Both the position numbers and the translations under genes were made by a program. Below the pieces are notes generated by a model. That model saw only the letters and a list, made by a program, of their open reading frames with translations, was not told the DNA's origin and searched no databases. A stretch of 64,000 nucleotides of DNA from Verrucomicrobiota bacterium (GTDB taxonomy: Bacteria; Verrucomicrobiota; Verrucomicrobiia; Opitutales; Puniceicoccaceae): contig JBCDMB010000007.1 in the NCBI GenBank assembly GCA_038744685.1, positions 1 through 64,000 on the forward strand, written 5' to 3'. Below are positions 1-64,000 of this stretch, in pieces; within the stretch, counting starts at the first letter, position 1, and the number at the start of each line of letters is the position of its first letter.

Positions 1-199
1 ACCGCTCTCTTCAGATGCGATATCCAGCTCAGGTCCACTGCGAAAATCCCGCCGCCCCCATGGGGGCGAAACACTCACTCAACTAACAACACACAACCAA
101 CAACCAACGATCAAACGACAACTTGAAATCAGGACTTCACAATTTGATTGGCGGAGTAATAAACACCCACCTGACGTTTCAACCGAATCGCAAAGTGAT
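1..199. other. Left-edge stretch without a recognised gene
   Basis: No recognisable protein is encoded here. A plus-strand frame is open from base 2 to about 196 without a recognisable domain, and a gene entering from the left cannot be excluded. Bases 75-115 are a CA-rich, low-complexity run of CAAC-type words. The stretch lies downstream of the minus-strand reductase that ends at 200. Confidence 0.4.
53..68. repeat. 16-bp perfect palindrome
   Basis: CGCCCCCATGGGGGCG reads the same on both strands. It has no unpaired loop and no T-run, so it is not a standard terminator. It could be a protein-binding palindrome or part of an intergenic repeat whose other half lies outside the window. Confidence 0.5.
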
Positions 200-1390
200 C
201 TATTCCTCCGATAGCCGCTTTCCCTTTTTACCACGCAGGAGTTTATGCGCTTCGTGGAGTGCTGGGATAATACGGTTGCGATTGGGATGGCCTGCGACGA
301 GGGACTTGATTGCAGCTTCATCAAATTTCACTGCCGGTTTCCCTCCCATCCAATTCCCACCGTCTCCACTTTCGATCATTCCATAACGGTATTTTCCGAA
401 ATCGACCATATCCATACCCTTCGCGAGACTCCAAAGCCGCAAGATGTAGGGTAGATTGAGCTCGCCGGGTACTTCGGTGTACCATGGTAAGCCGTTTTTG
501 TAGTCCGGCCACCAATCCTCTCCCAAAGATTCCCGCATGGTCTTATTGAATTTTTCTTCGATGGGAGAAATCGTCTGTTCGATATCGTTGTAGAATTCAA
601 GCGCGGCGATGTGCTCGTCAAAGTCGGATGGGCGAGCCGCTCCCAAACTCAGGGTATGAACCTCTGGGTGGCGTAGACAAAAAAGATCATTGAACGTAAT
701 CGGGTGAAGAGGTTTGCAGACTCTCACCAATTTTTCAGGAGGATTGAATAGTTGCCCTCCTTTGTCACTGGGACTGATGATGAAGACTCCCATGTCCTCT
801 TCCCTGGCCGCCATAACCGCTGGCCAATTGGTCTGGTTGATGAAGTACCAGTGGAGGTTGACGTAGTCGAACTCACTCGAGCGAATTACTTTTTCGATCA
901 GCTGGCAGGATCCGTGGGTAGAAAATCCAATATGGCGTATCCGACCCTCCTTTTGCCACCTGCGAGCCACCTCCATGCATCCACCCCGACGCAGAGCCCA
1001 ATCGAGCTCCTGTTGCTCGTTGATCCCGTGCATCGAGAAGAAATCGATGTATTCAGTCTCAAGGAGTTTGAGAGAGAGCTCGATATCGGCTTCGAACTTT
1101 GACGGATCAGCCCTCGGAACTACCTTCGTCTGGAGGAAATAATTTTCCCTTTTCTGAGGTTTGAGTGCGAAACCAAGCCACTGCTCTGAATTTACGTAGC
1201 CCCTGGCGGTTTCGATGTGATTGATCCCCAACTCGAATGCGCGGTCGAGAGTGGCGCAGATCTCGTCCTTTTCTGGAGTAGTCAAATCATCTAGAGAGAG
1301 GTTGGCGTCCCAGCCCCGGGGTAGCCGCATACTCCCAAAGCTGAACACAGATACATTGTTCTCCGTGCGACCAAAACGCCGATACTCCAT
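200..1390 (-). CDS. Aldo/keto reductase family protein
   Basis: A cytosolic TIM-barrel oxidoreductase of the aldo/keto reductase superfamily, 396 residues, expected to use NAD(P)H; the substrate is unknown. It opens with MEYRRFGRT and keeps the Tyr (ETARGY), Lys (FLQTK) and His (SMHG) of the catalytic tetrad, while the usual Asp is Glu. The C-terminal 100 residues resemble the long subgroup that ends in a ferredoxin-like Cys cluster, but the Cys-rich CxxCxxC motif is absent, so an Fe-S cluster is unlikely. It is monocistronic and divergent from the small membrane protein at 1565, with a 174-bp spacer between them. Family is certain, substrate is not. Confidence 0.85.
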   Translation of the reverse strand: MEYRRFGRTENNVSVFSFGSMRLPRGWDANLSLDDLTTPEKDEICATLDRAFELGINHIETARGYVNSEQWLGFALKPQKRENYFLQTKVVPRADPSKFEADIELSLKLLETEYIDFFSMHGINEQQELDWALRRGGCMEVARRWQKEGRIRHIGFSTHGSCQLIEKVIRSSEFDYVNLHWYFINQTNWPAVMAAREEDMGVFIISPSDKGGQLFNPPEKLVRVCKPLHPITFNDLFCLRHPEVHTLSLGAARPSDFDEHIAALEFYNDIEQTISPIEEKFNKTMRESLGEDWWPDYKNGLPWYTEVPGELNLPYILRLWSLAKGMDMVDFGKYRYGMIESGDGGNWMGGKPAVKFDEAAIKSLVAGHPNRNRIIPALHEAHKLLRGKKGKRLSEE

Positions 1391-1564
1391 ACCCCTTCTT
1401 TGCTAGGGTTTGGGGTTGAGTCAATTGCGTGAATTCCAGCACCTGTGGAATCTGGACTACGTGATATTTTTCAGAATTTCGGCACCATTTCCGGGCATAG
1501 GGGACTACTACTGCGGAATCGCTATTGATTTGCTTTCTGGTCACCACTCGTTAGGACAGTCTCT

Positions 1565-1786
1565 GTGAAAACGCTTTTTATTCCACTCCTTCTGCTTTTC
1601 CCGTTCGGTGTTCATCTTTCCGCCCATCCTAGCGGGCATGATGGGGGTCCTGTTGAAACGTTTATTCATTTCGTAACCGATCCGCACCATTTGGGATTGG
1701 CTTTGGTCGTACTTGTTCTGCTAAGCGCGTTGTTTTTTTTCGGACGCAGACGAAAATCCGGGACTCAAAAGCAGCTCCGGGACTAG
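1565..1786 (+). CDS. Small exported/membrane protein, function unknown
   Basis: A 73-residue protein starting at GTG. Residues 1-20 form a signal peptide or first membrane segment (MKTLFIPLLLLFPFG...), followed by a His/Gly-rich periplasmic stretch (HPSGHDGGP). A second hydrophobic segment lies at about residues 43-60 and a basic RRRK tail follows, giving a predicted tail in the cytosol. No family is recognised. The gene is 24 bp upstream of the DMT permease on the same strand and may be co-transcribed with it. Confidence 0.6.
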   Translation: MKTLFIPLLLLFPFGVHLSAHPSGHDGGPVETFIHFVTDPHHLGLALVVLVLLSALFFFGRRRKSGTQKQLRD

Positions 1787-1810
1787 CACTACTCGCCCTT
1801 TTTCGGGTAG

Positions 1811-2662
1811 ATGGTGCCGGTAGTCACCCTTTGTGCTGCAGGCGCAGCAACACTCTATGCAGCTGGATCTCTCCAAATCAAGCGGTCCCTCTCTGCGGGT
1901 GCGACCAAGCGGCGGGCTATCGCCGTCACGAATGTCGCGATGTTTCTTTGGGCGCTTCCGCTTTTCTTTATTTCGAGGGGGGAGTTTGACTGGGGTGCAT
2001 GGAGCACTGCGGTTTGTGCTGGGATCGCTCTGTTTTTAGGCCGGATTCTTTCCGTCAAGGCGCTCGAAGTAGGGGACCTTTCGATTGTTGGCCCTCTTCT
2101 GGGGATGAAAACCCTGCTTGTGGCGGTGTTTTCCTTTGCAACGGGCCAGAAAGAGCTCACTACCTGGCTGTGGATCGCAGCAATCCTCGCAACGATAGGG
2201 GTCGTCCTAATCCAGCGAGGTCCCCGGAAATTCACCAGGCATCGAAGAGAGGCGGCATTTTATGCAGCAGGTGCTAGCGTTCTGTTTGCAGCCTGCGACA
2301 TCATGGTCGTAGAGGCCCGTGGCCAGCTGGGAATTGGATGGTTGTCTCCGACTCTCTTTATGACGGTGGCTATTCTCGTGCCGTTTTTAGGAAAGCACCC
2401 GGCGCCGCCTCAGAAGGCGCGAAAGGCTATCTATATAGGTTCGGTGATCATGGGTTTTCAGACCTCGCTTGTTATCCTGTTGATTGGCCTTACTGGGCAG
2501 GCGGTGCTCATCAACATCGTTTATTCATCGCGTGCGATCTGGACCGTTATTGTGGACCGCTTCTTTGGCAGGGGAGAGGGGGTCGCTGCATTCTTCAAAT
2601 GGCGTCTCACAGGTTCCGCCCTCTTAGTGGGCGCAATTGCCATCGTGATTTTCGAACGGTAA
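1811..2662 (+). CDS. EamA/DMT-family membrane transporter
   Basis: A 283-residue inner-membrane protein with about ten hydrophobic segments and the internal duplication of the drug/metabolite transporter superfamily; the second half starts near residue 150. The motif ALEVGDLSIVGPLLGMKT near residue 95 is typical of EamA halves, which place a conserved Pro in the fourth helix. The substrate cannot be deduced. It follows the 73-residue membrane protein by 24 bp and converges on larE, leaving a 50-bp spacer with no obvious terminator hairpin. Confidence 0.8.
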   Translation: MVPVVTLCAAGAATLYAAGSLQIKRSLSAGATKRRAIAVTNVAMFLWALPLFFISRGEFDWGAWSTAVCAGIALFLGRILSVKALEVGDLSIVGPLLGMKTLLVAVFSFATGQKELTTWLWIAAILATIGVVLIQRGPRKFTRHRREAAFYAAGASVLFAACDIMVVEARGQLGIGWLSPTLFMTVAILVPFLGKHPAPPQKARKAIYIGSVIMGFQTSLVILLIGLTGQAVLINIVYSSRAIWTVIVDRFFGRGEGVAAFFKWRLTGSALLVGAIAIVIFER

Positions 2663-2712
2663 TTCGGACGCCTTCCAGACCTTCGCAAGAGAGAATTCAG
2701 AAAATTACGCGG

Positions 2713-3519
2713 CTACCTCGAGGCTGCTGGGACTTCGCGGTTGAGCTTCCCTGAAACAAAACCTTCCTCGTCGAACTCTACCTTAAGAAAGCCGAGGTGG
2801 AGTAGGGCGCTTCGAATTTCCTTGGAGACCCTCTCCAATCGATGTCCCTCGTCACTCGGAACCTCGACCCTCGCGGTCTCTCCAAAGTGTCTTACCCGAT
2901 TCACCGGGAAGCCAGCCTTCTCAACCACGGCCTCCGCTGCCTCGATCTGCCGGAGTTTTTCTACCGTGATCCGCTGGCCATAGGGGACCCGTGAGGAAAG
3001 ACAGGGGCTGGCAGGTTTGTCCCAACACTCAAGCGCGAAATCTTCTGCAATCTCCCGCACCGTTTCCTTGCTCACTCCGCACTCGGCAAGAGGGGACCTT
3101 ACCTGAAACTCATTCGCCGCTTTTATCCCGGGACGGTAGTCCCCGAGATCGTCTGAGTTCGTACCGTTTAGAACCCACCAGCCAGGAAAATCCGCGGCGA
3201 GGTCGACCAATTCATCGTAAAGAGTGTGTTTACAGAAGTAGCATCGATTCGTCGGATTGTTGAAGTAATCAGGCTTCTCCATCTCCTTCGTGGTGATCAC
3301 CCGGATTGGGAGGTCGTGCCTATTGGCGAACCCTTTCGCTGCGTCCAGGTCGGATAGTTTCAAACTCGGAGATGCGGAGATCACCGCCAGGGTCCGATTT
3401 CGTCCGAGGTAGTGTTGAGCAAGGAATGCCACAAGGGAACTGTCTACCCCGCCGGAAAAAGCGATCAGTGCTCCGGGGCACGGACGGAACCACGCTTTCA
3501 GATCCTCCAGCTTGACCAT
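2713..3519 (-). CDS. larE: LarE, pyridinium-3,5-bisthiocarboxylate mononucleotide sulfur transferase
   Basis: LarE adds sulfur to the carboxylated nicotinate precursor of the nickel-pincer nucleotide, using ATP. The PP-loop SGGVDSS is at residues 22-28, RCYFC lies near residue 107 and PCLSSRVPYG sits in the C-terminal half. The frame stays open upstream to a TTG at 3609 and an ATG at 3582. The ATG at 3519 is chosen because it gives the usual family N-terminus (MVKLEDLKAWF) and 268 residues. The CxxC pair plus the PCLSSR Cys gives three candidate ligands, as reported for Fe-S-dependent LarE forms rather than the single-Cys sacrificial type; that reading is inference. It is divergent from larC. 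Confidence 0.9.
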   Translation of the reverse strand: MVKLEDLKAWFRPCPGALIAFSGGVDSSLVAFLAQHYLGRNRTLAVISASPSLKLSDLDAAKGFANRHDLPIRVITTKEMEKPDYFNNPTNRCYFCKHTLYDELVDLAADFPGWWVLNGTNSDDLGDYRPGIKAANEFQVRSPLAECGVSKETVREIAEDFALECWDKPASPCLSSRVPYGQRITVEKLRQIEAAEAVVEKAGFPVNRVRHFGETARVEVPSDEGHRLERVSKEIRSALLHLGFLKVEFDEEGFVSGKLNREVPAASR

Positions 3520-3617
3520 TGGCACGAGACTGCCAGTCTTTTCGCCTGTGTCAACTTGCTCTGTAGCACCCTGAATCCCCATCTCATTCGTTCCAATACG
3601 TTTTACCAAGGCAAACC

Positions 3618-4889
3618 ATGGCCACTCTAGTCTATAACTGTCCTTCCGGAATTAGTGGAGATATGAATTTGGGAGCGATGGTCGGTCTTGGTGTGGACCC
3701 TCAAGCTCTTCAAGCCGAGTTGCAAAAGCTGCCGTATGAAGGTTGGAATCTTCATTTTGATCAGGATGAGCGGTCGGGTATCAGTGGAATTCGGACAACC
3801 GTGCATGTGCATCCACAGCACTCTCATCACCACCATCACCACCACGATCATGGTCATTCTCACTCCCAAAAGCATGACCACGCCCATGAGGAGGGTCACG
3901 AACACCACCACCGTACCTTTAAGGACATTCGGAACGCGATCGAGAAGAGCTCCCTTTCTGGCAAAGTGAAAGAGGACGCAATCGCCTGTTTTCGAGTTCT
4001 TGCCGAGGCTGAAGGCGCGGTCCATGGGCTTGATCCTGAAGACGTTCACTTTCACGAAGTCGGTGCGATTGATTCCATCATTGATATGGTCGGTGCAGCG
4101 ATTTGTTGGGACTGGCTTGGCGTGGATCGAATCGTGTGCCGCAATCTTGAGGTCGGAGGCGGGATGGTTCGCTGCGCCCATGGATTGATGCCTGTCCCGG
4201 CACCGGCAACCGCACGATTGTTGGCAGGGGTCCCGTACCGCTCGGGTGGAACAGATAAGGAGACCACTACACCAACTGGGGCTGCCCTTCTGGTCGGGCG
4301 AGACTGTGAATTCGAGGCTCTGACTGAGGGAGAGCAAAAGGCTACCTCAATTGGGGTCGGTCAGAGGAAAGACCCGAATCTACCGAATGTTCTTTACGCC
4401 ACTCTTTTGGAAGAGTCTGCATCCCGCAACTCAGGACCTGCTGAGACCGATACGGTTTGGGAGCTTGCCGCAAATTTAGATGATCAGTCAGGTGAGGCGA
4501 TCGGTTTTCTCTGTGAGCGCGTTCGCGAGGCAGGGGCATTGGATTGCTGGCAGGTGCCCGCTTTCTTTAAAAAGGGAAGGCCGGGCACCGTAGTTCATTG
4601 CCTCACGGACAATGCTCACCGCACTGCCATAGAAAACGTGTTTTTTCAACACAGTGGAAGTCTGGGTGTGCGTCGGCAGCGCTGGGAGCGGACAAAGATG
4701 AAACGAGAGGAGGTGGAACGTGAAACTCAGTGGGGCACGGTGCTATTCAAGAAGGCCGTAGGACCTGGTGGATCAGTCACGTGGAAGGCAGGCTATGATG
4801 ATTGCTCCCGGATAGCAAAAGAGACTGGGAGATCCATCGATGCGGTGCGGCTCTCCATCGAAAAACTAATCGAGACGGATGGAAACTAA
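3618..4889 (+). CDS. larC: LarC, nickel insertion protein for the nickel-pincer cofactor
   Basis: LarC inserts Ni into the pincer nucleotide in a CTP-dependent reaction (known for the family). This is a full-length 423-residue protein in one frame, unlike the Lactobacillus case where larC1/larC2 need a frameshift. The N-terminus (YNCPSGISGDM) is diagnostic. Residues 63-98 form a His-rich metal-binding loop with a run of eight His. HEVGAIDSIID and GGGMVRCAHG are further conserved blocks, and TTPTGAALL follows. The stop overlaps the larB start by 11 bp, so the two are translated as a unit. The larE gene points the other way from a shared upstream region. Confidence 0.93.
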   Translation: MATLVYNCPSGISGDMNLGAMVGLGVDPQALQAELQKLPYEGWNLHFDQDERSGISGIRTTVHVHPQHSHHHHHHHDHGHSHSQKHDHAHEEGHEHHHRTFKDIRNAIEKSSLSGKVKEDAIACFRVLAEAEGAVHGLDPEDVHFHEVGAIDSIIDMVGAAICWDWLGVDRIVCRNLEVGGGMVRCAHGLMPVPAPATARLLAGVPYRSGGTDKETTTPTGAALLVGRDCEFEALTEGEQKATSIGVGQRKDPNLPNVLYATLLEESASRNSGPAETDTVWELAANLDDQSGEAIGFLCERVREAGALDCWQVPAFFKKGRPGTVVHCLTDNAHRTAIENVFFQHSGSLGVRRQRWERTKMKREEVERETQWGTVLFKKAVGPGGSVTWKAGYDDCSRIAKETGRSIDAVRLSIEKLIETDGN

Positions 4890-5610
4890 AGCGATTCTTG
4901 AAGCTTTTAAGGCTGGCGAAATCTCTCTCGAAGAAGCGGAAGCCCAGGTGCTGGGTTTTCGCGATTTAGGACATACTCGGGTCGATCTTGAACGAGAAGA
5001 CCGCAACGGCACCGCGGAAGTTGTTTTCGGCGAAGGAAAGACGGTCAAACAAATCATCGAAATCATGGCAGTGATGATTGAGCGGGGTCAGAATGTGTTG
5101 GTGACTCGTGTTCAACCGGGAATAGCTTCCTCGATTGTAGAAGCCTACCCACAGGCGACTTACCATGAGTTGGCCCGTTTGGTTCAGGTCCGCGTCAAGA
5201 ATCCAGTACTAGTAGAGGGTCAAATTGCAATCGTGTGCGCGGGAACTTCGGATTTGCCAATAGCCGAAGAGGCTCGAATCACCGCTGAGTTTTACGGAAA
5301 TCCAACCGAGCCGATTTACGATGCGGGAGTAGCTGGGTTGCATCGTCTCCTTGCCAGCTTGGACAAATTGCGAAGTTGCCGTGTGGTGGTGGTGGTCGCC
5401 GGGATGGAGGGTGCTTTGCCCAGCGTCGTCGGGGGTTTGGTCAAGGCACCGATTATCGCCGTTCCGACAAGTGTGGGCTACGGCGCGAGTTTCGGCGGAG
5501 TCTCCGCACTTCTTACGATGCTGAATAGCTGTGCGAGCGGTGTCAGCGTCGTAAACATTGACAACGGATTTGGCGCGGGCTTTCTCGCCAGCAGAATCAA
5601 CAAGTTTTGA
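4879..5610 (+). CDS. larB: LarB, NaAD carboxylase/hydrolase for the nickel-pincer cofactor
   Basis: LarB carboxylates nicotinic acid adenine dinucleotide at C5 and hydrolyses the phosphoanhydride, the first step of pincer synthesis. At 243 residues it is of family length. The C-terminal half is related to PurE: GTSDLPIAEEA at about residues 121-131, YDAGVAGLHRL, then VVAGMEGALPSVVGGL and PTSVGYGASFGG. The N-terminus (FKAGEISLEEAE) is also typical. It starts inside the last codons of larC and ends 5 bp from a convergent reductase gene, leaving no room for a terminator. Confidence 0.93.
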   Translation: METKAILEAFKAGEISLEEAEAQVLGFRDLGHTRVDLEREDRNGTAEVVFGEGKTVKQIIEIMAVMIERGQNVLVTRVQPGIASSIVEAYPQATYHELARLVQVRVKNPVLVEGQIAIVCAGTSDLPIAEEARITAEFYGNPTEPIYDAGVAGLHRLLASLDKLRSCRVVVVVAGMEGALPSVVGGLVKAPIIAVPTSVGYGASFGGVSALLTMLNSCASGVSVVNIDNGFGAGFLASRINKF

Positions 5611-5615
5611 GATCT

Positions 5616-6611
5616 CTACGCGTGATGGCCGTGACCACCGCAGGCATCGCGCTCATACAAAATGGCGCCATGGGCTAACGCCTCGGCGTCTTCAATTTCG
5701 TTTACCACGTAGTTTCTCCGATCTGCCGCGTTCATCGGTGACACCCCACAGGCCGCCACTGCCTGGTCCACATATTCAACCTTGTCGACACCTACCACCT
5801 GTGTACAGACCTGAGGGTAGCTGAGCGCGTAGCGGACTACCTCCTCAGCATTGGTTTGACTGTGGAGGTGAGTGCGACGGCTGCCGCCAAAGCCCTTCAT
5901 TCCCAAGACTGCAATGTCATTTTCAATGCAGAGCGGCATGGTGTCCTCTTCGAACTCCCGTGAACGGAGTGCGCCAACTACAGAAACCGGCATCAAAGTG
6001 CCATCCCAAGGATAGCCACCTTCGATCAGATCCCGGTGGACCTTTGGATCAGTGTGTCCAGTGAAACCAGTGTAACGAATTTTCCCTTGTTCTTTCGCGA
6101 GCTCAAGGGCCTCTATCGCACCGCCTTTTTTATAAGCATCTTCCGCGTCATCACCAACAACGTTATGCATCATCCAGAGGTCGAGATAGTCCGTTTTTAG
6201 ACGACGAAGCGAGTCTTCCAGCTGGTTCATTGCTTCCTCAGCGGTTGCCATATCCGGACCCTGACGGAAATTACTGAACTTCGTCATTAGGAAGATCTGA
6301 TCCCGTTTCCCCTTCAATGCGTTCCCCATGTACTCTTCCGCCTGACCTCCGTGGTAGGCCCAAGCGTTCTCAAAAAAGTTCACGCCAAGGTCAAAAGCCC
6401 GATCGATAATTGCGTTCGCATCTTTTTGCGAGCCAGCGAAATAGAGCGTATGTCCTCCAAACCCGACGACGGTCAACTCGTCTGGATAGCGGCCGAATTT
6501 CCTCTTGGGGATCACCGTGGATTCGGCCTTCTTAGCGAAGGCGCGGGGGGTTCCGGCTAGGGCAGCTGAGCCGAGACCCAACTTTAGAAAATCACGACGG
6601 GAAACATTCAT
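5616..6611 (-). CDS. Tat-exported aldo/keto reductase
   Basis: An aldo/keto reductase of 331 residues preceded by a twin-arginine signal: MNVSRRDFLKLGLGSAALAG, with a likely cleavage site after AFA near residue 26. The start at 6611 is preferred over the upstream in-frame GTG (6650) because it puts the Tat motif at the N-terminus. Tetrad residues are visible as Tyr (NAWAYHG), Lys (LMTK) and His (MMHN). Export through Tat implies folding with cofactor in the cytosol and action in the periplasm. It converges on larB with a 5-bp gap. No Fe-S motif is seen, although a His/Cys-rich tail (DACGGHGHHA) ends the protein. The substrate is unknown. Confidence 0.85.
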   Translation of the reverse strand: MNVSRRDFLKLGLGSAALAGTPRAFAKKAESTVIPKRKFGRYPDELTVVGFGGHTLYFAGSQKDANAIIDRAFDLGVNFFENAWAYHGGQAEEYMGNALKGKRDQIFLMTKFSNFRQGPDMATAEEAMNQLEDSLRRLKTDYLDLWMMHNVVGDDAEDAYKKGGAIEALELAKEQGKIRYTGFTGHTDPKVHRDLIEGGYPWDGTLMPVSVVGALRSREFEEDTMPLCIENDIAVLGMKGFGGSRRTHLHSQTNAEEVVRYALSYPQVCTQVVGVDKVEYVDQAVAACGVSPMNAADRRNYVVNEIEDAEALAHGAILYERDACGGHGHHA

Positions 6612-6813
6612 GCCCGAGGAATACACTTGGATTGAAGGTTCGTCAAACACTGACGGAGGGCAAATTCGGGTCTCGATAAGATCGTCAGCAAGTTGTGGCG
6701 TTGGACGAAATAGTTACTCCGACTGGGTATGCATTTGGGCACAGCTGTAGGAGCGCAATTTTGACGACTGTCCTGTTGCTTCTGACGGTAGGCCCTGTTT
6801 CATCTTATCCGCG

Positions 6814-7488
6814 ATGACTAGAAACCTATCCTTACTGCCTCTATTGCTTTTGATTTCCTATTCCGCCGTTGCTTTCGGGGACCCGGCGACTGAACTTGCC
6901 GAGGCCCACGGGATCAATGACTGGCAGAATGTGGACGAACTTCAGTTCACTTTCTCCGTGGCCAAAGAGCCTCCAGTATCCCGCTCGTGGTCGTGGAATG
7001 TCCCAGAAGGCAGAGTATCCAGAACGATTGAAGGAAATACTGCCGTCATCGAACTCGACAACATTTCCAGCGAAGCGGATCAGAAAATTCATCAACAATT
7101 CATCAACGATTCTTTTTGGCTTCTGTTTCCGTTCAGCGTTGTCTGGTCGGAGCCGGAGGTAACAGACCATGGTCTGGTGAGTACCACCATCGATGGTTCG
7201 GAGATCGAGTTGAACCAAGTGACCGCCCTATGGCCTTCGGATGAAGGCTACACACCGGGCGATGCTTACGACCTTTTTGTCGACGAAGACGGAACCATAC
7301 GCGGTTGGACTTTTAGAAAAGGAAACTCCGAAAAGGGGCGGTTTTTTGTTTGGCGGGATCCTGCAAATCTTGGCCCGATTCAAGTCTATCAGTCCTATTC
7401 AGTGGGAGAGAGCTCCGACCCTTTTATTGAGATGAAGGATCTACAGATAAAGCTTACTGGAGAGGACGATTGGCGCACGATCCCTTGA
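6814..7488 (+). CDS. Exported protein of unknown function
   Basis: A 224-residue protein with a clear signal peptide (MTRNLSLLPLLLLISYSAVAFG) cut near residue 22. The mature part is rich in beta-strand-like, Trp-containing segments (VSRSWSWNVPEGRV, NDSFWLLFPFSVVWS, GRFFVWRD). The FINDSFWLLFPF block reminds me of periplasmic LolA-like or DUF proteins of Bacteroidetes, but I cannot assign a family. The gene stands alone, 105 bp upstream of menD and divergent from the Tat reductase. Confidence 0.65.
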   Translation: MTRNLSLLPLLLLISYSAVAFGDPATELAEAHGINDWQNVDELQFTFSVAKEPPVSRSWSWNVPEGRVSRTIEGNTAVIELDNISSEADQKIHQQFINDSFWLLFPFSVVWSEPEVTDHGLVSTTIDGSEIELNQVTALWPSDEGYTPGDAYDLFVDEDGTIRGWTFRKGNSEKGRFFVWRDPANLGPIQVYQSYSVGESSDPFIEMKDLQIKLTGEDDWRTIP

Positions 7489-7593
7489 CTCCCAGGCCGT
7501 TAATAACGCCACACGGATACGCATCGGTTAGGGATTGAAGTCTGCATTGTTTCAGAACGGATCAGAAAAACGGCAAGTGCAGGCTAGCTGGTC

Positions 7594-9312
7594 GTGACCG
7601 CTGAAAGCATATCTCCGGATGAGGGCTCTGAAAGTTCGGCTCAAGCTCTTTCCTTTCTGCGCGGCTTGATTGACTGCGGCGTTCGCGACTTTGTTGTCAG
7701 TCCGGGTTCGCGGTCGACGCCACTTGTCTTAGGACTTCGCACTTTTTCTCCCGTTCGTTCTCGAGTGATCTTAGACGAACGTTCCGCGGCCTTCTTTGCT
7801 CTTGGCTTAGCTGATAGCACCAGGAAACCCGTTGCACTGATCTGCACTTCCGGAACCGCATGCGCCAACTACTTGCCTGCAGTTGTCGAGGCATTCGAAC
7901 GAGGCGTGCCGTTACTTTTGCTTACGGCTGATCGTCCGCCAGAATTGAGAGACTGCGGATCCGCACAGACGATCGATCAAATCGGATTGTTTGGAAAGTT
8001 CTGTCTCTGGTCGATCGATGCGATCGTCCCGCAGGGTTTGGAAGGGGCTTATGAACTTTACCGAATCGCAGTGGAAGGGGTGGGGAGTGTAACAGGGGAT
8101 GTTCGTGGGCCTGCCCACTTTAATCTGCCGTTTCGGGAGCCTTTTCTTCCAGCATATTCCGGCAATCCTGCGATACCAGACAAGCCCCACGAAGAGATTG
8201 AGTCGCCCCATTCAGAAGTGGATTGGGAGCGTATTCGGAATTCGGGACCGGGATGGATTCTTGTGGGTGTAGCGAATCCTCAGGACTCGATTCAGTGGGA
8301 GAACTCTGTATTTTCGCTGAGTGACTACCTCGGATGGCCTATCTTTGCAGATGTTTCCAATCCCCTTCGTCATTCATCCGGTGCCGAGGGTAGGGTGGTC
8401 ACCCAATACGAGGGTTTGATTGGTTCAGGCCTCTTGGATGAGGCCAGAGAATTGACCCCAAAAGCTCTAGTGCAGATTGGTATTCTTCCCACGGCGAAAA
8501 ACCTTCGTGAAATTCTTGGAGAGTTCCCTGTTCCCCGCTGGCAATGTTCTCCTGAACCAGGAGGCCTCGACCCCTCGCGACTTCCTTTTGAATGGATTTC
8601 AGCGCCTCCCGAGAAGTGGAATCAGCTCCCTGATGAAACCATTTCAAATGAGTTTCGAGCCAGTTGGATCGCCGCGGACAAAGCCATGAAAGGTGTAGTG
8701 ACTGATTGGCTACTGAATAGAACCGGAAACTTCGAAGGGAAACTCCATTACCACGTTTCCCAGTCGGTGCCCGAAGGTTCTCAGATACTGGTTGGGAACA
8801 GTCTTCCTGCCCGCGATGCGGAGCGTTTTTGGTTTTCTTCGCGATCAAATGGGGTGCGTCTTTTCATGAACCGAGGGGCAAGCGGAATCGATGGAATGGT
8901 ATCGACTGCTGCTGGTTTAGCAGAAGGTGGAATTCCGACCTTTGCCATTCTTGGAGACTTAACCTTTCTCCACGATGTAGGTGGGTTGCGTGCTGCGGCG
9001 AGGACTGATGGATCACTCACCTTTATTGTGATCGATAATGGGGGAGGGAGGATATTCGGTCAGCTTCCAATCCGATCGGAAACCGAGATTTTCGAAGAGT
9101 ATTTTCTCACCCCGCAAAGCGTGGATTTCCAGAAGCTCTGCGAAGCTCATGAGATTCCGTTTAAAGAGGTTCATCAGGTGTCTGAGGTAGCAGGCGAGCT
9201 TCAAGAGACTCGTCCGGGAGCGCGGGTAATCTTGGTGAGAATCAATTCGGACGACGATGCGACTGCTCGACAGGAATGGAAGAAACTCTTCGAGAGATTC
9301 GGAACAGTCTGA
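7594..9312 (+). CDS. menD: MenD, SEPHCHC synthase (menaquinone pathway)
   Basis: MenD is a thiamine-diphosphate enzyme that joins 2-oxoglutarate to isochorismate in menaquinone synthesis. It has 572 residues from a GTG start. SPGSRSTPL at about residues 36-44 is the family signature, followed by the E-rich PYR half. ThDP/Mg binding is seen in GDLTFLHDVGGL near residue 451 and the downstream IDNGGGRIFGQLP. No other men gene lies in the window. It converges on msrA with a 6-bp gap. This supports menaquinone as a quinone of this organism through the classical, not the futalosine, route. Confidence 0.95.
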   Translation: MTAESISPDEGSESSAQALSFLRGLIDCGVRDFVVSPGSRSTPLVLGLRTFSPVRSRVILDERSAAFFALGLADSTRKPVALICTSGTACANYLPAVVEAFERGVPLLLLTADRPPELRDCGSAQTIDQIGLFGKFCLWSIDAIVPQGLEGAYELYRIAVEGVGSVTGDVRGPAHFNLPFREPFLPAYSGNPAIPDKPHEEIESPHSEVDWERIRNSGPGWILVGVANPQDSIQWENSVFSLSDYLGWPIFADVSNPLRHSSGAEGRVVTQYEGLIGSGLLDEARELTPKALVQIGILPTAKNLREILGEFPVPRWQCSPEPGGLDPSRLPFEWISAPPEKWNQLPDETISNEFRASWIAADKAMKGVVTDWLLNRTGNFEGKLHYHVSQSVPEGSQILVGNSLPARDAERFWFSSRSNGVRLFMNRGASGIDGMVSTAAGLAEGGIPTFAILGDLTFLHDVGGLRAAARTDGSLTFIVIDNGGGRIFGQLPIRSETEIFEEYFLTPQSVDFQKLCEAHEIPFKEVHQVSEVAGELQETRPGARVILVRINSDDDATARQEWKKLFERFGTV

Positions 9313-9318
9313 AGTGCT

Positions 9319-9954
9319 CTAACTTCCCCAGACTTCCTCCAAGAACCCAGCTCGACCAGACCCCCGGCGGTAGCGCTCGTAGTGGAGGGGGTTTTTGAGA
9401 TAATAATCCTGATGGTAAATCTCGGCAGGGTAGAAGGGTTGGTAATCCGAAATCGGGACGACAACTGGACGTTCAAATCGGCCGCTTTCTTCCAGTGCCA
9501 TCTTTGAAGCTTCGGCGATCTCCCGCTCTTCCTCATTCTGAACAAAGATCTCCGGCCGATACTGAGAACCACGGTCGGCAAACTGTCCACTGAGATCGGT
9601 GGGATTGATCTGACGCCAGAAGATATCAAGAATTTCACTGTAGGAAATGACATCGGGATCGTAAAAGACCTGAACTGCCTCGGTGTGGCCAGTCCGACCA
9701 TAAGCCACATCCTGATAACTCGGGTCAACTTCCGGTCCACCCGTGTAGCCCGAGAACACCGCTTTCACACCCTCCTCTTTTTCAAACGGACCTTCCAGAC
9801 ACCAGAAACAACCACCAGCCAGTGTGGCGACGGCAAACTCGTTGAGCTCCTCTGGAATCACCGCTTTAGCGGTGTCGTCCGAACTGCCGCAAGCGGTGAA
9901 AATCGGGAGAACTAGGGCGAGAAAAAGAAGCGTCGGGTGACAGGAAACCTTCAT
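9319..9954 (-). CDS. msrA: MsrA, peptide methionine-(S)-S-oxide reductase, lipoprotein form
   Basis: MsrA reduces methionine-S-sulfoxide in proteins. The catalytic motif GGCFWCLEGPF is at about residues 47-57. The N-terminus is a lipoprotein signal (hydrophobic run, lipobox FTAC with Cys near residue 21), so the enzyme is probably anchored facing the periplasm. GHTEAVQVFYDP and GSQYRP are further family blocks. The domain is MsrA only, with no MsrB fusion. Length is 211 residues including the signal. It converges tightly on menD. Confidence 0.93.
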   Translation of the reverse strand: MKVSCHPTLLFLALVLPIFTACGSSDDTAKAVIPEELNEFAVATLAGGCFWCLEGPFEKEEGVKAVFSGYTGGPEVDPSYQDVAYGRTGHTEAVQVFYDPDVISYSEILDIFWRQINPTDLSGQFADRGSQYRPEIFVQNEEEREIAEASKMALEESGRFERPVVVPISDYQPFYPAEIYHQDYYLKNPLHYERYRRGSGRAGFLEEVWGS

Positions 9955-10026
9955 GTTCTTGAAAGGAAGGCACTACTCGGTGTTCGGCAACCTCGATCTC
10001 TCGAAAGCAAAATCAGTCAACGCTCT

Positions 10027-10902
10027 TTAGCCGGACCTCTCGAATAAGACGAGGGACCATTCGCCGTCCGTTCGCACTATGGATTCGATCTTTTCTCCCC
10101 AGTTGCGCTCAGCTGCACCTTGAAAAACCGACGCAACTCTCTCTGCCTCATGTGCGAGAATACCGCTGAGTACGAGCCAACCCCCATCTTGAACAGAGGA
10201 GGTAAATTCGTCTGCATAAACGGAAAGCACATTGGATTGGATATTGGCGAGAAGGAGTGTGCACTTCCGTTTCGCCAAGCCGTCCTCGATACCCGCTTCG
10301 GCAACCATAAGGTCATCATCAAGACCGTTTGCAGTAGCGTTCTCCTTCGTTACCCGGATTGCTTCGGGGTCATTGTCGAAAGCAAAAACCTCTGCGAAAC
10401 CCAATTTGATTGCAGAAAGTGCAAGGACTCCGCTCCCGCAGCCAGCGTCGATCACTTTACCCTCAACTCCCTTGGCCTCGCTATACTCCACCAGAGCTTC
10501 TGCGCACAAACGAGTGGTCTCGTGACTTCCTGTTCCAAACGCCAAACCCGAGTCGAGGTAGACCACCGCTTGGTCTCGCTCCACCGCAAATGACTCACGC
10601 TCCCACTCAGGAACCCACTGTAACCTTCCGTAGGCCCATGGTCTGAGGTGATGTTTGTAGGATTCCATCCAATCCTCATCTTGGACGACCTCAACCTCAG
10701 GATCTCTGGGTAGAGTAGGAAACTCGTTCCGCAGAGAGTCCCAACGAGAGCGACTTTCTGTTTCGTCATCAAAATAACCGCACAAAGTCACTGCGTCCTC
10801 TGGTCGCGGATGAACAATCGACCACGAAGATATTTCCTCACAAAAATAATCCTCGAGCGGTTGGACCAATTCCTCGGGGATCACAGAAAAAATTTTGATC
10901 AT
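10027..10902 (-). CDS. prmA: PrmA, ribosomal protein L11 methyltransferase
   Basis: A SAM-dependent methyltransferase that modifies ribosomal protein L11, 291 residues. The SAM-binding motif DAGCGSGVLAL lies in the central region, with FGTGSHETT just before it and the post-I acidic FAFDNDP after it. LLANIQSNVL matches the catalytic (V/L)ANI motif. The start at 10902 (MIKIFSVIPEE) is preferred over an in-frame start at 10962, which would run back into rfaE2. It sits 34 bp downstream of rfaE2 on the same strand. Confidence 0.9.
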   Translation of the reverse strand: MIKIFSVIPEELVQPLEDYFCEEISSWSIVHPRPEDAVTLCGYFDDETESRSRWDSLRNEFPTLPRDPEVEVVQDEDWMESYKHHLRPWAYGRLQWVPEWERESFAVERDQAVVYLDSGLAFGTGSHETTRLCAEALVEYSEAKGVEGKVIDAGCGSGVLALSAIKLGFAEVFAFDNDPEAIRVTKENATANGLDDDLMVAEAGIEDGLAKRKCTLLLANIQSNVLSVYADEFTSSVQDGGWLVLSGILAHEAERVASVFQGAAERNWGEKIESIVRTDGEWSLVLFERSG

Positions 10903-10936
10903 GCTCAAATTTCTAGGGCATTCCAAACGTGCTCTA

Positions 10937-11428
10937 CTAAAATGCTTCCTTGATGCGCCCAATCATAGCGGAAGTGCTAAATCCTTCGAGAAAAGGAACG
11001 AAGACGATGCTTGAACCCACCTCCTCAAATGCCGCTCGTTCCGATTTGTCCAAACTTTCCAGCGTGTAGTCTCCCGCCTTTACGTAAATGTCCGGTCGTA
11101 TGATTCGAATTTCTTCAGTCAGTCTCATTTCAGGAAAGACGAACACCTCCGCAACAAATGAGAACGCCCGAAGGAGGTAAGCACGCTCAGACTCAGAAAG
11201 GATCGGACGTTTATCGCCTTTTAGAGCACGGACACTCCCATCGCCGTTGATTCCGATCCAGAGCTCGTCTCCCATAGCAGCCGCTTCCTTCAGGTAGGAC
11301 ACGTGCCCCGGATGGACGAGGTCAAAACAACCATTGGTAAAAACCAGTGTCTTCCCATCCGCACGCAGTCGCTTTCGTCTCTCAACAAGATCGGCGGCGA
11401 GAGGGGGAGTGGGCAGAGACGGGTTCAT
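10937..11428 (-). CDS. rfaE2: RfaE2, D-glycero-beta-D-manno-heptose-1-phosphate adenylyltransferase
   Basis: A cytidylyltransferase-fold enzyme that makes ADP-heptose, the donor for the LPS inner core. At 163 residues it is the stand-alone C-terminal half of HldE. TNGCFDLVHPGHVSYL at about residues 30-45 contains the HxGH nucleotide-binding motif, and KAGDYT occurs in the C-terminal part as in the family. No RfaD or RfaE1 gene lies in the window. The upstream spacer to dnaJ carries two kinds of repeat (11435-11462 and 11503-11602). Function fits with waaA, kdsB and the glycosyltransferase fusion elsewhere in the window. Confidence 0.9.
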   Translation of the reverse strand: MNPSLPTPPLAADLVERRKRLRADGKTLVFTNGCFDLVHPGHVSYLKEAAAMGDELWIGINGDGSVRALKGDKRPILSESERAYLLRAFSFVAEVFVFPEMRLTEEIRIIRPDIYVKAGDYTLESLDKSERAAFEEVGSSIVFVPFLEGFSTSAMIGRIKEAF

Positions 11429-11434
11429 GAAACT

Positions 11435-11462
11435 TCGAACGTCGAGCGTCGAACATTGAAGT
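11435..11462. repeat. Degenerate heptad tandem repeat (TCGAACG family)
   Basis: Four consecutive 7-nt units read TCGAACG, TCGAGCG, TCGAACA, TTGAAGT, starting 6 bp upstream of the rfaE2 start codon. The spacer has no other recognised element until 11503. It is one of several short-period repeat families seen only between genes in this window. Confidence 0.55.
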
Positions 11463-11502
11463 GGGGGGCTAAACTAAAATTAATCAGTCGAAAATCGACC
11501 TC

Positions 11503-11602
11503 TGGTAGGGCGCAGTCTTCGACAAGCCTCCCTGTTTTCCAATAACAGGTAGGAGGTAGTTCTTTCGTGCATGCCCGGCTTGCCACAGGCTGCGCCCTAC
11601 CA
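11503..11602. repeat. 100-bp imperfect inverted repeat (REP/MITE-like)
   Basis: Perfect 13-nt ends (TGGTAGGGCGCAG at 11503-11515, its complement at 11590-11602) are followed inward by a second matching block (CAAGCC / GGCTTG). Near the centre an internal hairpin pairs CCTGTT with AACAGG (about 11531-11548), flanked by CCTC and GGAGG. There is no open reading frame or T-run. The structure fits a non-autonomous palindromic intergenic repeat; a role in ending dnaJ transcription is possible but not shown. Confidence 0.65.
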
Positions 11603-11620
11603 TTTTGAGTCACCGTTTTT

Positions 11621-12778
11621 CTACTTAAAGATTCCCTTAAAGAAACCTCCCGATTCTGAGTCGGTGTCGTCGCCACAGGCTTTTGCGAACGCCTCCAGAG
11701 CCTCTTTCTCTTCGCCACTCAACTTTTTGGGAACATTGATTGAAACCTGGACCATTTGGTCACCGGTTCCGGATCCGCGTAAGTGTGGCATCCCTTTGCC
11801 TTTGAGGCGGAAAGTGGTTCCCGTCTGGGTACCGGAAGGAATCTTGATCGAACCCTTGCCTGTGAGAGTCGGCACTTCGAGGGTGCCACCCAAAGCCGCT
11901 AAGGTGAACGGAATTTTTAGCTCCATGTAGAGATTGTCGTTTCTCCGTTCGAACAACTCATGGTCCTTTACATGGATCACGATGTAAAGGTCGCCGGATT
12001 GACCTCCCCGCACTCCCGCTTCTCCTTTTCCGGCCGAACGCAGTCGCGATCCTGAATCGACTCCCGCAGGAATCTTGACCTTGAGCGTGCTGGTCTCAGT
12101 GATCCGACCTTCTCCGCTACAGGTCGCGCAGGGTTTCTCGATGACAACTCCTTCACCGTTACAGGTCGGGCAGACCTGCCGAAAGCTAATGAATCCCCTC
12201 GAAGAACTGACTTGGCCAGTGCCCCCACAGGTTGGACAGGTCTTGCGGCCCGAGCCGGGTTCCGCACCTTCGCCGTTGCACTTTGCGCAGGAGACGGGAC
12301 GTCGGTAGCGAATCTCCTTTTCGATGCCAGAGGCCGCTTCATCAAGCGAAATTTCCAGATCAAAACGTAAATCCGCTCCCTCCAATCCACTTTCGGATAC
12401 ACCGCCTCCAGCACCTCCAAAGAAGTCTTCAAAAATGCCTCCGCCGCCGCCTGAACGTCCTGAACCTCCTCCAAAAACTTCCCGGAAAATGTCAAATGGG
12501 TCATGAAATCCACCTCCAGCACCTCCGGCTCGACCAGCGCCCACACCACCTTGAGCAAAGGCGGCATGGCCATAGCGGTCGTAGGCGGCCTTTTTCTCAG
12601 GATCCTTGAGGACCTCGTAAGCTTCTGAGATTTCCTTGAACTTCGCTTCTGCCTCTGGGTTATCCGGATTTTTGTCGGGGTGCCATTTCACCGCCATTTT
12701 CCGATAGGCCTTCTTGATCTCGTCAGCCGACGCATTCTTTTCGACACCCAAAAGATGGTAGTAGTCTTCCTTGGCCAT
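11621..12778 (-). CDS. dnaJ: DnaJ, Hsp40 co-chaperone
   Basis: Stimulates DnaK ATPase and delivers substrates. It has 385 residues from the ATG at 12778 ([12 protein letters not shown]); the frame extends upstream into grpE but the J-domain start is clear. The J domain has the HPD triad in WHPDKNP near residue 32. A Gly/Phe-rich linker follows (about residues 75-125), then four zinc-binding repeats ([32 protein letters not shown]) and the substrate-binding C-terminal domain. GGAGAG in the last grpE codons serves as ribosome binding site. It is 4 bp downstream of grpE, so the two are one operon. No dnaK is in the window. Confidence 0.96.
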
Positions 12779-12782
12779 TCCC

Positions 12783-13421
12783 TTAACTCTCCTCAGCCGA
12801 AGAATCCGCTCCACCATCCTCTTCGGATGGCGAACCGCTAGAAACAATCACTGAAGCGGCACGCAAAAGTCTTTTCTTTAAAGTATAACCCGGACGAACG
12901 GTCTTGATCACCTTTCCCTCGGGAACTTCTTCGTGTGCTTCGTGGGCCATACAGTCATGGAGGTTTGGATCAAAATCCTCCCCAGTAGGAGTGCTCTCCT
13001 TCAACCCGTAACCCTCGAGGGTCTTTTTGAGTTGGTCCGCAACCATCTGAAAACCATAGGCCACATCCTTCGCCTCTGGGTGGTTGTCTGCCGCTTCCAG
13101 GCCAAGTCGAAGGTTGTCCATCGCTGGGAGTAGGTCCTCCACAACCGAGCCAACCGCAAAGTCCCGCAGCTCATCCCGCTCCCGAGCTGTCCGACGGCGA
13201 AAATTATCTAAATCCGCAACGCTCCGCAGATATTTCTCCTGGTTTTCCTTAGCCTTTTCCTCAGCCTCGTCGAGTCGTTTGAGGAGAGCACTTTCCGGAG
13301 ATTCGTCAGTTTCTGGTTCAGAATCTTCCGAAAACTCCTCATGATCTATGGGTGTTGGCTCACCTTCTGGGAGTGGTTCCTCCACAGTTTCCTTTGTGTC
13401 TTCTTCCGTGTTTTTGGTCAT
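12783..13421 (-). CDS. grpE: GrpE, nucleotide exchange factor for DnaK
   Basis: A 212-residue protein with a very acidic N-terminal arm (about residues 1-45, rich in Glu/Pro/Ser), a predicted coiled coil (about 45-100) and the C-terminal beta-domain ending in [21 protein letters not shown], the usual GrpE closing signature. It releases ADP from DnaK. It leads the grpE-dnaJ operon; a candidate sigma70-type promoter lies at 13456-13482 and no CIRCE operator was found in front of it. Confidence 0.93.
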
Positions 13422-13455
13422 AGGGAATACGCTCCAAATAAAGTAAGCGGTGGAG

Positions 13456-13482
13456 ATTGTACGAGGAGTTTCGGGACTTCAA
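13456..13482 (-). promoter_or_regulatory. Candidate promoter of grpE-dnaJ
   Basis: On the minus strand TTGAAG (13482-13477) and TACAAT (13461-13456) are separated by 15 bp, about 35-60 bp upstream of the grpE start. The -10 box matches five of six consensus bases; the -35 matches four and the spacing is short. A heat-shock sigma element is not evident. Confidence 0.3.
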
Positions 13483-13547
13483 CCCCCGAGAAGGAGTTTT
13501 GCATTGGTTTTTCGGAGAAGAGGAACGAGGCTTCGAGCCGTTTGGAG

Positions 13548-14855
13548 CTAATTTATAGCCCCTAATTGTTTTAGAATCAGATTGGCCGTCCGCTCGACTG
13601 AACCGCGGTTCTCTCGGTGCCAGGCAAGGGATGCGGCAGACATAGACGCACGTTTCTCGGGATTGAGTGCTAGTTCAACCAGAGTGGTCTCCACCTCACC
13701 TTCATCCTCCGCGCGAAGTGCTCCGCCTCGCTTCTCCAAACCGCTACAAGCAGCTTTAAAATTTGTCATTTGGGGACCGTATACGATCGGTTTGCCTAGG
13801 GCAGCAGCTTCAATGGGAGTTTGGCCACCGTCACTAGGTGGCAAGCTTTTCCCGACAAAAACAAGATCCGACAACGCAGTAAAGCTCTGTAGCTCTCCGG
13901 TCGTATCAGCAAGATAGACTCGGTCCCCACTTTTACAAGGGCCATCTACGCTGCGGACGGACGCAGACAGTCCGAGGTTCTCGATCTCCGCGATTACCCC
14001 GGCCCTTTTCTCAGCATGACGCGGCACGATGACGAGTCGTAAATCGAGCCCTCTGCTCGCAAGAACCTGGTAGGCTTTGACCAACGGAGTCGCCTCACCC
14101 GGCCACGTCGACGAACCAAGGAGAATCAACGGAGGCTTGACCGACAGCTCCGATACGAGACCGAGCTCTCTTAGTTCAGAGAGTCGCTTTTCGGGATTCG
14201 GAAGCTCAATCACATCGACGTCGAATTTCAGGTTTCCAAAGACCTCAACTGGAATCGTGCCCTCGAGGAGCTCATCAAAACGCTCAGCATCCTCCTTTGA
14301 GCCGGCACATACCTTGGTGACTCCTCGAAAAGGAAATCGTCCGAGGCTTCCTGCCTTCTGATAACGCCGGAAGGATCTGTCCGACAACCGCGCGTTGATC
14401 AGATAGACCGGGACGCCTCTCTTTTTTGCCTGATGGAGGTGCTCCGGCCAAAGCTCGCCTTCCATGAGGATGCAAAGATCGGGTCGGAACCGCTTCCAAA
14501 CTTTTGCACTCACCGGCCAGAGATCCACCGGAAAGTAGGCAAGAAAATCGGCTCCAATGTTCTTCTCACGGGCAATTGCGAAACCGGTGCTCGTGGTCGT
14601 AGTAAGGACTACCTGAAGATTCTGGTTTCTCTCTTTGAGGAGTTTGATTACTGGCTGAATCGCCAAAATTTCACCGACACTAACCGCTTGGATCCAAACG
14701 ACTCTACCACCTTCTTTCCGATTGAAGGAGGGGGGGAATCCCAGGCGATCGGCGAATCTCTCTCCGTAACCTCCGCGTTTGAGGATTCGCTTCAGGTAGA
14801 AAGGCAGGCCTACGATCAGCGCGAAGGGAAAGAGTAGGCGGTAGAGCCAAATCAT
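13548..14855 (-). CDS. waaA: WaaA (KdtA), Kdo transferase
   Basis: Transfers 3-deoxy-D-manno-octulosonic acid from CMP-Kdo to lipid A; a GT30-family inner-membrane protein of 435 residues. An N-terminal membrane anchor (about residues 1-20) is followed by WIQAVSVGEILA, the GT-B acceptor-side motif with the catalytic Glu. The C-terminal half has LGSSTWPGEATPLVKAY, VPRHAEKR and VGKSLPPSDGGQTPIEAA, all typical. Its ATG overlaps the dapA stop by 4 bp. Together with kdsB and rfaE2 it shows a conventional Kdo/heptose LPS core. Confidence 0.94.
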   Translation of the reverse strand: MIWLYRLLFPFALIVGLPFYLKRILKRGGYGERFADRLGFPPSFNRKEGGRVVWIQAVSVGEILAIQPVIKLLKERNQNLQVVLTTTTSTGFAIAREKNIGADFLAYFPVDLWPVSAKVWKRFRPDLCILMEGELWPEHLHQAKKRGVPVYLINARLSDRSFRRYQKAGSLGRFPFRGVTKVCAGSKEDAERFDELLEGTIPVEVFGNLKFDVDVIELPNPEKRLSELRELGLVSELSVKPPLILLGSSTWPGEATPLVKAYQVLASRGLDLRLVIVPRHAEKRAGVIAEIENLGLSASVRSVDGPCKSGDRVYLADTTGELQSFTALSDLVFVGKSLPPSDGGQTPIEAAALGKPIVYGPQMTNFKAACSGLEKRGGALRAEDEGEVETTLVELALNPEKRASMSAASLAWHRENRGSVERTANLILKQLGAIN

Positions 14856-15739
14856 TCAATCTCCGCAAGAAGCGAGCGAAGCAATTCCTCGGTTTCACTG
14901 GAAATAGGAGCCAAAGGCAGACGAACTTCAGCACTCTGGAGCAGTCCCATTTCCCGAAGGACGAACTTTACCGGAACCGGGTTTGGCTCGACAAAAAGTG
15001 CGCTAAACAGAGGCGCAAAGCGGCGAAAAATCCTGTTGGCCTTTTCCGGGTTGTTGGAAAACGAGTCCACCATTTCGATCAACTCTGCGGGGAACGCATT
15101 GGAGGCAACGCTGACGACACCGGTAGCACCCAAAGAAAGAAACGGAAGGGTCAGTCCGTCGTCACCACTCGTTACGGCAAACTGATCGTCAAGAGCACTT
15201 ACGAGGGAAATCACCCGATCACAAGAACCACCGGCCTCCTTGATTCCGCATACCAAGGGATACTTTTCCCGAAGACGAACGACCGTCTCGACCCCGATCT
15301 CAATCCCACAACGGGAAGGAATTGAATAGAGCAAGATTGGAATACTCGTGGCTTCGGCAATTGCAGAGAAATGAAGAAAAAGTCCCTCCTGATTCGGTTT
15401 GTTGTAATACGGTGCGACCAGCAAAAGTGCATCGGCTCCCACATTCTCCGCCTCCTTTGACAGGTGGAGCGCCTCGGCCGTCGAATTCGATCCCGTTCCC
15501 GCGATTACAGGAACCTTTCCTCCTGAAAGCTCCCGCACCTTTTGGATCACACCGATGTGTTCATCGGTAGTTAAGGTTGGAGATTCACCCGTCGTTCCCA
15601 CAGCAACCAGACCGGTCACACCGGCTTCCATCTGCGCAGCTACCAGCTTTTCCAGATCCGCCCAGGACACTTTGCCATCAAGCATCGGGGTGGCGAGGGC
15701 TGTCTGCACCCCACGAAAGATAGTTGTACCGTCTGCCAT
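14852..15739 (-). CDS. dapA: DapA, 4-hydroxy-tetrahydrodipicolinate synthase
   Basis: Condenses pyruvate with aspartate semialdehyde, the first committed step of lysine and diaminopimelate synthesis. At 295 residues it has the expected (beta/alpha)8 form. GTTGESPTL at about residue 48 carries the catalytic Thr pair, YSIPSRCG the Tyr and CGIKEAGG the Schiff-base Lys. The last four bases overlap the waaA start, so lysine/DAP and LPS genes are translationally linked here. A 64-bp region separates it from the divergent RibK-like gene. Confidence 0.95.
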   Translation of the reverse strand: MADGTTIFRGVQTALATPMLDGKVSWADLEKLVAAQMEAGVTGLVAVGTTGESPTLTTDEHIGVIQKVRELSGGKVPVIAGTGSNSTAEALHLSKEAENVGADALLLVAPYYNKPNQEGLFLHFSAIAEATSIPILLYSIPSRCGIEIGVETVVRLREKYPLVCGIKEAGGSCDRVISLVSALDDQFAVTSGDDGLTLPFLSLGATGVVSVASNAFPAELIEMVDSFSNNPEKANRIFRRFAPLFSALFVEPNPVPVKFVLREMGLLQSAEVRLPLAPISSETEELLRSLLAEIE

Positions 15740-15821
15740 GTGCTCCTATTCCTAGGCACTTTCCGATTGTGGTGTCACCAAAAAAGGGTGAGTAAGGTGG
15801 GGATTGGTTTCGGGTTTCAGA

Positions 15822-16283
15822 ATGGGTTCGACGGTGGAAAAAGTTGAGGTAAGTGGTGTAGTCGTGAGGGGTCATCGCGTCGCCTCAGGAAATGCAGAGG
15901 ATTCTCCTTACCCGGCAGGAACAATTGCGCTACAGACTCCTTTTTTTAGAGCGCGAGGGGTCGATGTTGGGCGTTTTTTTCCTGGAACAATCAATGTTTC
16001 CATTTCCCCTCAACAAGTGTCCGAAATCAGACCCAAGGTCACTTTGGATCGTGTGCAATGGGTATCCGATGTTCCTCCCGAAACATTTTCCTTCTTAGAC
16101 TGTGTTCTGAATTTTGAGACCGTCTGCTACCACGGGTTGGTCTATTATCCCCACCCTGAGACTAAAGTTCGACACTTTCAGTCGAAATCAATTATCGAGG
16201 TTTTGATGCCAAAAGTCCCTTCTCTCACCTACGGTAGTCGAGTTGTTTTATTCCTGGATTCTAGTGAGATCTCTTTTGCTTAA
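15822..16283 (+). CDS. RibK/DUF120-like protein, possible kinase fold
   Basis: A 153-residue protein from the ATG at 15822 (a TTG at 15804 preceded by AAGGTGGGGA is an alternative). The layout VSGVVVRGHRVASG ... FFPGTINVSI ... SIIEVLMPKVPSLTYGSRVVLFL parallels archaeal CTP-dependent riboflavin kinase (DUF120), which has the PGTLN and IIEI.AP blocks in the same order and spacing. The Gly-rich CTP-binding segment of RibK is not clearly conserved, so activity is uncertain. No bacterial RibF is in the window. It sits alone, divergent from dapA and 117 bp upstream of pilT. Confidence 0.45.
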   Translation: MGSTVEKVEVSGVVVRGHRVASGNAEDSPYPAGTIALQTPFFRARGVDVGRFFPGTINVSISPQQVSEIRPKVTLDRVQWVSDVPPETFSFLDCVLNFETVCYHGLVYYPHPETKVRHFQSKSIIEVLMPKVPSLTYGSRVVLFLDSSEISFA

Positions 16284-16400
16284 AACGCTCACTGTGAGAG
16301 GTCGTTGGCGAGCCAATTCCGTTTCGTGTTTTTCGACGCTGCGAAGGTCGAGCCGGAAGCAAACTCGACATAAGCTTTCTCCGTGTTCATCTTTTTCTCT

Positions 16401-17531
16401 ATGGGAGCACATGGCAGCACTGATGGTTCGCACGCAATTGACGCCATCCATTCTATTCTGGCGCATGCGGTCCGGTTAGGGGCAAGTGATATACACCTGA
16501 AGGCATCAAAAGTGCCGGTGATCCGCTGCCGGGGGCAGCTCAGCGAATTGGAAGGCCAAAATCCACTCGAACCAGAAAAGATTCGTTTCTTTATCGAGAA
16601 GACTGCGGTCGGGATTTTTCGGGATCAGTGGGAGAAGGAATTTCAAGTGGATTATGCCTACCGTTTGGAGGATGTCGGCCGTTTCCGGGTCAACGGTTTT
16701 CTCCAGCGCACCCTTCCTGGATTGGTTTTCCGTCTGGTGAACGATAGTCCGCCGACCTTGGAGAGTCTGAACCACGAGCCCGAGCTTTTCCGTGACCTTT
16801 GCAAACTGAAAGATGGGATCGTTCTAGTCTGTGGGGCCACCGGGTCCGGAAAAAGCTCTACGCTGGCAGCGATGATCGACCTGATCAACAAGGAGGACAA
16901 AAAGCACATAGTAACCCTCGAAGATCCGATTGAATACACCTACACGGACGACAAGTCGCTCATTAACCAGCGAGAAATTGGAATAGATATCCACTCTTTC
17001 GATAGTGGATTGCGTGCGGTTCTGCGACAGGATCCGGATATTATCCTGATTGGAGAAATGCGGGACAAGGCGACTTTTGAAACTGCCCTTCGCGCAGCAG
17101 AAACCGGGCATCTAGTTTTGTCTACGTTACACGCAGCACACTCTCAGCAGGCGGTTCGGCGTCTCTTTGAGTTCTTTCCGGCCGAGCAGCAGGAACTCAT
17201 GAAACGCCAGATTGCTGAGGCCTTGCGATGCACAATCGTCCAGAAGCTGATTCCCAATATCCTGGGAGACGGACGGATGCCCGCTAAAGAGGTTATGGTG
17301 GTCGATCCATCCGTGAAAAAAGTCATTGAGCTCGGAAAGTTTGAAAAGCTCGCTTCAGCGATTGAGGCAGGAAAAGACAGCGGTTCGAATACCCTCAATT
17401 GGGATCTTTATCGTTTGGTGAACGAGGGATCGGTTTCAAAGGAAAGTGCAATGGCTTTCTCGCCGAACCCGAAGCAGCTTGAGATGAACCTGAAAGGAAT
17501 CTTCTTGAGTACGGGCGGTCTTGTAAGCTGA
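16401..17531 (+). CDS. pilT: PilT-type twitching motility/retraction ATPase
   Basis: A cytoplasmic hexameric ATPase that powers pilus retraction, about 376 residues. The N-terminal domain contains LGASDIHLKASKVPVIRCRG, the usual PilT opening. Walker A is GATGSGKSSTL, the Asp box EDPIEY, Walker B ILIGEMRD, and the His box ETGHLVLSTLHA. The C-terminus ends in a PKQLEMNLKGI block as in PilT/PilU. An in-frame GTG at 16383 is an alternative start. It leads a four-gene run (pilT, fabD, lepA, lepB) with short gaps. No pilin or pilB is in this window, apart from the distant pseudopilin at 58144. Confidence 0.9.
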   Translation: MGAHGSTDGSHAIDAIHSILAHAVRLGASDIHLKASKVPVIRCRGQLSELEGQNPLEPEKIRFFIEKTAVGIFRDQWEKEFQVDYAYRLEDVGRFRVNGFLQRTLPGLVFRLVNDSPPTLESLNHEPELFRDLCKLKDGIVLVCGATGSGKSSTLAAMIDLINKEDKKHIVTLEDPIEYTYTDDKSLINQREIGIDIHSFDSGLRAVLRQDPDIILIGEMRDKATFETALRAAETGHLVLSTLHAAHSQQAVRRLFEFFPAEQQELMKRQIAEALRCTIVQKLIPNILGDGRMPAKEVMVVDPSVKKVIELGKFEKLASAIEAGKDSGSNTLNWDLYRLVNEGSVSKESAMAFSPNPKQLEMNLKGIFLSTGGLVS

Positions 17532-17539
17532 AACAGTGA

Positions 17540-18463
17540 ATGGATAAATTCAGACCCGGCGTTCTTTTTTCAGGTCAGGGTGCTCAGGAGGTGGGCATGG
17601 GCATGTCTCTGCTCGAAGAATCACCCCTGGTGCAGGAGAGGCTTAACGCTGCAGATGATCTCCTGGGGTGGAAGCTTTCACGGATCATGTTTGAAGGCCC
17701 TGCGGAGGAATTGACTGAAACCCGTGTCTGCCAACCCGCGCTTTTTGTTCATGGGATTATCCTCTACGAACTTCTTTTGGAGAAGGGAGTCATCCACGGT
17801 CCTGCGGCGGTTTCCGGTCTTTCGCTTGGAGAGCTTACGGCTCTAACGGTCGGTGGCGCCATGGATTTTGAAACGGGTCTGCGTCTGGTGGCAGAGCGGG
17901 GACGTTTAATGCAAGAGGCCTGCGAGAAAACCCATGGTAGTATGGCAAGCGTGATCGGGGGAAGCCGCGAGGAAGTCTCCGCGCTGTGCGAGGAGTGCGA
18001 CGTGGAAATGGCGAATTTGAACTGCCCGGGCCAGATCGTGATTTCAGGAGAGAAAGATAGAATTGTCGCCGCCGTTGCCCTTGGAAAAGACAAGGGATTC
18101 AAACTTGTGAAGGAATTGGTCGTTGCCGGCGCTTACCACAGCAGTCTGATGGAGAGTGCCCGGGATGAGTTCGCTCCCTACGTAGAAAGTGCCGAAATTG
18201 GAGAACCCTTCTGTCCATTTTACGCCAATGTATCCGGTGGCCGGGTTTCTACCCCTCAGGACATCCGGAAAGGTCTTGTGGCTCAGGTGGTTTCTCCCGT
18301 GCTTTTTGAGGACTGTATGCGGTCGATGGCGGGAGAGCAGTCGGAACCGATCGAGCTCGTGGAATGCGGCCCTGGTAAAATTATCGCTGGATTGATCCGG
18401 AGAACTGACCGTTCCTGGTCATCAAGATCTTTCGCGGAAGTCGATGATTTCTCCGTCGAATGA
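17540..18463 (+). CDS. fabD: FabD, malonyl-CoA:ACP transacylase
   Basis: Loads malonyl groups on acyl carrier protein for fatty acid synthesis; 307 residues. FSGQGAQEVGMG opens the protein. The nucleophile Ser lies in GLSLGE near residue 93, where the textbook motif is GHSLG, so the His next to the Ser is Leu here. The catalytic His is kept in VAGAYHSSLM, and the oxyanion Gln in SGQGAQ. It follows pilT by 8 bp and precedes lepA by 38 bp. No other fab genes are adjacent. Confidence 0.92.
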   Translation: MDKFRPGVLFSGQGAQEVGMGMSLLEESPLVQERLNAADDLLGWKLSRIMFEGPAEELTETRVCQPALFVHGIILYELLLEKGVIHGPAAVSGLSLGELTALTVGGAMDFETGLRLVAERGRLMQEACEKTHGSMASVIGGSREEVSALCEECDVEMANLNCPGQIVISGEKDRIVAAVALGKDKGFKLVKELVVAGAYHSSLMESARDEFAPYVESAEIGEPFCPFYANVSGGRVSTPQDIRKGLVAQVVSPVLFEDCMRSMAGEQSEPIELVECGPGKIIAGLIRRTDRSWSSRSFAEVDDFSVE

Positions 18464-18501
18464 ATTTCCATCCCGGCTCTTTGTCTAAGACCTAAACTCC
18501 T

Positions 18502-20304
18502 ATGCGCCCGACTGACTCGATTCGGAATTTTTGCATCATTGCGCACGTCGACCATGGGAAGACTACGCTCTCGGATCGGCTGCTCGAACTGACCCAAACG
18601 GTCGACCAGCGGAATATGAAGGAGCAACTCCTCGATTCGATGGATTTAGAACGGGAACGGGGGATCACGATTAAAAGCCACCCCGTTTCGATGGTTTATC
18701 AAGACAACGGCGATGACTTTCTCTTCAATCTCATCGACACTCCGGGGCATGTAGATTTCTCCTACGAAGTTTCACGCAGTCTCGCAGCCTGCGAAGGAGC
18801 CTTACTTCTAATCGATGCAGCCCAGGGAATCGAGGCGCAGACAGTGGCAAATGCGCACCTCGCGGTAGCTCAGGGTCTCGAGCTGATACCGGTGATCAAC
18901 AAAGTGGATCTTCCCAGTGCAGAACCAGAACGGATCATGGAGCAAATCGAGGATGTTCTCGCGATACCCGCCGACGAAGCGATTTTGGCGAGTGCCAAAT
19001 CGGGAATTGGTATTCCAGAGATCATTCGAGCAGTTGTCGATCGAGTTCCTGGTCCAAGATGGTTGGACGGCGAAGGCACCAGGGCACTCGTTTTTGACTG
19101 TGTCTACGACGGCTTCAAAGGAGTGATCTGCTACGTTCGAGTGTTTAGCGGAGAACTGAAGAGGGGGAGCAATATTTCTTTTATGGGTTCCGGCGTAAAG
19201 ACTCAGATCAAGGAAGTGGGGCGCTTTTCTCCCGAGATGGTCGCAGAGGACTCACTGTCCGGAGGCCGGGTCGGTTACATCGTGACGGGAATCCGGGATG
19301 TGGCAGATGTGAAATTGGGAGACACCGTTACGCGGACTGATGACTTCGCAAAGGAAATGCTTCCTGGATACAAGGAAGTCCGCCCGATGGTTTTTAGCGG
19401 TATTTATCCTCTGGATACATCGGACTACGAGAAACTGAAGGCAAGTGTCGCTAAATTGCGACTCAATGACGCCGCCTTCGTCTTCCAGAGCGAAAGTTCT
19501 GCAGCTCTTGGATTTGGTTTCCGCTGTGGTTTTCTTGGACTTCTCCACATGGAGATCGTGCAGGAGCGAATCCGACGAGAATACGATCTCGATATTATTT
19601 CAACTTACCCCAGCGTCATCTATCGGCTTCGAAAAACCGACGGAACTGAAATGGAGTTGGACAATCCGGTTTTTTTTCCTGACGCAACCGAGATTGAGTG
19701 GATTGAAGAACCCATGATTCAAGCGACGATTCACACTCCTAACGATTGCATTGGCGACCTGCTGGCTTTGATTTCTGAGAAACGGGGAGTCTGTCTCCAC
19801 ACCGATACGATTGACCAGTCACGAGTCATGATTACGGCCAGGCTGCCCCTGAACGAGATCCTCGTTGATTTCAACGACCGGCTCAAAAGTCTGACCCACG
19901 GCTATGGGAGTATGGATTATGAACCTGAAGGGTATGAACAGTCCGACCTCGTGAGGATGGAGATTTTGGTCAACTCGGAGCCTATCGAGGCCTTTTCATC
20001 AATTGTTCACCGGCAAAAGGCGGAAACCCGCGGACGAGCTCTTTGCGGGAAATTGAAAGATCTTCTACCTCGTCAGCTCTTCAAAGTAGCGATCCAGGCC
20101 GCGGTAAACGGCAAGTTTGTTGCCCGTGAGACACTGAGTGCGATGCGGAAGGATGTAACTGCAAAGTGTTACGGTGGCGATATTTCTCGAAAACGGAAAC
20201 TCCTTGAAAAACAGAAGGAAGGAAAAAAGCGCATGAAGCAGATTGGCTCGGTTTCAATCCCGCAGGAAGCCTTTGTTCAGGTCTTGCGCAGTAGTCAGGA
20301 CTAA
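18502..20304 (+). CDS. lepA: LepA/EF4, ribosome back-translocation GTPase
   Basis: A translational GTPase of 600 residues. G1 is AHVDHGKTTL, G3 DTPGHVDF and G4 NKVD; the G domain is followed by domains II, III, V and the LepA-specific C-terminal domain (AVNGKFVARETLSAMRKDV and the basic KRKLLEKQKEGKKRMKQIG). It directly precedes lepB by 15 bp, as in many bacteria where lepA and lepB are neighbours. Confidence 0.96.
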   Translation: MRPTDSIRNFCIIAHVDHGKTTLSDRLLELTQTVDQRNMKEQLLDSMDLERERGITIKSHPVSMVYQDNGDDFLFNLIDTPGHVDFSYEVSRSLAACEGALLLIDAAQGIEAQTVANAHLAVAQGLELIPVINKVDLPSAEPERIMEQIEDVLAIPADEAILASAKSGIGIPEIIRAVVDRVPGPRWLDGEGTRALVFDCVYDGFKGVICYVRVFSGELKRGSNISFMGSGVKTQIKEVGRFSPEMVAEDSLSGGRVGYIVTGIRDVADVKLGDTVTRTDDFAKEMLPGYKEVRPMVFSGIYPLDTSDYEKLKASVAKLRLNDAAFVFQSESSAALGFGFRCGFLGLLHMEIVQERIRREYDLDIISTYPSVIYRLRKTDGTEMELDNPVFFPDATEIEWIEEPMIQATIHTPNDCIGDLLALISEKRGVCLHTDTIDQSRVMITARLPLNEILVDFNDRLKSLTHGYGSMDYEPEGYEQSDLVRMEILVNSEPIEAFSSIVHRQKAETRGRALCGKLKDLLPRQLFKVAIQAAVNGKFVARETLSAMRKDVTAKCYGGDISRKRKLLEKQKEGKKRMKQIGSVSIPQEAFVQVLRSSQD

Positions 20305-20319
20305 TTCAGAAAACGGTAG

Positions 20320-21585
20320 ATGTTCTCCAAGAAAAAGAAGATTCGAAAGCGGGCGGGCGAGTTCGCTGAGATGGCGAGAAAGATCATCAACTACCGAAAA
20401 GACCAACTGGGGTCTTCTGCAATCGCCCAATTGAAAGAGGTCGGGGAAAGTGCCTCCGCCGTCTCTGCGGAGAAGGATCTAACCAACGAACGGCTTACTT
20501 CATTGGCAGGTGAATGGGATTCCGTCCTACGGCAACACGGTGGAAAGGTTTATCCGAAAACCTTCATCAGTGATAATGTCGAAACGTTTCTTGTAGCGGC
20601 GATCATCGTTCTGGGGATTCGCGCATTTTTTCTCCAGCCCTTCATAATTCCGACGAATTCAATGTATCCTACTTACAGCGGGATGTACCATCAGTTATAC
20701 GAAGCAGGGGAGGGGCCCTCGCTCTTGGAAAAGCCATTCCGTTTCGTCCTTTTCGGCGCTCGCAATCAGGAGGTTGTCGCAGATTCCAACGGAGCCCTGC
20801 GCATACCGTTGTTCATCAATCAAGGGCCAAGGGCTGCCTTCGAAGTGGTCGACGGAAAGAAGTGGATATTCGTCCCAACGAAGCTAAAGCGGTACTTTTT
20901 ATATGTTGGAAACCAACCCGTCTCGTTTGATGTGCCTATCGATTTTGACGCGGATTCAATGCTCATCGACCGCTACTTCCCAGACTACAATTCTTGGTCG
21001 GAGGTAGTCGAAGCCCAGCAGGCAAACGGTGGATTCAGTCGTCAAAATGCTCGCATGGGTTCGGTGACAGTGGCTGGCGGAACCTTTCAGTCCGGAGATA
21101 CGGTGCTCGACTTCGATGTACTGAGCGGGGATGCCTTGTTCGTCGATCGATTCTCCTACCACTTTTTTGCTCCCAAGGTAGGCGACCCAATTGTCTTCCG
21201 GACTAACTCAATCGATTACCCAAGAAGTCCACTTGGTGAGAAATATTACATCAAGCGGTTAGCTGGCACAGAAGGAGACGTTCTCGCGATTGAACCTCCG
21301 GCACTTCTAATCGATGGGGAAGTGGCAAGAGGGAATGTCGCATTTGAAAAGAACGCCGAGCAGATTGATGGATACAGGGGCTATGTAAATGATGGTCCGA
21401 ATATGGATTACCTAACCCCAGGAACGACCTATGAGATTCCGGAAGACCAGTTTTTCGCCCTCGGTGACAACTCCAATAACAGCTTGGATAGCCGTTACTG
21501 GGGAAGCTTTGACGAGGATGCAGTGATCGGAAAAGCTTTATTCATCTATTTTCCCTTCACCAAACGCTGGGGTCCCGCAGAGTAA
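20320..21585 (+). CDS. lepB: LepB, signal peptidase I with a large insertion
   Basis: Inner-membrane Ser/Lys protease that removes signal peptides; 421 residues. A hydrophilic N-terminal arm of about 85 residues precedes a single membrane helix (about 88-108), then the nucleophile Ser114 in PTNSMYP. The general base is Lys312 in YYIKRLAG, so about 200 residues separate the pair against about 55 in the E. coli enzyme. Box E is GDNSNNSLDSRYWG. The insertion (about residues 130-270) has no known motif. It is the last gene of the pilT-fabD-lepA-lepB run and converges on the gene at 21605. Confidence 0.93.
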   Translation: MFSKKKKIRKRAGEFAEMARKIINYRKDQLGSSAIAQLKEVGESASAVSAEKDLTNERLTSLAGEWDSVLRQHGGKVYPKTFISDNVETFLVAAIIVLGIRAFFLQPFIIPTNSMYPTYSGMYHQLYEAGEGPSLLEKPFRFVLFGARNQEVVADSNGALRIPLFINQGPRAAFEVVDGKKWIFVPTKLKRYFLYVGNQPVSFDVPIDFDADSMLIDRYFPDYNSWSEVVEAQQANGGFSRQNARMGSVTVAGGTFQSGDTVLDFDVLSGDALFVDRFSYHFFAPKVGDPIVFRTNSIDYPRSPLGEKYYIKRLAGTEGDVLAIEPPALLIDGEVARGNVAFEKNAEQIDGYRGYVNDGPNMDYLTPGTTYEIPEDQFFALGDNSNNSLDSRYWGSFDEDAVIGKALFIYFPFTKRWGPAE

Positions 21586-21604
21586 CGGACATCCCACGAG
21601 AACG

Positions 21605-22201
21605 CTACCGACCTAAAATCCGCTCCTGCAGGAAATCACCTTCTTCACGGGTTAGGTCGAGGCTACGATCCCAGTCAAACTCGATCGTCTCGGTTCCACC
21701 AAGCAGCCTATATTCGGTATCCGTGTCGAAAAGAGTGGCTTCCACCGAGTAGTCCGGAAACGAGTCGGAGAAACCAGCGACTGACTCGTCTAGAAGAGCT
21801 GCCTGAAGGCGTCTGAGCTGACGTCTAGCGATTCGACCCGCGTAAACTGGGGACGCTGTCATTTTTACCTCGTAAACAATCTGCACCCGATTCTCAGCAA
21901 CATTGATGACTAAGAGGTCGATTTCACCCAAAGTTCTACCGTTTCCATCCCAATAGACGAGGTTTGCCAGCACTATGAAATCTGGCGGTGGAAACTCTTC
22001 CCGTAGTTGTAGGTAGGCAATCGCCTCAAGCACAGACCCCACATTGCGGTAGTTAAACGGAAGGTCACGGATATCGTCGTAGTAACGATCAAGGATGTCA
22101 GAACGACTGGTCGTTTCGAGCTGACCCGCATCAACCGACGCCGCTTGAGACGCAGAAAAAAGAAGAAGAACGAGAAGTGACGATGCAATTGGGAGTTTCA
22201 T
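21605..22201 (-). CDS. Exported PD-(D/E)XK nuclease-like protein
   Basis: 198 residues with a classical signal peptide (MKLPIASSLLVLLLFSASQAAS). The mature part has RNVGSVLEAIAYLQLREEF, then GEIDLLVIN and, about 13 residues later, YEVKMT. The order Glu, Asp, Glu-x-Lys fits a PD-(D/E)XK core, and the LV.G..GEIDLLV pattern resembles the NERD/Holliday-type clade. An exported member of this fold would be unusual. Family assignment is tentative; the AT-rich spacer upstream (22202-22298) probably holds its promoter. No partner gene is adjacent. Confidence 0.5.
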   Translation of the reverse strand: MKLPIASSLLVLLLFSASQAASVDAGQLETTSRSDILDRYYDDIRDLPFNYRNVGSVLEAIAYLQLREEFPPPDFIVLANLVYWDGNGRTLGEIDLLVINVAENRVQIVYEVKMTASPVYAGRIARRQLRRLQAALLDESVAGFSDSFPDYSVEATLFDTDTEYRLLGGTETIEFDWDRSLDLTREEGDFLQERILGR

Positions 22202-22298
22202 GATCGAACTAACGCTTGTGTATCAAGCTCGAACACCGATCGCCTTTATGCGCACAATAAACATTATGTCTAATTAAAGTTTTTGCGCCTGATCGTGT

Positions 22299-22328
22299 AA
22301 AACCCCACTCGCTTGGCTTCTGGGTTTT
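22299..22328 (-). terminator. Weak hairpin at the end of sulP
   Basis: On the minus strand AAAACCC (overlapping the SulP stop codon) pairs with GGGTTTT across a 16-nt loop. The T-stretch is part of the stem and no T-run follows, so termination strength is doubtful. Confidence 0.3.
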
Positions 22329-24126
22329 ATTTCCAATCATCTCCCTCACTCGCCTCGTCACCAACGATCTCAGGCGACCGTGTGTTCTCCGCTTTCCCAT
22401 CGTTGAACGATTCGCTTATCGGCTCCCTCCCTTCAACCGCAGCCTCGAGAGCCTGTTTCCGCGATTCGCAGAACCGCAGCCGCTCTTTTCCTGATCGCTC
22501 AATTTGCTCTAACCGAGTTCTTGTATCTCCCGGTGCTGTGCAGACATAGACGTCGACTCCGGCTTCGCGGGCATCTCGAACCACGTTTTCAATCGCAAGC
22601 GCCACTGTGGTTGACAGAAGAGGAACATCCAAGAGATCGACAATCAGGGCTCTTGCTCGACCTAGTGCTTCGTGTTCACGGGCGAGAGCTTTAGCGACAC
22701 CAAAGATCATAGGGCCACTCAGGTGTAATAAAATGATCCCGCCCTTTCCTTCCTCAAAGAGTGCCCTCTCCTCCGGAGTCATAGGGATATCGGCATCGGT
22801 CGGGTCGATCGTCCGAATACCTTTTTCCGACTGGATTCGGGATAGGCGGTCGATCGTTAAAACGTTTGCGACAAAGACCCCAAAACCAACCGCAAAGATT
22901 AGATCCACGAATACGGTCAACGCCATGACCGTGTACATAATGACTGATGCACTCCTGGAGACTTGATGGGCGCGCTTCAGGAAGCTCCAATCCAAAATGT
23001 CGAATCCGACCTTAACGGCGATCGCTGCCAGTATCGCCATAGGAACGACCGACAGATAAGGTCCCAAAAATAGGATGATCGAAAGGAGAATCGCCGCCCT
23101 CAAAATAGCGGCTATCGGAGACCTTGCCCCTACTTTTATGTTCACCACCGTTCCCATGGTTGCGCCAGCGCCCGGAAGCCCTCCAAACAGACTCGACACG
23201 ATGTTTCCCACGCCCTGCCCCCTCAGCTCACGATCCGAATCGTGTTGATCCCGAGTCAAACTGTCGGCGATCATCGCCGTCAGAAGCGTGTCGACGCACC
23301 CTAAGATACCGAGAATAATACCCTCGACCAGAATGGTTCTCAGATGTTCGGGAGCAAAGAACGGGATTCTCAGATCGGGAAGACCCATTGGGATCTCTCC
23401 AATTCTTCTTAAATCATCTCCTGAGAAAAAGAGAAGCGCTGCTCCGGTTCCGACGACCAAAGCGACAAGATGCGGAGGGCAATAACGTTTCCAGCGGGAA
23501 GGCATCCGAAAGAGGATAATCAGGCCGACCAAAGCAATCACACACTCCTGCCAGCGGGCTCCTTCGACAATTTTCGGCAGAGACTTTACCACGGATATTG
23601 CTCCCCCAGAGGGAGAAGACACTCCGACCAACGGCGCGATTTGAATTAGAATCAGTAAAATCCCGATTCCGGACATGAATCCCGAAATCACGCTGTAGGG
23701 CATGAGCGTAACGTAGCGCCCTAAACGAAGCAGCCCGAAGACGAGCTGGGTTAGGCCCGCGACTAGGACTACCGCAAAGGCCGATTCCAGTCCCCTCTCT
23801 GGATTGGCGGCAACAAGCGAGGCAACCACGGCTGTCATGACCACCGTCATGGGACCTGTGGGCTCCGAAATGAGGGTTCGGGTGCCTCCGAAAATGGCTG
23901 CGAACAATCCGACGCAAACAGCCCCGTATAGCCCCGCTTCTGCCCCTGCTCCGGAGGCGACTCCGAATGCGAGAGCCATCGGTAGTGAAACGATCGCGGT
24001 CGTTACTCCTCCAAAGAGATCCCCTTTTGCAGAGAAGGATCGAAAGCGGTTGCCCGAGGATTTGGAAGCACTACTGGAAGCTTTCGGTTTGCTGGAAGCA
24101 GAAGTTAGACTCTCGGAACTCACCAA
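22327..24126 (-). CDS. SulP/SLC26-family anion transporter with STAS domain
   Basis: An inner-membrane transporter of 599 residues with about 12-14 membrane segments, starting after a Ser-rich cytosolic leader (about residues 1-35). [18 protein letters not shown] and EPTGPMTVV match SulP blocks. The C-terminal STAS domain (about residues 450-560) contains [23 protein letters not shown]. Substrate could be sulfate, bicarbonate or another anion. The start at 24126 (TTG, or the next GTG) is not certain. It is divergent from argG over a 62-bp shared region. Confidence 0.9.
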
Positions 24127-24188
24127 AATCGGATCATTCCACCTGCTTTCCGCTTTACAAGCGTCAATGCCCTCTGAAACTCACTTTC

Positions 24189-25442
24189 ATGAAGATTGTG
24201 CTCGCCTATTCTGGAGGTCTCGACACCTCCGTCCTGGTTCATTGGCTCAAGCAGGAATACAATACAGAAATCGTCACCTTCGCGGCGGATGTAGGCCAAG
24301 AGGAAGAACTGGATGGCTTGGCAGAGAAGGCGAAGGCGACCGGTGCCTCGACTCATTACACGGTCGATTTGGTCGATGAGTTTGCCAGCGATTTTATCTA
24401 TCCGATGTTTCGAGCGAATACCCTTTACGAGGGGCAATATTACCTCGGAACTTCAATTGCCCGCCCTCTCATTGCAAAAGCCCAAATTGAAATCGCCCGG
24501 CAGGAAGCCGCAGATGCCGTAGCCCATGGTGCCACCGGGAAGGGTAACGATCAGTGCCGATTCGAGCTGACTTACGCGGCATTGGCTCCAGATCTACGAA
24601 TCATTTCACCCTGGAGGGATAGGAATTTCCGAAAGACTTTTCCTGGGCGGAAAGAGATGATCGACTATTGTCGGGAAAATAACATCCCAGTCGAAGCAAG
24701 TGCTGAAAAGCCGTATTCGATGGACCGGAATCTCCTCCATATCTCCTACGAGGCCGGGATTCTCGAGGATCCTTGGTTTGATCCAACGACCGTTGAAAAC
24801 CGGGAGATGTATAAACTTTCCGTCGATCCGGAAATTGCCCCCGATGAACCACGATACCTAGAACTCGAGTTTGAGAAGGGTGATTGCGTTTCCGTCGACG
24901 GCAAAAAGTTGGACCCTGCGGGGGCTTTAAAGGCGCTGAACTCAATCGCTGGCCAGCACGGTATCGGACGCGTGGACTTGGTCGAGAATCGATTTGTCGG
25001 AATGAAGAGCCGGGGCGTTTACGAAACTCCTGGTGGAACTCTTCTTCTCCATGCAAGACGTCAGGTGGAAAGCCTCACCCTAGACCGCGATCTTTCGCAT
25101 CTCCGCGACACGCTGATGCCACGCTACGCGGATCTCGTGTATTATGGATTCTGGTACGCGCCAGAACGGGAGGCTTTGCAGGCTTTCATTGACGAGAGTC
25201 AACGAATGGTGACTGGCACGGCGAGGCTCAAGTTGTATAAAGGTTCGATCACAACGGTCGGACGAAAGTCGCCCTACTCTCTTTACGACGCGGAGGTCGC
25301 CTCCATGGAAGGAGTGGCGAGTGACTACAATCCCGACGATGCTTCAGGCTTCATTCGTCTTCAGGCACTTCGGCTGCGGGCAAGAGCTTCCGCTCAGGGA
25401 GGAGCAAGAGTTGAGAGCACGAGCAAATTGTCCCATGAGTAG
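24189..25442 (+). CDS. argG: ArgG, argininosuccinate synthase
   Basis: ATP-dependent ligation of citrulline and aspartate in arginine synthesis; 417 residues. The start at 24189 gives [20 protein letters not shown], the family N-terminus with the PP-loop YSGGLDTS; the frame is open further upstream but antisense to sul[15 protein letters not shown] and [15 protein letters not shown] are substrate-binding blocks. It is followed by a small lipoprotein gene after 51 bp. No other arg gene is in the window. Confidence 0.95.
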
Positions 25443-25493
25443 GTATCGGAATTTCAACTACAATATACCTTGTTCGAACAACAGCTATTGACT

Positions 25494-25724
25494 ATGAAAC
25501 ACTATCTTACACTTCCTTTTATTTTCGCGTCACTTCTGTTCGCAGGTTGCTACAGCAGCCCTGACTGGGAAGAATCCGGTCCCGAAGTAGGTCCGGTAGC
25601 GCAAGTGCTTGATGGGGACGAAGATGCTGACCCTCTGGCAGCAGAAATTGATCTCTCTAACGAGGCCGCTGAAGAGAATATTGAAGATCCGATGATGATT
25701 GATCGCGCCCCACTGGGAATGTAG
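25494..25724 (+). CDS. Small acidic lipoprotein, function unknown
   Basis: 76 residues from the ATG at 25494: a lipoprotein signal with lipobox LFAGC (Cys near residue 19), then a short, strongly acidic mature part rich in Glu and Asp. An upstream in-frame TTG (25470) is less likely because it would move the signal inward. Downstream, GACCGA (25725) and TCGGTC (25791) could close a weak terminator stem followed by TTTA. It has no family I recognise and lies between argG and the ABC exporter. Confidence 0.65.
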   Translation: MKHYLTLPFIFASLLFAGCYSSPDWEESGPEVGPVAQVLDGDEDADPLAAEIDLSNEAAEENIEDPMMIDRAPLGM

Positions 25725-25834
25725 GACCGACAAAAACTTGCCTTGTTGAAGAGCTTCCCCAAGGGAGCGGCCCACCCTTCCCTCGCAGTTTCGGTCTTTA
25801 CGGATTACCGCGAGCAGGCGAAGATCACGCCAAT

Positions 25835-27688
25835 TTGAAACGCTTTTGGCCATACCTCAAGATGCTGGCGCCTGTGAAGTGGCAATTCATGGGAGCCGTT
25901 GTTGCTGGGATCATTTACGGGCTCGCGAGTGGGTTTGGCTTGCCGTTCGTCAGCAGCGTCGTTTTTCCAAAAATCTTCAATCAAGCTGAATTCGCTCATT
26001 TCTCTGAAGAGGTCAGGGAGGAGTTGAGTGGGGAACAAATGGCTGCACTCACCGAAGAGATGGATAAGATTTTGACCCCGGAGCAGCGGAAAGAGCTCGG
26101 TTGGTCTGAAGACCCTGACGGAGATGTATGGATGCTCTTTCTCGCGGTGGCAGCATTGCCACTTTCCTTTGGCGTGAGAGGAATTGCCGGTTTCACCAAC
26201 GTCTACTGGATCAACTACTGCGGGGTTCGGGTGCTCGAAACGATCCGGTGCCGGATATTTTCCAAGCTGCAGGTTCTTCCTCTTTCCTTCTTCCAGAAAA
26301 ACCAAACAGGTGAACTGGTCAGCCGCGTTGTGGTGGACACCACCCAGCTTCAGAATGGGATCATTTTCGTTGCCAACGATCTCATCAAGCAACCCGTCAC
26401 CTTCATTGGCGCGATGGGTGCACTGTTATTTCTGTCACTACGACAAAACGACCTAGCATTCATTTTGTTATGCCTTCTCACCATTCCGATCGCAGTCTTA
26501 CCGATTCGGTATGTCGGCCGAAAAATGCTAAAAAAAGCGCGGTTAATGCAGGATGAAGCTGGGGACCTCACAGGAATCTTGAGCGAGAACTTGTCGGCGC
26601 CTCGTGAAGTGAGGGCCTTCAACCTGAAGGAGCGGGAGGAAATGCGATTCTTTCAATCGGTTCGGAAGCTCTTCAAGCACCAGATGAAGGTAGTGAAATA
26701 TGGTCATGTGCTTACTCCCAGTATTGAATTCATTTCAGCCGTCGGAATCGCCATCGCGATTTTCTACGCCGCCAAACGGGGAGTTACTCTAGAGCAGGTC
26801 GTCCCTCTTATCTTCGCCCTCTACATGTCGTACGATCCGATCAAGAAACTCGGAATGATTCACAGTAAGATGCGACAGGCCACGGCCTCGTTGGAGAGGA
26901 TCGAATACATTCTCAACTCTCCTACTTCCGTTCCGGACCCGGAGAATCCGGAGAAGTTTGTGGCTGGCGATGGGCAGATTGACTTTGAAGACGTGAGCTT
27001 CTCCTATCAGGACACACCCACTCTCGAAAAGATTGATCTCCAAATTCCCGGTGGGCAGGTAGTTGCCCTTGTCGGACCTAGTGGTGCCGGCAAGTCGACT
27101 TTCGCCAATTTGGTGAGCCGTTTCTATGATGTAAACGAGGGAACCATCCGCATCGGTGGGAGTGACCTCCGAAAAATTGCGAAGGCGGAACTCTATGAGT
27201 CTATCGCACTCGTTTCCCAGGATCCTGTGCTCTTCAACGATACCATCGGCGAAAACATCCGAATCGGAAGACAAGACGCCACCCAGGAGGAGATTGAAGA
27301 GGCGGCCCGGAATGCGTTTGCCGACGAGTTTATTGCCGAGCTTGAGAATGGCTACGACACCGTAGTGGGGGAAAAAGGCACCCGTCTTTCCGGTGGACAG
27401 AAGCAGAGAATAGCCCTTGCCAGAGCGTTTCTTAGGAACGCCCCTATTCTCATTCTGGATGAGGCTACCTCAGCCCTTGACTCGGAAAGCGAGCAAAAGA
27501 TCCAGAAAGCCTTGGATCGCCTTCTTCCCGGAAAGACCGCGATCGTAATTGCCCACCGATTCAGCACAATTCGCAGTGCCGGGCGAATACTGGTATTCGA
27601 GAACGGCAAAATTATCGCCGACGGTCCTCACGATAAGGTTTACGCTGAATGCGCACTCTATCGGGATCTTTACGATAAGCAGGCGTAA
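25835..27688 (+). CDS. ABC exporter, MsbA/multidrug type (fused permease and ATPase)
   Basis: A half-transporter of 617 residues that should work as a homodimer. The transmembrane domain spans about residues 15-340, with an inserted charged segment at about 55-95 between the first two helices. The nucleotide-binding domain has Walker A GPSGAGKST, Q-loop LVSQDP, signature LSGGQKQR, Walker B ILILDEATSALD and switch His IAHRF. MsbA-type lipid A flipping fits the LPS genes in the window but drug or lipid export is equally possible. The start is a TTG at 25835; an ATG lies ten codons in. It converges on uvrA. Confidence 0.9.
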   Translation: MKRFWPYLKMLAPVKWQFMGAVVAGIIYGLASGFGLPFVSSVVFPKIFNQAEFAHFSEEVREELSGEQMAALTEEMDKILTPEQRKELGWSEDPDGDVWMLFLAVAALPLSFGVRGIAGFTNVYWINYCGVRVLETIRCRIFSKLQVLPLSFFQKNQTGELVSRVVVDTTQLQNGIIFVANDLIKQPVTFIGAMGALLFLSLRQNDLAFILLCLLTIPIAVLPIRYVGRKMLKKARLMQDEAGDLTGILSENLSAPREVRAFNLKEREEMRFFQSVRKLFKHQMKVVKYGHVLTPSIEFISAVGIAIAIFYAAKRGVTLEQVVPLIFALYMSYDPIKKLGMIHSKMRQATASLERIEYILNSPTSVPDPENPEKFVAGDGQIDFEDVSFSYQDTPTLEKIDLQIPGGQVVALVGPSGAGKSTFANLVSRFYDVNEGTIRIGGSDLRKIAKAELYESIALVSQDPVLFNDTIGENIRIGRQDATQEEIEEAARNAFADEFIAELENGYDTVVGEKGTRLSGGQKQRIALARAFLRNAPILILDEATSALDSESEQKIQKALDRLLPGKTAIVIAHRFSTIRSAGRILVFENGKIIADGPHDKVYAECALYRDLYDKQA

Positions 27689-27806
27689 ATCAAAGCCCTC
27701 TCCGAATCGAAATCCGGATCCGCAAGTGGTTCAGGTCGACTTTTCTTCTCTTTTAGCAATCCACTCCCACCCGTCGTCCTTCGAGAACTCACTGTAAACA
27801 CCGTGA

Positions 27807-27862
27807 CCTCGGTTCTTTGAACCGCGGTATGGAACTGAAGCTATCCTCGGAACTTTGTTCCG
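27807..27862. repeat. Pair of near-identical hairpins with compensatory changes
   Basis: CCTCGGTTCTTTGAACCG (27807-27824) and CCTCGGAACTTTGTTCCG (27845-27862) are 18-nt copies 38 bp apart. They differ at four positions that swap TT/AA for AA/TT, so both keep a stem with a TTT loop. They lie between the ends of the convergent ABC exporter and uvrA genes and may mark transcript ends for either strand, though no T-run follows. Confidence 0.55.
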
Positions 27863-27877
27863 ACGCCACCATTAAAC

Positions 27878-30733
27878 TTAGCCCGGCAGACTCCGTCCCG
27901 TATCTTTGAGAGCCTGCAGTGTTGGAGAATTCGCCGCCTTAGACCATTTTTCCGGGGGACCGGCGTAGATCAATTCTCCTCCCTCATCCCCGCCACCCGG
28001 ACCGAGCTCTACTACCCAGTCTGCTAGTTGAATGACGTCGAGATCGTGTTCGATGATGAGGATTGTATTTCCGGCATCCCTTAGCCGGTAGACTACCTCG
28101 ATGAGTCGAGCAATGTCATCCCAGTGCAAGCCAGTAGTTGGTTCATCCAGAAGATAAAGAGTGCGTCCCTGTTCCCGTCGGCTCAGCTCCGTTGCGAGCT
28201 TGAGGCGCTGGGCCTCTCCTCCCGACAAAGTGGTAGCTGACTGCCCAAGTTGAAGATATCCAAGACCCACCTCAATCAGCAGATCCAGTTTCGCGAGAAT
28301 CGCTGGATTTCGACTGAGTGCGTCCCGAGCCTCCTCTATGGTCAGCTCAAGAACCTCCGCGATATTGAGGCCCCGATACCTGACTTCTAGAGTTTCCCGA
28401 TTGTACCGTTTGCCCTGACAGCTTGGACATTCTACAAAGACGTCGCTCATGAACTGCATATCGAGCCGAATGAGTCCATCCCCTTTGCACCGCTCGCAAC
28501 GGCCACCGGGCACATTAAAACTAAACCTTCCCGGAGTGTAGCCGCGCACTTTTGCCAAGGGAGTCTTGGAAAACAAAGACCTTAAAATGGAGAATATTCC
28601 GGCAAACGTAGCTGGATTCGAACGAGGACTTCTTCCGATTGGGGACTGGTCGACTTGCACCACAGAGTCGAAACTTTCCCATCCGGAGATTCCTTTATGC
28701 ACGCCCGGAATGGATTTCGCCCGATTGAGTTTCCTCGCGGCCGCAGCACCAAGAACATCATGAACCAACGTGCTTTTTCCCGAACCCGAGACTCCGCAAA
28801 TCGCTGAGACCAGTCCCACAGGAAAATTCACTGTAATGTTCTTGAGGTTGTGTTCCGCAGCCTCTCTCACCTGGATCGCGTCTGCGGTCTTTCTTTTCGG
28901 CAAACGCAGATCCACAAGGCTTTCCTTTCCTGAAAGATAGGCTGCTGTCCGACTTTCGCTATCAGGTGGAATGGCTTTAGGGCTCCCGGAGTAAACCAGT
29001 TTACCTCCAACCGATCCGGCCCCAGGGCCCAATTCGATCAGGTGATCGGCGACCTGAATCATCTCGGAAGAGTGTTCGACGACCACTACTGTATTGCCAC
29101 GGTCCCGGAGCTTCTGAAGGTTTCTGATCAGTCTTTGAATATCGTTCGAATGAAGACCGATGCTCGGCTCATCCAATACGTAGATGACGCCAACCAATCC
29201 CATTCCGAGCTGGGTCGCGAGGCGCGCTCGTTGCGCTTCACCCCCACTCAAAGTGTGAAAAGGCCGGTCAAGTGTTAGGTATCCCAACCCAACCTCTTCG
29301 AGGAAACGTAACCGGTGAGCCAGACCCTCCAATGCCTCCTCGACTTCATCGCCAGCCTGTGCGCGGAAACTACCATCGACGAGCTTCAGGGCAGAAGAAA
29401 TTGAATGGGAGAGAAATTGAGGTAGAGAAACCCCTGCGACGAGAATGGACCGTGGGTAGGCGCCGAGCCTTGCTCCGCCACACGAAGGACAGGGAAGCTT
29501 GCGCTGGTAGGCGACCAAGCGAGCACGTAATCCATCGCTCGTTGAGGTCCGGTAAGACTCGTCAAGGTCTGGAAGCACTCCGGGAAATGGGAACTCCTGC
29601 GCTTTGCGGTTTCCCGGTCCAAGCTTAAATAGAAATTCCTTTTCTCCCGACCCATGAACAATCAAATCCCGCGTACCATCGTCGAGTTCTTGCCAGGGTG
29701 TTGTAGGATCGAAAGGAAGCTGTTCAGCTAGCTGGCGCAAAAGGGCATTTCTTCGGATAATCATCCGTTTCGAACCAATACGCCACGGTTTGATCGCACC
29801 CTTCTTTACCGATAAAGATGGATCCGGAATCAGGAGGTCCTCGTCAAATTGGAGAATTTCTCCGAGACCGCCACATTCCGGACAAGCCCCATCCGGATTA
29901 TTCCATGAGAAAAGTCTGGGATTGGGAGCGGGATAAGTAGTCCCGCAAATCTCGCAAGCATGAGCTTGGCTCAGCAAAATCTCCCTCGAAGCCTCTTCCT
30001 TTGTTGCCTGACTGAGAATAACCGCTCGATCTCCACCTTCGGAAAAAGCCAACTCTAGCGAATCAGCGATTCTACCTCTCTGGTCTGGTCGAAGAACGAT
30101 TCGGTCAATCAGTAGTTCCAGCTCTTGTTCCTTCCTCGATCGGTCAATCAGGCCTTTTTCCTCAAGACCTGCAATCCGTCCGTCAATGCGCACCCGGGTG
30201 AAACCCTTGTGCCGCAAGGACTCCATTTCTTCACGGATGACGGATGGCTTCGCTACCATCTTTGGAGCGAAGATTTGGATACGGCTCCCTTCCGGCTCCT
30301 CAAACAAACGATCAAGGCAATCATCGATAGAACGCCGGGAAACCCTCCCACCGTCTTTGGGACAGAATGGAACGCCCGCCACCGACCAGAGAACTCTCGC
30401 AAAATCCAACACCTCCGATATGGAGGCCACTGTGCTTCGAGGGTTGATACCATGACCCGTCAATTGCTCAATCGCGATGACGGGTGAAAGCCCTTCGATG
30501 AAGTCCACCTCTGGGCGGTCCACCTGATCCAGCAACTGTCTCGCCTTCGGAGAAAGGCTTTCCATGTATTTTCGATACCCTTCTCCATAGAGTGTATCAA
30601 AGGCCAGTGAGGACTTCCCGGAGCCACTGACACCTGTCACCACCGTGATCTTACCCCTCGGAATCTCGACATCGAAATTCTTCAAGTTGTGCTGCCGAGC
30701 GCCTCGGATATAGATTGAGTCGGGACTTGCCAT
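27878..30733 (-). CDS. uvrA: UvrA, excinuclease ABC subunit A
   Basis: DNA damage sensor of nucleotide excision repair, with two ABC modules and zinc sites; 951 residues from the ATG at 30733 ([20 protein letters not shown]). Walker A motifs are [10 protein letters not shown] and [18 protein letters not shown] occurs in both modules. Zinc-type Cys pairs are seen in CEICG...CPECGG and CERCKGDG...CPSCQGKRY. In-frame upstream codons to 30799 are not used because the family N-terminus starts at 30733. It is divergent from the glutaredoxin gene over about 110 bp; no SOS operator was recognised. Confidence 0.96.
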
Positions 30734-30845
30734 TTTCTGGATCAACGTAGGAATGGACTTTGAAGCCGTTGTTTGGCAAGCGCAGGTGAGGTTGACCAAG
30801 AAAATGGTTCTGGCAAAACCTCATCTGACGCACTATCCACAAACC

Positions 30846-31127
30846 ATGAAGGAAAAACCAGTGCTGTATATCAAAGCGGGATGCCCATGGTGCAAGGAAG
30901 CGCTTGTGTTCTTCGATCAACACGGGGTCGATCTCACGGTTAAGGACGTCAACCGAGAGAGCGATGCAATGATGCAGATGGTCGAAATCAGCGGTCAGAC
31001 CAAAACTCCTACTTTTGAGTTTGGCGATTTTGTTGTGGCAGACTTCGATACCGATGAGTTTATGGCTGAGCTCGATGAGTTTCCAGAAGTCCGGATCCAA
31101 CTTGGAATCGGAGACGACGAGACCTGA
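30846..31127 (+). CDS. Glutaredoxin
   Basis: A 93-residue thioredoxin-fold disulfide reductant. MKEKPVLYIKAGCPWCKEA gives the beta1-alpha1 unit with the redox motif CPWC. TPTFEFGDFVV holds the cis-Pro (TP) that contacts the substrate, and the C-terminal half is acidic. The start at 30846 is chosen over the longer frame from 30753 to place the active site in the normal position. The beta-barrel gene follows after 34 bp. Confidence 0.88.
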   Translation: MKEKPVLYIKAGCPWCKEALVFFDQHGVDLTVKDVNRESDAMMQMVEISGQTKTPTFEFGDFVVADFDTDEFMAELDEFPEVRIQLGIGDDET

Positions 31128-31161
31128 TCCGAATCCTTTCCACTAGTCACCCTCTCCCACC

Positions 31162-31917
31162 ATGAAAGTAAGGTTAGTTCTCATCTCACTCTGCATTTCT
31201 TCTTTATCCGCTTCTGCGGCCGGACCGGATATTTCCGGCTGGTCAATTACCGTAAAGGGTGGACCCGCCTTTCCGGTTATGGGGGATTTTTCGGGAAGTG
31301 CCGCCGAACAAAGCACCACTACTACCGATCCGGATGGTAACGAGGTGGTTACCGGAAATTCCGCCAATATTCTCGGACTCGACTGGTCAGACGCTTACGA
31401 CGATTTTCTCGACCTAGCGATTGAGATCGATTTTTGGGAAGGCCCCACGAGAAGTCTTTACCTCGGACTTTCGAGGACGATGGCCAGTGGGAAGAACGCT
31501 ACTCTCGGCTCATTCAACGGAAGTAATGTTACGGCTACCTTCTCGGATTACTCGGATACTGGAATCTACGCAGGATTCCGATGGGGTCTAGGCAACTCGG
31601 GTTGGATTAAGTCTCTGATTTCAGTGCAGGCTGGAGCGACCATCATCGATTCGATCGATGCGGACGTCACCAACATCCCGAACGTGACCTCGATTGCCTT
31701 TTACCAGCGATCAACGGTCTTCAGTGGTGGGGTGTTTATTTCGGTTATCCTCACCCCGCTGGATTTCCTCGAGGTAGGGATTGAGAGTGGCTTCCGCTAT
31801 CAAACCGCTCCCAAAGGAGATAATTCACAAATCGATTTGCTGGGCCTCCAGGGGATCAACTCAGAGGGAGATCTTGGTCTCGTTCCCGTTCGGATTCTCG
31901 CAACGATTAAGTTTTAG
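31162..31917 (+). CDS. Exported beta-barrel-like outer membrane protein
   Basis: 251 residues with signal peptide MKVRLVLISLCISSLSASAAG. The mature chain alternates Gly/aromatic strand-like segments (WSITVKGGPAFPVMGDF, LYLGLSRTM, GIYAGFRWGLG, EVGIESGFRYQT) and ends in VRILATIKF, a terminal Phe as used by the BAM complex. This suggests an 8- to 10-strand barrel in the outer membrane. Family and function are not recognised. It is probably co-transcribed with the glutaredoxin gene and converges on the phosphoesterase. Confidence 0.6.
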   Translation: MKVRLVLISLCISSLSASAAGPDISGWSITVKGGPAFPVMGDFSGSAAEQSTTTTDPDGNEVVTGNSANILGLDWSDAYDDFLDLAIEIDFWEGPTRSLYLGLSRTMASGKNATLGSFNGSNVTATFSDYSDTGIYAGFRWGLGNSGWIKSLISVQAGATIIDSIDADVTNIPNVTSIAFYQRSTVFSGGVFISVILTPLDFLEVGIESGFRYQTAPKGDNSQIDLLGLQGINSEGDLGLVPVRILATIKF

Positions 31918-31968
31918 CCTTGCGAAAATCGTAGTCGGAAGACCCCACGGCACCCGTCAGGACTTCCC

Positions 31969-32949
31969 TTAGACAAGGGTGTGCAGGGTCACCTCGGCCG
32001 GCGCGTTGAGTCGGAATGGTAACTTACATCCTCCGCAGCCGTTCGACGTGTAGCCTTGGAGGCCCTTATACTTCCACCTGCCCGAGACCATTCGAAGCGG
32101 ACACCCGTGACTTCCAGTAATGGGAATTCCACATGGAAGTGAAACCTGCCCTCCGTGGGTGTGACCAGACAGCATCAAATTGATGCCATTCCTTTCAGCG
32201 TCCTTGTAGTTCTGAGGACTATGGGACAATCCGACGACCGGGCCATCCCAGCTTATCGCCCTAACCGCATTTTCAAACGAATCAGTGCCGAACTGACGGG
32301 CATCGTCGACACCTGCCAACCACACTCCCCCATCTCCGTTCGGTATCCAAACCGATTCGTTCATGAGCACTCTCACCCCTAACTCTTCCAGAAAAAAGCC
32401 GACCGATAAAACATCATGGTTCCCCAAAACCGCGTAAACGGGACTTCGGAAGCAGTGAACCAATTGCTCCAGATGCTCCTTGGGAACCGCCTCGCCACTG
32501 AAAACCAGGTCAAAGAAGTCACCGGTGATACAGACTAAGTCGTATGGTAACTCCTCTACTGTAGACCTAACCCGTTCAATAACTCCCGGATCAAAGTCCA
32601 GATGCAAATCAGTTACCTGAAGAATCTTTAGACCCTCTGCACCTGGACTCAAACCATTCATTCTCCAAGTCGAAGTCTTGACTCTAAGGTCCTGAAAATT
32701 TCTTCGGGCTCGTTTCTCCAAGCCCGACCATCGAACCATTCGCTCAAGGAGACGAACTGCAAGGCGACGATCTGCCAATCCGTCTGTGTGGACGAAAAGG
32801 GGTCGCAACCGCTCTCTCAATAGCCTTTCCCGGGCAAGACGCTGACGAAGCAATTTTTCACCCATTCGATCACTCAATCCCTGATACTCCGGTAGGTTCG
32901 GAATCTCAGTGAGTAATTCTTCTTTCGCACTGGGTTTTAGCGTAAGCAC
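31969..32949 (-). CDS. Calcineurin-like metallophosphoesterase (YkuE-type)
   Basis: 326 residues from a GTG start. The dimetal motifs are all visible in order: TDLHLD, GDFFDL, LGNHD, HSPQNY and SGHTHGGQ. The first 110 residues are Arg/Leu-rich with no membrane segment seen, unlike the membrane-bound UDP-2,3-diacylglucosamine hydrolase relatives. KLP/GCGGCKLP near the C-terminus is a YkuE-like feature. Substrate is uncertain (phospholipid or nucleotide phosphoesters). It is divergent from the aminotransferase gene. Confidence 0.85.
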   Translation of the reverse strand: MLTLKPSAKEELLTEIPNLPEYQGLSDRMGEKLLRQRLARERLLRERLRPLFVHTDGLADRRLAVRLLERMVRWSGLEKRARRNFQDLRVKTSTWRMNGLSPGAEGLKILQVTDLHLDFDPGVIERVRSTVEELPYDLVCITGDFFDLVFSGEAVPKEHLEQLVHCFRSPVYAVLGNHDVLSVGFFLEELGVRVLMNESVWIPNGDGGVWLAGVDDARQFGTDSFENAVRAISWDGPVVGLSHSPQNYKDAERNGINLMLSGHTHGGQVSLPCGIPITGSHGCPLRMVSGRWKYKGLQGYTSNGCGGCKLPFRLNAPAEVTLHTLV

Positions 32950-33014
32950 AGATAAAAAACGGTTTTTTGATGGACAACCTGAAGCGATTGAACAACTGGA
33001 TAATTCTTCAAGAC

Positions 33015-34088
33015 ATGAGTTATAAGCTTTTTATTCCCGGCCCAATTGAAGTTTCGGCGAAGACCTACCGGGCTATGACGACGCCCGTCGTAGGGCACCG
33101 GAGTCCTGATTTTGTTGACCTATATCAGTCTGTTCAGCCGGGGTTACAACGACTTTTCGAAACCTCTGATCCTGTTTTTCTGAGCACCTCAAGTGCTTGG
33201 GGCGTGATGGAAGGAGCGGTTCGCAACCTGACGAAAAAGAAGGTCCTCAACTGCATGTGTGGTGCCTTTTCAGACAAATGGTATGACGTCGCAAAGCGGG
33301 CAGGCTTTGCGGCTGATCCCCTTTCGGTTGAGTGGGGGCGCCACATTGATCCAGAAGAGCTTAGGAAACACCTTGAAACCGGCGAATACGATGTCGTTAC
33401 CCTCGTCCACAATGAGACTTCGTGTGGAATGATGAATCCTCTGGAAGAGATCATGGAGGTCCTCCGTGATTTTCCTGATGTATTCTCTGTTATCGATACG
33501 GTTTCCTCCTTTTCGGTTGTTCCGGTTCCGAAGGACGAACTGGGAATTGACGTGATGCTAACCGGGTCCCAAAAGGCTCTCGCGCTCCCGCCGGGCCTTG
33601 CCCTGATCTCAGTCTCCGAACGGGCTTTTGAACGGGCGAAATCGGTAGAGGGCCGCGGCTACTACTTTGATTTCATTGAATTCAGAAAGAATCACGAGAA
33701 GGGAATGACTCCAAGCACTCCGGTGATCCCGCTCATCAATGCCCTCAAATCGAAGATCGAGGATATCGAAGCGGAAGGGATCGAGAATCGTTATCAGCGG
33801 CACTCAGACTTGAACGACATGGTTCACGACTGGATGGAGAACCATGGGTTTTCCCTGTTGCCGGAAAAGCAGTTTGCTTCGAAATCGCTGAGCTGCATCC
33901 GCAACACGTGGGACGTTGACCTGGCACTCATCAACAAGCGACTGAAAGACGAATTTCAGATGGTGATCGACATCGGCTACGGCAAATTGAAGGGGAAAAC
34001 CTTCCGGATTTCGAACATGGGAGACGAGACAAAAGAAACGATGGGCGAACTCCTGGGGAACCTCGATTCGATCTTTGCCAGCTTGTAG
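33015..34088 (+). CDS. Class V aminotransferase (alanine/serine-glyoxylate type)
   Basis: A PLP enzyme of 357 residues starting at MSYKLFIPGPIEVS, the family opening PGP motif. The PLP Lys is in TGSQKALALPPG near residue 192; HNETSCG lies near residue 132 and DTVSSF, with the PLP-pyridine Asp, precedes the Lys. The HRSPDF block near residue 28 is also conserved. It resembles alanine-glyoxylate or serine-pyruvate aminotransferases and could serve serine/glyoxylate metabolism. The longer frame from 32967 gives an atypical N-terminus and is set aside. topB follows after 18 bp. Confidence 0.88.
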   Translation: MSYKLFIPGPIEVSAKTYRAMTTPVVGHRSPDFVDLYQSVQPGLQRLFETSDPVFLSTSSAWGVMEGAVRNLTKKKVLNCMCGAFSDKWYDVAKRAGFAADPLSVEWGRHIDPEELRKHLETGEYDVVTLVHNETSCGMMNPLEEIMEVLRDFPDVFSVIDTVSSFSVVPVPKDELGIDVMLTGSQKALALPPGLALISVSERAFERAKSVEGRGYYFDFIEFRKNHEKGMTPSTPVIPLINALKSKIEDIEAEGIENRYQRHSDLNDMVHDWMENHGFSLLPEKQFASKSLSCIRNTWDVDLALINKRLKDEFQMVIDIGYGKLKGKTFRISNMGDETKETMGELLGNLDSIFASL

Positions 34089-34106
34089 TTTGAGCTGGAT
34101 GTTCAC

Positions 34107-36626
34107 ATGAAGACCCTCGTCATCGCAGAAAAGCCCTCGGTTGCAGGGGACCTCGCCAGAGTTCTTGGCAAAGTTCCCAAGAAAGGCGATTTCTACGAAA
34201 ACGATGAATGGGTAATCAGCTCTGCCTTAGGGCATCTCGTTGAACTCCAAATGCCTCAGGAGATCGACAAGGCGTATAGCAAATGGACACTCGATAACCT
34301 CCCGATTGTCCCACCGAAGTTTAAGACTAAACCGGTCGAGAAAACAAAGAAGAAGCTACAGGAATTGAAGCGCTTGATGAAACGTCCCGACGTCCGGGAG
34401 ATCATCAATGCCTGTGATGCTGGCCGGGAAGGAGAGTTGATTTTTACCCTGATTCAGGAACAGGCGAAGGTAAAAAAGCCCGTGAAGCGCCTCTGGATGA
34501 TGTCGATGACCCCAACTGCTATCCAGAAGGCCTTCGAGGAGTTAAGGGAGGAGCAATCCATGAAACCGCTTCAAGACGCTGCTAAGAGTCGTCAGGAAGC
34601 AGATTGGCTCGTCGGTCTCAACGCTACCCGTGGGGCTACGGTTACCTTCGGCCGAAGAGGCGGCACCGCTGCCAACGTGGGTCGCGTTCAGACCCCTACC
34701 CTTACCATGGTCTGTGACAGGGAAGATGAGATCAGCAGCTTCGTCCCCACCCCTTACTGGGAAGTTGTCGCGCAGTTTTCAATTTCAACGGGAACCTACG
34801 AAGGCACGTATCAGCGGATCGACTTCAAGAAGTCAGACGAGCTCCCTCATGACCGGGCCTCTCGAATTTGGGAAAAGGTGGAAGCCGAGCGCATTGCGAA
34901 AGAAGTCGAGGGTGGAATTGCATCGATTACCGAAAAGAAAAAGCGCTCCAAGCAGGCGGCTCCAAGACTCTACGACCTCACTACTCTTCAGCGGGAGGCA
35001 AACAACCGCTACGGTTTCTCGGCCGCAAATACGCTTTCGATTGCTCAAGCACTCTATGAGCGGCACAAAATGCTCACCTACCCCCGAACAGATTCCCGAG
35101 CACTTCCCGAAGATTATGGAAGCTCTTGCCGCGATTCCCTTGCGAATCTCCCTGAGAATTACCGTCCTTTCACGGATTTTATTCTCAGTGGAAATCGGAT
35201 CAATCCAAAGGATAAGCGTATTTTTAATGACAAGCAGGTAAGCGATCACTTTGCCATCATACCCACCGACCAGAAGCCACGCACCTTGAACGATGCAGAG
35301 CAAAAAATCTACGACATGGTGGTTCGCCGTTTTCTCGCAGTTTTTTATCCTTCTGCAGAGTATGACGTCACGACTCGTGAAAGTGTCGTTGGTGGACATA
35401 CTTTCCGCACCGATGGCAAGGTCTTAGCTGAGCCGGGTTGGCTTGCAGTCTATGGAAAGACCGCAGGAACTTCCGATACGATTCCCCCGCTTCCGACACC
35501 GGATGGCGCAGATGGCAATCCTGTGGAAGGTGCCGTTGAAGACGTTGAGGTTAAGGGAGATGAAACGAGACCTCCTCCACGCTACACCGAGGCGACCCTG
35601 CTTTCAGCCATGGAAAATGCCGGAAAACAAGTCGAGGATGATGAGCTTGCTGAAGCGATGCGTGAACGCGGCCTTGGAACCCCAGCGACCCGAGCTGGTA
35701 TCCTCGACAACCTCGTCTATCAGAAATATTTGGAGAAAGATGGGAAGGAATTGTTGCCCACCACAAAAGGGGAAGCCCTGATTCAGTTTTTACGGGCCTA
35801 CGATATCGATTTGTTGACCAGCCCCGCTCTTACCGGAGAATGGGAATACCGTCTCAAGCAGATTGAGGAAGGAAAACTGGGACGGAAGGAATTCATGGAC
35901 GGGATTGAAGAGGTTACCCGCCAGATCGCGGAAGCGTTGAAGAATCCCCCCGCTCCAACGGAATCTTCCCTTCAATCGATCACTGACGGAAAGCCTCTTC
36001 TGGAAAACTTTAAGGCATTTGTTTCCAATGACTCCGTAACCGTGAACAATCGGCAGATTCCGGCCCTCCAGGTGAACAAAGTCATCGGGAACCGAGCAAT
36101 GGAGGAGGAAGAGGTCCGGGAGCTACTGGAGAAAAAGCAAATCGGACCACTCGATGGTTTTCGTTCGAAAGCAGGAAAGAGCTTCTCAGCAATCGTAAAA
36201 CTCATTCAAAAGGAGAACGGTTCTTGGAGAGTGGAGCTCGACTTTGGGGATTCGTCTAATGGGGAGAACGGCGAAATTGATTTGAGTTCTGCAGAGGTTG
36301 TGGGCGTTTGCCCTCTTTGTGGGGCGAAGGTCTACGAAACTCCGAATGCCTACATTTGTGAAGAACGGGCCAGAGACCGGAAAAACTGCGACTTTCAGGT
36401 GGCGCGAAACATTCTTGGAAAAACCATCGAACGTCCAGTCTTCGAAAAACTGCTCAAAGACAAAAAGACGGATCTTGTGCAAGGCTTTCGATCCAATCGA
36501 ACCAAGCGTAAGTTCGATGCGTTTCTAGTCCTGAAGCCAGATGGCAAGCTGGGATTTGAGTTTCCCGACAGGCCAGCCCGAAAATCCGCTCGGAAACGGG
36601 CAAAAAAGCAGGCCAAATCCGGCTAA
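34107..36626 (+). CDS. topB: DNA topoisomerase III (type IA)
   Basis: A type IA topoisomerase of 839 residues that relaxes or decatenates through a transient 5'-phosphotyrosine. The TOPRIM domain has IAEKPSVA and the acidic CDAGREGELIF; the nucleophile Tyr is in LTYPRTDSRAL near residue 330. GLGTPATRA is the conserved block after it. The C-terminal region ends with a zinc-like patch (CPLCG, then YICEERARDRKNC) and a basic Lys/Arg/Ala tail. The length and tail are closer to Firmicutes-type TopB than to the short E. coli enzyme. It directly follows the aminotransferase. Confidence 0.93.
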   Translation: MKTLVIAEKPSVAGDLARVLGKVPKKGDFYENDEWVISSALGHLVELQMPQEIDKAYSKWTLDNLPIVPPKFKTKPVEKTKKKLQELKRLMKRPDVREIINACDAGREGELIFTLIQEQAKVKKPVKRLWMMSMTPTAIQKAFEELREEQSMKPLQDAAKSRQEADWLVGLNATRGATVTFGRRGGTAANVGRVQTPTLTMVCDREDEISSFVPTPYWEVVAQFSISTGTYEGTYQRIDFKKSDELPHDRASRIWEKVEAERIAKEVEGGIASITEKKKRSKQAAPRLYDLTTLQREANNRYGFSAANTLSIAQALYERHKMLTYPRTDSRALPEDYGSSCRDSLANLPENYRPFTDFILSGNRINPKDKRIFNDKQVSDHFAIIPTDQKPRTLNDAEQKIYDMVVRRFLAVFYPSAEYDVTTRESVVGGHTFRTDGKVLAEPGWLAVYGKTAGTSDTIPPLPTPDGADGNPVEGAVEDVEVKGDETRPPPRYTEATLLSAMENAGKQVEDDELAEAMRERGLGTPATRAGILDNLVYQKYLEKDGKELLPTTKGEALIQFLRAYDIDLLTSPALTGEWEYRLKQIEEGKLGRKEFMDGIEEVTRQIAEALKNPPAPTESSLQSITDGKPLLENFKAFVSNDSVTVNNRQIPALQVNKVIGNRAMEEEEVRELLEKKQIGPLDGFRSKAGKSFSAIVKLIQKENGSWRVELDFGDSSNGENGEIDLSSAEVVGVCPLCGAKVYETPNAYICEERARDRKNCDFQVARNILGKTIERPVFEKLLKDKKTDLVQGFRSNRTKRKFDAFLVLKPDGKLGFEFPDRPARKSARKRAKKQAKSG

Positions 36627-36639
36627 CCCGTATCCCGCC

Positions 36640-36666
36640 ATGGGAGGTTGTCTTCGCGGCTCCCAT
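36640..36666. other. Hairpin downstream of topB
   Basis: ATGGGAG (36640-36646) pairs with CTCCCAT (36660-36666) over a 13-nt loop. There is no T-run. It is a possible transcript boundary between topB and the glycerol genes. Confidence 0.25.
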
Positions 36667-36794
36667 CGAGGTCGGTAAACGGATCAGGTGACCGAGTCGT
36701 CAAGCAGGCCATGAAGGATTGATTTCAATGGGAATCATCTACATCGTTGAATGACACAGAGACCTGCTCGGACTTCCTAAACCCTTCTGAAATT

Positions 36795-37541
36795 ATGAGC
36801 CCCTACTTAGCCGAATTTGTCGGCACTACAATTCTCGTTCTTCTCGGCAACGGAGTGGTCGCCAATGTCCTCCTGACAAAAACGAAAGGGCACGATGGTG
36901 GATGGATTGTGATCACTTTTGGTTGGGGATTGGCGGTCGCGGTGGCCGTTTACTCGGTTGCTCGGATCTCTGGCGCTCATATCAACCCGGCGGTTACCGT
37001 ATCGCTCGCTTCAATAGGTTCATTTGAATGGACGAAGGTTCCCGGATATATATTAGCCCAGATGGCAGGTGGCATCTTCGGTTCGTTTCTCGTCTATCTA
37101 ACCTATCTAGCTCATTGGAAAGAAACCGAAGATCCGGCGCTAAAGCTGGCTTGCCACAGCACCGCACCGGCAATCCGAAAATTTGGACCAGCATTTCTTA
37201 CGGAGGCAATCGGAACTGCGATGTTGGTATTTGGAGTCCTTGCCTTCGGGAAGATCGCACTCGGTGTAGACACTAGCGAGGCCGCCTGGGCTGCCGTCGT
37301 CGACACCTGGTTTGGTCCGATTCTGGTAGGCGTCATCGTTCTCTCGATCGGTCTTTCTCTTGGCGGACCCACGGGCTACGCAATCAATCCTGCCCGCGAT
37401 CTTGGCCCGCGCATCGCCCATGCGATTCTCCCCATCCCGGGTAAAGGTTCATCGGATTGGCAGTATTCCTGGATTCCCGTCCTTGCACCTATTGTCGGTG
37501 GAATTATTGGAGCCCAACTTTTCGTTCTCCTCAGGCTGTAG
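36795..37541 (+). CDS. glpF: GlpF, glycerol facilitator (aquaglyceroporin)
   Basis: A six-helix inner-membrane channel of 248 residues. The two half-helix motifs are GAHINPAVT and AINPARDLGPR, and the Asp after the second NPA is the glycerol-channel type. The start at 36795 (MSPYLAEFVGTT) puts the first helix at the N-terminus; the frame extends to 36747 with no family support. It leads the glpF-glpK-glpD run, each gene less than 150 bp from the next. Confidence 0.94.
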   Translation: MSPYLAEFVGTTILVLLGNGVVANVLLTKTKGHDGGWIVITFGWGLAVAVAVYSVARISGAHINPAVTVSLASIGSFEWTKVPGYILAQMAGGIFGSFLVYLTYLAHWKETEDPALKLACHSTAPAIRKFGPAFLTEAIGTAMLVFGVLAFGKIALGVDTSEAAWAAVVDTWFGPILVGVIVLSIGLSLGGPTGYAINPARDLGPRIAHAILPIPGKGSSDWQYSWIPVLAPIVGGIIGAQLFVLLRL

Positions 37542-37601
37542 ATTCAAAACGAATTTTTCCTACCTCAAACAAGAATCCTAAAAGACCCTCTCTTTCCGCC
37601 C

Positions 37602-39110
37602 ATGCCCAAAGAACAATACATCTTAGCTTTCGACCAAGGCACCACCAGCTCCCGGTCTGTGGTGATCAATCACGCCGGTGAAATCGTCTCAAGCGCACAA
37701 AAAGAGTTTCGCCAAATTTATCCTAAGCCTGGCTGGGTCGAACATGACCCGATGGAAATTTGGTCCAGCCAAAGTTCCACGGCCAACGAGGCGCTCTCAC
37801 GAGCAAACCTGAAGACAGACTCCATCACAGCAGTCGGCGTAACGAACCAAAGGGAGACCACAATCGTTTGGGACAAGGAGACCGGCGAACCTATCTACAA
37901 TGCGATCGTTTGGCAGGATCGGCGCACCGCCGACTACTGTGGCAGGCTCAAGTCAGAGGGTCTCGAGGAGATGGTCATGCGGAAAACGGGGCTTCGTCTC
38001 GACCCCTATTTCTCCGGAACCAAGGTTCGTTGGATCCTTGAAAATGTTGACGGTGCAAGAAAGAGAGCCAACGAAGGTAAACTCTTATTCGGAACCGTCG
38101 ATTCGTGGCTTCTCTGGCAACTCACCTCCCACAAAGTTCATGTTACCGACTCAACCAACGCGAGCAGAACCTTGTTCCACAACATCGAGACTGGTGATTG
38201 GGACGATGAACTTCTGGAGCTGCTGGAGGTGCCCCGAAGTATGCTTCCGGAAATCAAAACCTGTTCGGAGGTCTACGGAAATGTAGCGCACAATCTTTAT
38301 CCTGCTGGCACACCGATTGCCGGAATCGCCGGTGACCAGCACGCCGCCCTTTTTGGTCAGGCATGCTTCGATCCGGGGATGGTCAAAAACACCTATGGGA
38401 CCGGTTGTTTTCTTCTAATGAACACCGGAGAGGATTTGGTCCGATCGAAGAACAATCTTCTCTCCACGATTGCTTGGCGCATAGGGGACAAAACGGAATA
38501 CGCCCTCGAGGGTTCTATTTTTATTGGTGGTGCGGTTGTCCAGTGGATCCGCGACGAGGTCCAACTGGTCCGATCTGCACAGGAGTTGGATTGGCTGGCA
38601 GGAACCGTTTCGGATTCCAACGGGCTCTTCATCGTGCCCGCGTTTGCTGGACTCGGAGCACCTCATTGGGATCCCTATGCCAGAGGGGCCGCTCTTGGAA
38701 TGACCCGCGGGACTAACCGTGCACACTTTTGCCGAGCAGCCCTCGAATCAATTGCATTCCAAAGTGGCGATCTGGTTTCCGCCATGGAGAAAGACAGTGA
38801 ACTGACACTGACGGAATGTCGGGTCGACGGTGGGGTTGCTAACAGCGAGCCGATGCTCCAATTCCAAGCAGATCTACTCCAGCAAAACGTCGTTCGCCCG
38901 AAATGCGTCGAAACGACTGCGATGGGCGCGGCTTATCTTGCTGGCCTTGCGGTGGGCTTCTGGGAGAGCCGAGATGAGATCGCAAAAAACTGGGGAATTG
39001 ACGTCACCTTCGAACCGGCGCGTCCTGCTGAAGAAATGGAGTCGCTCAAAAAAGGATGGGCGAAGGCAGTGGAACGCTCGAAACAATGGGAAGAAGCAGG
39101 CGATGAGTGA
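37602..39110 (+). CDS. glpK: GlpK, glycerol kinase
   Basis: ATP-dependent glycerol phosphorylation in the cytosol; FGGY kinase of 502 residues. [11 protein letters not shown] opens the protein. [20 protein letters not shown] and WQDRR are substrate-side blocks, [10 protein letters not shown] is the second motif and [11 protein letters not shown] the phosphate-binding loop. With glpF and glpD it completes uptake and conversion of glycerol to dihydroxyacetone phosphate. Confidence 0.96.
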
Positions 39111-39171
39111 GCATTCCTTAACACCTGCCCTTTTCGGTAGTCTAACCGGATCTAATTCTCCAAAGCTTGCT

Positions 39172-39206
39172 TCGATCTCAAATTTCAAATCTGCAATTTC
39201 AAATCC
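39172..39206. repeat. AT-rich 14-nt period repeat, copy 1
   Basis: Two 14-nt units (CAAATTTCAAATCT and GCAATTTCAAATCC, 39179-39206) follow TCGATCT. The first 21 bases, to 39192, are identical to copy 2 at 40875-40895, in the same orientation. It lies in the glpK-glpD spacer, outside any recognised gene. Confidence 0.6.
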
Positions 39207-39251
39207 CCTAGGGCTTACCCCGAGGCTCCTTACTCGTCAGACAAACCACTC

Positions 39252-40835
39252 ATGAATCGATCCTCATCTCTCACCCGAATTCGTTCCAGACAGACACCAT
39301 TTGATGTAGTAGTCATTGGAGGAGGTGCTTCGGGACTGGGTGCTGCGGTGGATGCCGCCGCCCGCGGCCATAGCGTAGCCCTCTTTGAACAGGCGGACTT
39401 CGCCAAGGGAACTTCCAGTCGCTCCACCAAACTGGTCCACGGAGGCGTCCGCTACCTTCAACAAGGGAATATATCACTGGTCCTGGAAGCTTTGCGCGAA
39501 AGAGGAAGGCTCACCAAAAACGCCCCCCATCTTGTTCACTCCAAGGCCTTTGTAATCCCCAACTACTCTTGGTGGCAGGGACCGTTTTACGGAATCGGAA
39601 TGAAGGTCTACGATCAGCTCGCAGGGAAGCTGGGGCTGGCTCCCTCCCGCCACTTGAGCAAGGAGGAAACCATCAAGGAGATTCCGACCGTTGAGCAGGA
39701 ACACCTGGTGGGCGGCGTCATTTACCACGATGGACAATTCGATGACTCCCGGCTCGCCGTAAACCTCGCGCAAACTGCAGATGAGTTGGGTGGAGCAATG
39801 GTAAACTACGCTCAGTGCATCGGCCTTGAAAAGGAAGATGACGCAATCAGAGGAGTTAAGGTCCATGACCGGGAAAGTGGTGAAGAGTTTTCGGTGAAAG
39901 CAAAGACTGTGATCAATGCAACCGGGGTCTTCGTGGATGCGGTACGGCAGATGGATGATCCATCGACCAAGCCTATGGTGGCAGTCAGCCAGGGTATTCA
40001 TATCGTCCTTCCAAAGAGTTTTCTTCCGGGCGATGCTGCGATCATGATTCCGAAGACAGCCGATGGCCGCGTGCTTTTTGCCGTCCCTTGGCATGATCAC
40101 GTGGTCGTTGGCACCACCGACACAGGTCTGGATGAGCATAGCCTCGAACCCAGAGCCCTTGAAGAGGAGCGTGATTTCGTGATGACCCATGCACGGAAAT
40201 ACCTCGAGAAGGATCCTGAACCGGAGGACGTTCTCAGCGTGTATGCTGGCCTAAGGCCGCTGGTAAAGGCTGGCGACGGATCGGACACGGCAGCTTTGTC
40301 CCGCGATCATAGCATCGTGATCAGCGGTAGCGGACTGATTACCCTCACCGGTGGCAAATGGACCACCTATCGCAAGATGGCTGAGGACGTTATCGACCAC
40401 GCGGAGACTTTGGGGGGGCTGGATCCTGTAGCCTGTCAGACACAAGAGCTCCAGATCCACGGGTGGACTAGAGCGAAAGCAAGTCGTACAAATCTGGAGA
40501 CCTATGGAGCCGACGCTTTGGGTATCGAGGAGTTGATTCAAAACGACGCCAGCCTAGCGGAACCCATTCATGGTGCACTTCCCTACCAGAAGGCAGAAGT
40601 GGTGTGGCATGCCAGGGAGGAAATGGCACGAACCGTAGAAGACGTTCTCGCCCGCAGAACGAGAGCCCTTTTGCTCAACGCGAGTGCCTCGATCAAGGCC
40701 GCTCCTGTAGTAGCGGGTATTCTTGCAAAGGAATTGGGCCACGACGAAGCGTGGCAGGAGCAACAGGTAAGCACGTATACAGAACTAGCGAAAGGCTACG
40801 TCTTCAGCGATCCATCGAGCACAATGAAGCGCTGA
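39252..40835 (+). CDS. glpD: GlpD, glycerol-3-phosphate dehydrogenase (FAD)
   Basis: An FAD flavoenzyme of 527 residues that oxidises glycerol-3-phosphate and passes electrons to quinone at the membrane. The N-terminal dinucleotide fold is VVIGGGASGLGAA; SSRSTKLVHGGVRYLQ is the GlpD signature near residue 60. The C-terminal domain (about residues 390-527) is the GlpD-type helical cap. The gene is bracketed by two copies of the same AT-rich repeat and ends the glpFKD run. Confidence 0.95.
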   Translation: MNRSSSLTRIRSRQTPFDVVVIGGGASGLGAAVDAAARGHSVALFEQADFAKGTSSRSTKLVHGGVRYLQQGNISLVLEALRERGRLTKNAPHLVHSKAFVIPNYSWWQGPFYGIGMKVYDQLAGKLGLAPSRHLSKEETIKEIPTVEQEHLVGGVIYHDGQFDDSRLAVNLAQTADELGGAMVNYAQCIGLEKEDDAIRGVKVHDRESGEEFSVKAKTVINATGVFVDAVRQMDDPSTKPMVAVSQGIHIVLPKSFLPGDAAIMIPKTADGRVLFAVPWHDHVVVGTTDTGLDEHSLEPRALEEERDFVMTHARKYLEKDPEPEDVLSVYAGLRPLVKAGDGSDTAALSRDHSIVISGSGLITLTGGKWTTYRKMAEDVIDHAETLGGLDPVACQTQELQIHGWTRAKASRTNLETYGADALGIEELIQNDASLAEPIHGALPYQKAEVVWHAREEMARTVEDVLARRTRALLLNASASIKAAPVVAGILAKELGHDEAWQEQQVSTYTELAKGYVFSDPSSTMKR

Positions 40836-40874
40836 CCATTTGATCCCTTTAGGCCTAATTCTTCGAAACTCGGG

Positions 40875-40909
40875 TCGATCTCAAATTTCAAATCTCAGAT
40901 TTCAGATTC
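40875..40909. repeat. AT-rich 14-nt period repeat, copy 2
   Basis: Units CAAATTTCAAATCT and CAGATTTCAGATTC (40882-40909) follow TCGATCT. The first 21 bases match copy 1 (39172-39192) exactly; the second unit differs more. It sits between the convergent glpD and the YghZ-type reductase gene. Confidence 0.6.
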
Positions 40910-40919
40910 CTTCCGACCT

Positions 40920-41906
40920 CTAACAGCCGCAGATTTCATCAATCTTTTCGAGCTGTTCCGCAGTAAAAGTGGGAGAGTCCATAGCCTTGACATTCTCGCT
41001 AATTTGTTTCGGCCGACTGGCACCGATTAACGCAGATACGACTGCCGGGTGACGAAGCACCCAGGAGAGAGCCATTTGAGCGAGGGTTTGTTCTCTTTCC
41101 TCTGCAACGGCTGCCAGACGCCTTACCTTCTCCAGGTTTTCAACTACTTCCTCCTCCGCGAGGAAAACACTCGAACCCGCCGCCCGGGAGTCCTTCGGAA
41201 TCCCTTCCAAGTAACGTCCCGTCAAGAGTCCCTGCGCAAGGGGACAGAATGCAATGGCACCGATTCCCTCATCCTCAAGGACCGCAAGTAGGCCCTCTTC
41301 AATCTTCCGATTGAGAAGGCTGTAATTCGGTTGATGAATCAGGCAAGGCGTGCCGAGCTCACGAAGAACCCTTGCAGCCTCCGCGGTCATTTCTGGGCTG
41401 TAGGAGGAAATTCCCGCGTAAAGCGCCTTGCCAGAACGAACAGCTGTGTCAAGAGCACCCATGGTTTCTTCCAGTGGCGTCTTGGGATCAGGACGGTGCG
41501 AATAAAATACATCCACGTAATCAACACTCATTCTCCGAAGACTCTGATCGAGACTCGCCAGAAGATGTTTGCGGGATCCCCATTCTCCATACGGTCCTTC
41601 CCACATCAAGTAGCCCGCCTTGGTCGAGAGGATGAGTTCATCCCGATACCGAGACAGATCTGACTTTAGAATTTTCCCGAAGTTGGTTTCTGCTGAACCC
41701 GGGGGAGGCCCATAATTGTTAGCGAGGTCAAAGTGAGTGATGCCGTGATCGAACGCCGTAAAAATCATCTGCCGCGCCTTTTCGAAGTCATCTGTATCTC
41801 CGAAGTTATGCCATAGTCCGAGCGAAAGATCAGGTAAACGAAGACCACTTAGCCCGCATCTTCGGTAACTAGCATTGTCGTAACGATCAGGGTTTGCTTC
41901 ATACAT
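40920..41906 (-). CDS. Aldo/keto reductase, YghZ/L-glyceraldehyde-3-phosphate reductase type
   Basis: 328 residues. The opening YRRCGLSGLRLPDLSLGLWHNFGD is very close to E. coli YghZ (Gpr), which reduces L-glyceraldehyde 3-phosphate. Catalytic residues: Asp in HFDLANNYG, the Tyr of the same block, Lys in STKAGY and His in YSHRPD. The start at 41906 (MYEANPDRYD) matches the family; upstream in-frame codons are not needed. Placement next to glpFKD suggests a triose-phosphate side role, which is inference. It is divergent from ndk. Confidence 0.88.
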   Translation of the reverse strand: MYEANPDRYDNASYRRCGLSGLRLPDLSLGLWHNFGDTDDFEKARQMIFTAFDHGITHFDLANNYGPPPGSAETNFGKILKSDLSRYRDELILSTKAGYLMWEGPYGEWGSRKHLLASLDQSLRRMSVDYVDVFYSHRPDPKTPLEETMGALDTAVRSGKALYAGISSYSPEMTAEAARVLRELGTPCLIHQPNYSLLNRKIEEGLLAVLEDEGIGAIAFCPLAQGLLTGRYLEGIPKDSRAAGSSVFLAEEEVVENLEKVRRLAAVAEEREQTLAQMALSWVLRHPAVVSALIGASRPKQISENVKAMDSPTFTAEQLEKIDEICGC

Positions 41907-42029
41907 GCCCAAAACCAAACAGAGTTCGCCTTCTAGCGAAACGATAATCCGGTTCCGGTTGCATTGTCGCACCTACTCATCACTTTCTCCTCGTCTCCTC
42001 CCTTCCATTGCCCTACACCCAAGTCGATT

Positions 42030-42449
42030 ATGGAAAAATCCCTTATCATCCTGAAACCTGACTGCATGGCGGCCGGAAATGCTGGAGAAGTCATCTCCCG
42101 TTTTGAAAAGGCGGGCTTTACTATCGTAGGCGCTAAGATGGCGCAGCTTGATGGGCCAATCCTGCGAGAGCATTATGCTCACGTGGCAGACAAACCTTTT
42201 TTCCCGGAGATAGAAGAGTTTATGAGTTCGCGCCCGGTGATTTTTCTCGCCTTGCAAGGAGAGAACGCTGTCCAGGAAATTCGTGATTTACTGGGTCCCA
42301 CCGATTCCACGAAGGCACCCGCAGGTACAATCCGTGGTGACCTTGGAACCGATATGATGAAAAACGTGGTGCACGCATCCGATAGTGTTGATAACGCTGC
42401 GATCGAGTTGAAGCGCTTTTTCAAGTCGGACGAGATCTACACGATTTAA
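42030..42449 (+). CDS. ndk: Ndk, nucleoside diphosphate kinase
   Basis: Transfers phosphate from NTP to NDP through a phosphohistidine; 139 residues. MEKSLIILKPDCM is the family start, the active His is in NVVHASDS and GDLGTDMMKNVVHASDS covers the nucleotide loop. The start at 42030 is chosen over 41964 for that reason. The ribB gene begins 5 bp after the stop, so ndk leads the ndk-rib-nusB-ftsY run. Confidence 0.93.
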   Translation: MEKSLIILKPDCMAAGNAGEVISRFEKAGFTIVGAKMAQLDGPILREHYAHVADKPFFPEIEEFMSSRPVIFLALQGENAVQEIRDLLGPTDSTKAPAGTIRGDLGTDMMKNVVHASDSVDNAAIELKRFFKSDEIYTI

Positions 42450-42454
42450 TCTCG

Positions 42455-43591
42455 GTGCCTACCGAAGCGGAGACAGAAGAGGCTTTCTTCGATCCGATCG
42501 AGAGAGCTGTCGAAGATATAGCCGCAGGGCGAATGGTCATCGTGACCGACGACGAGAGCCGGGAGAACGAGGGTGACCTTGTCCTTGCGGCGTCAAAGGC
42601 CTCTCCTGAGTCTATCAATCAAATGATCCAGGAAGCCGGGGGCTTGATCTGTGTCCCGACGCTCAGCCACCAGTTAACGAAGCTTGGGATCAACCAGATG
42701 GTGGTGGATAACCGCGAAAGCCACCGAACTGACTTTTCCGTATCAGTCGATGCAGCAGAAGGAATATCTACGGGAATCAGTGCCTATGATCGAGCGAGAA
42801 CGATCCGTATTTTGGCAAATCCCGAAGCGACCCCTGAGATGCTCGTGCAGCCCGGACACATCTTCCCGCTTCGCGCCCGGCCTGGCGGCGTGCTCCAACG
42901 GGCGGGTCACACCGAGGCTGCAGTGGATTTAGCGACCTTGGCAGGACTTCATCCAAGTGGCGTTATCTGTGAGATCCTCAACAAGGATGGGTCGATGGCT
43001 CGTCTTCCGGAACTAGTGACGTTTAAACAAAAATACGGTTTACGAATGATCTCCATCGCCCAGTTAATTGAGTACCGCCACAAGCGCGAAAAGCTGGTTG
43101 AAGAGATCGGAACTCGGGTCTTAAAGACCGAGTTTGGAAATTTCGACTTACACCTGTTCCGTAGCGTCCTTGACGGTCGAACCCACATTGCTCTCTCGTT
43201 CGGAAATCTTGGACCCGAGCCCACTTTGGTGCGGATACAAGGGGAGAACCTTCTCTCTGACGTATTTGGTGCCAGTTTTCGCGAGAACCTCGTCCGTCCA
43301 GCGATGCAGAGAATCGCTAAAGAGGGGCGCGGGGCCGTTGTTTACATTGAACAGTCTCATGGAGGAATTCACCTCGATCCTTCCACTGGTAAGCTTTCAG
43401 AGGGAGAAGAATTCAAGGCGGCTCCCATGGACTTTAGGGATTACGGAATTGGAGCACAGATTTTGGTGGAGCTTGGGTTGCGGGAGATCCGCTTATTGAC
43501 TTCCCGACCTCGAAAAGCGATTGCACTGGAAGGATATAATCTGGAAATTATCGAGCAGATCGAAGTAGTGGACCCAGAGGAATTACAATGA
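42455..43591 (+). CDS. ribB: RibB with a degenerate RibA-like C-terminal domain
   Basis: 378 residues from a GTG start. Residues 1-205 are 3,4-dihydroxy-2-butanone-4-phosphate synthase: DDESRENEGDL and RAGHTEAAVDL carry the active-site acids and the His. Residues 215-378 resemble GTP cyclohydrolase II, but the zinc Cys are gone: VRIQGENLLSD replaces the HSECLTGD block and FRENLV replaces RCDCG. The second domain is therefore unlikely to open GTP, and RibA must be elsewhere. It overlaps ribH by 4 bp. Similar RibB-X forms are known in other bacteria. Confidence 0.9.
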   Translation: MPTEAETEEAFFDPIERAVEDIAAGRMVIVTDDESRENEGDLVLAASKASPESINQMIQEAGGLICVPTLSHQLTKLGINQMVVDNRESHRTDFSVSVDAAEGISTGISAYDRARTIRILANPEATPEMLVQPGHIFPLRARPGGVLQRAGHTEAAVDLATLAGLHPSGVICEILNKDGSMARLPELVTFKQKYGLRMISIAQLIEYRHKREKLVEEIGTRVLKTEFGNFDLHLFRSVLDGRTHIALSFGNLGPEPTLVRIQGENLLSDVFGASFRENLVRPAMQRIAKEGRGAVVYIEQSHGGIHLDPSTGKLSEGEEFKAAPMDFRDYGIGAQILVELGLREIRLLTSRPRKAIALEGYNLEIIEQIEVVDPEELQ

Positions 43592-44049
43592 GTCGAAATT
43601 CTGGAAAAGAAGACACTTTACTGGACGGTTCAGACCTTCGGATCGGGATCGTTGCGGCTCTATACAATAAAGATAAGGTCGATCGATTGATTGAGCTTGT
43701 AGTTGCGGAGCTAAAGTCTCTTGGAGTGATCGAAGAGCATATCCGTTTGGAGCGGGTGCCCGGGTCGATGGAAATTCCGTATGCGACCGCCCGTTTAGCC
43801 AGGCACTCGGGTTGCGAAGCGATCATCGGCCTTGGCGTGGTAATTGCCGGTGCAACCAGTCACCACGATGTCATTGGATACAGCACAGCGATTTCTCTCC
43901 AAAAAATCTCCATTGATTTTGAGCGTCCGGTCATCAACGGGATACTTGTTGTCGACTCAGAAGAACAAGCTACCGAGAGACTGGGAGCAGGCATCAACCG
44001 CGGAGCAGAATTTGCGAAGGCGGCAGTCTCTCTAGCAAATCTAGGGTAG
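43588..44049 (+). CDS. ribH: RibH, 6,7-dimethyl-8-ribityllumazine synthase
   Basis: Joins the butanone phosphate from RibB to the pyrimidine, penultimate step of riboflavin synthesis; 153 residues, forms large assemblies. IVAALYNKDKVDRLIE is the N-terminal block with an altered aromatic site, RVPGSMEIPYATARLA the phosphate loop and GATSHHDVIGYSTA the catalytic His block (usual GxTxHxxxV). Its ATG overlaps the ribB stop. A repeat-flanked GxxExxY gene lies between it and nusB. Confidence 0.93.
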   Translation: MSRNSGKEDTLLDGSDLRIGIVAALYNKDKVDRLIELVVAELKSLGVIEEHIRLERVPGSMEIPYATARLARHSGCEAIIGLGVVIAGATSHHDVIGYSTAISLQKISIDFERPVINGILVVDSEEQATERLGAGINRGAEFAKAAVSLANLG

Positions 44050-44060
44050 TCGCCGGGATC

Positions 44061-44172
44061 CGGGTGTGATTTTGATTCGGTGGCGCCTGCGCGTCTTTGC
44101 ATGAGCACTCATCCAAATCCAAAATCCTCACGCCCGCCAGCATATGCAGGCTCAAGACGCTAAGACGCTAAG
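44061..44172. repeat. Repeat block upstream of the GxxExxY gene
   Basis: Three nested parts are visible: an imperfect inverted repeat (44061-44082 against 44111-44136, sharing CGGG.GTGA and TTTTG.ATT.GG); GCGTCTTTGCATGAG at 44091-44105, which recurs downstream with one mismatch; and CTCAAGACGCTAAGACGCTAAG at 44151-44172, a tandem of AGACGCTA units ending against the start codon. Confidence 0.65.
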
Positions 44173-44556
44173 ATGAAGGAAAACTCAATTGGCAGAGAGG
44201 TCGTTGATGCGGCTGTGAAAGTTCATTCCAAACTCGGACCTGGTTTATTTGAATCAGTCTACGAAACTGTCCTCTCTTACGAACTCGAAAAGCGGGGTTT
44301 GTCCATTGATCGACAGGTGATCGTTCCGATATCCTACGATGATCTCACCTTCAGTGAGGGATTTCGGGCTGATATAGTCGTCAATGGGGTGGTTATTTTA
44401 GAGCTGAAGTCGGTGGAGCAGCTCACAAAATCACATCACAAACAGCTTTTTACCTATCTAAAACTTATGAACTTGAAATTGGGTTACCTTTTGAATTTTG
44501 GAGCCGCTTTGATGAAGGACGGTTTGGTCCGAATTGTTAATGATCTACCTGAGTGA
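44173..44556 (+). CDS. GxxExxY family protein (PD-(D/E)XK-like)
   Basis: 127 residues; the family name comes from GLFESVY at about residues 27-33. FRADIVVNG and ILELKSVEQL supply Asp and Glu-x-Lys of a PD-(D/E)XK nuclease-like core. HHKQLFTYLKLMNLKLGYLLNFG is a further typical block. The family is widespread and often multi-copy, its function not established; old annotations call it an iron-transport protein without good reason. It stands between ribH and nusB, bounded by repeats on both sides, and ends 21 bp short of the downstream repeat. No signal peptide is seen. Confidence 0.85.
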   Translation: MKENSIGREVVDAAVKVHSKLGPGLFESVYETVLSYELEKRGLSIDRQVIVPISYDDLTFSEGFRADIVVNGVVILELKSVEQLTKSHHKQLFTYLKLMNLKLGYLLNFGAALMKDGLVRIVNDLPE

Positions 44557-44560
44557 TTCC

Positions 44561-44590
44561 TTCGCGTCTCTGCGTCTTTGCGTGAGGTTC
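44561..44590. repeat. Repeat block downstream of the GxxExxY gene
   Basis: TTCGCGTCTCTGCGTCTTTG followed by CGTGAGGTTC. It is a tandem of GCGTCTyT words; GCGTCTTTGCGTGAG (44572-44586) matches 44091-44105 at 14 of 15 bases, and the block is an inverted match to the AGACGCTA tandem before the gene. Confidence 0.65.
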
Positions 44591-44664
44591 TCTCCAAAAG
44601 TAGTGTTCATTCTACCTGTTCCCCTACTTGCTTCCCGCGATCAAGATCGCTAAGACCAATTCCC

Positions 44665-45135
44665 ATGGAAGAAGGAACGGAGCAAAAAACAGCCGAAACG
44701 AAAAAGGTGTCCCGACGGCACTTGAATCGTGTCGCCGCGATGCAGTTTCTTTATCTCTTTGAATCCAATCGCGAAGAAAACCTGAATGATCTGGTCCTCA
44801 GTTTTTTCGATCACCAGGAGAAAGACCGCGAGTATTACGCTTTTGGGGAGGAGCTCATACAGGGAACAATTGAGAACCTCCCAGAGATCGATGAGAAGAT
44901 TCAGTCGACGGCAAACAATTGGACTCTGGATCGGATCGCTCGGGTGGACCTCGCGATTCTAAGAGTGGCGTGTTTCGAGTTGCTTCATCGCCCGGATGTT
45001 CCGCCGGTTGTCTCAATTAACGAAGCGATTGATCTGGGCAAAGAGTATTCAAATGAGGAAAGTAGGCGGTTTCTCAACGGTATCCTTGACCGGATGTCCA
45101 AGGAGCTGCATCGGCCGCTAAGGGATGCCGAGTAA
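44665..45135 (+). CDS. nusB: NusB, transcription antitermination factor
   Basis: 156 residues. NusB binds BoxA RNA with NusE/S10 in antitermination and rRNA transcription. SRRHLNRVAAMQFLYLFE is the helical N-terminus and NEAIDLGKEYSNEESRRFLNGILDR the family C-terminal signature. The start at 44665 is used although the frame reads back into the upstream repeat. The last codons overlap the ftsY start at 45125. Confidence 0.9.
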   Translation: MEEGTEQKTAETKKVSRRHLNRVAAMQFLYLFESNREENLNDLVLSFFDHQEKDREYYAFGEELIQGTIENLPEIDEKIQSTANNWTLDRIARVDLAILRVACFELLHRPDVPPVVSINEAIDLGKEYSNEESRRFLNGILDRMSKELHRPLRDAE

Positions 45136-46075
45136 TCCTATGACTTCAGGAAAACCGAGTCTGTTCCAGCGGTTTCGGAAAGGTCTTCAGCGAACAACCG
45201 AAGGCTTTACGGAAAAAGTTGGCGGTGTCTTTAGTCGGGCCAAAATAGACGATGATGACATCGACCTCATCGAGGAAACCCTTTTTTCTGCCGACTTTGG
45301 TGTGGAGACTACCGAGGAAGTTGTTGAAGCAATCCGTAAAGGATATCGTAAAAACAAGGATCTGCGTGGAAAGGAGGCAGCGGAAATCGGTTCGCGCATC
45401 CTCGAAGAAGTCCTCGTCGGCTCAGAAGGCACCTTTTACCCTCACGAGCCCCACCCTTCGGTGATCGCACTCGTCGGGGTCAATGGCTCTGGAAAAACCA
45501 CGACTTCGGCAAAGCTAGCGTGGCATTACAAGCAGTCGGGCCACTCGGTTTTGGTCGGAGCCTGCGACACTTTTCGCGCAGCCGCCAATGAACAACTCAA
45601 AGTTTGGAGTGGTCGTCTAGGGATTGACGTGGTCGAAAGCCATCAAGGTGCCGATCCTGCTGCAGTAGCCTTTGATAGCTTTAGCGCCGCTGAGAAACGC
45701 GACACTGACCTTCTCGTTCTAGACACCGCTGGGCGCCTTCACACGAAATCGAATCTAATGGAGGAACTGAAGAAAGTGCGGCGAGTCTTGGACAAGAAGA
45801 GACCTGGATCACCCGAAGAGCGATGGCTGGTCATCGACGGCAGCCATGGGAGCAACTCCGTTCAGCAGGCACGAATCTTTCATGAAGCGTTTGATTTAAC
45901 CGGGATAGTCATCACCAAGCTCGATGGCACGAGTCGAGGCGGCGGGCTTGTGGGCATCTATCGTGAGCTAAAATTACCGATACAATTCGTGGGTTTGGGA
46001 GAGCAGCCAGAAGATCTTCAACGTTTTTCAGCCAAAGACTACGCAGAGGCTGTATTTGGTGTACAATCGGAATAG
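45125..46075 (+). CDS. ftsY: FtsY, signal recognition particle receptor
   Basis: GTPase that docks SRP-ribosome complexes at the membrane; 316 residues. It lacks the long acidic A-domain of E. coli FtsY and begins almost directly with the N domain. G1 is GVNGSGKTTTSAKLA, G2 CDTFRAAANEQL, G3 DTAGR, G4 TKLDGTSRGG. RFRKGLQRT near the N-terminus may serve as a lipid-binding helix. The start is 45125 or 45140 (MTSGKPSLF), both close to the nusB stop. Confidence 0.94.
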   Translation: MPSNPMTSGKPSLFQRFRKGLQRTTEGFTEKVGGVFSRAKIDDDDIDLIEETLFSADFGVETTEEVVEAIRKGYRKNKDLRGKEAAEIGSRILEEVLVGSEGTFYPHEPHPSVIALVGVNGSGKTTTSAKLAWHYKQSGHSVLVGACDTFRAAANEQLKVWSGRLGIDVVESHQGADPAAVAFDSFSAAEKRDTDLLVLDTAGRLHTKSNLMEELKKVRRVLDKKRPGSPEERWLVIDGSHGSNSVQQARIFHEAFDLTGIVITKLDGTSRGGGLVGIYRELKLPIQFVGLGEQPEDLQRFSAKDYAEAVFGVQSE

Positions 46076-46081
46076 GCACCC

Positions 46082-47986
46082 ATGCCCACCCTACTCCGTG
46101 GACTCTCGTTTCTAGTAGGCATTCTTCCGGAGTTTTGTCTTCGTGGCGTGTGCGTTGGACTGGGTGCTATTCTTTTTCGAATCCCTTCCAAACGTCGCAT
46201 CGTTCTCTCAAACCTTGCCCACGTTTTTCCTGATCGGGATCCCAAGATCCTTAAAAAGATCGCTCGGATCAACTGCTCCCGTACCATCGAGATGGGCCTG
46301 TTCGCCCTCGCCTCTCCTCGGTTTGGAGAAAAAGAGATTCGGGCGCGCCTCCAGTTTTCCGATGACTTTCAAGAGCGTTACCAATCCGTCCTCGAAGAAG
46401 GGAAACCTGCCCTCATTCTTCTACCGCACAACTATTTGATCGAACTGATCGTCTTCGCCCCGATGCTGGTTGGCTTACCAAATGGGAAAGTCGCTGCCCT
46501 TTTTCGGCCGATCAATCAGAAGAAGATCGACGATTGGGTGCTCAAAACCCGCGAAAGAGGTGGTATCAAACTCCTTTCCCGAAGCAGCGGTGCCGAAACC
46601 GGTATTCGTCACCTACGTGGCGGAGGGCACCTCGCTATTCTAGCAGACCAAGGTGCGGGTGATTCGGGAGTTCTGGGAAAAGTGGCCGGAAGGACAGCTT
46701 CACTGACGCCGCTACCTGACATAATTGCGAAGAGGTTGTCGGTTCTACCCGTCTTTGTTTCTATTGAAAGAACCGGATTCTTTCGAGGTAAAGTGCACTT
46801 GGAAATTCCACGTGACGACCAAAGAGAACCTTCCGCCTCATTCGCTGTATGGCTTTCCAATAAATTGATTCACGAAAAAGGTTGGAACACCAATTGGCTT
46901 TGGCTCCATCGTCGCTGGAAGACCCAGAGAACTCCGCAACGTCGCCTTCGGTTGGAGATGCGGCGGGGAACCTCCAGTGATTTCGAGCCGCGGGAGGAGG
47001 ATCTCTCTCGGGCAGACCGAGTCTATTTACGCCTTCCCAACTGGCTTGGTGATATCGTGATGGTCGCCCCTCTCATTCGAGCGATTCGTAAGGGGCGTCC
47101 GGATGTCCGTCTCACCCTCGTCTTCCGTCCGCACTTCACCCCATTGATTGGACTGTTAGACCTTCCTTACGATGACCTCCTTCCCGCGGACAGTAAAAAT
47201 GTGGTCGGGAGGGAACTCCTCCGCTTCCGTCAGTTTGAATATCCAGATACGGCAATACTGTTTACTAATTCATTTCGCGGTGACCGGGAAATGAGGATGG
47301 TTGGCGCCGAACAGCGATTTGGTATTCTTCGTAGGGGAAACCGAAGACCGTTACTCACCGACACCTGGATGCCACCCGAAACCCTCAAAGAAGAATCAAT
47401 CCACCAAACGGATTGGTGGCATTTGTTTCTCAGCCATTTTGGCCTGAAGGAGCCGGCGGATCGAAGTCCAATCAAAAGCTCTAAAGAAAACCGCGAGAAC
47501 CGCATAGCGCTCTTTTGTGGATCAGAGAACAGTCCAGAGAAGCGATGGCCCGTAGAAAGATGGGTTACCTTAACAAACGCTCTCTTGGAAAGGGACGAGG
47601 ACTTGCAAATCGATCTGCACGGTACTGGTGGCGACCAGCCCATCACCTCCTCGGTTGCGGCCAACTGTAAATCTGACCGAATAAGTAACCTCGCGGGCTC
47701 AACCGATTTAGCCGAGCTAGGAACCTATCTCCAACGAAGCCATCTCGCAATCGGAAACGATACGGGAGGAATGCACTTGGCGAACGCTCTTGGCTGCCCT
47801 ACTGCGGTTCTTTTTGGCCCTACCAACCCTGTAAGAACGCGGCCAATTTTTGACGCTCCCTTATCGGTCATTCAGGCACCGGATGCAAAACAGACCGGAG
47901 GCGGCACCATGGACGCCATATCGGTCGATCAAGTTTTGGAGGGAGTTAAAGAGTTAATGAAGATTCATCCGGAGCGGCTGCTTTAG
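46082..47986 (+). CDS. Fusion: LpxL-type lipid A acyltransferase + GT9 heptosyltransferase-like domain
   Basis: 634 residues in two parts. Residues 1-285 match the LpxL/HtrB lysophospholipid acyltransferase family, with a membrane-proximal N-terminus, the catalytic HX4E (His116-Glu121 in PHNYLIE) and WLWLHRRWK at the end of the domain. Residues 312-630 are glycosyltransferase family 9: LRLPNWLGDIVMVAPLIRAIR, then NDTGGMHLANALGCPTAVLFGPTNP. Both halves act on LPS lipid A/core in other bacteria, so a membrane-associated bifunctional enzyme is plausible. The join is a short basic linker. It follows ftsY by 6 bp. Confidence 0.88.
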   Translation: MPTLLRGLSFLVGILPEFCLRGVCVGLGAILFRIPSKRRIVLSNLAHVFPDRDPKILKKIARINCSRTIEMGLFALASPRFGEKEIRARLQFSDDFQERYQSVLEEGKPALILLPHNYLIELIVFAPMLVGLPNGKVAALFRPINQKKIDDWVLKTRERGGIKLLSRSSGAETGIRHLRGGGHLAILADQGAGDSGVLGKVAGRTASLTPLPDIIAKRLSVLPVFVSIERTGFFRGKVHLEIPRDDQREPSASFAVWLSNKLIHEKGWNTNWLWLHRRWKTQRTPQRRLRLEMRRGTSSDFEPREEDLSRADRVYLRLPNWLGDIVMVAPLIRAIRKGRPDVRLTLVFRPHFTPLIGLLDLPYDDLLPADSKNVVGRELLRFRQFEYPDTAILFTNSFRGDREMRMVGAEQRFGILRRGNRRPLLTDTWMPPETLKEESIHQTDWWHLFLSHFGLKEPADRSPIKSSKENRENRIALFCGSENSPEKRWPVERWVTLTNALLERDEDLQIDLHGTGGDQPITSSVAANCKSDRISNLAGSTDLAELGTYLQRSHLAIGNDTGGMHLANALGCPTAVLFGPTNPVRTRPIFDAPLSVIQAPDAKQTGGGTMDAISVDQVLEGVKELMKIHPERLL

Positions 47987-48073
47987 ACCGTCGAAACCTC
48001 TGCGAAGTCGGTTTAGCTGCCGATTCTACTGTATTGGAGTATCTCGAACGGCACCTAGAGCTGCCCCTTCCAA

Positions 48074-49606
48074 TCAACTCCAAAGCACCATTTCCTGCTG
48101 CTGGGTTTCTTCCTTCTTTTTACTCCGCTTAGGGCGTCTTTCACCCGATTTACGGCTGCCATGCTGCTTATTGACCCGTTTGGCCTCCGTCCAGAATTCA
48201 TCTTTTCGACGCAGCTTACCGAATTCTCCGCGGGCAAACTTTACCGCCTCCTTGTGGTCTACGACCGGTCGCGGATAGGTCTTTCCGAAAATCACATCCG
48301 CCTCTGAGAGGACCGATGCTGGTGCCCTCCATGGTTCATGGATGTAGTCAGTCGGGAGCCCTGCCAACTCCGGGACCCACTGTTTGACAAAAACCCCTTC
48401 CGGATCCTGATCGAGGCCCTGCTTTACAGGACTATAGATCCGAAGGGTGTTGATTCCGGTAACCCCACTCTGCATTTGGATCTGAGAAAAGTGGATGCCG
48501 GGTTCGTAGTCGATAAACTGACGGGCCAAGAAATCCCGGAAGGACCGCCAGTCGATCCAAAGATCGTAAGCAGCGAAGGAAACGAGCATCGCTCTCATTC
48601 GAAAGTTGATCCATCCCCTCGTCCGAAGAGCACGCATACAGGCATCGAGGAACGGATAACCCGTTTGTCCATTCTCCCAAGCCGTCATCCTTGTCGGATC
48701 CGGATCCATCGGACGTAGACCCTCGCAAGAACGATTGAACGAGCGATTCTCAATCTGAGGCTCCGATTCCAGTTTCTGCATAAAATGGCAATGCCAGTGG
48801 CAGCGGGAGAGAAAGGAACGTCCGTCACTTGCTGGGATGGAATCACCCATCGCAAGGCGCACGCGATGGACCGCTGAACGGATCGACAGGCAACCCGAGG
48901 AGAAATAAGGGCTGAGCCGCGAACAGGCATCATAGGCGGCCACCGGACTGCTCATCTTTCGACGGTATCCTTGACCCCTACCACCAACAAACGACTCCAG
49001 AACATGGCGAGCTGCAGTCTCCCCTCCGCGAAGGTCAACACTTCGCTTCCACGAGTAGGAGTTTTCTGTTGGAAGAACCGGGATCTTACTAGTCCCCTTG
49101 TATGGGGAGGATAGCGAATCGGGTTTGGGTAAAGGAGCGTGCTTCATCCGCTCTCCCCATAGCTTTGACCAACCGTCGCGATCTCTAAGCCCACGAACGA
49201 CACCGTTTTGAGGAAACTCGGTCCAGGTTACGCCTTTCTCTTTAGCCCATTTACCTACTGATTTGTCCCGATGAAAAGTAACTTCGTTTCCGGTCTCTTC
49301 GTGTGACCAAAGGAATTCAAAACCATATTTTTCCCGCACACTTTCGAGGACTTCGGCCGCTCTCCCCCGCCGGATTAGCAAGCCTACACCGAGATCAGCT
49401 AAGGAAGCTTGGAGGTCTTGGAGAGACTCGCTCTGAAACTGCCAGTGAAGGGCATCGTAATCCGGTGCATTCAGGACCTCCGGCTCGATAATGAAGAGCG
49501 CTACAATCGGCCCTCTCTTACCGGCCTCTACGAGTGGACGGTGATCCTCGACACGAAGATCGCGTTTGAACCAAACGCACTGTGTTGCCTGATCGCTTGA
49601 GACCAC
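48074..49606 (-). CDS. Cryptochrome/photolyase family protein
   Basis: 510 residues. CVWFKRDLRVEDHRPL opens the antenna-binding photolyase domain. The FAD-binding domain has the block ending in RAMLVSFAAYDLWIDWR, DYEPGIHFSQIQMQSG and INTLRIYSPVKQ with QWVPEL. It probably repairs cyclobutane dimers with light, although DASH or cryptochrome roles cannot be excluded. The C-terminus (about residues 475-510) is a Lys/Arg-rich tail. It is monocistronic and converges on the acyltransferase fusion. Confidence 0.9.
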   Translation of the reverse strand: MVSSDQATQCVWFKRDLRVEDHRPLVEAGKRGPIVALFIIEPEVLNAPDYDALHWQFQSESLQDLQASLADLGVGLLIRRGRAAEVLESVREKYGFEFLWSHEETGNEVTFHRDKSVGKWAKEKGVTWTEFPQNGVVRGLRDRDGWSKLWGERMKHAPLPKPDSLSSPYKGTSKIPVLPTENSYSWKRSVDLRGGETAARHVLESFVGGRGQGYRRKMSSPVAAYDACSRLSPYFSSGCLSIRSAVHRVRLAMGDSIPASDGRSFLSRCHWHCHFMQKLESEPQIENRSFNRSCEGLRPMDPDPTRMTAWENGQTGYPFLDACMRALRTRGWINFRMRAMLVSFAAYDLWIDWRSFRDFLARQFIDYEPGIHFSQIQMQSGVTGINTLRIYSPVKQGLDQDPEGVFVKQWVPELAGLPTDYIHEPWRAPASVLSEADVIFGKTYPRPVVDHKEAVKFARGEFGKLRRKDEFWTEAKRVNKQHGSRKSGERRPKRSKKKEETQQQEMVLWS

Positions 49607-49780
49607 CCTTTCACAGAAGTCTCTTATTGAATTTCAGCAAGTCGAGCAGGCTCTACGGCTACGAAAATCCACCCAGATGAAATCTATATCCATTTAACAT
49701 CCCCCTGCGAAGCGGCTGTGGAAAAATCCAGGCGATGTCGCCTGCTTTGACTCCATCAAATGGACTACACTCGCCACTGA

Positions 49781-50146
49781 TTAAATATTCTGACCAATTC
49801 GCCAGAGTACCCCTGCGGGATCATTCATACAAAAGTCCCGCATACCCCATGGCTGCTCTTCAACCTCGGTAACCCTCACCCCGTATTTATCTCCTACTCC
49901 ACTTTCGTCCACGACCCTCTTCCAGGAATCCACATCCTCAACCAGAAGATGCATCATGAAGTTTGAGGCATGTTCTTCCCGATAAAAATCCTGCAAGAGG
50001 AAACTGGATTCACCCTTTCGGAAATACGCGATTCCACCCATGTCAGAGACCAGAGTAAATCCAATCTTTTGGTAAAATTCCTTGGATACTTCAAAGTCCT
50101 TCGAGGGGACAAATGCTTTGATTTCGGTGACAGTCGTATTGCTCAT
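49781..50146 (-). CDS. VOC (glyoxalase-fold) family protein
   Basis: 121 residues from the ATG at 50146; an upstream in-frame start at 50161 adds five residues. The paired beta-alpha-beta-beta-beta motifs are seen as AFVPSKDFEVSKEFYQKIGF and a second half ending in FCMNDPAGVLWRIGQ, where a Glu or Gln would bind the metal. The fold covers glyoxalases, dioxygenases and bleomycin-type resistance proteins; the substrate is unknown. A 174-bp spacer without a gene lies on its downstream side, before the photolyase. Confidence 0.75.
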   Translation of the reverse strand: MSNTTVTEIKAFVPSKDFEVSKEFYQKIGFTLVSDMGGIAYFRKGESSFLLQDFYREEHASNFMMHLLVEDVDSWKRVVDESGVGDKYGVRVTEVEEQPWGMRDFCMNDPAGVLWRIGQNI

Positions 50147-50232
50147 AAATTGAGTTCCCAAATTTTTTGCACCCTCGCGAGTCGAAACGAATTCCCAAGT
50201 GTATTCGATCCGAAACCCATGGTTTCAAAAGT

Positions 50233-51870
50233 CTATTCTCTTTTCAATTCAGTCGGATGAAACCCATGGGTCGCGTATTCTTTCGCGAGACGAAGTCGGT
50301 GGATCTTTGCATTGTGACGGATATCTACTGGAAAATCCTTCCGGAAGAAGAAATGGCGAATCGAAGCGGTCATCGGGGTTTCCGATCCTAATTTCTTTAG
50401 TTCGACCACCCAGTTGCCTATTTCATCCTCATTTTTTGGGAAACAACCCTTCTCAGGCTGAACCACGATACCCGGCACCCGTTTGTTTCTCGAACCTAAA
50501 CCTACTAATGCGGAACGGTAGACCTTTGGATGACGGTTAAAGACCTGCTCGCAGCACTCCGGGTAGTACGCTTTCCCTTCCCGAGTCGTCACCCTTTCAG
50601 CCACCCGCCCACAGAACCAAATGCGACCGGCTTCGTCTTTATATCCAAGATCCCCCATACGATGCCAAACCGTTTCACCCGCGTTGACCTTCGCATTCCT
50701 CGTCGCCTCCTCGAGCCGATCATACTCTCTCGTGACCATCGGACCAGACACCACAATCTCCCCGATCTCATGAGGCGATAGTTCCTGTAAGTGTTCCTCG
50801 ACCATCGGACCTTCTTGAACGCTAGCGATGCGGACGTTCACTCCATCGAGAGGACTGCCTACACAGACACCCTTCCCTTCTTCCGTCAGTTCCGCAACCT
50901 CCAGAATCATATCCCCGTCAATGGCCGTCATCGGTAAGGCCTCCGTCGCACCATAAGGACTGTAGATGTCGGCGTTAGGCACAAGTGGACTCAACTTTTT
51001 GATCAGCGATGGTGACACTGCAGCCCCAGCAGCCAATACTCGGCGGAGAGAAGGAATCGATCGGTTTGAACGTGCTCCCTCGGTAGCGATTAGATTCCAG
51101 AGCACAGGCGAGCCAAAACTGTTCGTCACCCCGGCCTCGTTCATCACGGCAATTTGCAGCCCTGGGTCAGCCTTCGCTGGTCGGCTGGGATTCATCGGAG
51201 GGACCACGGTAGTCATCCCGAGAGCTGGATTGAACAATGCAAAAACCGGCAACATCGGAAAGTCCACCTCTCCCGGCTCGATTGAGAAACGTTCCCTTAC
51301 TGCGGCGATTTGCGCCTGAAACATCCCGTGTTCGTAACAAACCCCTTTGGCCGGTCCTGTGGAGCCTGAGGTGAAGAGGATGGCAGCGAGATCATTTGGA
51401 GCAGTATCCGCTGGTTCAAAGCCTCTACTACCGTCAGCCTCCTCCGTTCTGGTAATTAGATTCGTAGAGAAACGCGCACGGACACGATGGAACGACTTAG
51501 AGAAAACCCGTGAAATCATCAGTCCCTTGGGAATTCCAAACACCGCCTCGGGTTCGGATCGTTTGACGCAGGAAAGAAAACTCCGCAGACCCATTCCGGG
51601 ATCAATCACAACTGGGACTGCCCCCACCCGCAGAATCGCAAAGACTCCGCAAATCAGCTCCAGACCCGGTTTTGCCAGAACGATGGTTCGGGTGCCCTTC
51701 CCTACTCCTTTCTCCAAGAAATGTGCGGCAAGACCAGCGACCAGACAATGCAACTCGGCAAATGTCGTATCTCTGAATCCAATCCTCCTCCCGGTGACGT
51801 TCGGGATTCGAACCGCCAGCACCTCCGGAGCCTTTTCGGCCCTTTTGGCAACGTATCCCGCAATATTCAT
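50233..51870 (-). CDS. OleC-like AMP-dependent ligase
   Basis: 545 residues of the adenylate-forming superfamily. The nucleotide loop is ILFTSGSTGPAKG; DPGMG near residue 91 and CGRVAERVTTREGKAYYPE with FNRHPKVYRSALVGLG are typical of OleC, which makes a beta-lactone from a beta-hydroxy acid in olefin synthesis. OleA, OleB and OleD are not near, so an olefin role is not supported. It starts 8 bp after kdsB ends and may be translated with it. Fatty acyl-CoA ligase activity is the alternative. Confidence 0.75.
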   Translation of the reverse strand: MNIAGYVAKRAEKAPEVLAVRIPNVTGRRIGFRDTTFAELHCLVAGLAAHFLEKGVGKGTRTIVLAKPGLELICGVFAILRVGAVPVVIDPGMGLRSFLSCVKRSEPEAVFGIPKGLMISRVFSKSFHRVRARFSTNLITRTEEADGSRGFEPADTAPNDLAAILFTSGSTGPAKGVCYEHGMFQAQIAAVRERFSIEPGEVDFPMLPVFALFNPALGMTTVVPPMNPSRPAKADPGLQIAVMNEAGVTNSFGSPVLWNLIATEGARSNRSIPSLRRVLAAGAAVSPSLIKKLSPLVPNADIYSPYGATEALPMTAIDGDMILEVAELTEEGKGVCVGSPLDGVNVRIASVQEGPMVEEHLQELSPHEIGEIVVSGPMVTREYDRLEEATRNAKVNAGETVWHRMGDLGYKDEAGRIWFCGRVAERVTTREGKAYYPECCEQVFNRHPKVYRSALVGLGSRNKRVPGIVVQPEKGCFPKNEDEIGNWVVELKKLGSETPMTASIRHFFFRKDFPVDIRHNAKIHRLRLAKEYATHGFHPTELKRE

Positions 51871-51878
51871 TGAACGTC

Positions 51879-52649
51879 CTAAGTCGAGCGGGCATCGAGA
51901 GCCCGTTCGAGACGCACAAGATCCTCCGGCGTATCCACTCCGATCGTACTTTCTTCTGTAACCCCTACTTTAATCTCGATCCCGTTCTCCAGCACTCGCA
52001 GCTGCTCCAATCGTTCGATCCGTTCAAGGGGCGAGGGTTTTAAATCGACAAACCTTTCAAGAAAACGACCTTGGTAGCCATAAAGACCGAGATGCCCGAA
52101 CACCTTGATCGTCTCGAGCCGTTCCTTGGTCGGATAACCCTTGCTCTCACGATCCCATGGGATGGGTGCCCGTGAAAAGTAGAGAGCCCGGCCTTGCTGA
52201 TCCATGACTACCTTTACCTGACTCGGGTCATTGATGCGCGCAGGATCGGTTAGGCGAACGGCCAAGGTGCTCATCCCGGCACTCGAATCCAAGAGAGAAA
52301 AGAGTTCTGCGATCTGTCTTCCCGAAACCAACGGTTCATCCGCCTGTACATTCACCACTTGGTCTGCCAAAATTTCGCGGTTCGCGTAAGCGATCCGATC
52401 CGTCCCACTTGCAAGGTCCGGATCGGTCATCACACAAGAATAACCCTCCGACTCCAGAACCGATTTCAACTCCTCTTCAGCTATAGCGAAAAAGACCGGG
52501 GTTTCGGGGGCGACCGCCTTCACCTGCCTTGCTGTATGAAGAATCAGCGGCTCCCCCTGGACCGGGTGAAGCAACTTTCGTGGGAACCGAATCGACTGGA
52601 GACGAGCCGGAACAATAATGGCTTTCGGGATCGACACTCCTTTCAGCAT
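51879..52649 (-). CDS. kdsB: KdsB, CMP-Kdo synthetase
   Basis: Activates Kdo with CTP for WaaA; 256 residues. PARLQSIRFPRKLL is the nucleotide loop (usual PAR..S.RLP.K), QVNVQADEPL-like VVNVQADEPLV carries the Mg-binding Asp, and GHLGLYGYQ and PSPLERIERLEQLR are later family blocks. The start at 52649 is an ATG followed by AAAGGAG. It leads a two-gene unit with the OleC-like ligase. Confidence 0.93.
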   Translation of the reverse strand: MLKGVSIPKAIIVPARLQSIRFPRKLLHPVQGEPLILHTARQVKAVAPETPVFFAIAEEELKSVLESEGYSCVMTDPDLASGTDRIAYANREILADQVVNVQADEPLVSGRQIAELFSLLDSSAGMSTLAVRLTDPARINDPSQVKVVMDQQGRALYFSRAPIPWDRESKGYPTKERLETIKVFGHLGLYGYQGRFLERFVDLKPSPLERIERLEQLRVLENGIEIKVGVTEESTIGVDTPEDLVRLERALDARST

Positions 52650-52833
52650 CCAATGGGTGCTCGATGGGTCAACGGGATATTCGACGCTAAATGGACCGCG
52701 AAGACTTGGGTTATCCTAGAAAAGAGGCTTGTGGAGGGACAGCGGCCTTCCCGGACTGAGCCTGTCGAATGGCGATGTCCGCTGAAGCGCATTGTTAACC
52801 TACTCTCAGCACTTAAAACAAACCCCCTGGACT

Positions 52834-52869
52834 CGATTTCGATTTGGATTTCGATAGCGATTTCGAGTT
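52834..52869. repeat. Degenerate hexamer tandem repeat (CGATTT family)
   Basis: Six 6-nt units: CGATTT, CGATTT, GGATTT, CGATAG, CGATTT, CGAGTT. It lies in the 273-bp spacer between the divergent kdsB and the ArsC/Spx gene, which holds no recognised gene. About 100 bp upstream, GTGGAGGGACAGCGGCC and CGGACTGAGCCTGTCGAA also look like repeat words. Confidence 0.55.
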
Positions 52870-52922
52870 TTTTCCGCTCAATTGGCTCGCCAACCGAGGT
52901 GCTCGTCCAGACCCTCGGTTTG

Positions 52923-53282
52923 ATGCTAAAGATTTACACCTACAAGAAGTGCAGCACCTGCCGTAAAGCTACTAAGTTCCTTCAGGATCGCCAAATCGAC
53001 TTTGAGGAGCTACCCATTCGCGAGACTCCGCCGAGTACCAAAGAACTGGAAAGGATGCTCGATGTAAAAGAGGGCAAAATGACCAAAATCCTCAATACCT
53101 CCAGCCAGGATTACCGGGACAGCGGGTGGAAAGATACGCTGACGAACATGAAACCATCTGAAGTATTCGCAGCCCTTCAGAAAAACGGAAATCTCGTGAA
53201 GCGGCCCTTTCTTCTCGGCAAGGACATCGCTCTGGTTGGATTCGACGAGGCGGAATGGGAGGAGTCGTTAGATTCCTCTTAA
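52923..53282 (+). CDS. ArsC/Spx family thioredoxin-fold protein
   Basis: 119 residues beginning MLKIYTYKKCSTCRKA. The CxxC motif (CSTC) makes it like Spx/MgsR or YffB, while LVKRPFLLGKDIALVGFDE is the closing ArsC-family block. It could be an arsenate reductase-like enzyme or a thiol-stress regulator; no ars genes are near. The frame is open from 52359 but the upstream part is antisense to kdsB and is discarded. Confidence 0.85.
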   Translation: MLKIYTYKKCSTCRKATKFLQDRQIDFEELPIRETPPSTKELERMLDVKEGKMTKILNTSSQDYRDSGWKDTLTNMKPSEVFAALQKNGNLVKRPFLLGKDIALVGFDEAEWEESLDSS

Positions 53283-53453
53283 ACGGCTATCGAGAGGCTC
53301 TACCTGTGCAATCATGGCTGGTTCGGGAGGCGTAATCGGGCTAGATTCACCTGAGGATATCGATTTTAAAAAAACTGATGGCGATAACCGGCCTTTGACC
53401 CGCTCAGCACATCGGTTGACAGACGTCTAAGCTCCTGAATAAATCATCCGAAA

Positions 53454-54101
53454 ATGAACCGACCAATCTCAAAGCCTCTATCACTCATAATCCTGTCGTT
53501 AGTGATCGCATCCATCACTGCCCTTGCGGATGACAACCGGGACCGGCCTGGTCCGCAGTCGATACCTCGCTACACGAAGTCGAAGACTTTTTCTCTGAGC
53601 GATTTGTTCAAGAGCCCTTCCGATAAAGATGAGGAGACTGCGGACTCTACTGATGAATCGGCAGCCGATCCATCCCACCTACTGATTGCCGTAATTCAGC
53701 CCACTGAAGCGCAGAGTACAAAAGGAGTCATTTATTTCGAAACGGTTGAGGAAGGCATCCAGGTAAGCGGAAGTCTCTCTGAGCTGGCCCCCGGAGAATA
53801 TGATATCTGTGTTCACCAGTATGGTGACCTGTCTGCGGTCGATGGCAGTTCTGCAGGAGAACCGTTCAACCCTGATTCTCAGTCCAAAGTTTCGGAAAAG
53901 AATTCAAATTCTTACTTCGGTCATCTCGGAAGAGTCTCCGTAGACGAAGACGGTGTAGCGGAATTCTCATTTGTAGATTCCGGTTTTTCGTTAGCAGGTC
54001 CAAATTCAATTCTCGGCAGAAGTCTGCTCGTTTTCGGTGATACCGGTGTTCCGCCAGTAGGCATGGCAGTCATTGGAATCGCGAGTCGGAGTGCCAATTG
54101 A
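53454..54101 (+). CDS. Exported Cu/Zn superoxide dismutase-like protein without metal ligands
   Basis: 215 residues: signal peptide (about 1-24), an acidic Ser/Asp/Glu linker (about 45-75) and an SOD_Cu-type domain (about 85-215). The SOD frame is visible as EYDICVHQYGDLSAVDG, SAGEPFNPDS, FGHLGRVSVDEDG and NSILGRSLLVFGD. Of the Cu ligands only the second His of the HVH pair is kept: the first is Cys, HFNP is PFNP and VVH is LVF. Dismutase activity is unlikely; a structural or binding role is more probable. Confidence 0.75.
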   Translation: MNRPISKPLSLIILSLVIASITALADDNRDRPGPQSIPRYTKSKTFSLSDLFKSPSDKDEETADSTDESAADPSHLLIAVIQPTEAQSTKGVIYFETVEEGIQVSGSLSELAPGEYDICVHQYGDLSAVDGSSAGEPFNPDSQSKVSEKNSNSYFGHLGRVSVDEDGVAEFSFVDSGFSLAGPNSILGRSLLVFGDTGVPPVGMAVIGIASRSAN

Positions 54102-54152
54102 TTTCTCTGCACGAGGCCTCATTTCCGAGAACCGAACCTGCCTTGGTAGAAT

Positions 54153-54608
54153 TCAGAACTGTTTCTCACGGGAATCCAAGATTAGGGTGACCGGTCCGTC
54201 ATTGACTAACTTTACGGCCATCGAGGCACCAAACACGCCCTTCGCGACTTGTCTTCCTAGCTCGGTGCCTAGTTCCCTGATGAACTTTTCGTAAAGAGGC
54301 ACTGCTATTTCCGGGGGAGCCGCTCGGTTGAAGGATGGACGGGTTCCCTTCTTTACCGTTCCAAATAGAGTGAATTGACTCACTACGAGCGCGTTACCCT
54401 TCGTTTCGAGGATACTCCGGTTCATCTTTCCCTCGGCGTCGTCGAAAATTCGGAGCTTCTTCACTCGATCAACTAACCACAGGCAGTCTTCATTCGTATC
54501 GTCACGCGAAACCCCCAGAAGAATCAATAGCCCACTCCCTATCTCACTAACCAGCTCTCCCTTTACTTGGACCGAGGCGGACGACACCCTTTGAATTACC
54601 GCTCTCAA
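54153..54608 (-). CDS. dtd: Dtd, D-aminoacyl-tRNA deacylase
   Basis: Removes D-amino acids from mischarged tRNA; 151 residues. RAVIQRVSSASVQV is the family N-terminus, SQFTL (VVSQFTLFG) and GPVTLILDSR are the two catalytic motifs with the Gly-cisPro pair. A TTG at 54608 starts this protein and overlaps the TGA of the upstream HAD gene (TTGA); an in-frame ATG at 54632 is the alternative. It converges on the SOD-like gene. Confidence 0.9.
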   Translation of the reverse strand: MRAVIQRVSSASVQVKGELVSEIGSGLLILLGVSRDDTNEDCLWLVDRVKKLRIFDDAEGKMNRSILETKGNALVVSQFTLFGTVKKGTRPSFNRAAPPEIAVPLYEKFIRELGTELGRQVAKGVFGASMAVKLVNDGPVTLILDSREKQF

Positions 54609-55447
54609 GTCACTAACCCAAAGTGACGGCAACCTTCCAGAACACCACTGCTCCCTGGTGCCTCGGAAGCGTAGAATCTTTCAGAGGCGTCCTTTTCATC
54701 CATTTCCTTTCGAACCTTCGCCACTAGATCCCTTGAGGCATTTCCTACGGCTATCGAGCGAAATCCGGCCACCATCGCCGCATAGTCGTTTCCGGAATCA
54801 CCAGCGTAGATCATCTCGTTCGGATGGAAATCAGCATGAGTCGATAGCCAAATCAAGGCATATGCTTTGGATACTCCTTTCGGTAGCAGGTCAATCAAAC
54901 CCTTCCCGCTGAATGGATCTACGCTTCCCATACAAACGTAAGGAATCCCACTCTCGTCCAAGATAGCAGCAATTTCGTGCTCAAGGATCTCGACTCTTGA
55001 GGCCTTCGTAAAATAGCTGATTTTGAATGGTCCCTGGCTCGCCGGACCCTGCGGTTTCAGCTCCCCGACCGCCTCGAGGATAGGCACTGCCACCGACCGA
55101 TCCAAATGACCTGTTTTTTCAAAAAGATGTTCTTCGTAGGCGTGGAACCTCTCGAAGACTCCTTCGATTTTGCAGAATACGGACGTTCCAACGTCGCAAA
55201 CCAACCATTGCGGTTCGGGAAGGCAGTATTCCTCAATCGCGTGGATCGCGGACTCAAAATGACGGCCGGTAGCATAGACAATCTCGCATTGGTTCTCACT
55301 AATCCCCTTTGCGAGGATCGCAAGATCATCTAGGTTCTCTTGAGAAGCCGGAAGAGGGATCAGCGTTCCATCAAGATCCGATGCTAAAACGCGGGGTGAT
55401 GGATGTAAATCGAAGTCGAATAGGTTCATCAGGCTAAACGAACGCAT
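54605..55447 (-). CDS. HAD phosphatase, sucrose-phosphatase-like
   Basis: 280 residues; motif I is ASDLDGTLIPL (nucleophile Asp), motif IV GDSGNDYAAM. YATGRHFES, CDVGTSVF and the ending YASEAPGSSGVLEGCRHFG match the S6PP (sucrose-6-phosphate phosphatase) branch. No sucrose-phosphate synthase is near, so another sugar phosphate may be the substrate. It is translationally coupled to dtd. An ATG at 55429 (MNLFDFDL) is an alternative start. Confidence 0.8.
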   Translation of the reverse strand: MRSFSLMNLFDFDLHPSPRVLASDLDGTLIPLPASQENLDDLAILAKGISENQCEIVYATGRHFESAIHAIEEYCLPEPQWLVCDVGTSVFCKIEGVFERFHAYEEHLFEKTGHLDRSVAVPILEAVGELKPQGPASQGPFKISYFTKASRVEILEHEIAAILDESGIPYVCMGSVDPFSGKGLIDLLPKGVSKAYALIWLSTHADFHPNEMIYAGDSGNDYAAMVAGFRSIAVGNASRDLVAKVRKEMDEKDASERFYASEAPGSSGVLEGCRHFGLVT

Positions 55448-55481
55448 TCCTGTTCGGACAGCCGACGAAGGCCAACGGAAT

Positions 55482-56048
55482 CTACACTGCAGGTGCTTGA
55501 AGAAAGATTTCGATGGTCACTTCGTTTCCAACAATACCCTGGCCGTAGCTAATTCCCCAATCTCTACGATCAATCTTTGTAGTGGCCTCCCATCCGGAAA
55601 CCGATACTCCGTCTGCGTTGTCTTGGATCCCGAGCAGTGTGGCTTCCAGGGTGACCGGTTTTGTCTCTCCGGCCATAGTGAGGTCACCCTTGATCGAGAA
55701 GGTGTTTTCGCCGGTTGATTCCCATGAGGTGGATTCGAACTCGATCGCTGGGAATTCATCTGAATCAAAAAAGTCTTCGTCGGCAAGGTGGGCATCGCGC
55801 TTCTCGTTGTTTGTATCTACGCTAACGACTGCAATGCTCGCAGTCGCTTTGCTGGATGCTACATCGCTTGCGTCGTAGACGATGGTAGCGTCCATTTCGC
55901 CAAAGGAACCGGGGACCGTTGTGAAAAAGTGACGGATCTTGAACGTGACGCCCGAATGGTTTGGGTCCGCTTTAAAGGTTACGGGCGCTGCGAATACCGC
56001 TACGGAGAAGATTGAAAGCGCGAGGAGGGAGAGAACTGCTTTTTTCAT
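55482..56048 (-). CDS. YceI-family exported lipocalin-like protein
   Basis: 188 residues with signal peptide MKKAVLSLLALSIFSVAVFA. The mature part begins TFKADPNHSGVTFKIRHF, the YceI opening, and has a lipocalin-like barrel pattern that in other members binds polyisoprenoid. The KRDAHLADEDFFD block is also family-typical. It lies upstream of the HAD gene on the same strand with a 34-bp gap and is divergent from acs over about 105 bp. Confidence 0.88.
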   Translation of the reverse strand: MKKAVLSLLALSIFSVAVFAAPVTFKADPNHSGVTFKIRHFFTTVPGSFGEMDATIVYDASDVASSKATASIAVVSVDTNNEKRDAHLADEDFFDSDEFPAIEFESTSWESTGENTFSIKGDLTMAGETKPVTLEATLLGIQDNADGVSVSGWEATTKIDRRDWGISYGQGIVGNEVTIEIFLQAPAV

Positions 56049-56153
56049 GTGTGGTTTGAGTAAAATTCCAATTGATAGGACCCCGTGTCCGTGGTGCAGT
56101 AAGGCTTCCTAATCCAACCTGTCAAATCATCTGATTACCCGATCACCAACCCC

Positions 56154-58121
56154 ATGACAAAACCGACAGACGTCTCCCTTGAAAGTGTATCTCAGGAAAA
56201 CCGAGTGTTTCCTCCTCCTCCTGAATTTTCAGCAGCGGCAAGAATCAACTCGATTGAAGCTTACGAAGAAGAATACCAGAGGAGCCTATCGGACCCTGAG
56301 GCCTATTGGGCTGGGGTCGCGTCCGAACTTCATTGGTTTAAGCCGTGGGAGACTGTCCTAAACGAGCAGGAAAAACCCTTTTTTAAATGGTTTGAAGGTG
56401 GAAAGACGAATCTGGCCTACAATTGTATCGACCGCCATCTTGACGGCGCTGATCGAAACAAAGCGGCCCTGATTTGGGAAGGCGAACCAGGGGACTCCCG
56501 TGTGCTCACTTACTTCGATCTTTATCGAGAAGTGAATCGCTTTGCGAACGGGCTACGGTCTCTCGGTATCTCCAAGGGAGATCGGATTGCTCTCTACCTG
56601 CCGATGATACCCGAACTAGCTATCGCAACCTTGGCGTGCGCCCGTATTGGGGCTGTCCATACGGTCATTTTTGCGGGTTTTTCAGCCCACTCGATCCGTG
56701 ACCGCGTTCTCGATTGCGAAGCCCGTTGCGTGATCACAGCGGATGGCGGATGGCGCAGAGGGCAAATCCTGCAGCTGAAGAGCATAGTCGATGAAGCAAT
56801 CGAGGGGGTCGACTGCGTCAAGGATGTGGTTGTGGTCAAACGAGGCTCTGGGGATCCGTTTCCATGCCGAATCCGGGAAGGTCGGGATCACTGGTATCAC
56901 CGCCTTGTTCAGGATCAGTCCATCCACTGTGAGCCGGAGCAACTGGATTCCGAGGATCTCCTTTTTCTCCTCTACACCAGTGGAACTACCGGTAAGCCCA
57001 AGGGAATCATCCATACCGTCGGCGGATACATGGTGTATACTTACCACACGACCAAGGTAGTTTTCGACCTCCGGCCTGAGGACGTCTATTGGTGTTCAGC
57101 AGATATCGGCTGGATCACTGGTCACAGTTACATCCTTTACGGTCCCCTCCAGAATGGAGCGAGTGTCGTAATGTATGAAGGCGCGCCGAACTCACCGGAC
57201 AACGGACGATTTTGGGACATCATTGAGAAATACGGGGTGACCATCTTTTACACCGCTCCGACCGCAATCCGTGCTTTCATGAAATGGGGGGATCGCTGGC
57301 CCGCGGCAAAGGATTTGTCCAGTCTTCGGTTGCTCGGCACCGTGGGAGAACCCATCAATCCCGAGGCTTGGATTTGGTATCACAAGCTGATCGGAGGTGA
57401 ACGGTGTCCCATCGTCGACACTTGGTGGCAAACGGAAACAGGCGGCATCCTTCTTTCCCCACTTCCCGGAGCCACTCCTACCAAACCGGGAAGTGCTACC
57501 AAACCCCTCTTTGGAATCGACCCAGCCATCCTGAATGAGGAGGGCGAAGAGCAGGCCGCCGGTATTCTTGCGATCCGGAAGCCGTGGCCGGGGATTCTTC
57601 GCGGCATATACGGAGATCCTCAGCGCTTTAAAGACACCTACTGGTGCAAATGGGGCGGAGAATTCTACTTTCCCGGAGATGGCGCGCGGGTCGATGATGA
57701 CGGATACTTCTGGATCCTCGGACGGGTGGACGATGTCGTAAACGTATCTGGACACCGGATTGGAACGGCAGAGTTGGAAAGCGTTTTTGTAGAGCATCCA
57801 TCCGTGGCTGAGTCTGCCGTCATTGGCGTTCCTCACGAGATCAAGGGGCAAGGCCTCGTTGCTTTTATTACCGTGCGGGAAGGCATTGCTGCAGACAAGG
57901 ATTTGGAGCAAGAGCTTATCAATTCAGTCATTTCCGCGATAGGAAAGTTCGCGGTCCCGGAGAAGCTGGTATTTTCAGCCGATCTGCCCAAGACCCGTTC
58001 CGGAAAGATCATGAGGAGGCTCCTGCGCGATATAGCCGAAGGTAATGCTCTCGGTAACGTAACCACACTTGCTGATCCTACTGTGGTGGAAACACTGCGA
58101 AAGAGGTATCAGGAAGGTTAG
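56154..58121 (+). CDS. acs: Acs, acetyl-CoA synthetase
   Basis: 655 residues, AMP-forming activation of acetate. [11 protein letters not shown] is the AMP-binding loop, the block [11 protein letters not shown] the acetate pocket region, and the end [17 protein letters not shown] holds the catalytic, acetylatable Lys. Length equals the E. coli enzyme (652). It is preceded by a 105-bp divergent region and converges on the pseudopilin gene. Acetate or propionate use is inferred. Confidence 0.95.
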
Positions 58122-58143
58122 GCGCACTCTAAGGGCACTTCGA

Positions 58144-58644
58144 TTAAAGGGATCCATCGTCATCCCGTTCTCCCTCAAATAGCTGGCCAGAAAACGGGTG
58201 ATTGTGGAGGAGCGTCGAGCCCGAATCCCGCTCTACCTCGAAGGTAATCATCTGTGCGGATCCATCCCTTCCAAATCGAACAGAGAAGAAGTCTCGATCA
58301 AAACCGTTTGTAGGCCTGCCGCCCGAAACGATCGAAATTGTTTCCACACTGGGCAAATCTACTGTTTCCAGCTCTGTCCCATTCGCTCCCTCCTCGAGTA
58401 TCAAAACCCGATTCTCTGAATCAAAACGCAGGCGAATGGACTGATCATTGGTCTCGGCAAGAAAATGGCCTCGTCGAAAAGCTTCCTCAATCGACTGTTT
58501 CCATCCCCTTCTCCCAAATGAATCCGCAACGTTTCCCCAATCGGTGAGTAAGAAGCCAGCAAGGAGGCCGATCAACGCGATCACGAGAAGAATCTCCAGA
58601 AGGGTAAGACCTTCCTGATGACTTCTGATCTTGTGGCTACGCAT
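58144..58644 (-). CDS. Type II/IV pseudopilin (GspH-like)
   Basis: 166 residues with a prepilin leader: basic 10-residue head, then EG/LTLLEILLVIALIGLLAGFLL, with Glu at +5 and a hydrophobic helix. The C-terminal part is a GspH-like beta domain with WKQSIEEAFRRGHFLAE. No gsp operon surrounds it, so the secretion or pilus machine must be encoded elsewhere. A 44-codon frame lies just upstream. Confidence 0.8.
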   Translation of the reverse strand: MRSHKIRSHQEGLTLLEILLVIALIGLLAGFLLTDWGNVADSFGRRGWKQSIEEAFRRGHFLAETNDQSIRLRFDSENRVLILEEGANGTELETVDLPSVETISIVSGGRPTNGFDRDFFSVRFGRDGSAQMITFEVERDSGSTLLHNHPFSGQLFEGERDDDGSL

Positions 58645-58677
58645 TAGGTGACTCTCTCTCTGTGCTGCCTGTTGTCT

Positions 58678-58812
58678 CTAAAAATTTGGATCGGTCCTGA
58701 GGATGCGGGATAGTGTCGAGTAATAAAAGTAGTTCAACCGCCAACGAATTGCTTCGGCAGACTCATCCAACTTCCTCTTCTCAACAGTGTAAAGTTTCAC
58801 TTGGAAAGCCAT
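58678..58812 (-). CDS. Possible small protein, 44 residues
   Basis: ATG at 58812 to TAG at 58678: MAFQVKLYTVEKRKLDESAE and onward to LRTDPNF. Codon use is like its neighbours. It ends 33 bp before the pseudopilin start. No family is known and the ribosome binding site is weak, so it may be a chance frame. Confidence 0.3.
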   Translation of the reverse strand: MAFQVKLYTVEKRKLDESAEAIRWRLNYFYYSTLSRILRTDPNF

Positions 58813-58861
58813 CCTATGGATCTGCCTTGCTTTCCCACATGTTCCCGTCAACCATTTAGAG

Positions 58862-61357
58862 ATGAGCGGAGCATTTCCGCAGTTTCATCCGGACTTTAGA
58901 AGGAACCGACAGCAGTCTTCCTCGCTGAATCCGTCCATCTTAGTGCCTGATTTATGGCAACAGGATGCCATTCGTCTTTTGCTGGCAGGTCGCGATGTGG
59001 TGATCGATGCGCCAACCGGTTCCGGAAAGACGTTCGTTTTCGAGCAGCTGGTCGAGAATGGCAGTATTGGAAAAGCGATTTACACAGTCCCAACACGAGC
59101 TCTCGCCAACGACAAATTGTTGGAATGGCGGGAGAGAGGCTGGAACGTAGGAATTGCAACGGGTGATCTCTCGCAGAATCTGGAAGCACCTACAATTGTT
59201 GCGACGCTGGAAACGCAGCGACAGGCTCTTTTGAACGGTGAGGGTCCGGATTTGCTCGTAATCGACGAGTACCAAATGCTCAACGATCCTCTTCGCGGGC
59301 TTCATTACGAGATGGCGATTGCCTGTGCACCTCCCGAAACTCAGCTCCTCCTTTTGAGCGGGAGCACCGCAAATCCGGACTTGATCGTTCAATGGTTGCA
59401 AAGACTCTCTCGCAAAGCGGAGTTAGTTCGTTGTCGCGATCGGCCAGTTCCGCTCGAAGAGGTTCACCTGGATGCACTTCGCCAGAAAGTCCCTCCCGGG
59501 GTCAGAGGGTATTGGCCCCGCAGGATTGCAAAGGCCCTCGCAGCAGGGCTCGGACCCGTGCTCATTTTTGCCCCGCAACGTCAATCTGCAGAGGAAATCG
59601 CAATGCGTCTAGCAGCTGCTCTTCCTGCGTCCGAACCACTGGAGTTAACGGCCGAACAATCAAAACTTGCGCGGGGACCGATCCGAAAATTGCTCCGAAG
59701 GCGAGTCGCACTTCACCACAGTGGGCTCGACTATTCCCTTAGGGCAGGCCTGATCGAACCTCTTGCGAAGGCCGGTCAAATGAAAGTGGTCGTCGCCACA
59801 ACAGGTCTCGCCGCGGGAATTAACTTCTCCATGCGATCGGTTCTGGTCACCGAAACCCACTACCGGTTCGGGGATGAGGTGCGCAGAATCCGATCCGATG
59901 AGTTGCTTCAAATGTTCGGGCGCGCCGGACGGAGAGGGATTGATTCGGTAGGGTATGTATTGACAGGCGCTGACAAACCCCGGCTTCGTGACGGACGTTC
60001 AATTGACCTTTCGCCAAACCGAAGGATCGACTGGCAAGCTTGCCTCAGCAATCTCCAGCTGAGTGCTACCCTGGGCACGAACTCCCGCAGTGACCTCGAA
60101 CAACTAAATCAACGGTTCCTCAGTTCTGGGAGACTCAATTTGGGGCTAAGAGATCCACTGCCTGCTCGAGATCCCCAAGTCACGACAAGCAGGATGCCCG
60201 TTGCCACCAAACAACGTGAGATGCTGACTCCCGATGGAACTTGGGAGAGACTCGGAAAGAAGCGCCGGATTCCCCTTTCCGAAGCAAAATTTTTTGACGG
60301 AAAGAAATGGGGAGATGCTCTTCGATCCTCTACCGTTTTAAAAACCCTTCAGGTTGGCAGTTTGTGCCGTCTTCCCCATCCCAATTCACACGAGTTTGGT
60401 AGGATTGTCGTTCTTGCCCATTTCCCCAAAGAGGCAAACGAGAATACGGTTCGCCTAACGAAGTCGTTTCGCCGTCTACTCATCGAAGAGTGGAAACAAA
60501 ACGCCGATTTTCCTAAACCCCGGTGGAATTGCTCTTTGGATTGGCTGGAAAAACGTATCCTCCCTCTCCTACCCAGAGTTTCTGGCGGTGGGACCGTTTT
60601 ACGATGGGAGGAACAGAACGACCAGATTCGCGCCTACCTCGACTACTCTAACGCCGAAGCATTCTGCCGTATTGATAGTCTCGGACGCGCTCTTATCAAC
60701 CCTCCCTTGAGAGAACGTGATCATTTTGATGAACACGACCTACGGATCGCACTTGGTGGTGGCGCGGATGACAAACCGAGACGACCAGCGCGCAATTGGT
60801 TCGATTTAGGGCTAGTGGACCGTTTTCTGAAGCCCACGCGGCGTGGAGTGGTGTTCAGCTTTTTTGCCCAAGGCGAAGGATTGGCCATTGCTGCCGGTCT
60901 CGAAGAAAACTCGCTTGAAGTGGAGGAATTGGTCTTCCAGCTAGCGAATTTACGAGCCGGTCACCGGTTTGCCGACCTACACGAAGCCGACGGTCGTCTT
61001 GGCGACATCAGCAGGTTACGATATGGGTGGCGCTCTATTCCTGGCTACCTGACGAGAGGGGTCCCCACAGAATACGGTGAGGGCGCAGCCGAAATCGTTG
61101 CTGCGGTTATTCTCGACGCCCGAAAGCCAACTGATTTTGAGACAGACCATGTCCGGTCAGGCGATGTCCAGCGAGCTGTTCTCGAATGGCGGTCGGTTTT
61201 AAGACAAATCGTAGGGTCGCCGGATTTTGCTTGGGACCGTTGGCTCGCCTTGCAGGAGGAGGCGAGGCGGCATCTCGTCGCAAGTTCTTCGGCGGTCGAT
61301 CTGGACTCCCTCCCTCCCCTAACACTTCATCAGCGACAGCGGATTGCCTTCGGGTGA
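58862..61357 (+). CDS. DEAD/DEAH-box helicase, Ski2/Hel308-like
   Basis: 831 residues. Walker A APTGSGKT (50-57), motif Ia PTRALANDK, the DExH box DEYQ (135-138), motif III SGST (166-169) and motif VI QMFGRAGRRG (350-359). ALHHSGL before motif V is typical of Ski2/Hel308/Mtr4. The C-terminal half (about 440-831) matches no domain I recognise; it includes a conserved-looking EYGEGAAEIVAAVI block. RNA or DNA may be the substrate. It stands alone on its strand. Confidence 0.8.
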   Translation: MSGAFPQFHPDFRRNRQQSSSLNPSILVPDLWQQDAIRLLLAGRDVVIDAPTGSGKTFVFEQLVENGSIGKAIYTVPTRALANDKLLEWRERGWNVGIATGDLSQNLEAPTIVATLETQRQALLNGEGPDLLVIDEYQMLNDPLRGLHYEMAIACAPPETQLLLLSGSTANPDLIVQWLQRLSRKAELVRCRDRPVPLEEVHLDALRQKVPPGVRGYWPRRIAKALAAGLGPVLIFAPQRQSAEEIAMRLAAALPASEPLELTAEQSKLARGPIRKLLRRRVALHHSGLDYSLRAGLIEPLAKAGQMKVVVATTGLAAGINFSMRSVLVTETHYRFGDEVRRIRSDELLQMFGRAGRRGIDSVGYVLTGADKPRLRDGRSIDLSPNRRIDWQACLSNLQLSATLGTNSRSDLEQLNQRFLSSGRLNLGLRDPLPARDPQVTTSRMPVATKQREMLTPDGTWERLGKKRRIPLSEAKFFDGKKWGDALRSSTVLKTLQVGSLCRLPHPNSHEFGRIVVLAHFPKEANENTVRLTKSFRRLLIEEWKQNADFPKPRWNCSLDWLEKRILPLLPRVSGGGTVLRWEEQNDQIRAYLDYSNAEAFCRIDSLGRALINPPLRERDHFDEHDLRIALGGGADDKPRRPARNWFDLGLVDRFLKPTRRGVVFSFFAQGEGLAIAAGLEENSLEVEELVFQLANLRAGHRFADLHEADGRLGDISRLRYGWRSIPGYLTRGVPTEYGEGAAEIVAAVILDARKPTDFETDHVRSGDVQRAVLEWRSVLRQIVGSPDFAWDRWLALQEEARRHLVASSSAVDLDSLPPLTLHQRQRIAFG

Positions 61358-61426
61358 AGAGGGCCTTTGTGAGAGGATTTTATGGCGAAATAAATCAGCC
61401 GGACAGACCCAACTCCTTAGAGCGGA

Positions 61427-63058
61427 TCATTCTCCTTGCTTGAGCACCCGCTCGACATATTCGGTAACGTTGCAGGTGAGCATTCGGCTTCCGTCAGGGC
61501 GAACCTCAAGCACTTTATTGACTACTGGATCGAGAAAATCCCTGTCGTGACTTACGAGAATAACTGTCCCTGAAAATTCCTTGATGGCATCTTGGAGGAC
61601 CTCTTTGCTTCTCAGGTCAAGGTGATTGGTCGGTTCATCAAGAATCACGCAGTTGCACGGGCGCATGAGCATTTTTGCTAGGGCGACCCGGTTTCGTTCC
61701 CCTCCCGAAAGGACCCGAACTGACTTACTCTGATCAGTTTTTGAAAAAAGCAGGGCACCTAAGGCTGCCTTTGGATTCGCCTCTCCGTCTCCGGTGCACG
61801 ATTGTTCCACTTCCTCGATTACGGTTTTGTTGGGATCCAACTCTTCCGCCTGCTGTTGCGCAAAATAGCCAAAAACGGTTTGGATTCCCTTGTCGATCTC
61901 TCCCGAGTCAATTGGCTCCACCCCAGCGATGATTCGGGCAAGAGTCGACTTCCCTGCCCCGTTGACTCCGACAACTGCAATCCGGTCCCCCTTGTCGATT
62001 CTGAGGTCAAGCCCCTGAAAAACCTTGATGTCGCCATAGGACTTGTAGAGGTCCTTCAACTCAACGACCTTCTGTGAGGCAGGAGGTGGGGCCGGAAAAC
62101 GAAAAAAGATCCTTTTCTCATCCCGCTCCACTTCGACCAGCTCCATCTTGTCGAGCTGCTTGATTCGGCTCTGAACCATCCCCGCTTTCTTCTGGTTGCC
62201 CCGAAAGCGAGTGATGAGCTCTTTTTGACGGGCAATCTCCTTCTTTTGGTTATCCGCCTTCCTGCGCTGGGTAGCAATAAGATCAGCCTTTGCTTTCTCG
62301 TAAAAGGAGTAGTTTCCAGAAAACGAATTCAAGTTACCGAATTTCAGCTCGAAAGTCCGGTTAGTTACCGAATTCAGAAAGGCGCGATCGTGCGAAATCA
62401 CCATCAGGGCTCCGTGATATTCTTTCAGGTAGCCCTCCAACCAGGTTTGGGAGACGATGTCCAAATGATTGGTTGGCTCGTCCAAAAGGAGTAAGGAAGG
62501 GTTCTGGAGGAGTAACTTCCCCAAAGCGATTCTCATTTGCCATCCGCCAGAGAACTCTCCGGTGTCGCGCTTGAGGTCATTCATCGAGAAGCCCAATCCG
62601 ATAAAGACCCGCTCTATCCGGGACTTCATCTTTTCAGGCTCATGGTCTTCAAGCTGCTGCTCCCACTCTCCGATGGCGTCCACAAGGTCGTAGTACTCTT
62701 CCTCCTCTGGATCGAGTTGGTACATTTTCTCAGTCGCTTCATCGATCTTTTCTTGGAGGGATAAAACGTCTGCAAATGCCTGCTCTGCCTCCTTGAACAA
62801 GGTGCGGCCCTTACACTCTATGCCGTCTTGAGGAAGATAACCAAGCGTCACGAATCCAGGCTTTTCGACCTCTCCAGAATCAGACGTCACTTCTCCAAGG
62901 AGTAGTTTTATCAGAGTTGATTTCCCGGAACCGTTTACCCCTATGAGGCCGATCCGATCCCTTGACCCAATAGTCACGTTGACCTCGTTGAAGAGTTTCC
63001 GGTCTCCATACGCCAGCGTAATATCCCGCAAAGTAATCATCCGCCTTTCTAGCGACAT
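61427..63058 (-). CDS. ABC-F family ATPase (ribosome-associated)
   Basis: 543 residues with two ABC domains in one chain and no membrane segments. Walker A sites GVNGSGKSTL and GVNGAGKSTL; signatures FSGGWQMR and LSGGERNR; the inter-domain linker is the basic KADNQKKEIARQKELITRFRGN stretch. Members act on translating ribosomes. The start at 63058 (MSLERRMITLRD) is used; ATG 63040 (MITLRD), preceded by AAAGGCGG, is a good alternative. Upstream in-frame codons to 63202 lie in the divergent promoter region. It shares that region with the PAS protein. Confidence 0.88.
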   Translation of the reverse strand: MSLERRMITLRDITLAYGDRKLFNEVNVTIGSRDRIGLIGVNGSGKSTLIKLLLGEVTSDSGEVEKPGFVTLGYLPQDGIECKGRTLFKEAEQAFADVLSLQEKIDEATEKMYQLDPEEEEYYDLVDAIGEWEQQLEDHEPEKMKSRIERVFIGLGFSMNDLKRDTGEFSGGWQMRIALGKLLLQNPSLLLLDEPTNHLDIVSQTWLEGYLKEYHGALMVISHDRAFLNSVTNRTFELKFGNLNSFSGNYSFYEKAKADLIATQRRKADNQKKEIARQKELITRFRGNQKKAGMVQSRIKQLDKMELVEVERDEKRIFFRFPAPPPASQKVVELKDLYKSYGDIKVFQGLDLRIDKGDRIAVVGVNGAGKSTLARIIAGVEPIDSGEIDKGIQTVFGYFAQQQAEELDPNKTVIEEVEQSCTGDGEANPKAALGALLFSKTDQSKSVRVLSGGERNRVALAKMLMRPCNCVILDEPTNHLDLRSKEVLQDAIKEFSGTVILVSHDRDFLDPVVNKVLEVRPDGSRMLTCNVTEYVERVLKQGE

Positions 63059-63123
63059 GGTTTCGAGAAGAGCAAACACGAATACAAACTCCCTCTCCCT
63101 CCCGCCCGAATCCAAAGGGTATA

Positions 63124-63154
63124 TTGACAACACACCGCTAACCAAAGATAGATA
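63124..63154 (+). promoter_or_regulatory. Candidate promoter of the PAS protein
   Basis: TTGACA at 63124-63129 is a perfect -35 box, and GATAGA (17-bp spacer) or TAGATA (19-bp spacer) is a poor to fair -10 box. It ends about 20 bp before the start codon at 63175, close for a leader with a ribosome binding site. Confidence 0.35.
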
Positions 63155-63174
63155 AGGCTTTGTCTGAAAGGGTG

Positions 63175-64000
63175 ATGGAAAAGAAACAGAGCTCAGCATC
63201 ACAGAGTATTAACGCTCTGGTGAAGACTCTCGAACTCAGCACAAGTGCGATCATTTTCACGGATACTCGTGGACGTATCACGTACGTAAATCAGTCCTTT
63301 CTCGACAAGACCGGTTATTCGAGCGCAGAGGTCCTCGGGCGAAATCCCCGTATCCTTAAATCGGGAAGGCAGTCCAAGGAAGTCTATGAAGAACTTTGGA
63401 GAAGGATCTCCTCTGGCCACACATGGACTGGCGAACTTCAAAACAAAAAAAAGAACGGCACTCTTTTTTGGGAGCACGCGACGATTTTTCCAGTTTTCGA
63501 TGATCATCAAAAGACCCGACAGTTTGTTGCAATTAAAGAGGACATTACTGAACGAAAAAGGACCGAACAGATACTCCGATGTATTGCCGAGGCGAACCAG
63601 ATTCTGGTCCATTCCTCCAGTCTTTCCGTTACCATACCTCAAATCCTTGAGCTCCTAGGTCAAGCAAGCGAAGTTGATCGAACCTATATTTTTACTTATT
63701 CAGAACCCGTTTCTGATCCAGAGAAAGGGGTATTTAGTATCAAATACGAATGGAATTCGGGAGCCTTTCGACCGCTATTGCAAATTCCCGAAATGCAGAA
63801 CTTCTCCGCTTCAGGCGGGGTGTTTGCCGAATGGTCGAGCCTGCTGAAAAAAGGCGAAACCATTGAAGTTGCCGTGGGTAGTTTACCTCTCAAGGAGCAG
63901 TATTTTCTAAGGGCTCAGGACGTTCAGTCCATCCTGATGGTTCCAATTTTCCTCAATGAACTTCTTTACGGGGTGATCGGTTTTGACGATTGCCGATCCG
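63175..64000 (+). CDS. PAS/GAF sensor protein, cut by the window edge
   Basis: 275 complete codons visible, open at 64000. The ATG at 63175 is preceded by AAAGGGTG. A PAS domain covers about residues 15-125: IIFTDTRGRITYVN, GYSSAEVLGRNPRIL and the PAC part FVAIKEDITERK. A GAF domain begins near residue 135 (ILRCIAEANQILVHSS, ILELLGQASEVDRTYIF) and continues past the edge. No stop is reached and no kinase or output domain is seen yet; a histidine kinase or diguanylate cyclase could follow. Confidence 0.85.
   Translation, partial: MEKKQSSASQSINALVKTLELSTSAIIFTDTRGRITYVNQSFLDKTGYSSAEVLGRNPRILKSGRQSKEVYEELWRRISSGHTWTGELQNKKKNGTLFWEHATIFPVFDDHQKTRQFVAIKEDITERKRTEQILRCIAEANQILVHSSSLSVTIPQILELLGQASEVDRTYIFTYSEPVSDPEKGVFSIKYEWNSGAFRPLLQIPEMQNFSASGGVFAEWSSLLKKGETIEVAVGSLPLKEQYFLRAQDVQSILMVPIFLNELLYGVIGFDDCRS

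Follow-up and report, generated by a model that had tools for sequence, protein, structure and literature searches.

Why should two steps of lipopolysaccharide (LPS) assembly that are carried out by separate proteins in E. coli be tied into one enzyme, and what becomes of such a protein when one of its tasks disappears? The question is raised by a gene in a 64,000-nucleotide stretch of DNA from a Verrucomicrobiota bacterium (contig JBCDMB010000007.1; the whole stretch is called the window here), a member of a group with a little-studied envelope biochemistry. The gene joins an acyltransferase (AT) to a glycosyltransferase of family GT9. From sequence comparisons, we think it likely that its product is a bifunctional inner-membrane LPS enzyme, made of an LpxL-like AT and a WaaF-like heptosyltransferase, whose fusion would have had a single origin and been inherited vertically, with repeated decay of the GT9 domain.

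One frame, two enzyme domains

A preliminary description of the gene had claimed a 634-residue frame with an HX4E motif at 116-121, a WLWLHRRWK segment closing the first domain, and a complete GT9 domain behind it. All of these lie where it placed them (Table 1), and both Pfam domains were found; a search for a stop or frameshift between the domains found none in the ATG-started frame. The PF01075 profile (residues 471-590, E 3.4e-23, 82.7 bits against a cut-off of 22) covers only the C-terminal half of the GT9 domain, and the N-terminal half was delimited by alignment to WaaF, the structure model and Foldseek. In the 634-residue fusion protein, LPNWLGDIVMVAPLIRAIR begins at residue 318 and NDTGGMHLANALGCPTAV at residue 559. 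Alignment to WaaF places D324, K487 and D560 at the catalytic Asp, the phosphate-binding Lys and the NDSG-type motif, which we take to be the functional roles of these GT9 residues.

Table 1. Features of the fusion gene and related genes in the window
Feature	Position	Strand	Basis or remark
ADP-heptose pathway adenylyltransferase, HldE domain II-like	10937..11428	-	TIGR02199, 154 bits; below cut-off 181.5
WaaA-like Kdo transferase	13548..14855	-	in the same window
ftsY	45125..46075	+	TIGR00064, 307 bits; ends 6 bases 5' of fusion gene
Fused AT-GT9 gene	46082..47986	+	single open frame, ATG start, 634 aa, no internal stop
Lipid A acyltransferase domain (PF03279), residues 8-281	46103..46924	+	Pfam E 4.9e-24, 85.5 bits against cut-off 22.3; Foldseek to LpxM 5knk/5kn7, PatA
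HX4E catalytic motif H116-N-Y-L-I-E121	46427..46444	+	read in translation
WLWLHRRWK motif closing AT domain, residues 272-280	46895..46921	+	read in translation
Interdomain linker, residues 282-310	46925..47011	+	pLDDT minimum of the model at 298-301
GT9 N-terminal (acceptor-side) Rossmann half, residues 311-468	47012..47485	+	sequence comparison, model, Foldseek
LPNWLGD (318-324) with D324	47033..47053	+	D324 is the counterpart of D13 in E. coli WaaF (1psw alignment)
R339-P340-D341	47096..47104	+	R339/D341 persist in half and decayed forms; seldom present in standalone GT9s
GT9 C-terminal (sugar-nucleotide side) half, residues 469-628	47486..47965	+	Pfam and alignment to WaaF
K487 of EKRWP	47540..47542	+	alignment to WaaF
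NDTGGMH (559-565) with D560	47756..47776	+	alignment to WaaF
kdsB, CMP-Kdo synthetase	51879..52649	-	TIGR00466, 193 bits, over cut-off

An AlphaFold model built from 12 aligned fusion proteins is a confident two-domain structure (pLDDT 87.7, pTM 0.88), the confidence being low in the linker near 298-301. In a Foldseek search of the PDB, E. coli WaaF (1psw) came first (9e-19; 346 columns aligned, target TM-score 0.81), followed by another GT9 structure (3tov) and WaaC; the AT part matched LpxM (5knk and 5kn7, at about 1e-10) and mycobacterial PatA. Chains of plant chloroplast NDH-PSI complexes (9grx_1, 7f9o_6, 7wff_a) also appear among the matches, with E from 7e-12 to 3e-7 across about 360 columns.

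The AT domain belongs to PF03279 by its score over the cut-off and by its H116/E121 dyad of the HX4D/E type. Since it does not reach the NCBIfam equivalog cut-offs for LpxL/LpxM (best NF006270, 68.6 against 248; TIGR02207, 50.4 against 297.8), we call it LpxL-like rather than LpxL. We infer from its family that it is an LpxL-type late lipid A acyltransferase; the reaction that would mark it as LpxL is acylation of Kdo2-lipid IVA at the 2' chain. The GT9 domain belongs to PF01075 by a profile score over the cut-off and by its two-Rossmann GT-B fold. Its closest NCBIfam model, and the best of the whole fusion protein, is the WaaF equivalog TIGR02195, at 80.5 bits below the cut-off of 134.6, so that we call the domain WaaF-like rather than WaaF.

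Genomic setting

In the window, nusB precedes ftsY, which precedes the fusion gene, and ftsY and the fusion gene are probably co-transcribed. The 154-bit score of the HldE domain II (HldE-II) gene falls in the high mode of the order's score distribution, which is bimodal (at least 129 bits against about 101 or less). In its own genome (3.64 Mb, 97.8% complete), the fusion is the sole PF03279 protein. The same genome has three further GT9 matches, and a standalone WaaC-like GT9 gene (L004) lies on another contig than the fusion. Elsewhere in the window, an AMP-dependent ligase (50233-51870, minus strand) has strong but sub-cut-off scores for OleC (olefin beta-lactone synthetase) and is over the cut-off for NF006754, and a 307-residue frame (52359-53282, plus strand) has an Spx/ArsC domain only in residues of about 189-302, its true start being probably internal.

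The architecture recurs across the order and the class

The search by taxon called for in the preliminary description found the two-domain architecture in many independent genomes of the order and the class. Of the 52 relatives searched, which all belong to the order, 50 have a match to the fusion protein at E<=0.001; in about 30, the match is near full length. In a wider set of 273 genomes of the order, PF03279 is present in 228, and 176 are hit by the fusion query at E<=1e-30. A survey of 387 genomes of the phylum gave 54 matching genomes at the same threshold, of which 17 belong to other families of the same class and 2, from the same phylum, match the GT9 part only. Named relatives are Opitutales, Opitutia, Opitutae and Puniceicoccales MAGs.

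From the 176 matching genomes of the order, we classified 142 complete frames. Left out were 24 matching genomes, many of them of one genus (g21 of family f20) and with E-values like that of the tail-less frame described below; two in which the AT was absent from the stretch examined (G036, G063); and nine frames that were contig-cut or split or did not resemble the fusion type (G017, G168, G084, G148, G167, G077, G098, G108 and G131; G084 is a genome added from the PF03279 survey of the order).

In 15 of the 17 class-level genomes, the AT and both GT9 halves lie in one frame; one of the others (G515) has a 484-residue frame without the C-half, and the other (G587) runs into a contig end. Because the class-level GT part could not be aligned by adding rows at fixed length, pattern matching was used to read its motifs, which gave the Asp motif in 11/17 copies, and the Lys and NDxG motifs in 15/15 full-length copies. 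HldE-II reaches at least 160 bits in 16 of the 17 genomes, G561 being the exception.

This recurrence also bears on whether the frame could be an assembly or frameshift artefact joining two genes, an idea to which we assign a negligible probability. One genome (G017; L032 151-1056 and 986-2089) does have its AT and GT9 in overlapping different frames, through fission or a sequencing frameshift. Against it, the order holds 94 frames with intact GT9 and other families of the class hold 15 full-length fusions, single-contig genomes included; the recurrence of a single-frame architecture in independent genomes refutes the artefact.

Tails behind ATs of other groups were considered and set aside. 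The idea that the tail of chlamydial LpxL (NF004569, model length 454) is a half-GT9 gained no support in the one genome of the chlamydial phylum examined (Simkaniaceae, L136), whose tail behind the AT has no GT9-half match. Short AT tails in family f14 (L101, L131, L132) have no GT9 match either, and their ATs fall among the standalone ATs.

A single grouping and repeated decay

In the AT tree, the 142 fusion-type ATs all lie on one side of a 99-supported branch, apart from 35 standalone ATs, and a horizontal patchwork of the AT is thus unsupported. On the same tree, the intact label for the GT9 domain requires 20 changes and the half label 13; well-supported branches force at least 9 and at least 6 of these, respectively. 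The single grouping and these counts point to one fusion followed by repeated GT9 decay as the simplest history, the unrooted count being one that cannot separate gain from loss. The fusion would predate the diversification of the order, with a probable origin at class level.

In the GT9 tree, the fused domains form one clade (SH-aLRT 99) inside a set (support 98) that includes E. coli WaaF; the second domain thus groups with the heptosyltransferases, on the WaaF side, and not with unrelated sugar transferases. The standalone WaaC-like gene of the same genome and the neighbouring GT9s of relatives join E. coli WaaC at 83, a weak grouping, and long branches call for caution in both trees.

GT9 is a family of mixed specificity. 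An active GT9 domain might therefore act on another residue or position, as a heptosyltransferase I-like enzyme or with a non-heptose sugar, next to an AT as proposed. The scores below the WaaC and WaaF equivalog cut-offs and the long branches behind the WaaF-side placement are compatible with this. We nevertheless regard it as improbable: WaaF is the best match in both sequence and structure, a separate WaaC-like GT9 exists, and the catalytic residues decay together with the loss of HldE-II and WaaC-like genes.

GT9 decay tracks the loss of an ADP-heptose synthesis gene

The GT9 state was classed by the residues at positions 324, 487 and 560 of the window protein and by the presence of the C-half. 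Of the 142 frames, 94 are intact, 26 are full-length but decayed, 21 keep the N-terminal half only (about 440-540 residues), and 1 (G022) has no tail. The AT motif is indifferent to this state: H..E is found in 139/142 frames, the others having H..D, D..E and Q..E, one each. The last two (L033 in G049, D..E, and L205 in G110, Q..E; both family f8) have lost the AT His with a near-intact or intact GT9, and both genomes have other PF03279 matches.

HldE-II is present in 86 and absent from 8 genomes with an intact GT9, against 7 and 41 with a non-intact one (Fisher 2e-20, n=142). The pattern holds in genomes at least 90% complete (66/2 against 6/27) and after collapsing to genus (38/2 against 7/19). 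Because relatedness inflates Fisher values, we added Pagel and independent-pair tests. Pagel's test on the AT-domain tree gave an LR of 39.7 (p 5e-8, n=142), and 34.1 (p 7e-7) in the 101 genomes at least 90% complete. The independent pairs on well-supported branches (9) gave means of 4.6 in the same direction, 0.0 in the opposite direction and 4.3 without difference; their sign test alone is not significant (median p 0.0625, and 0.25 in genomes at least 90% complete), and their agreement with co-loss of the GT9 residues and HldE-II is suggestive. Among the 8 intact exceptions without HldE-II, several are incomplete MAGs; G034, however, is a single contig with 97% completeness.

A WaaC-like GT9 was sought in the 52 relatives with a threshold of at least 296 bits (next best match, 122), 39 of these genomes having a classified frame. 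It is present with 21 of 24 intact fusions (22 counting a contig-edge piece in G048) and with 3 of 15 non-intact ones. Counting G048, HldE-II and the WaaC-like gene are both present in 20/24 intact against 1/15 non-intact cases (p 5e-6). Where an intact fusion and a WaaC-like gene occur together (21 genomes), the two are no more than about 2 kb apart in 12. Three genomes with a non-intact GT9 (G003, G005, G007) have kept HldE-II and lack the WaaC-like gene. The GT9 catalytic residues track both the ADP-heptose synthesis gene HldE-II and the WaaC-like gene, mostly being kept where these are present and decaying where they are lost.

One of these three, G003, belongs to a sister genus in the family of the window organism, and its GT9 (L090 1923-3752, minus strand) is full-length but catalytically degenerate. 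Such a close case invites the idea that the window protein's GT9 is itself already non-catalytic, a structural or lipid-binding module only. This seems very unlikely to us, as the window protein keeps D324, K487 and D560 with their surrounding motifs, HldE-II and the WaaC-like gene are both present in its genome, and both same-genus relatives have an intact GT9.

What the decayed copies retain

The AT motif survives in decayed copies, and so, usually, does the N-terminal half of GT9. Residues N320, W321, G323, D324 and M327, near-invariant in intact forms, are nearly gone in half forms. In contrast, the share of forms that retain R339 is 98% for intact, 100% for decayed and 100% for half forms, against 3% of 65 standalone GT9s; for D341 it is 98%, 96% and 95%, against 26%. 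RPD is found in all 11 class-level copies where the motif is readable. On the AT side, W272 and W279 are almost invariant in fusion-type ATs and occur in 12% and 21% of standalone ATs.

Pairwise dN/dS, obtained by a simple counting method in three unsaturated pairs (most other pairs are saturated), is 0.29 and 0.10 for two parts of the decayed tail in G010-G088, 0.28 and 0.23 in G043-G118, and 0.32 for the half forms of G047-G075. By this measure, the decayed and half tails of the three pairs (0.10-0.32) are under purifying selection.

These values weigh on the view that we are looking at a merely convenient gene fusion, with two uncoupled enzymes in one chain and a tail that persists after decay by drift alone. 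LPS gene fusions have precedent in the phylum, as in the partial text of PMC3087551 for lpxC/fabZ, and tail loss does occur, in G022. Drift, however, fits poorly with purifying selection on the decayed tails and with the retention of R339/D341 by 95-100% of the decayed and half forms, from which other GT9 motifs have gone, and we judge this view unlikely.

Retention of the half-GT9 instead suggests a second, non-catalytic role of the N-half. It is possible, if somewhat short of an even chance, that this acceptor-side half is now a working part of the AT, probably as a lipid A/Kdo-positioning or interdomain-packing module using R339-x-D341. If so, most lineages would have discarded the catalytic residues, and often the whole C-half, after the loss of heptosylation, yet kept the N-half under selection. 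The surviving tails thus offer a testable case of an enzyme half turned accessory domain.

A model for the fusion protein

In the bifunctional enzyme that we propose, the LpxL-type N-terminal domain would use a Kdo-lipid A precursor as acceptor of a secondary acyl chain, and the WaaF-like C-terminal GT9 would transfer heptose from ADP-heptose to an inner core begun by a separate WaaC-like enzyme. Both reactions would take place on the same lipid at the cytoplasmic side of the inner membrane, so that they could occur in one encounter with one protein. The architecture, the catalytic residues, the single grouping and the co-loss with HldE-II and WaaC-like genes are observed; we infer the reactions, their acceptor, the order of the steps, the membrane side, and the coupling or channelling of the two sites. 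The fusion would have arisen once and passed vertically, the GT9 domain decaying repeatedly after loss of heptose synthesis or of the WaaC-like enzyme. Because the sugar half has decayed many times in step with an ADP-heptose synthesis gene, it amounts to a natural experiment that predicts which of these species have heptose-containing LPS.

Comparison with known systems

Our search of the open-access literature found no description of an AT-GT9 fusion; domain databases may well show the architecture. Heptose is reported in Akkermansia LOS (available parts of PMC13135019 and PMC12527988), and the latter names a candidate secondary acyltransferase that is 23.7% identical to LpxL. A parallel in kind is the lpxC/fabZ fusion reported in Verrucomicrobia, likewise two lipid-pathway genes joined but with other enzymes and steps; the available part of that source (PMC3087551) mentions no LpxL fusion.

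With LpxL/LpxM, the AT domain shares the PF03279 profile, HX4E, the conserved R142, D189-Q190 and W274-x-H276, and an LpxM-like fold, whereas it carries a C-terminal GT9, and its W272 and W279 are rare in standalone ATs. With WaaF, the GT9 domain shares the 1psw fold, the D13-, K- and NDSG-type motifs and its tree placement, but has a membrane-type acyltransferase in cis and an R339-x-D341 that is rare in standalone GT9s.

The same two families stand side by side in Acidobacteria/Vicinamibacterales and a Woeseiaceae MAG, where an AT and a WaaF-side GT9 are neighbouring genes (L047, L054, L078 and others). A fusion in Acidobacteria is ruled out, as the two genes adjoin there but stay separate. 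In these three loci and similar ones, a further GT9 lies about 2-3 kb downstream. The two stop-to-stop frames of the L134 pair overlap by 4 bases, and such pairs are unfused, unlike the gene in the window, in which both families share one frame.
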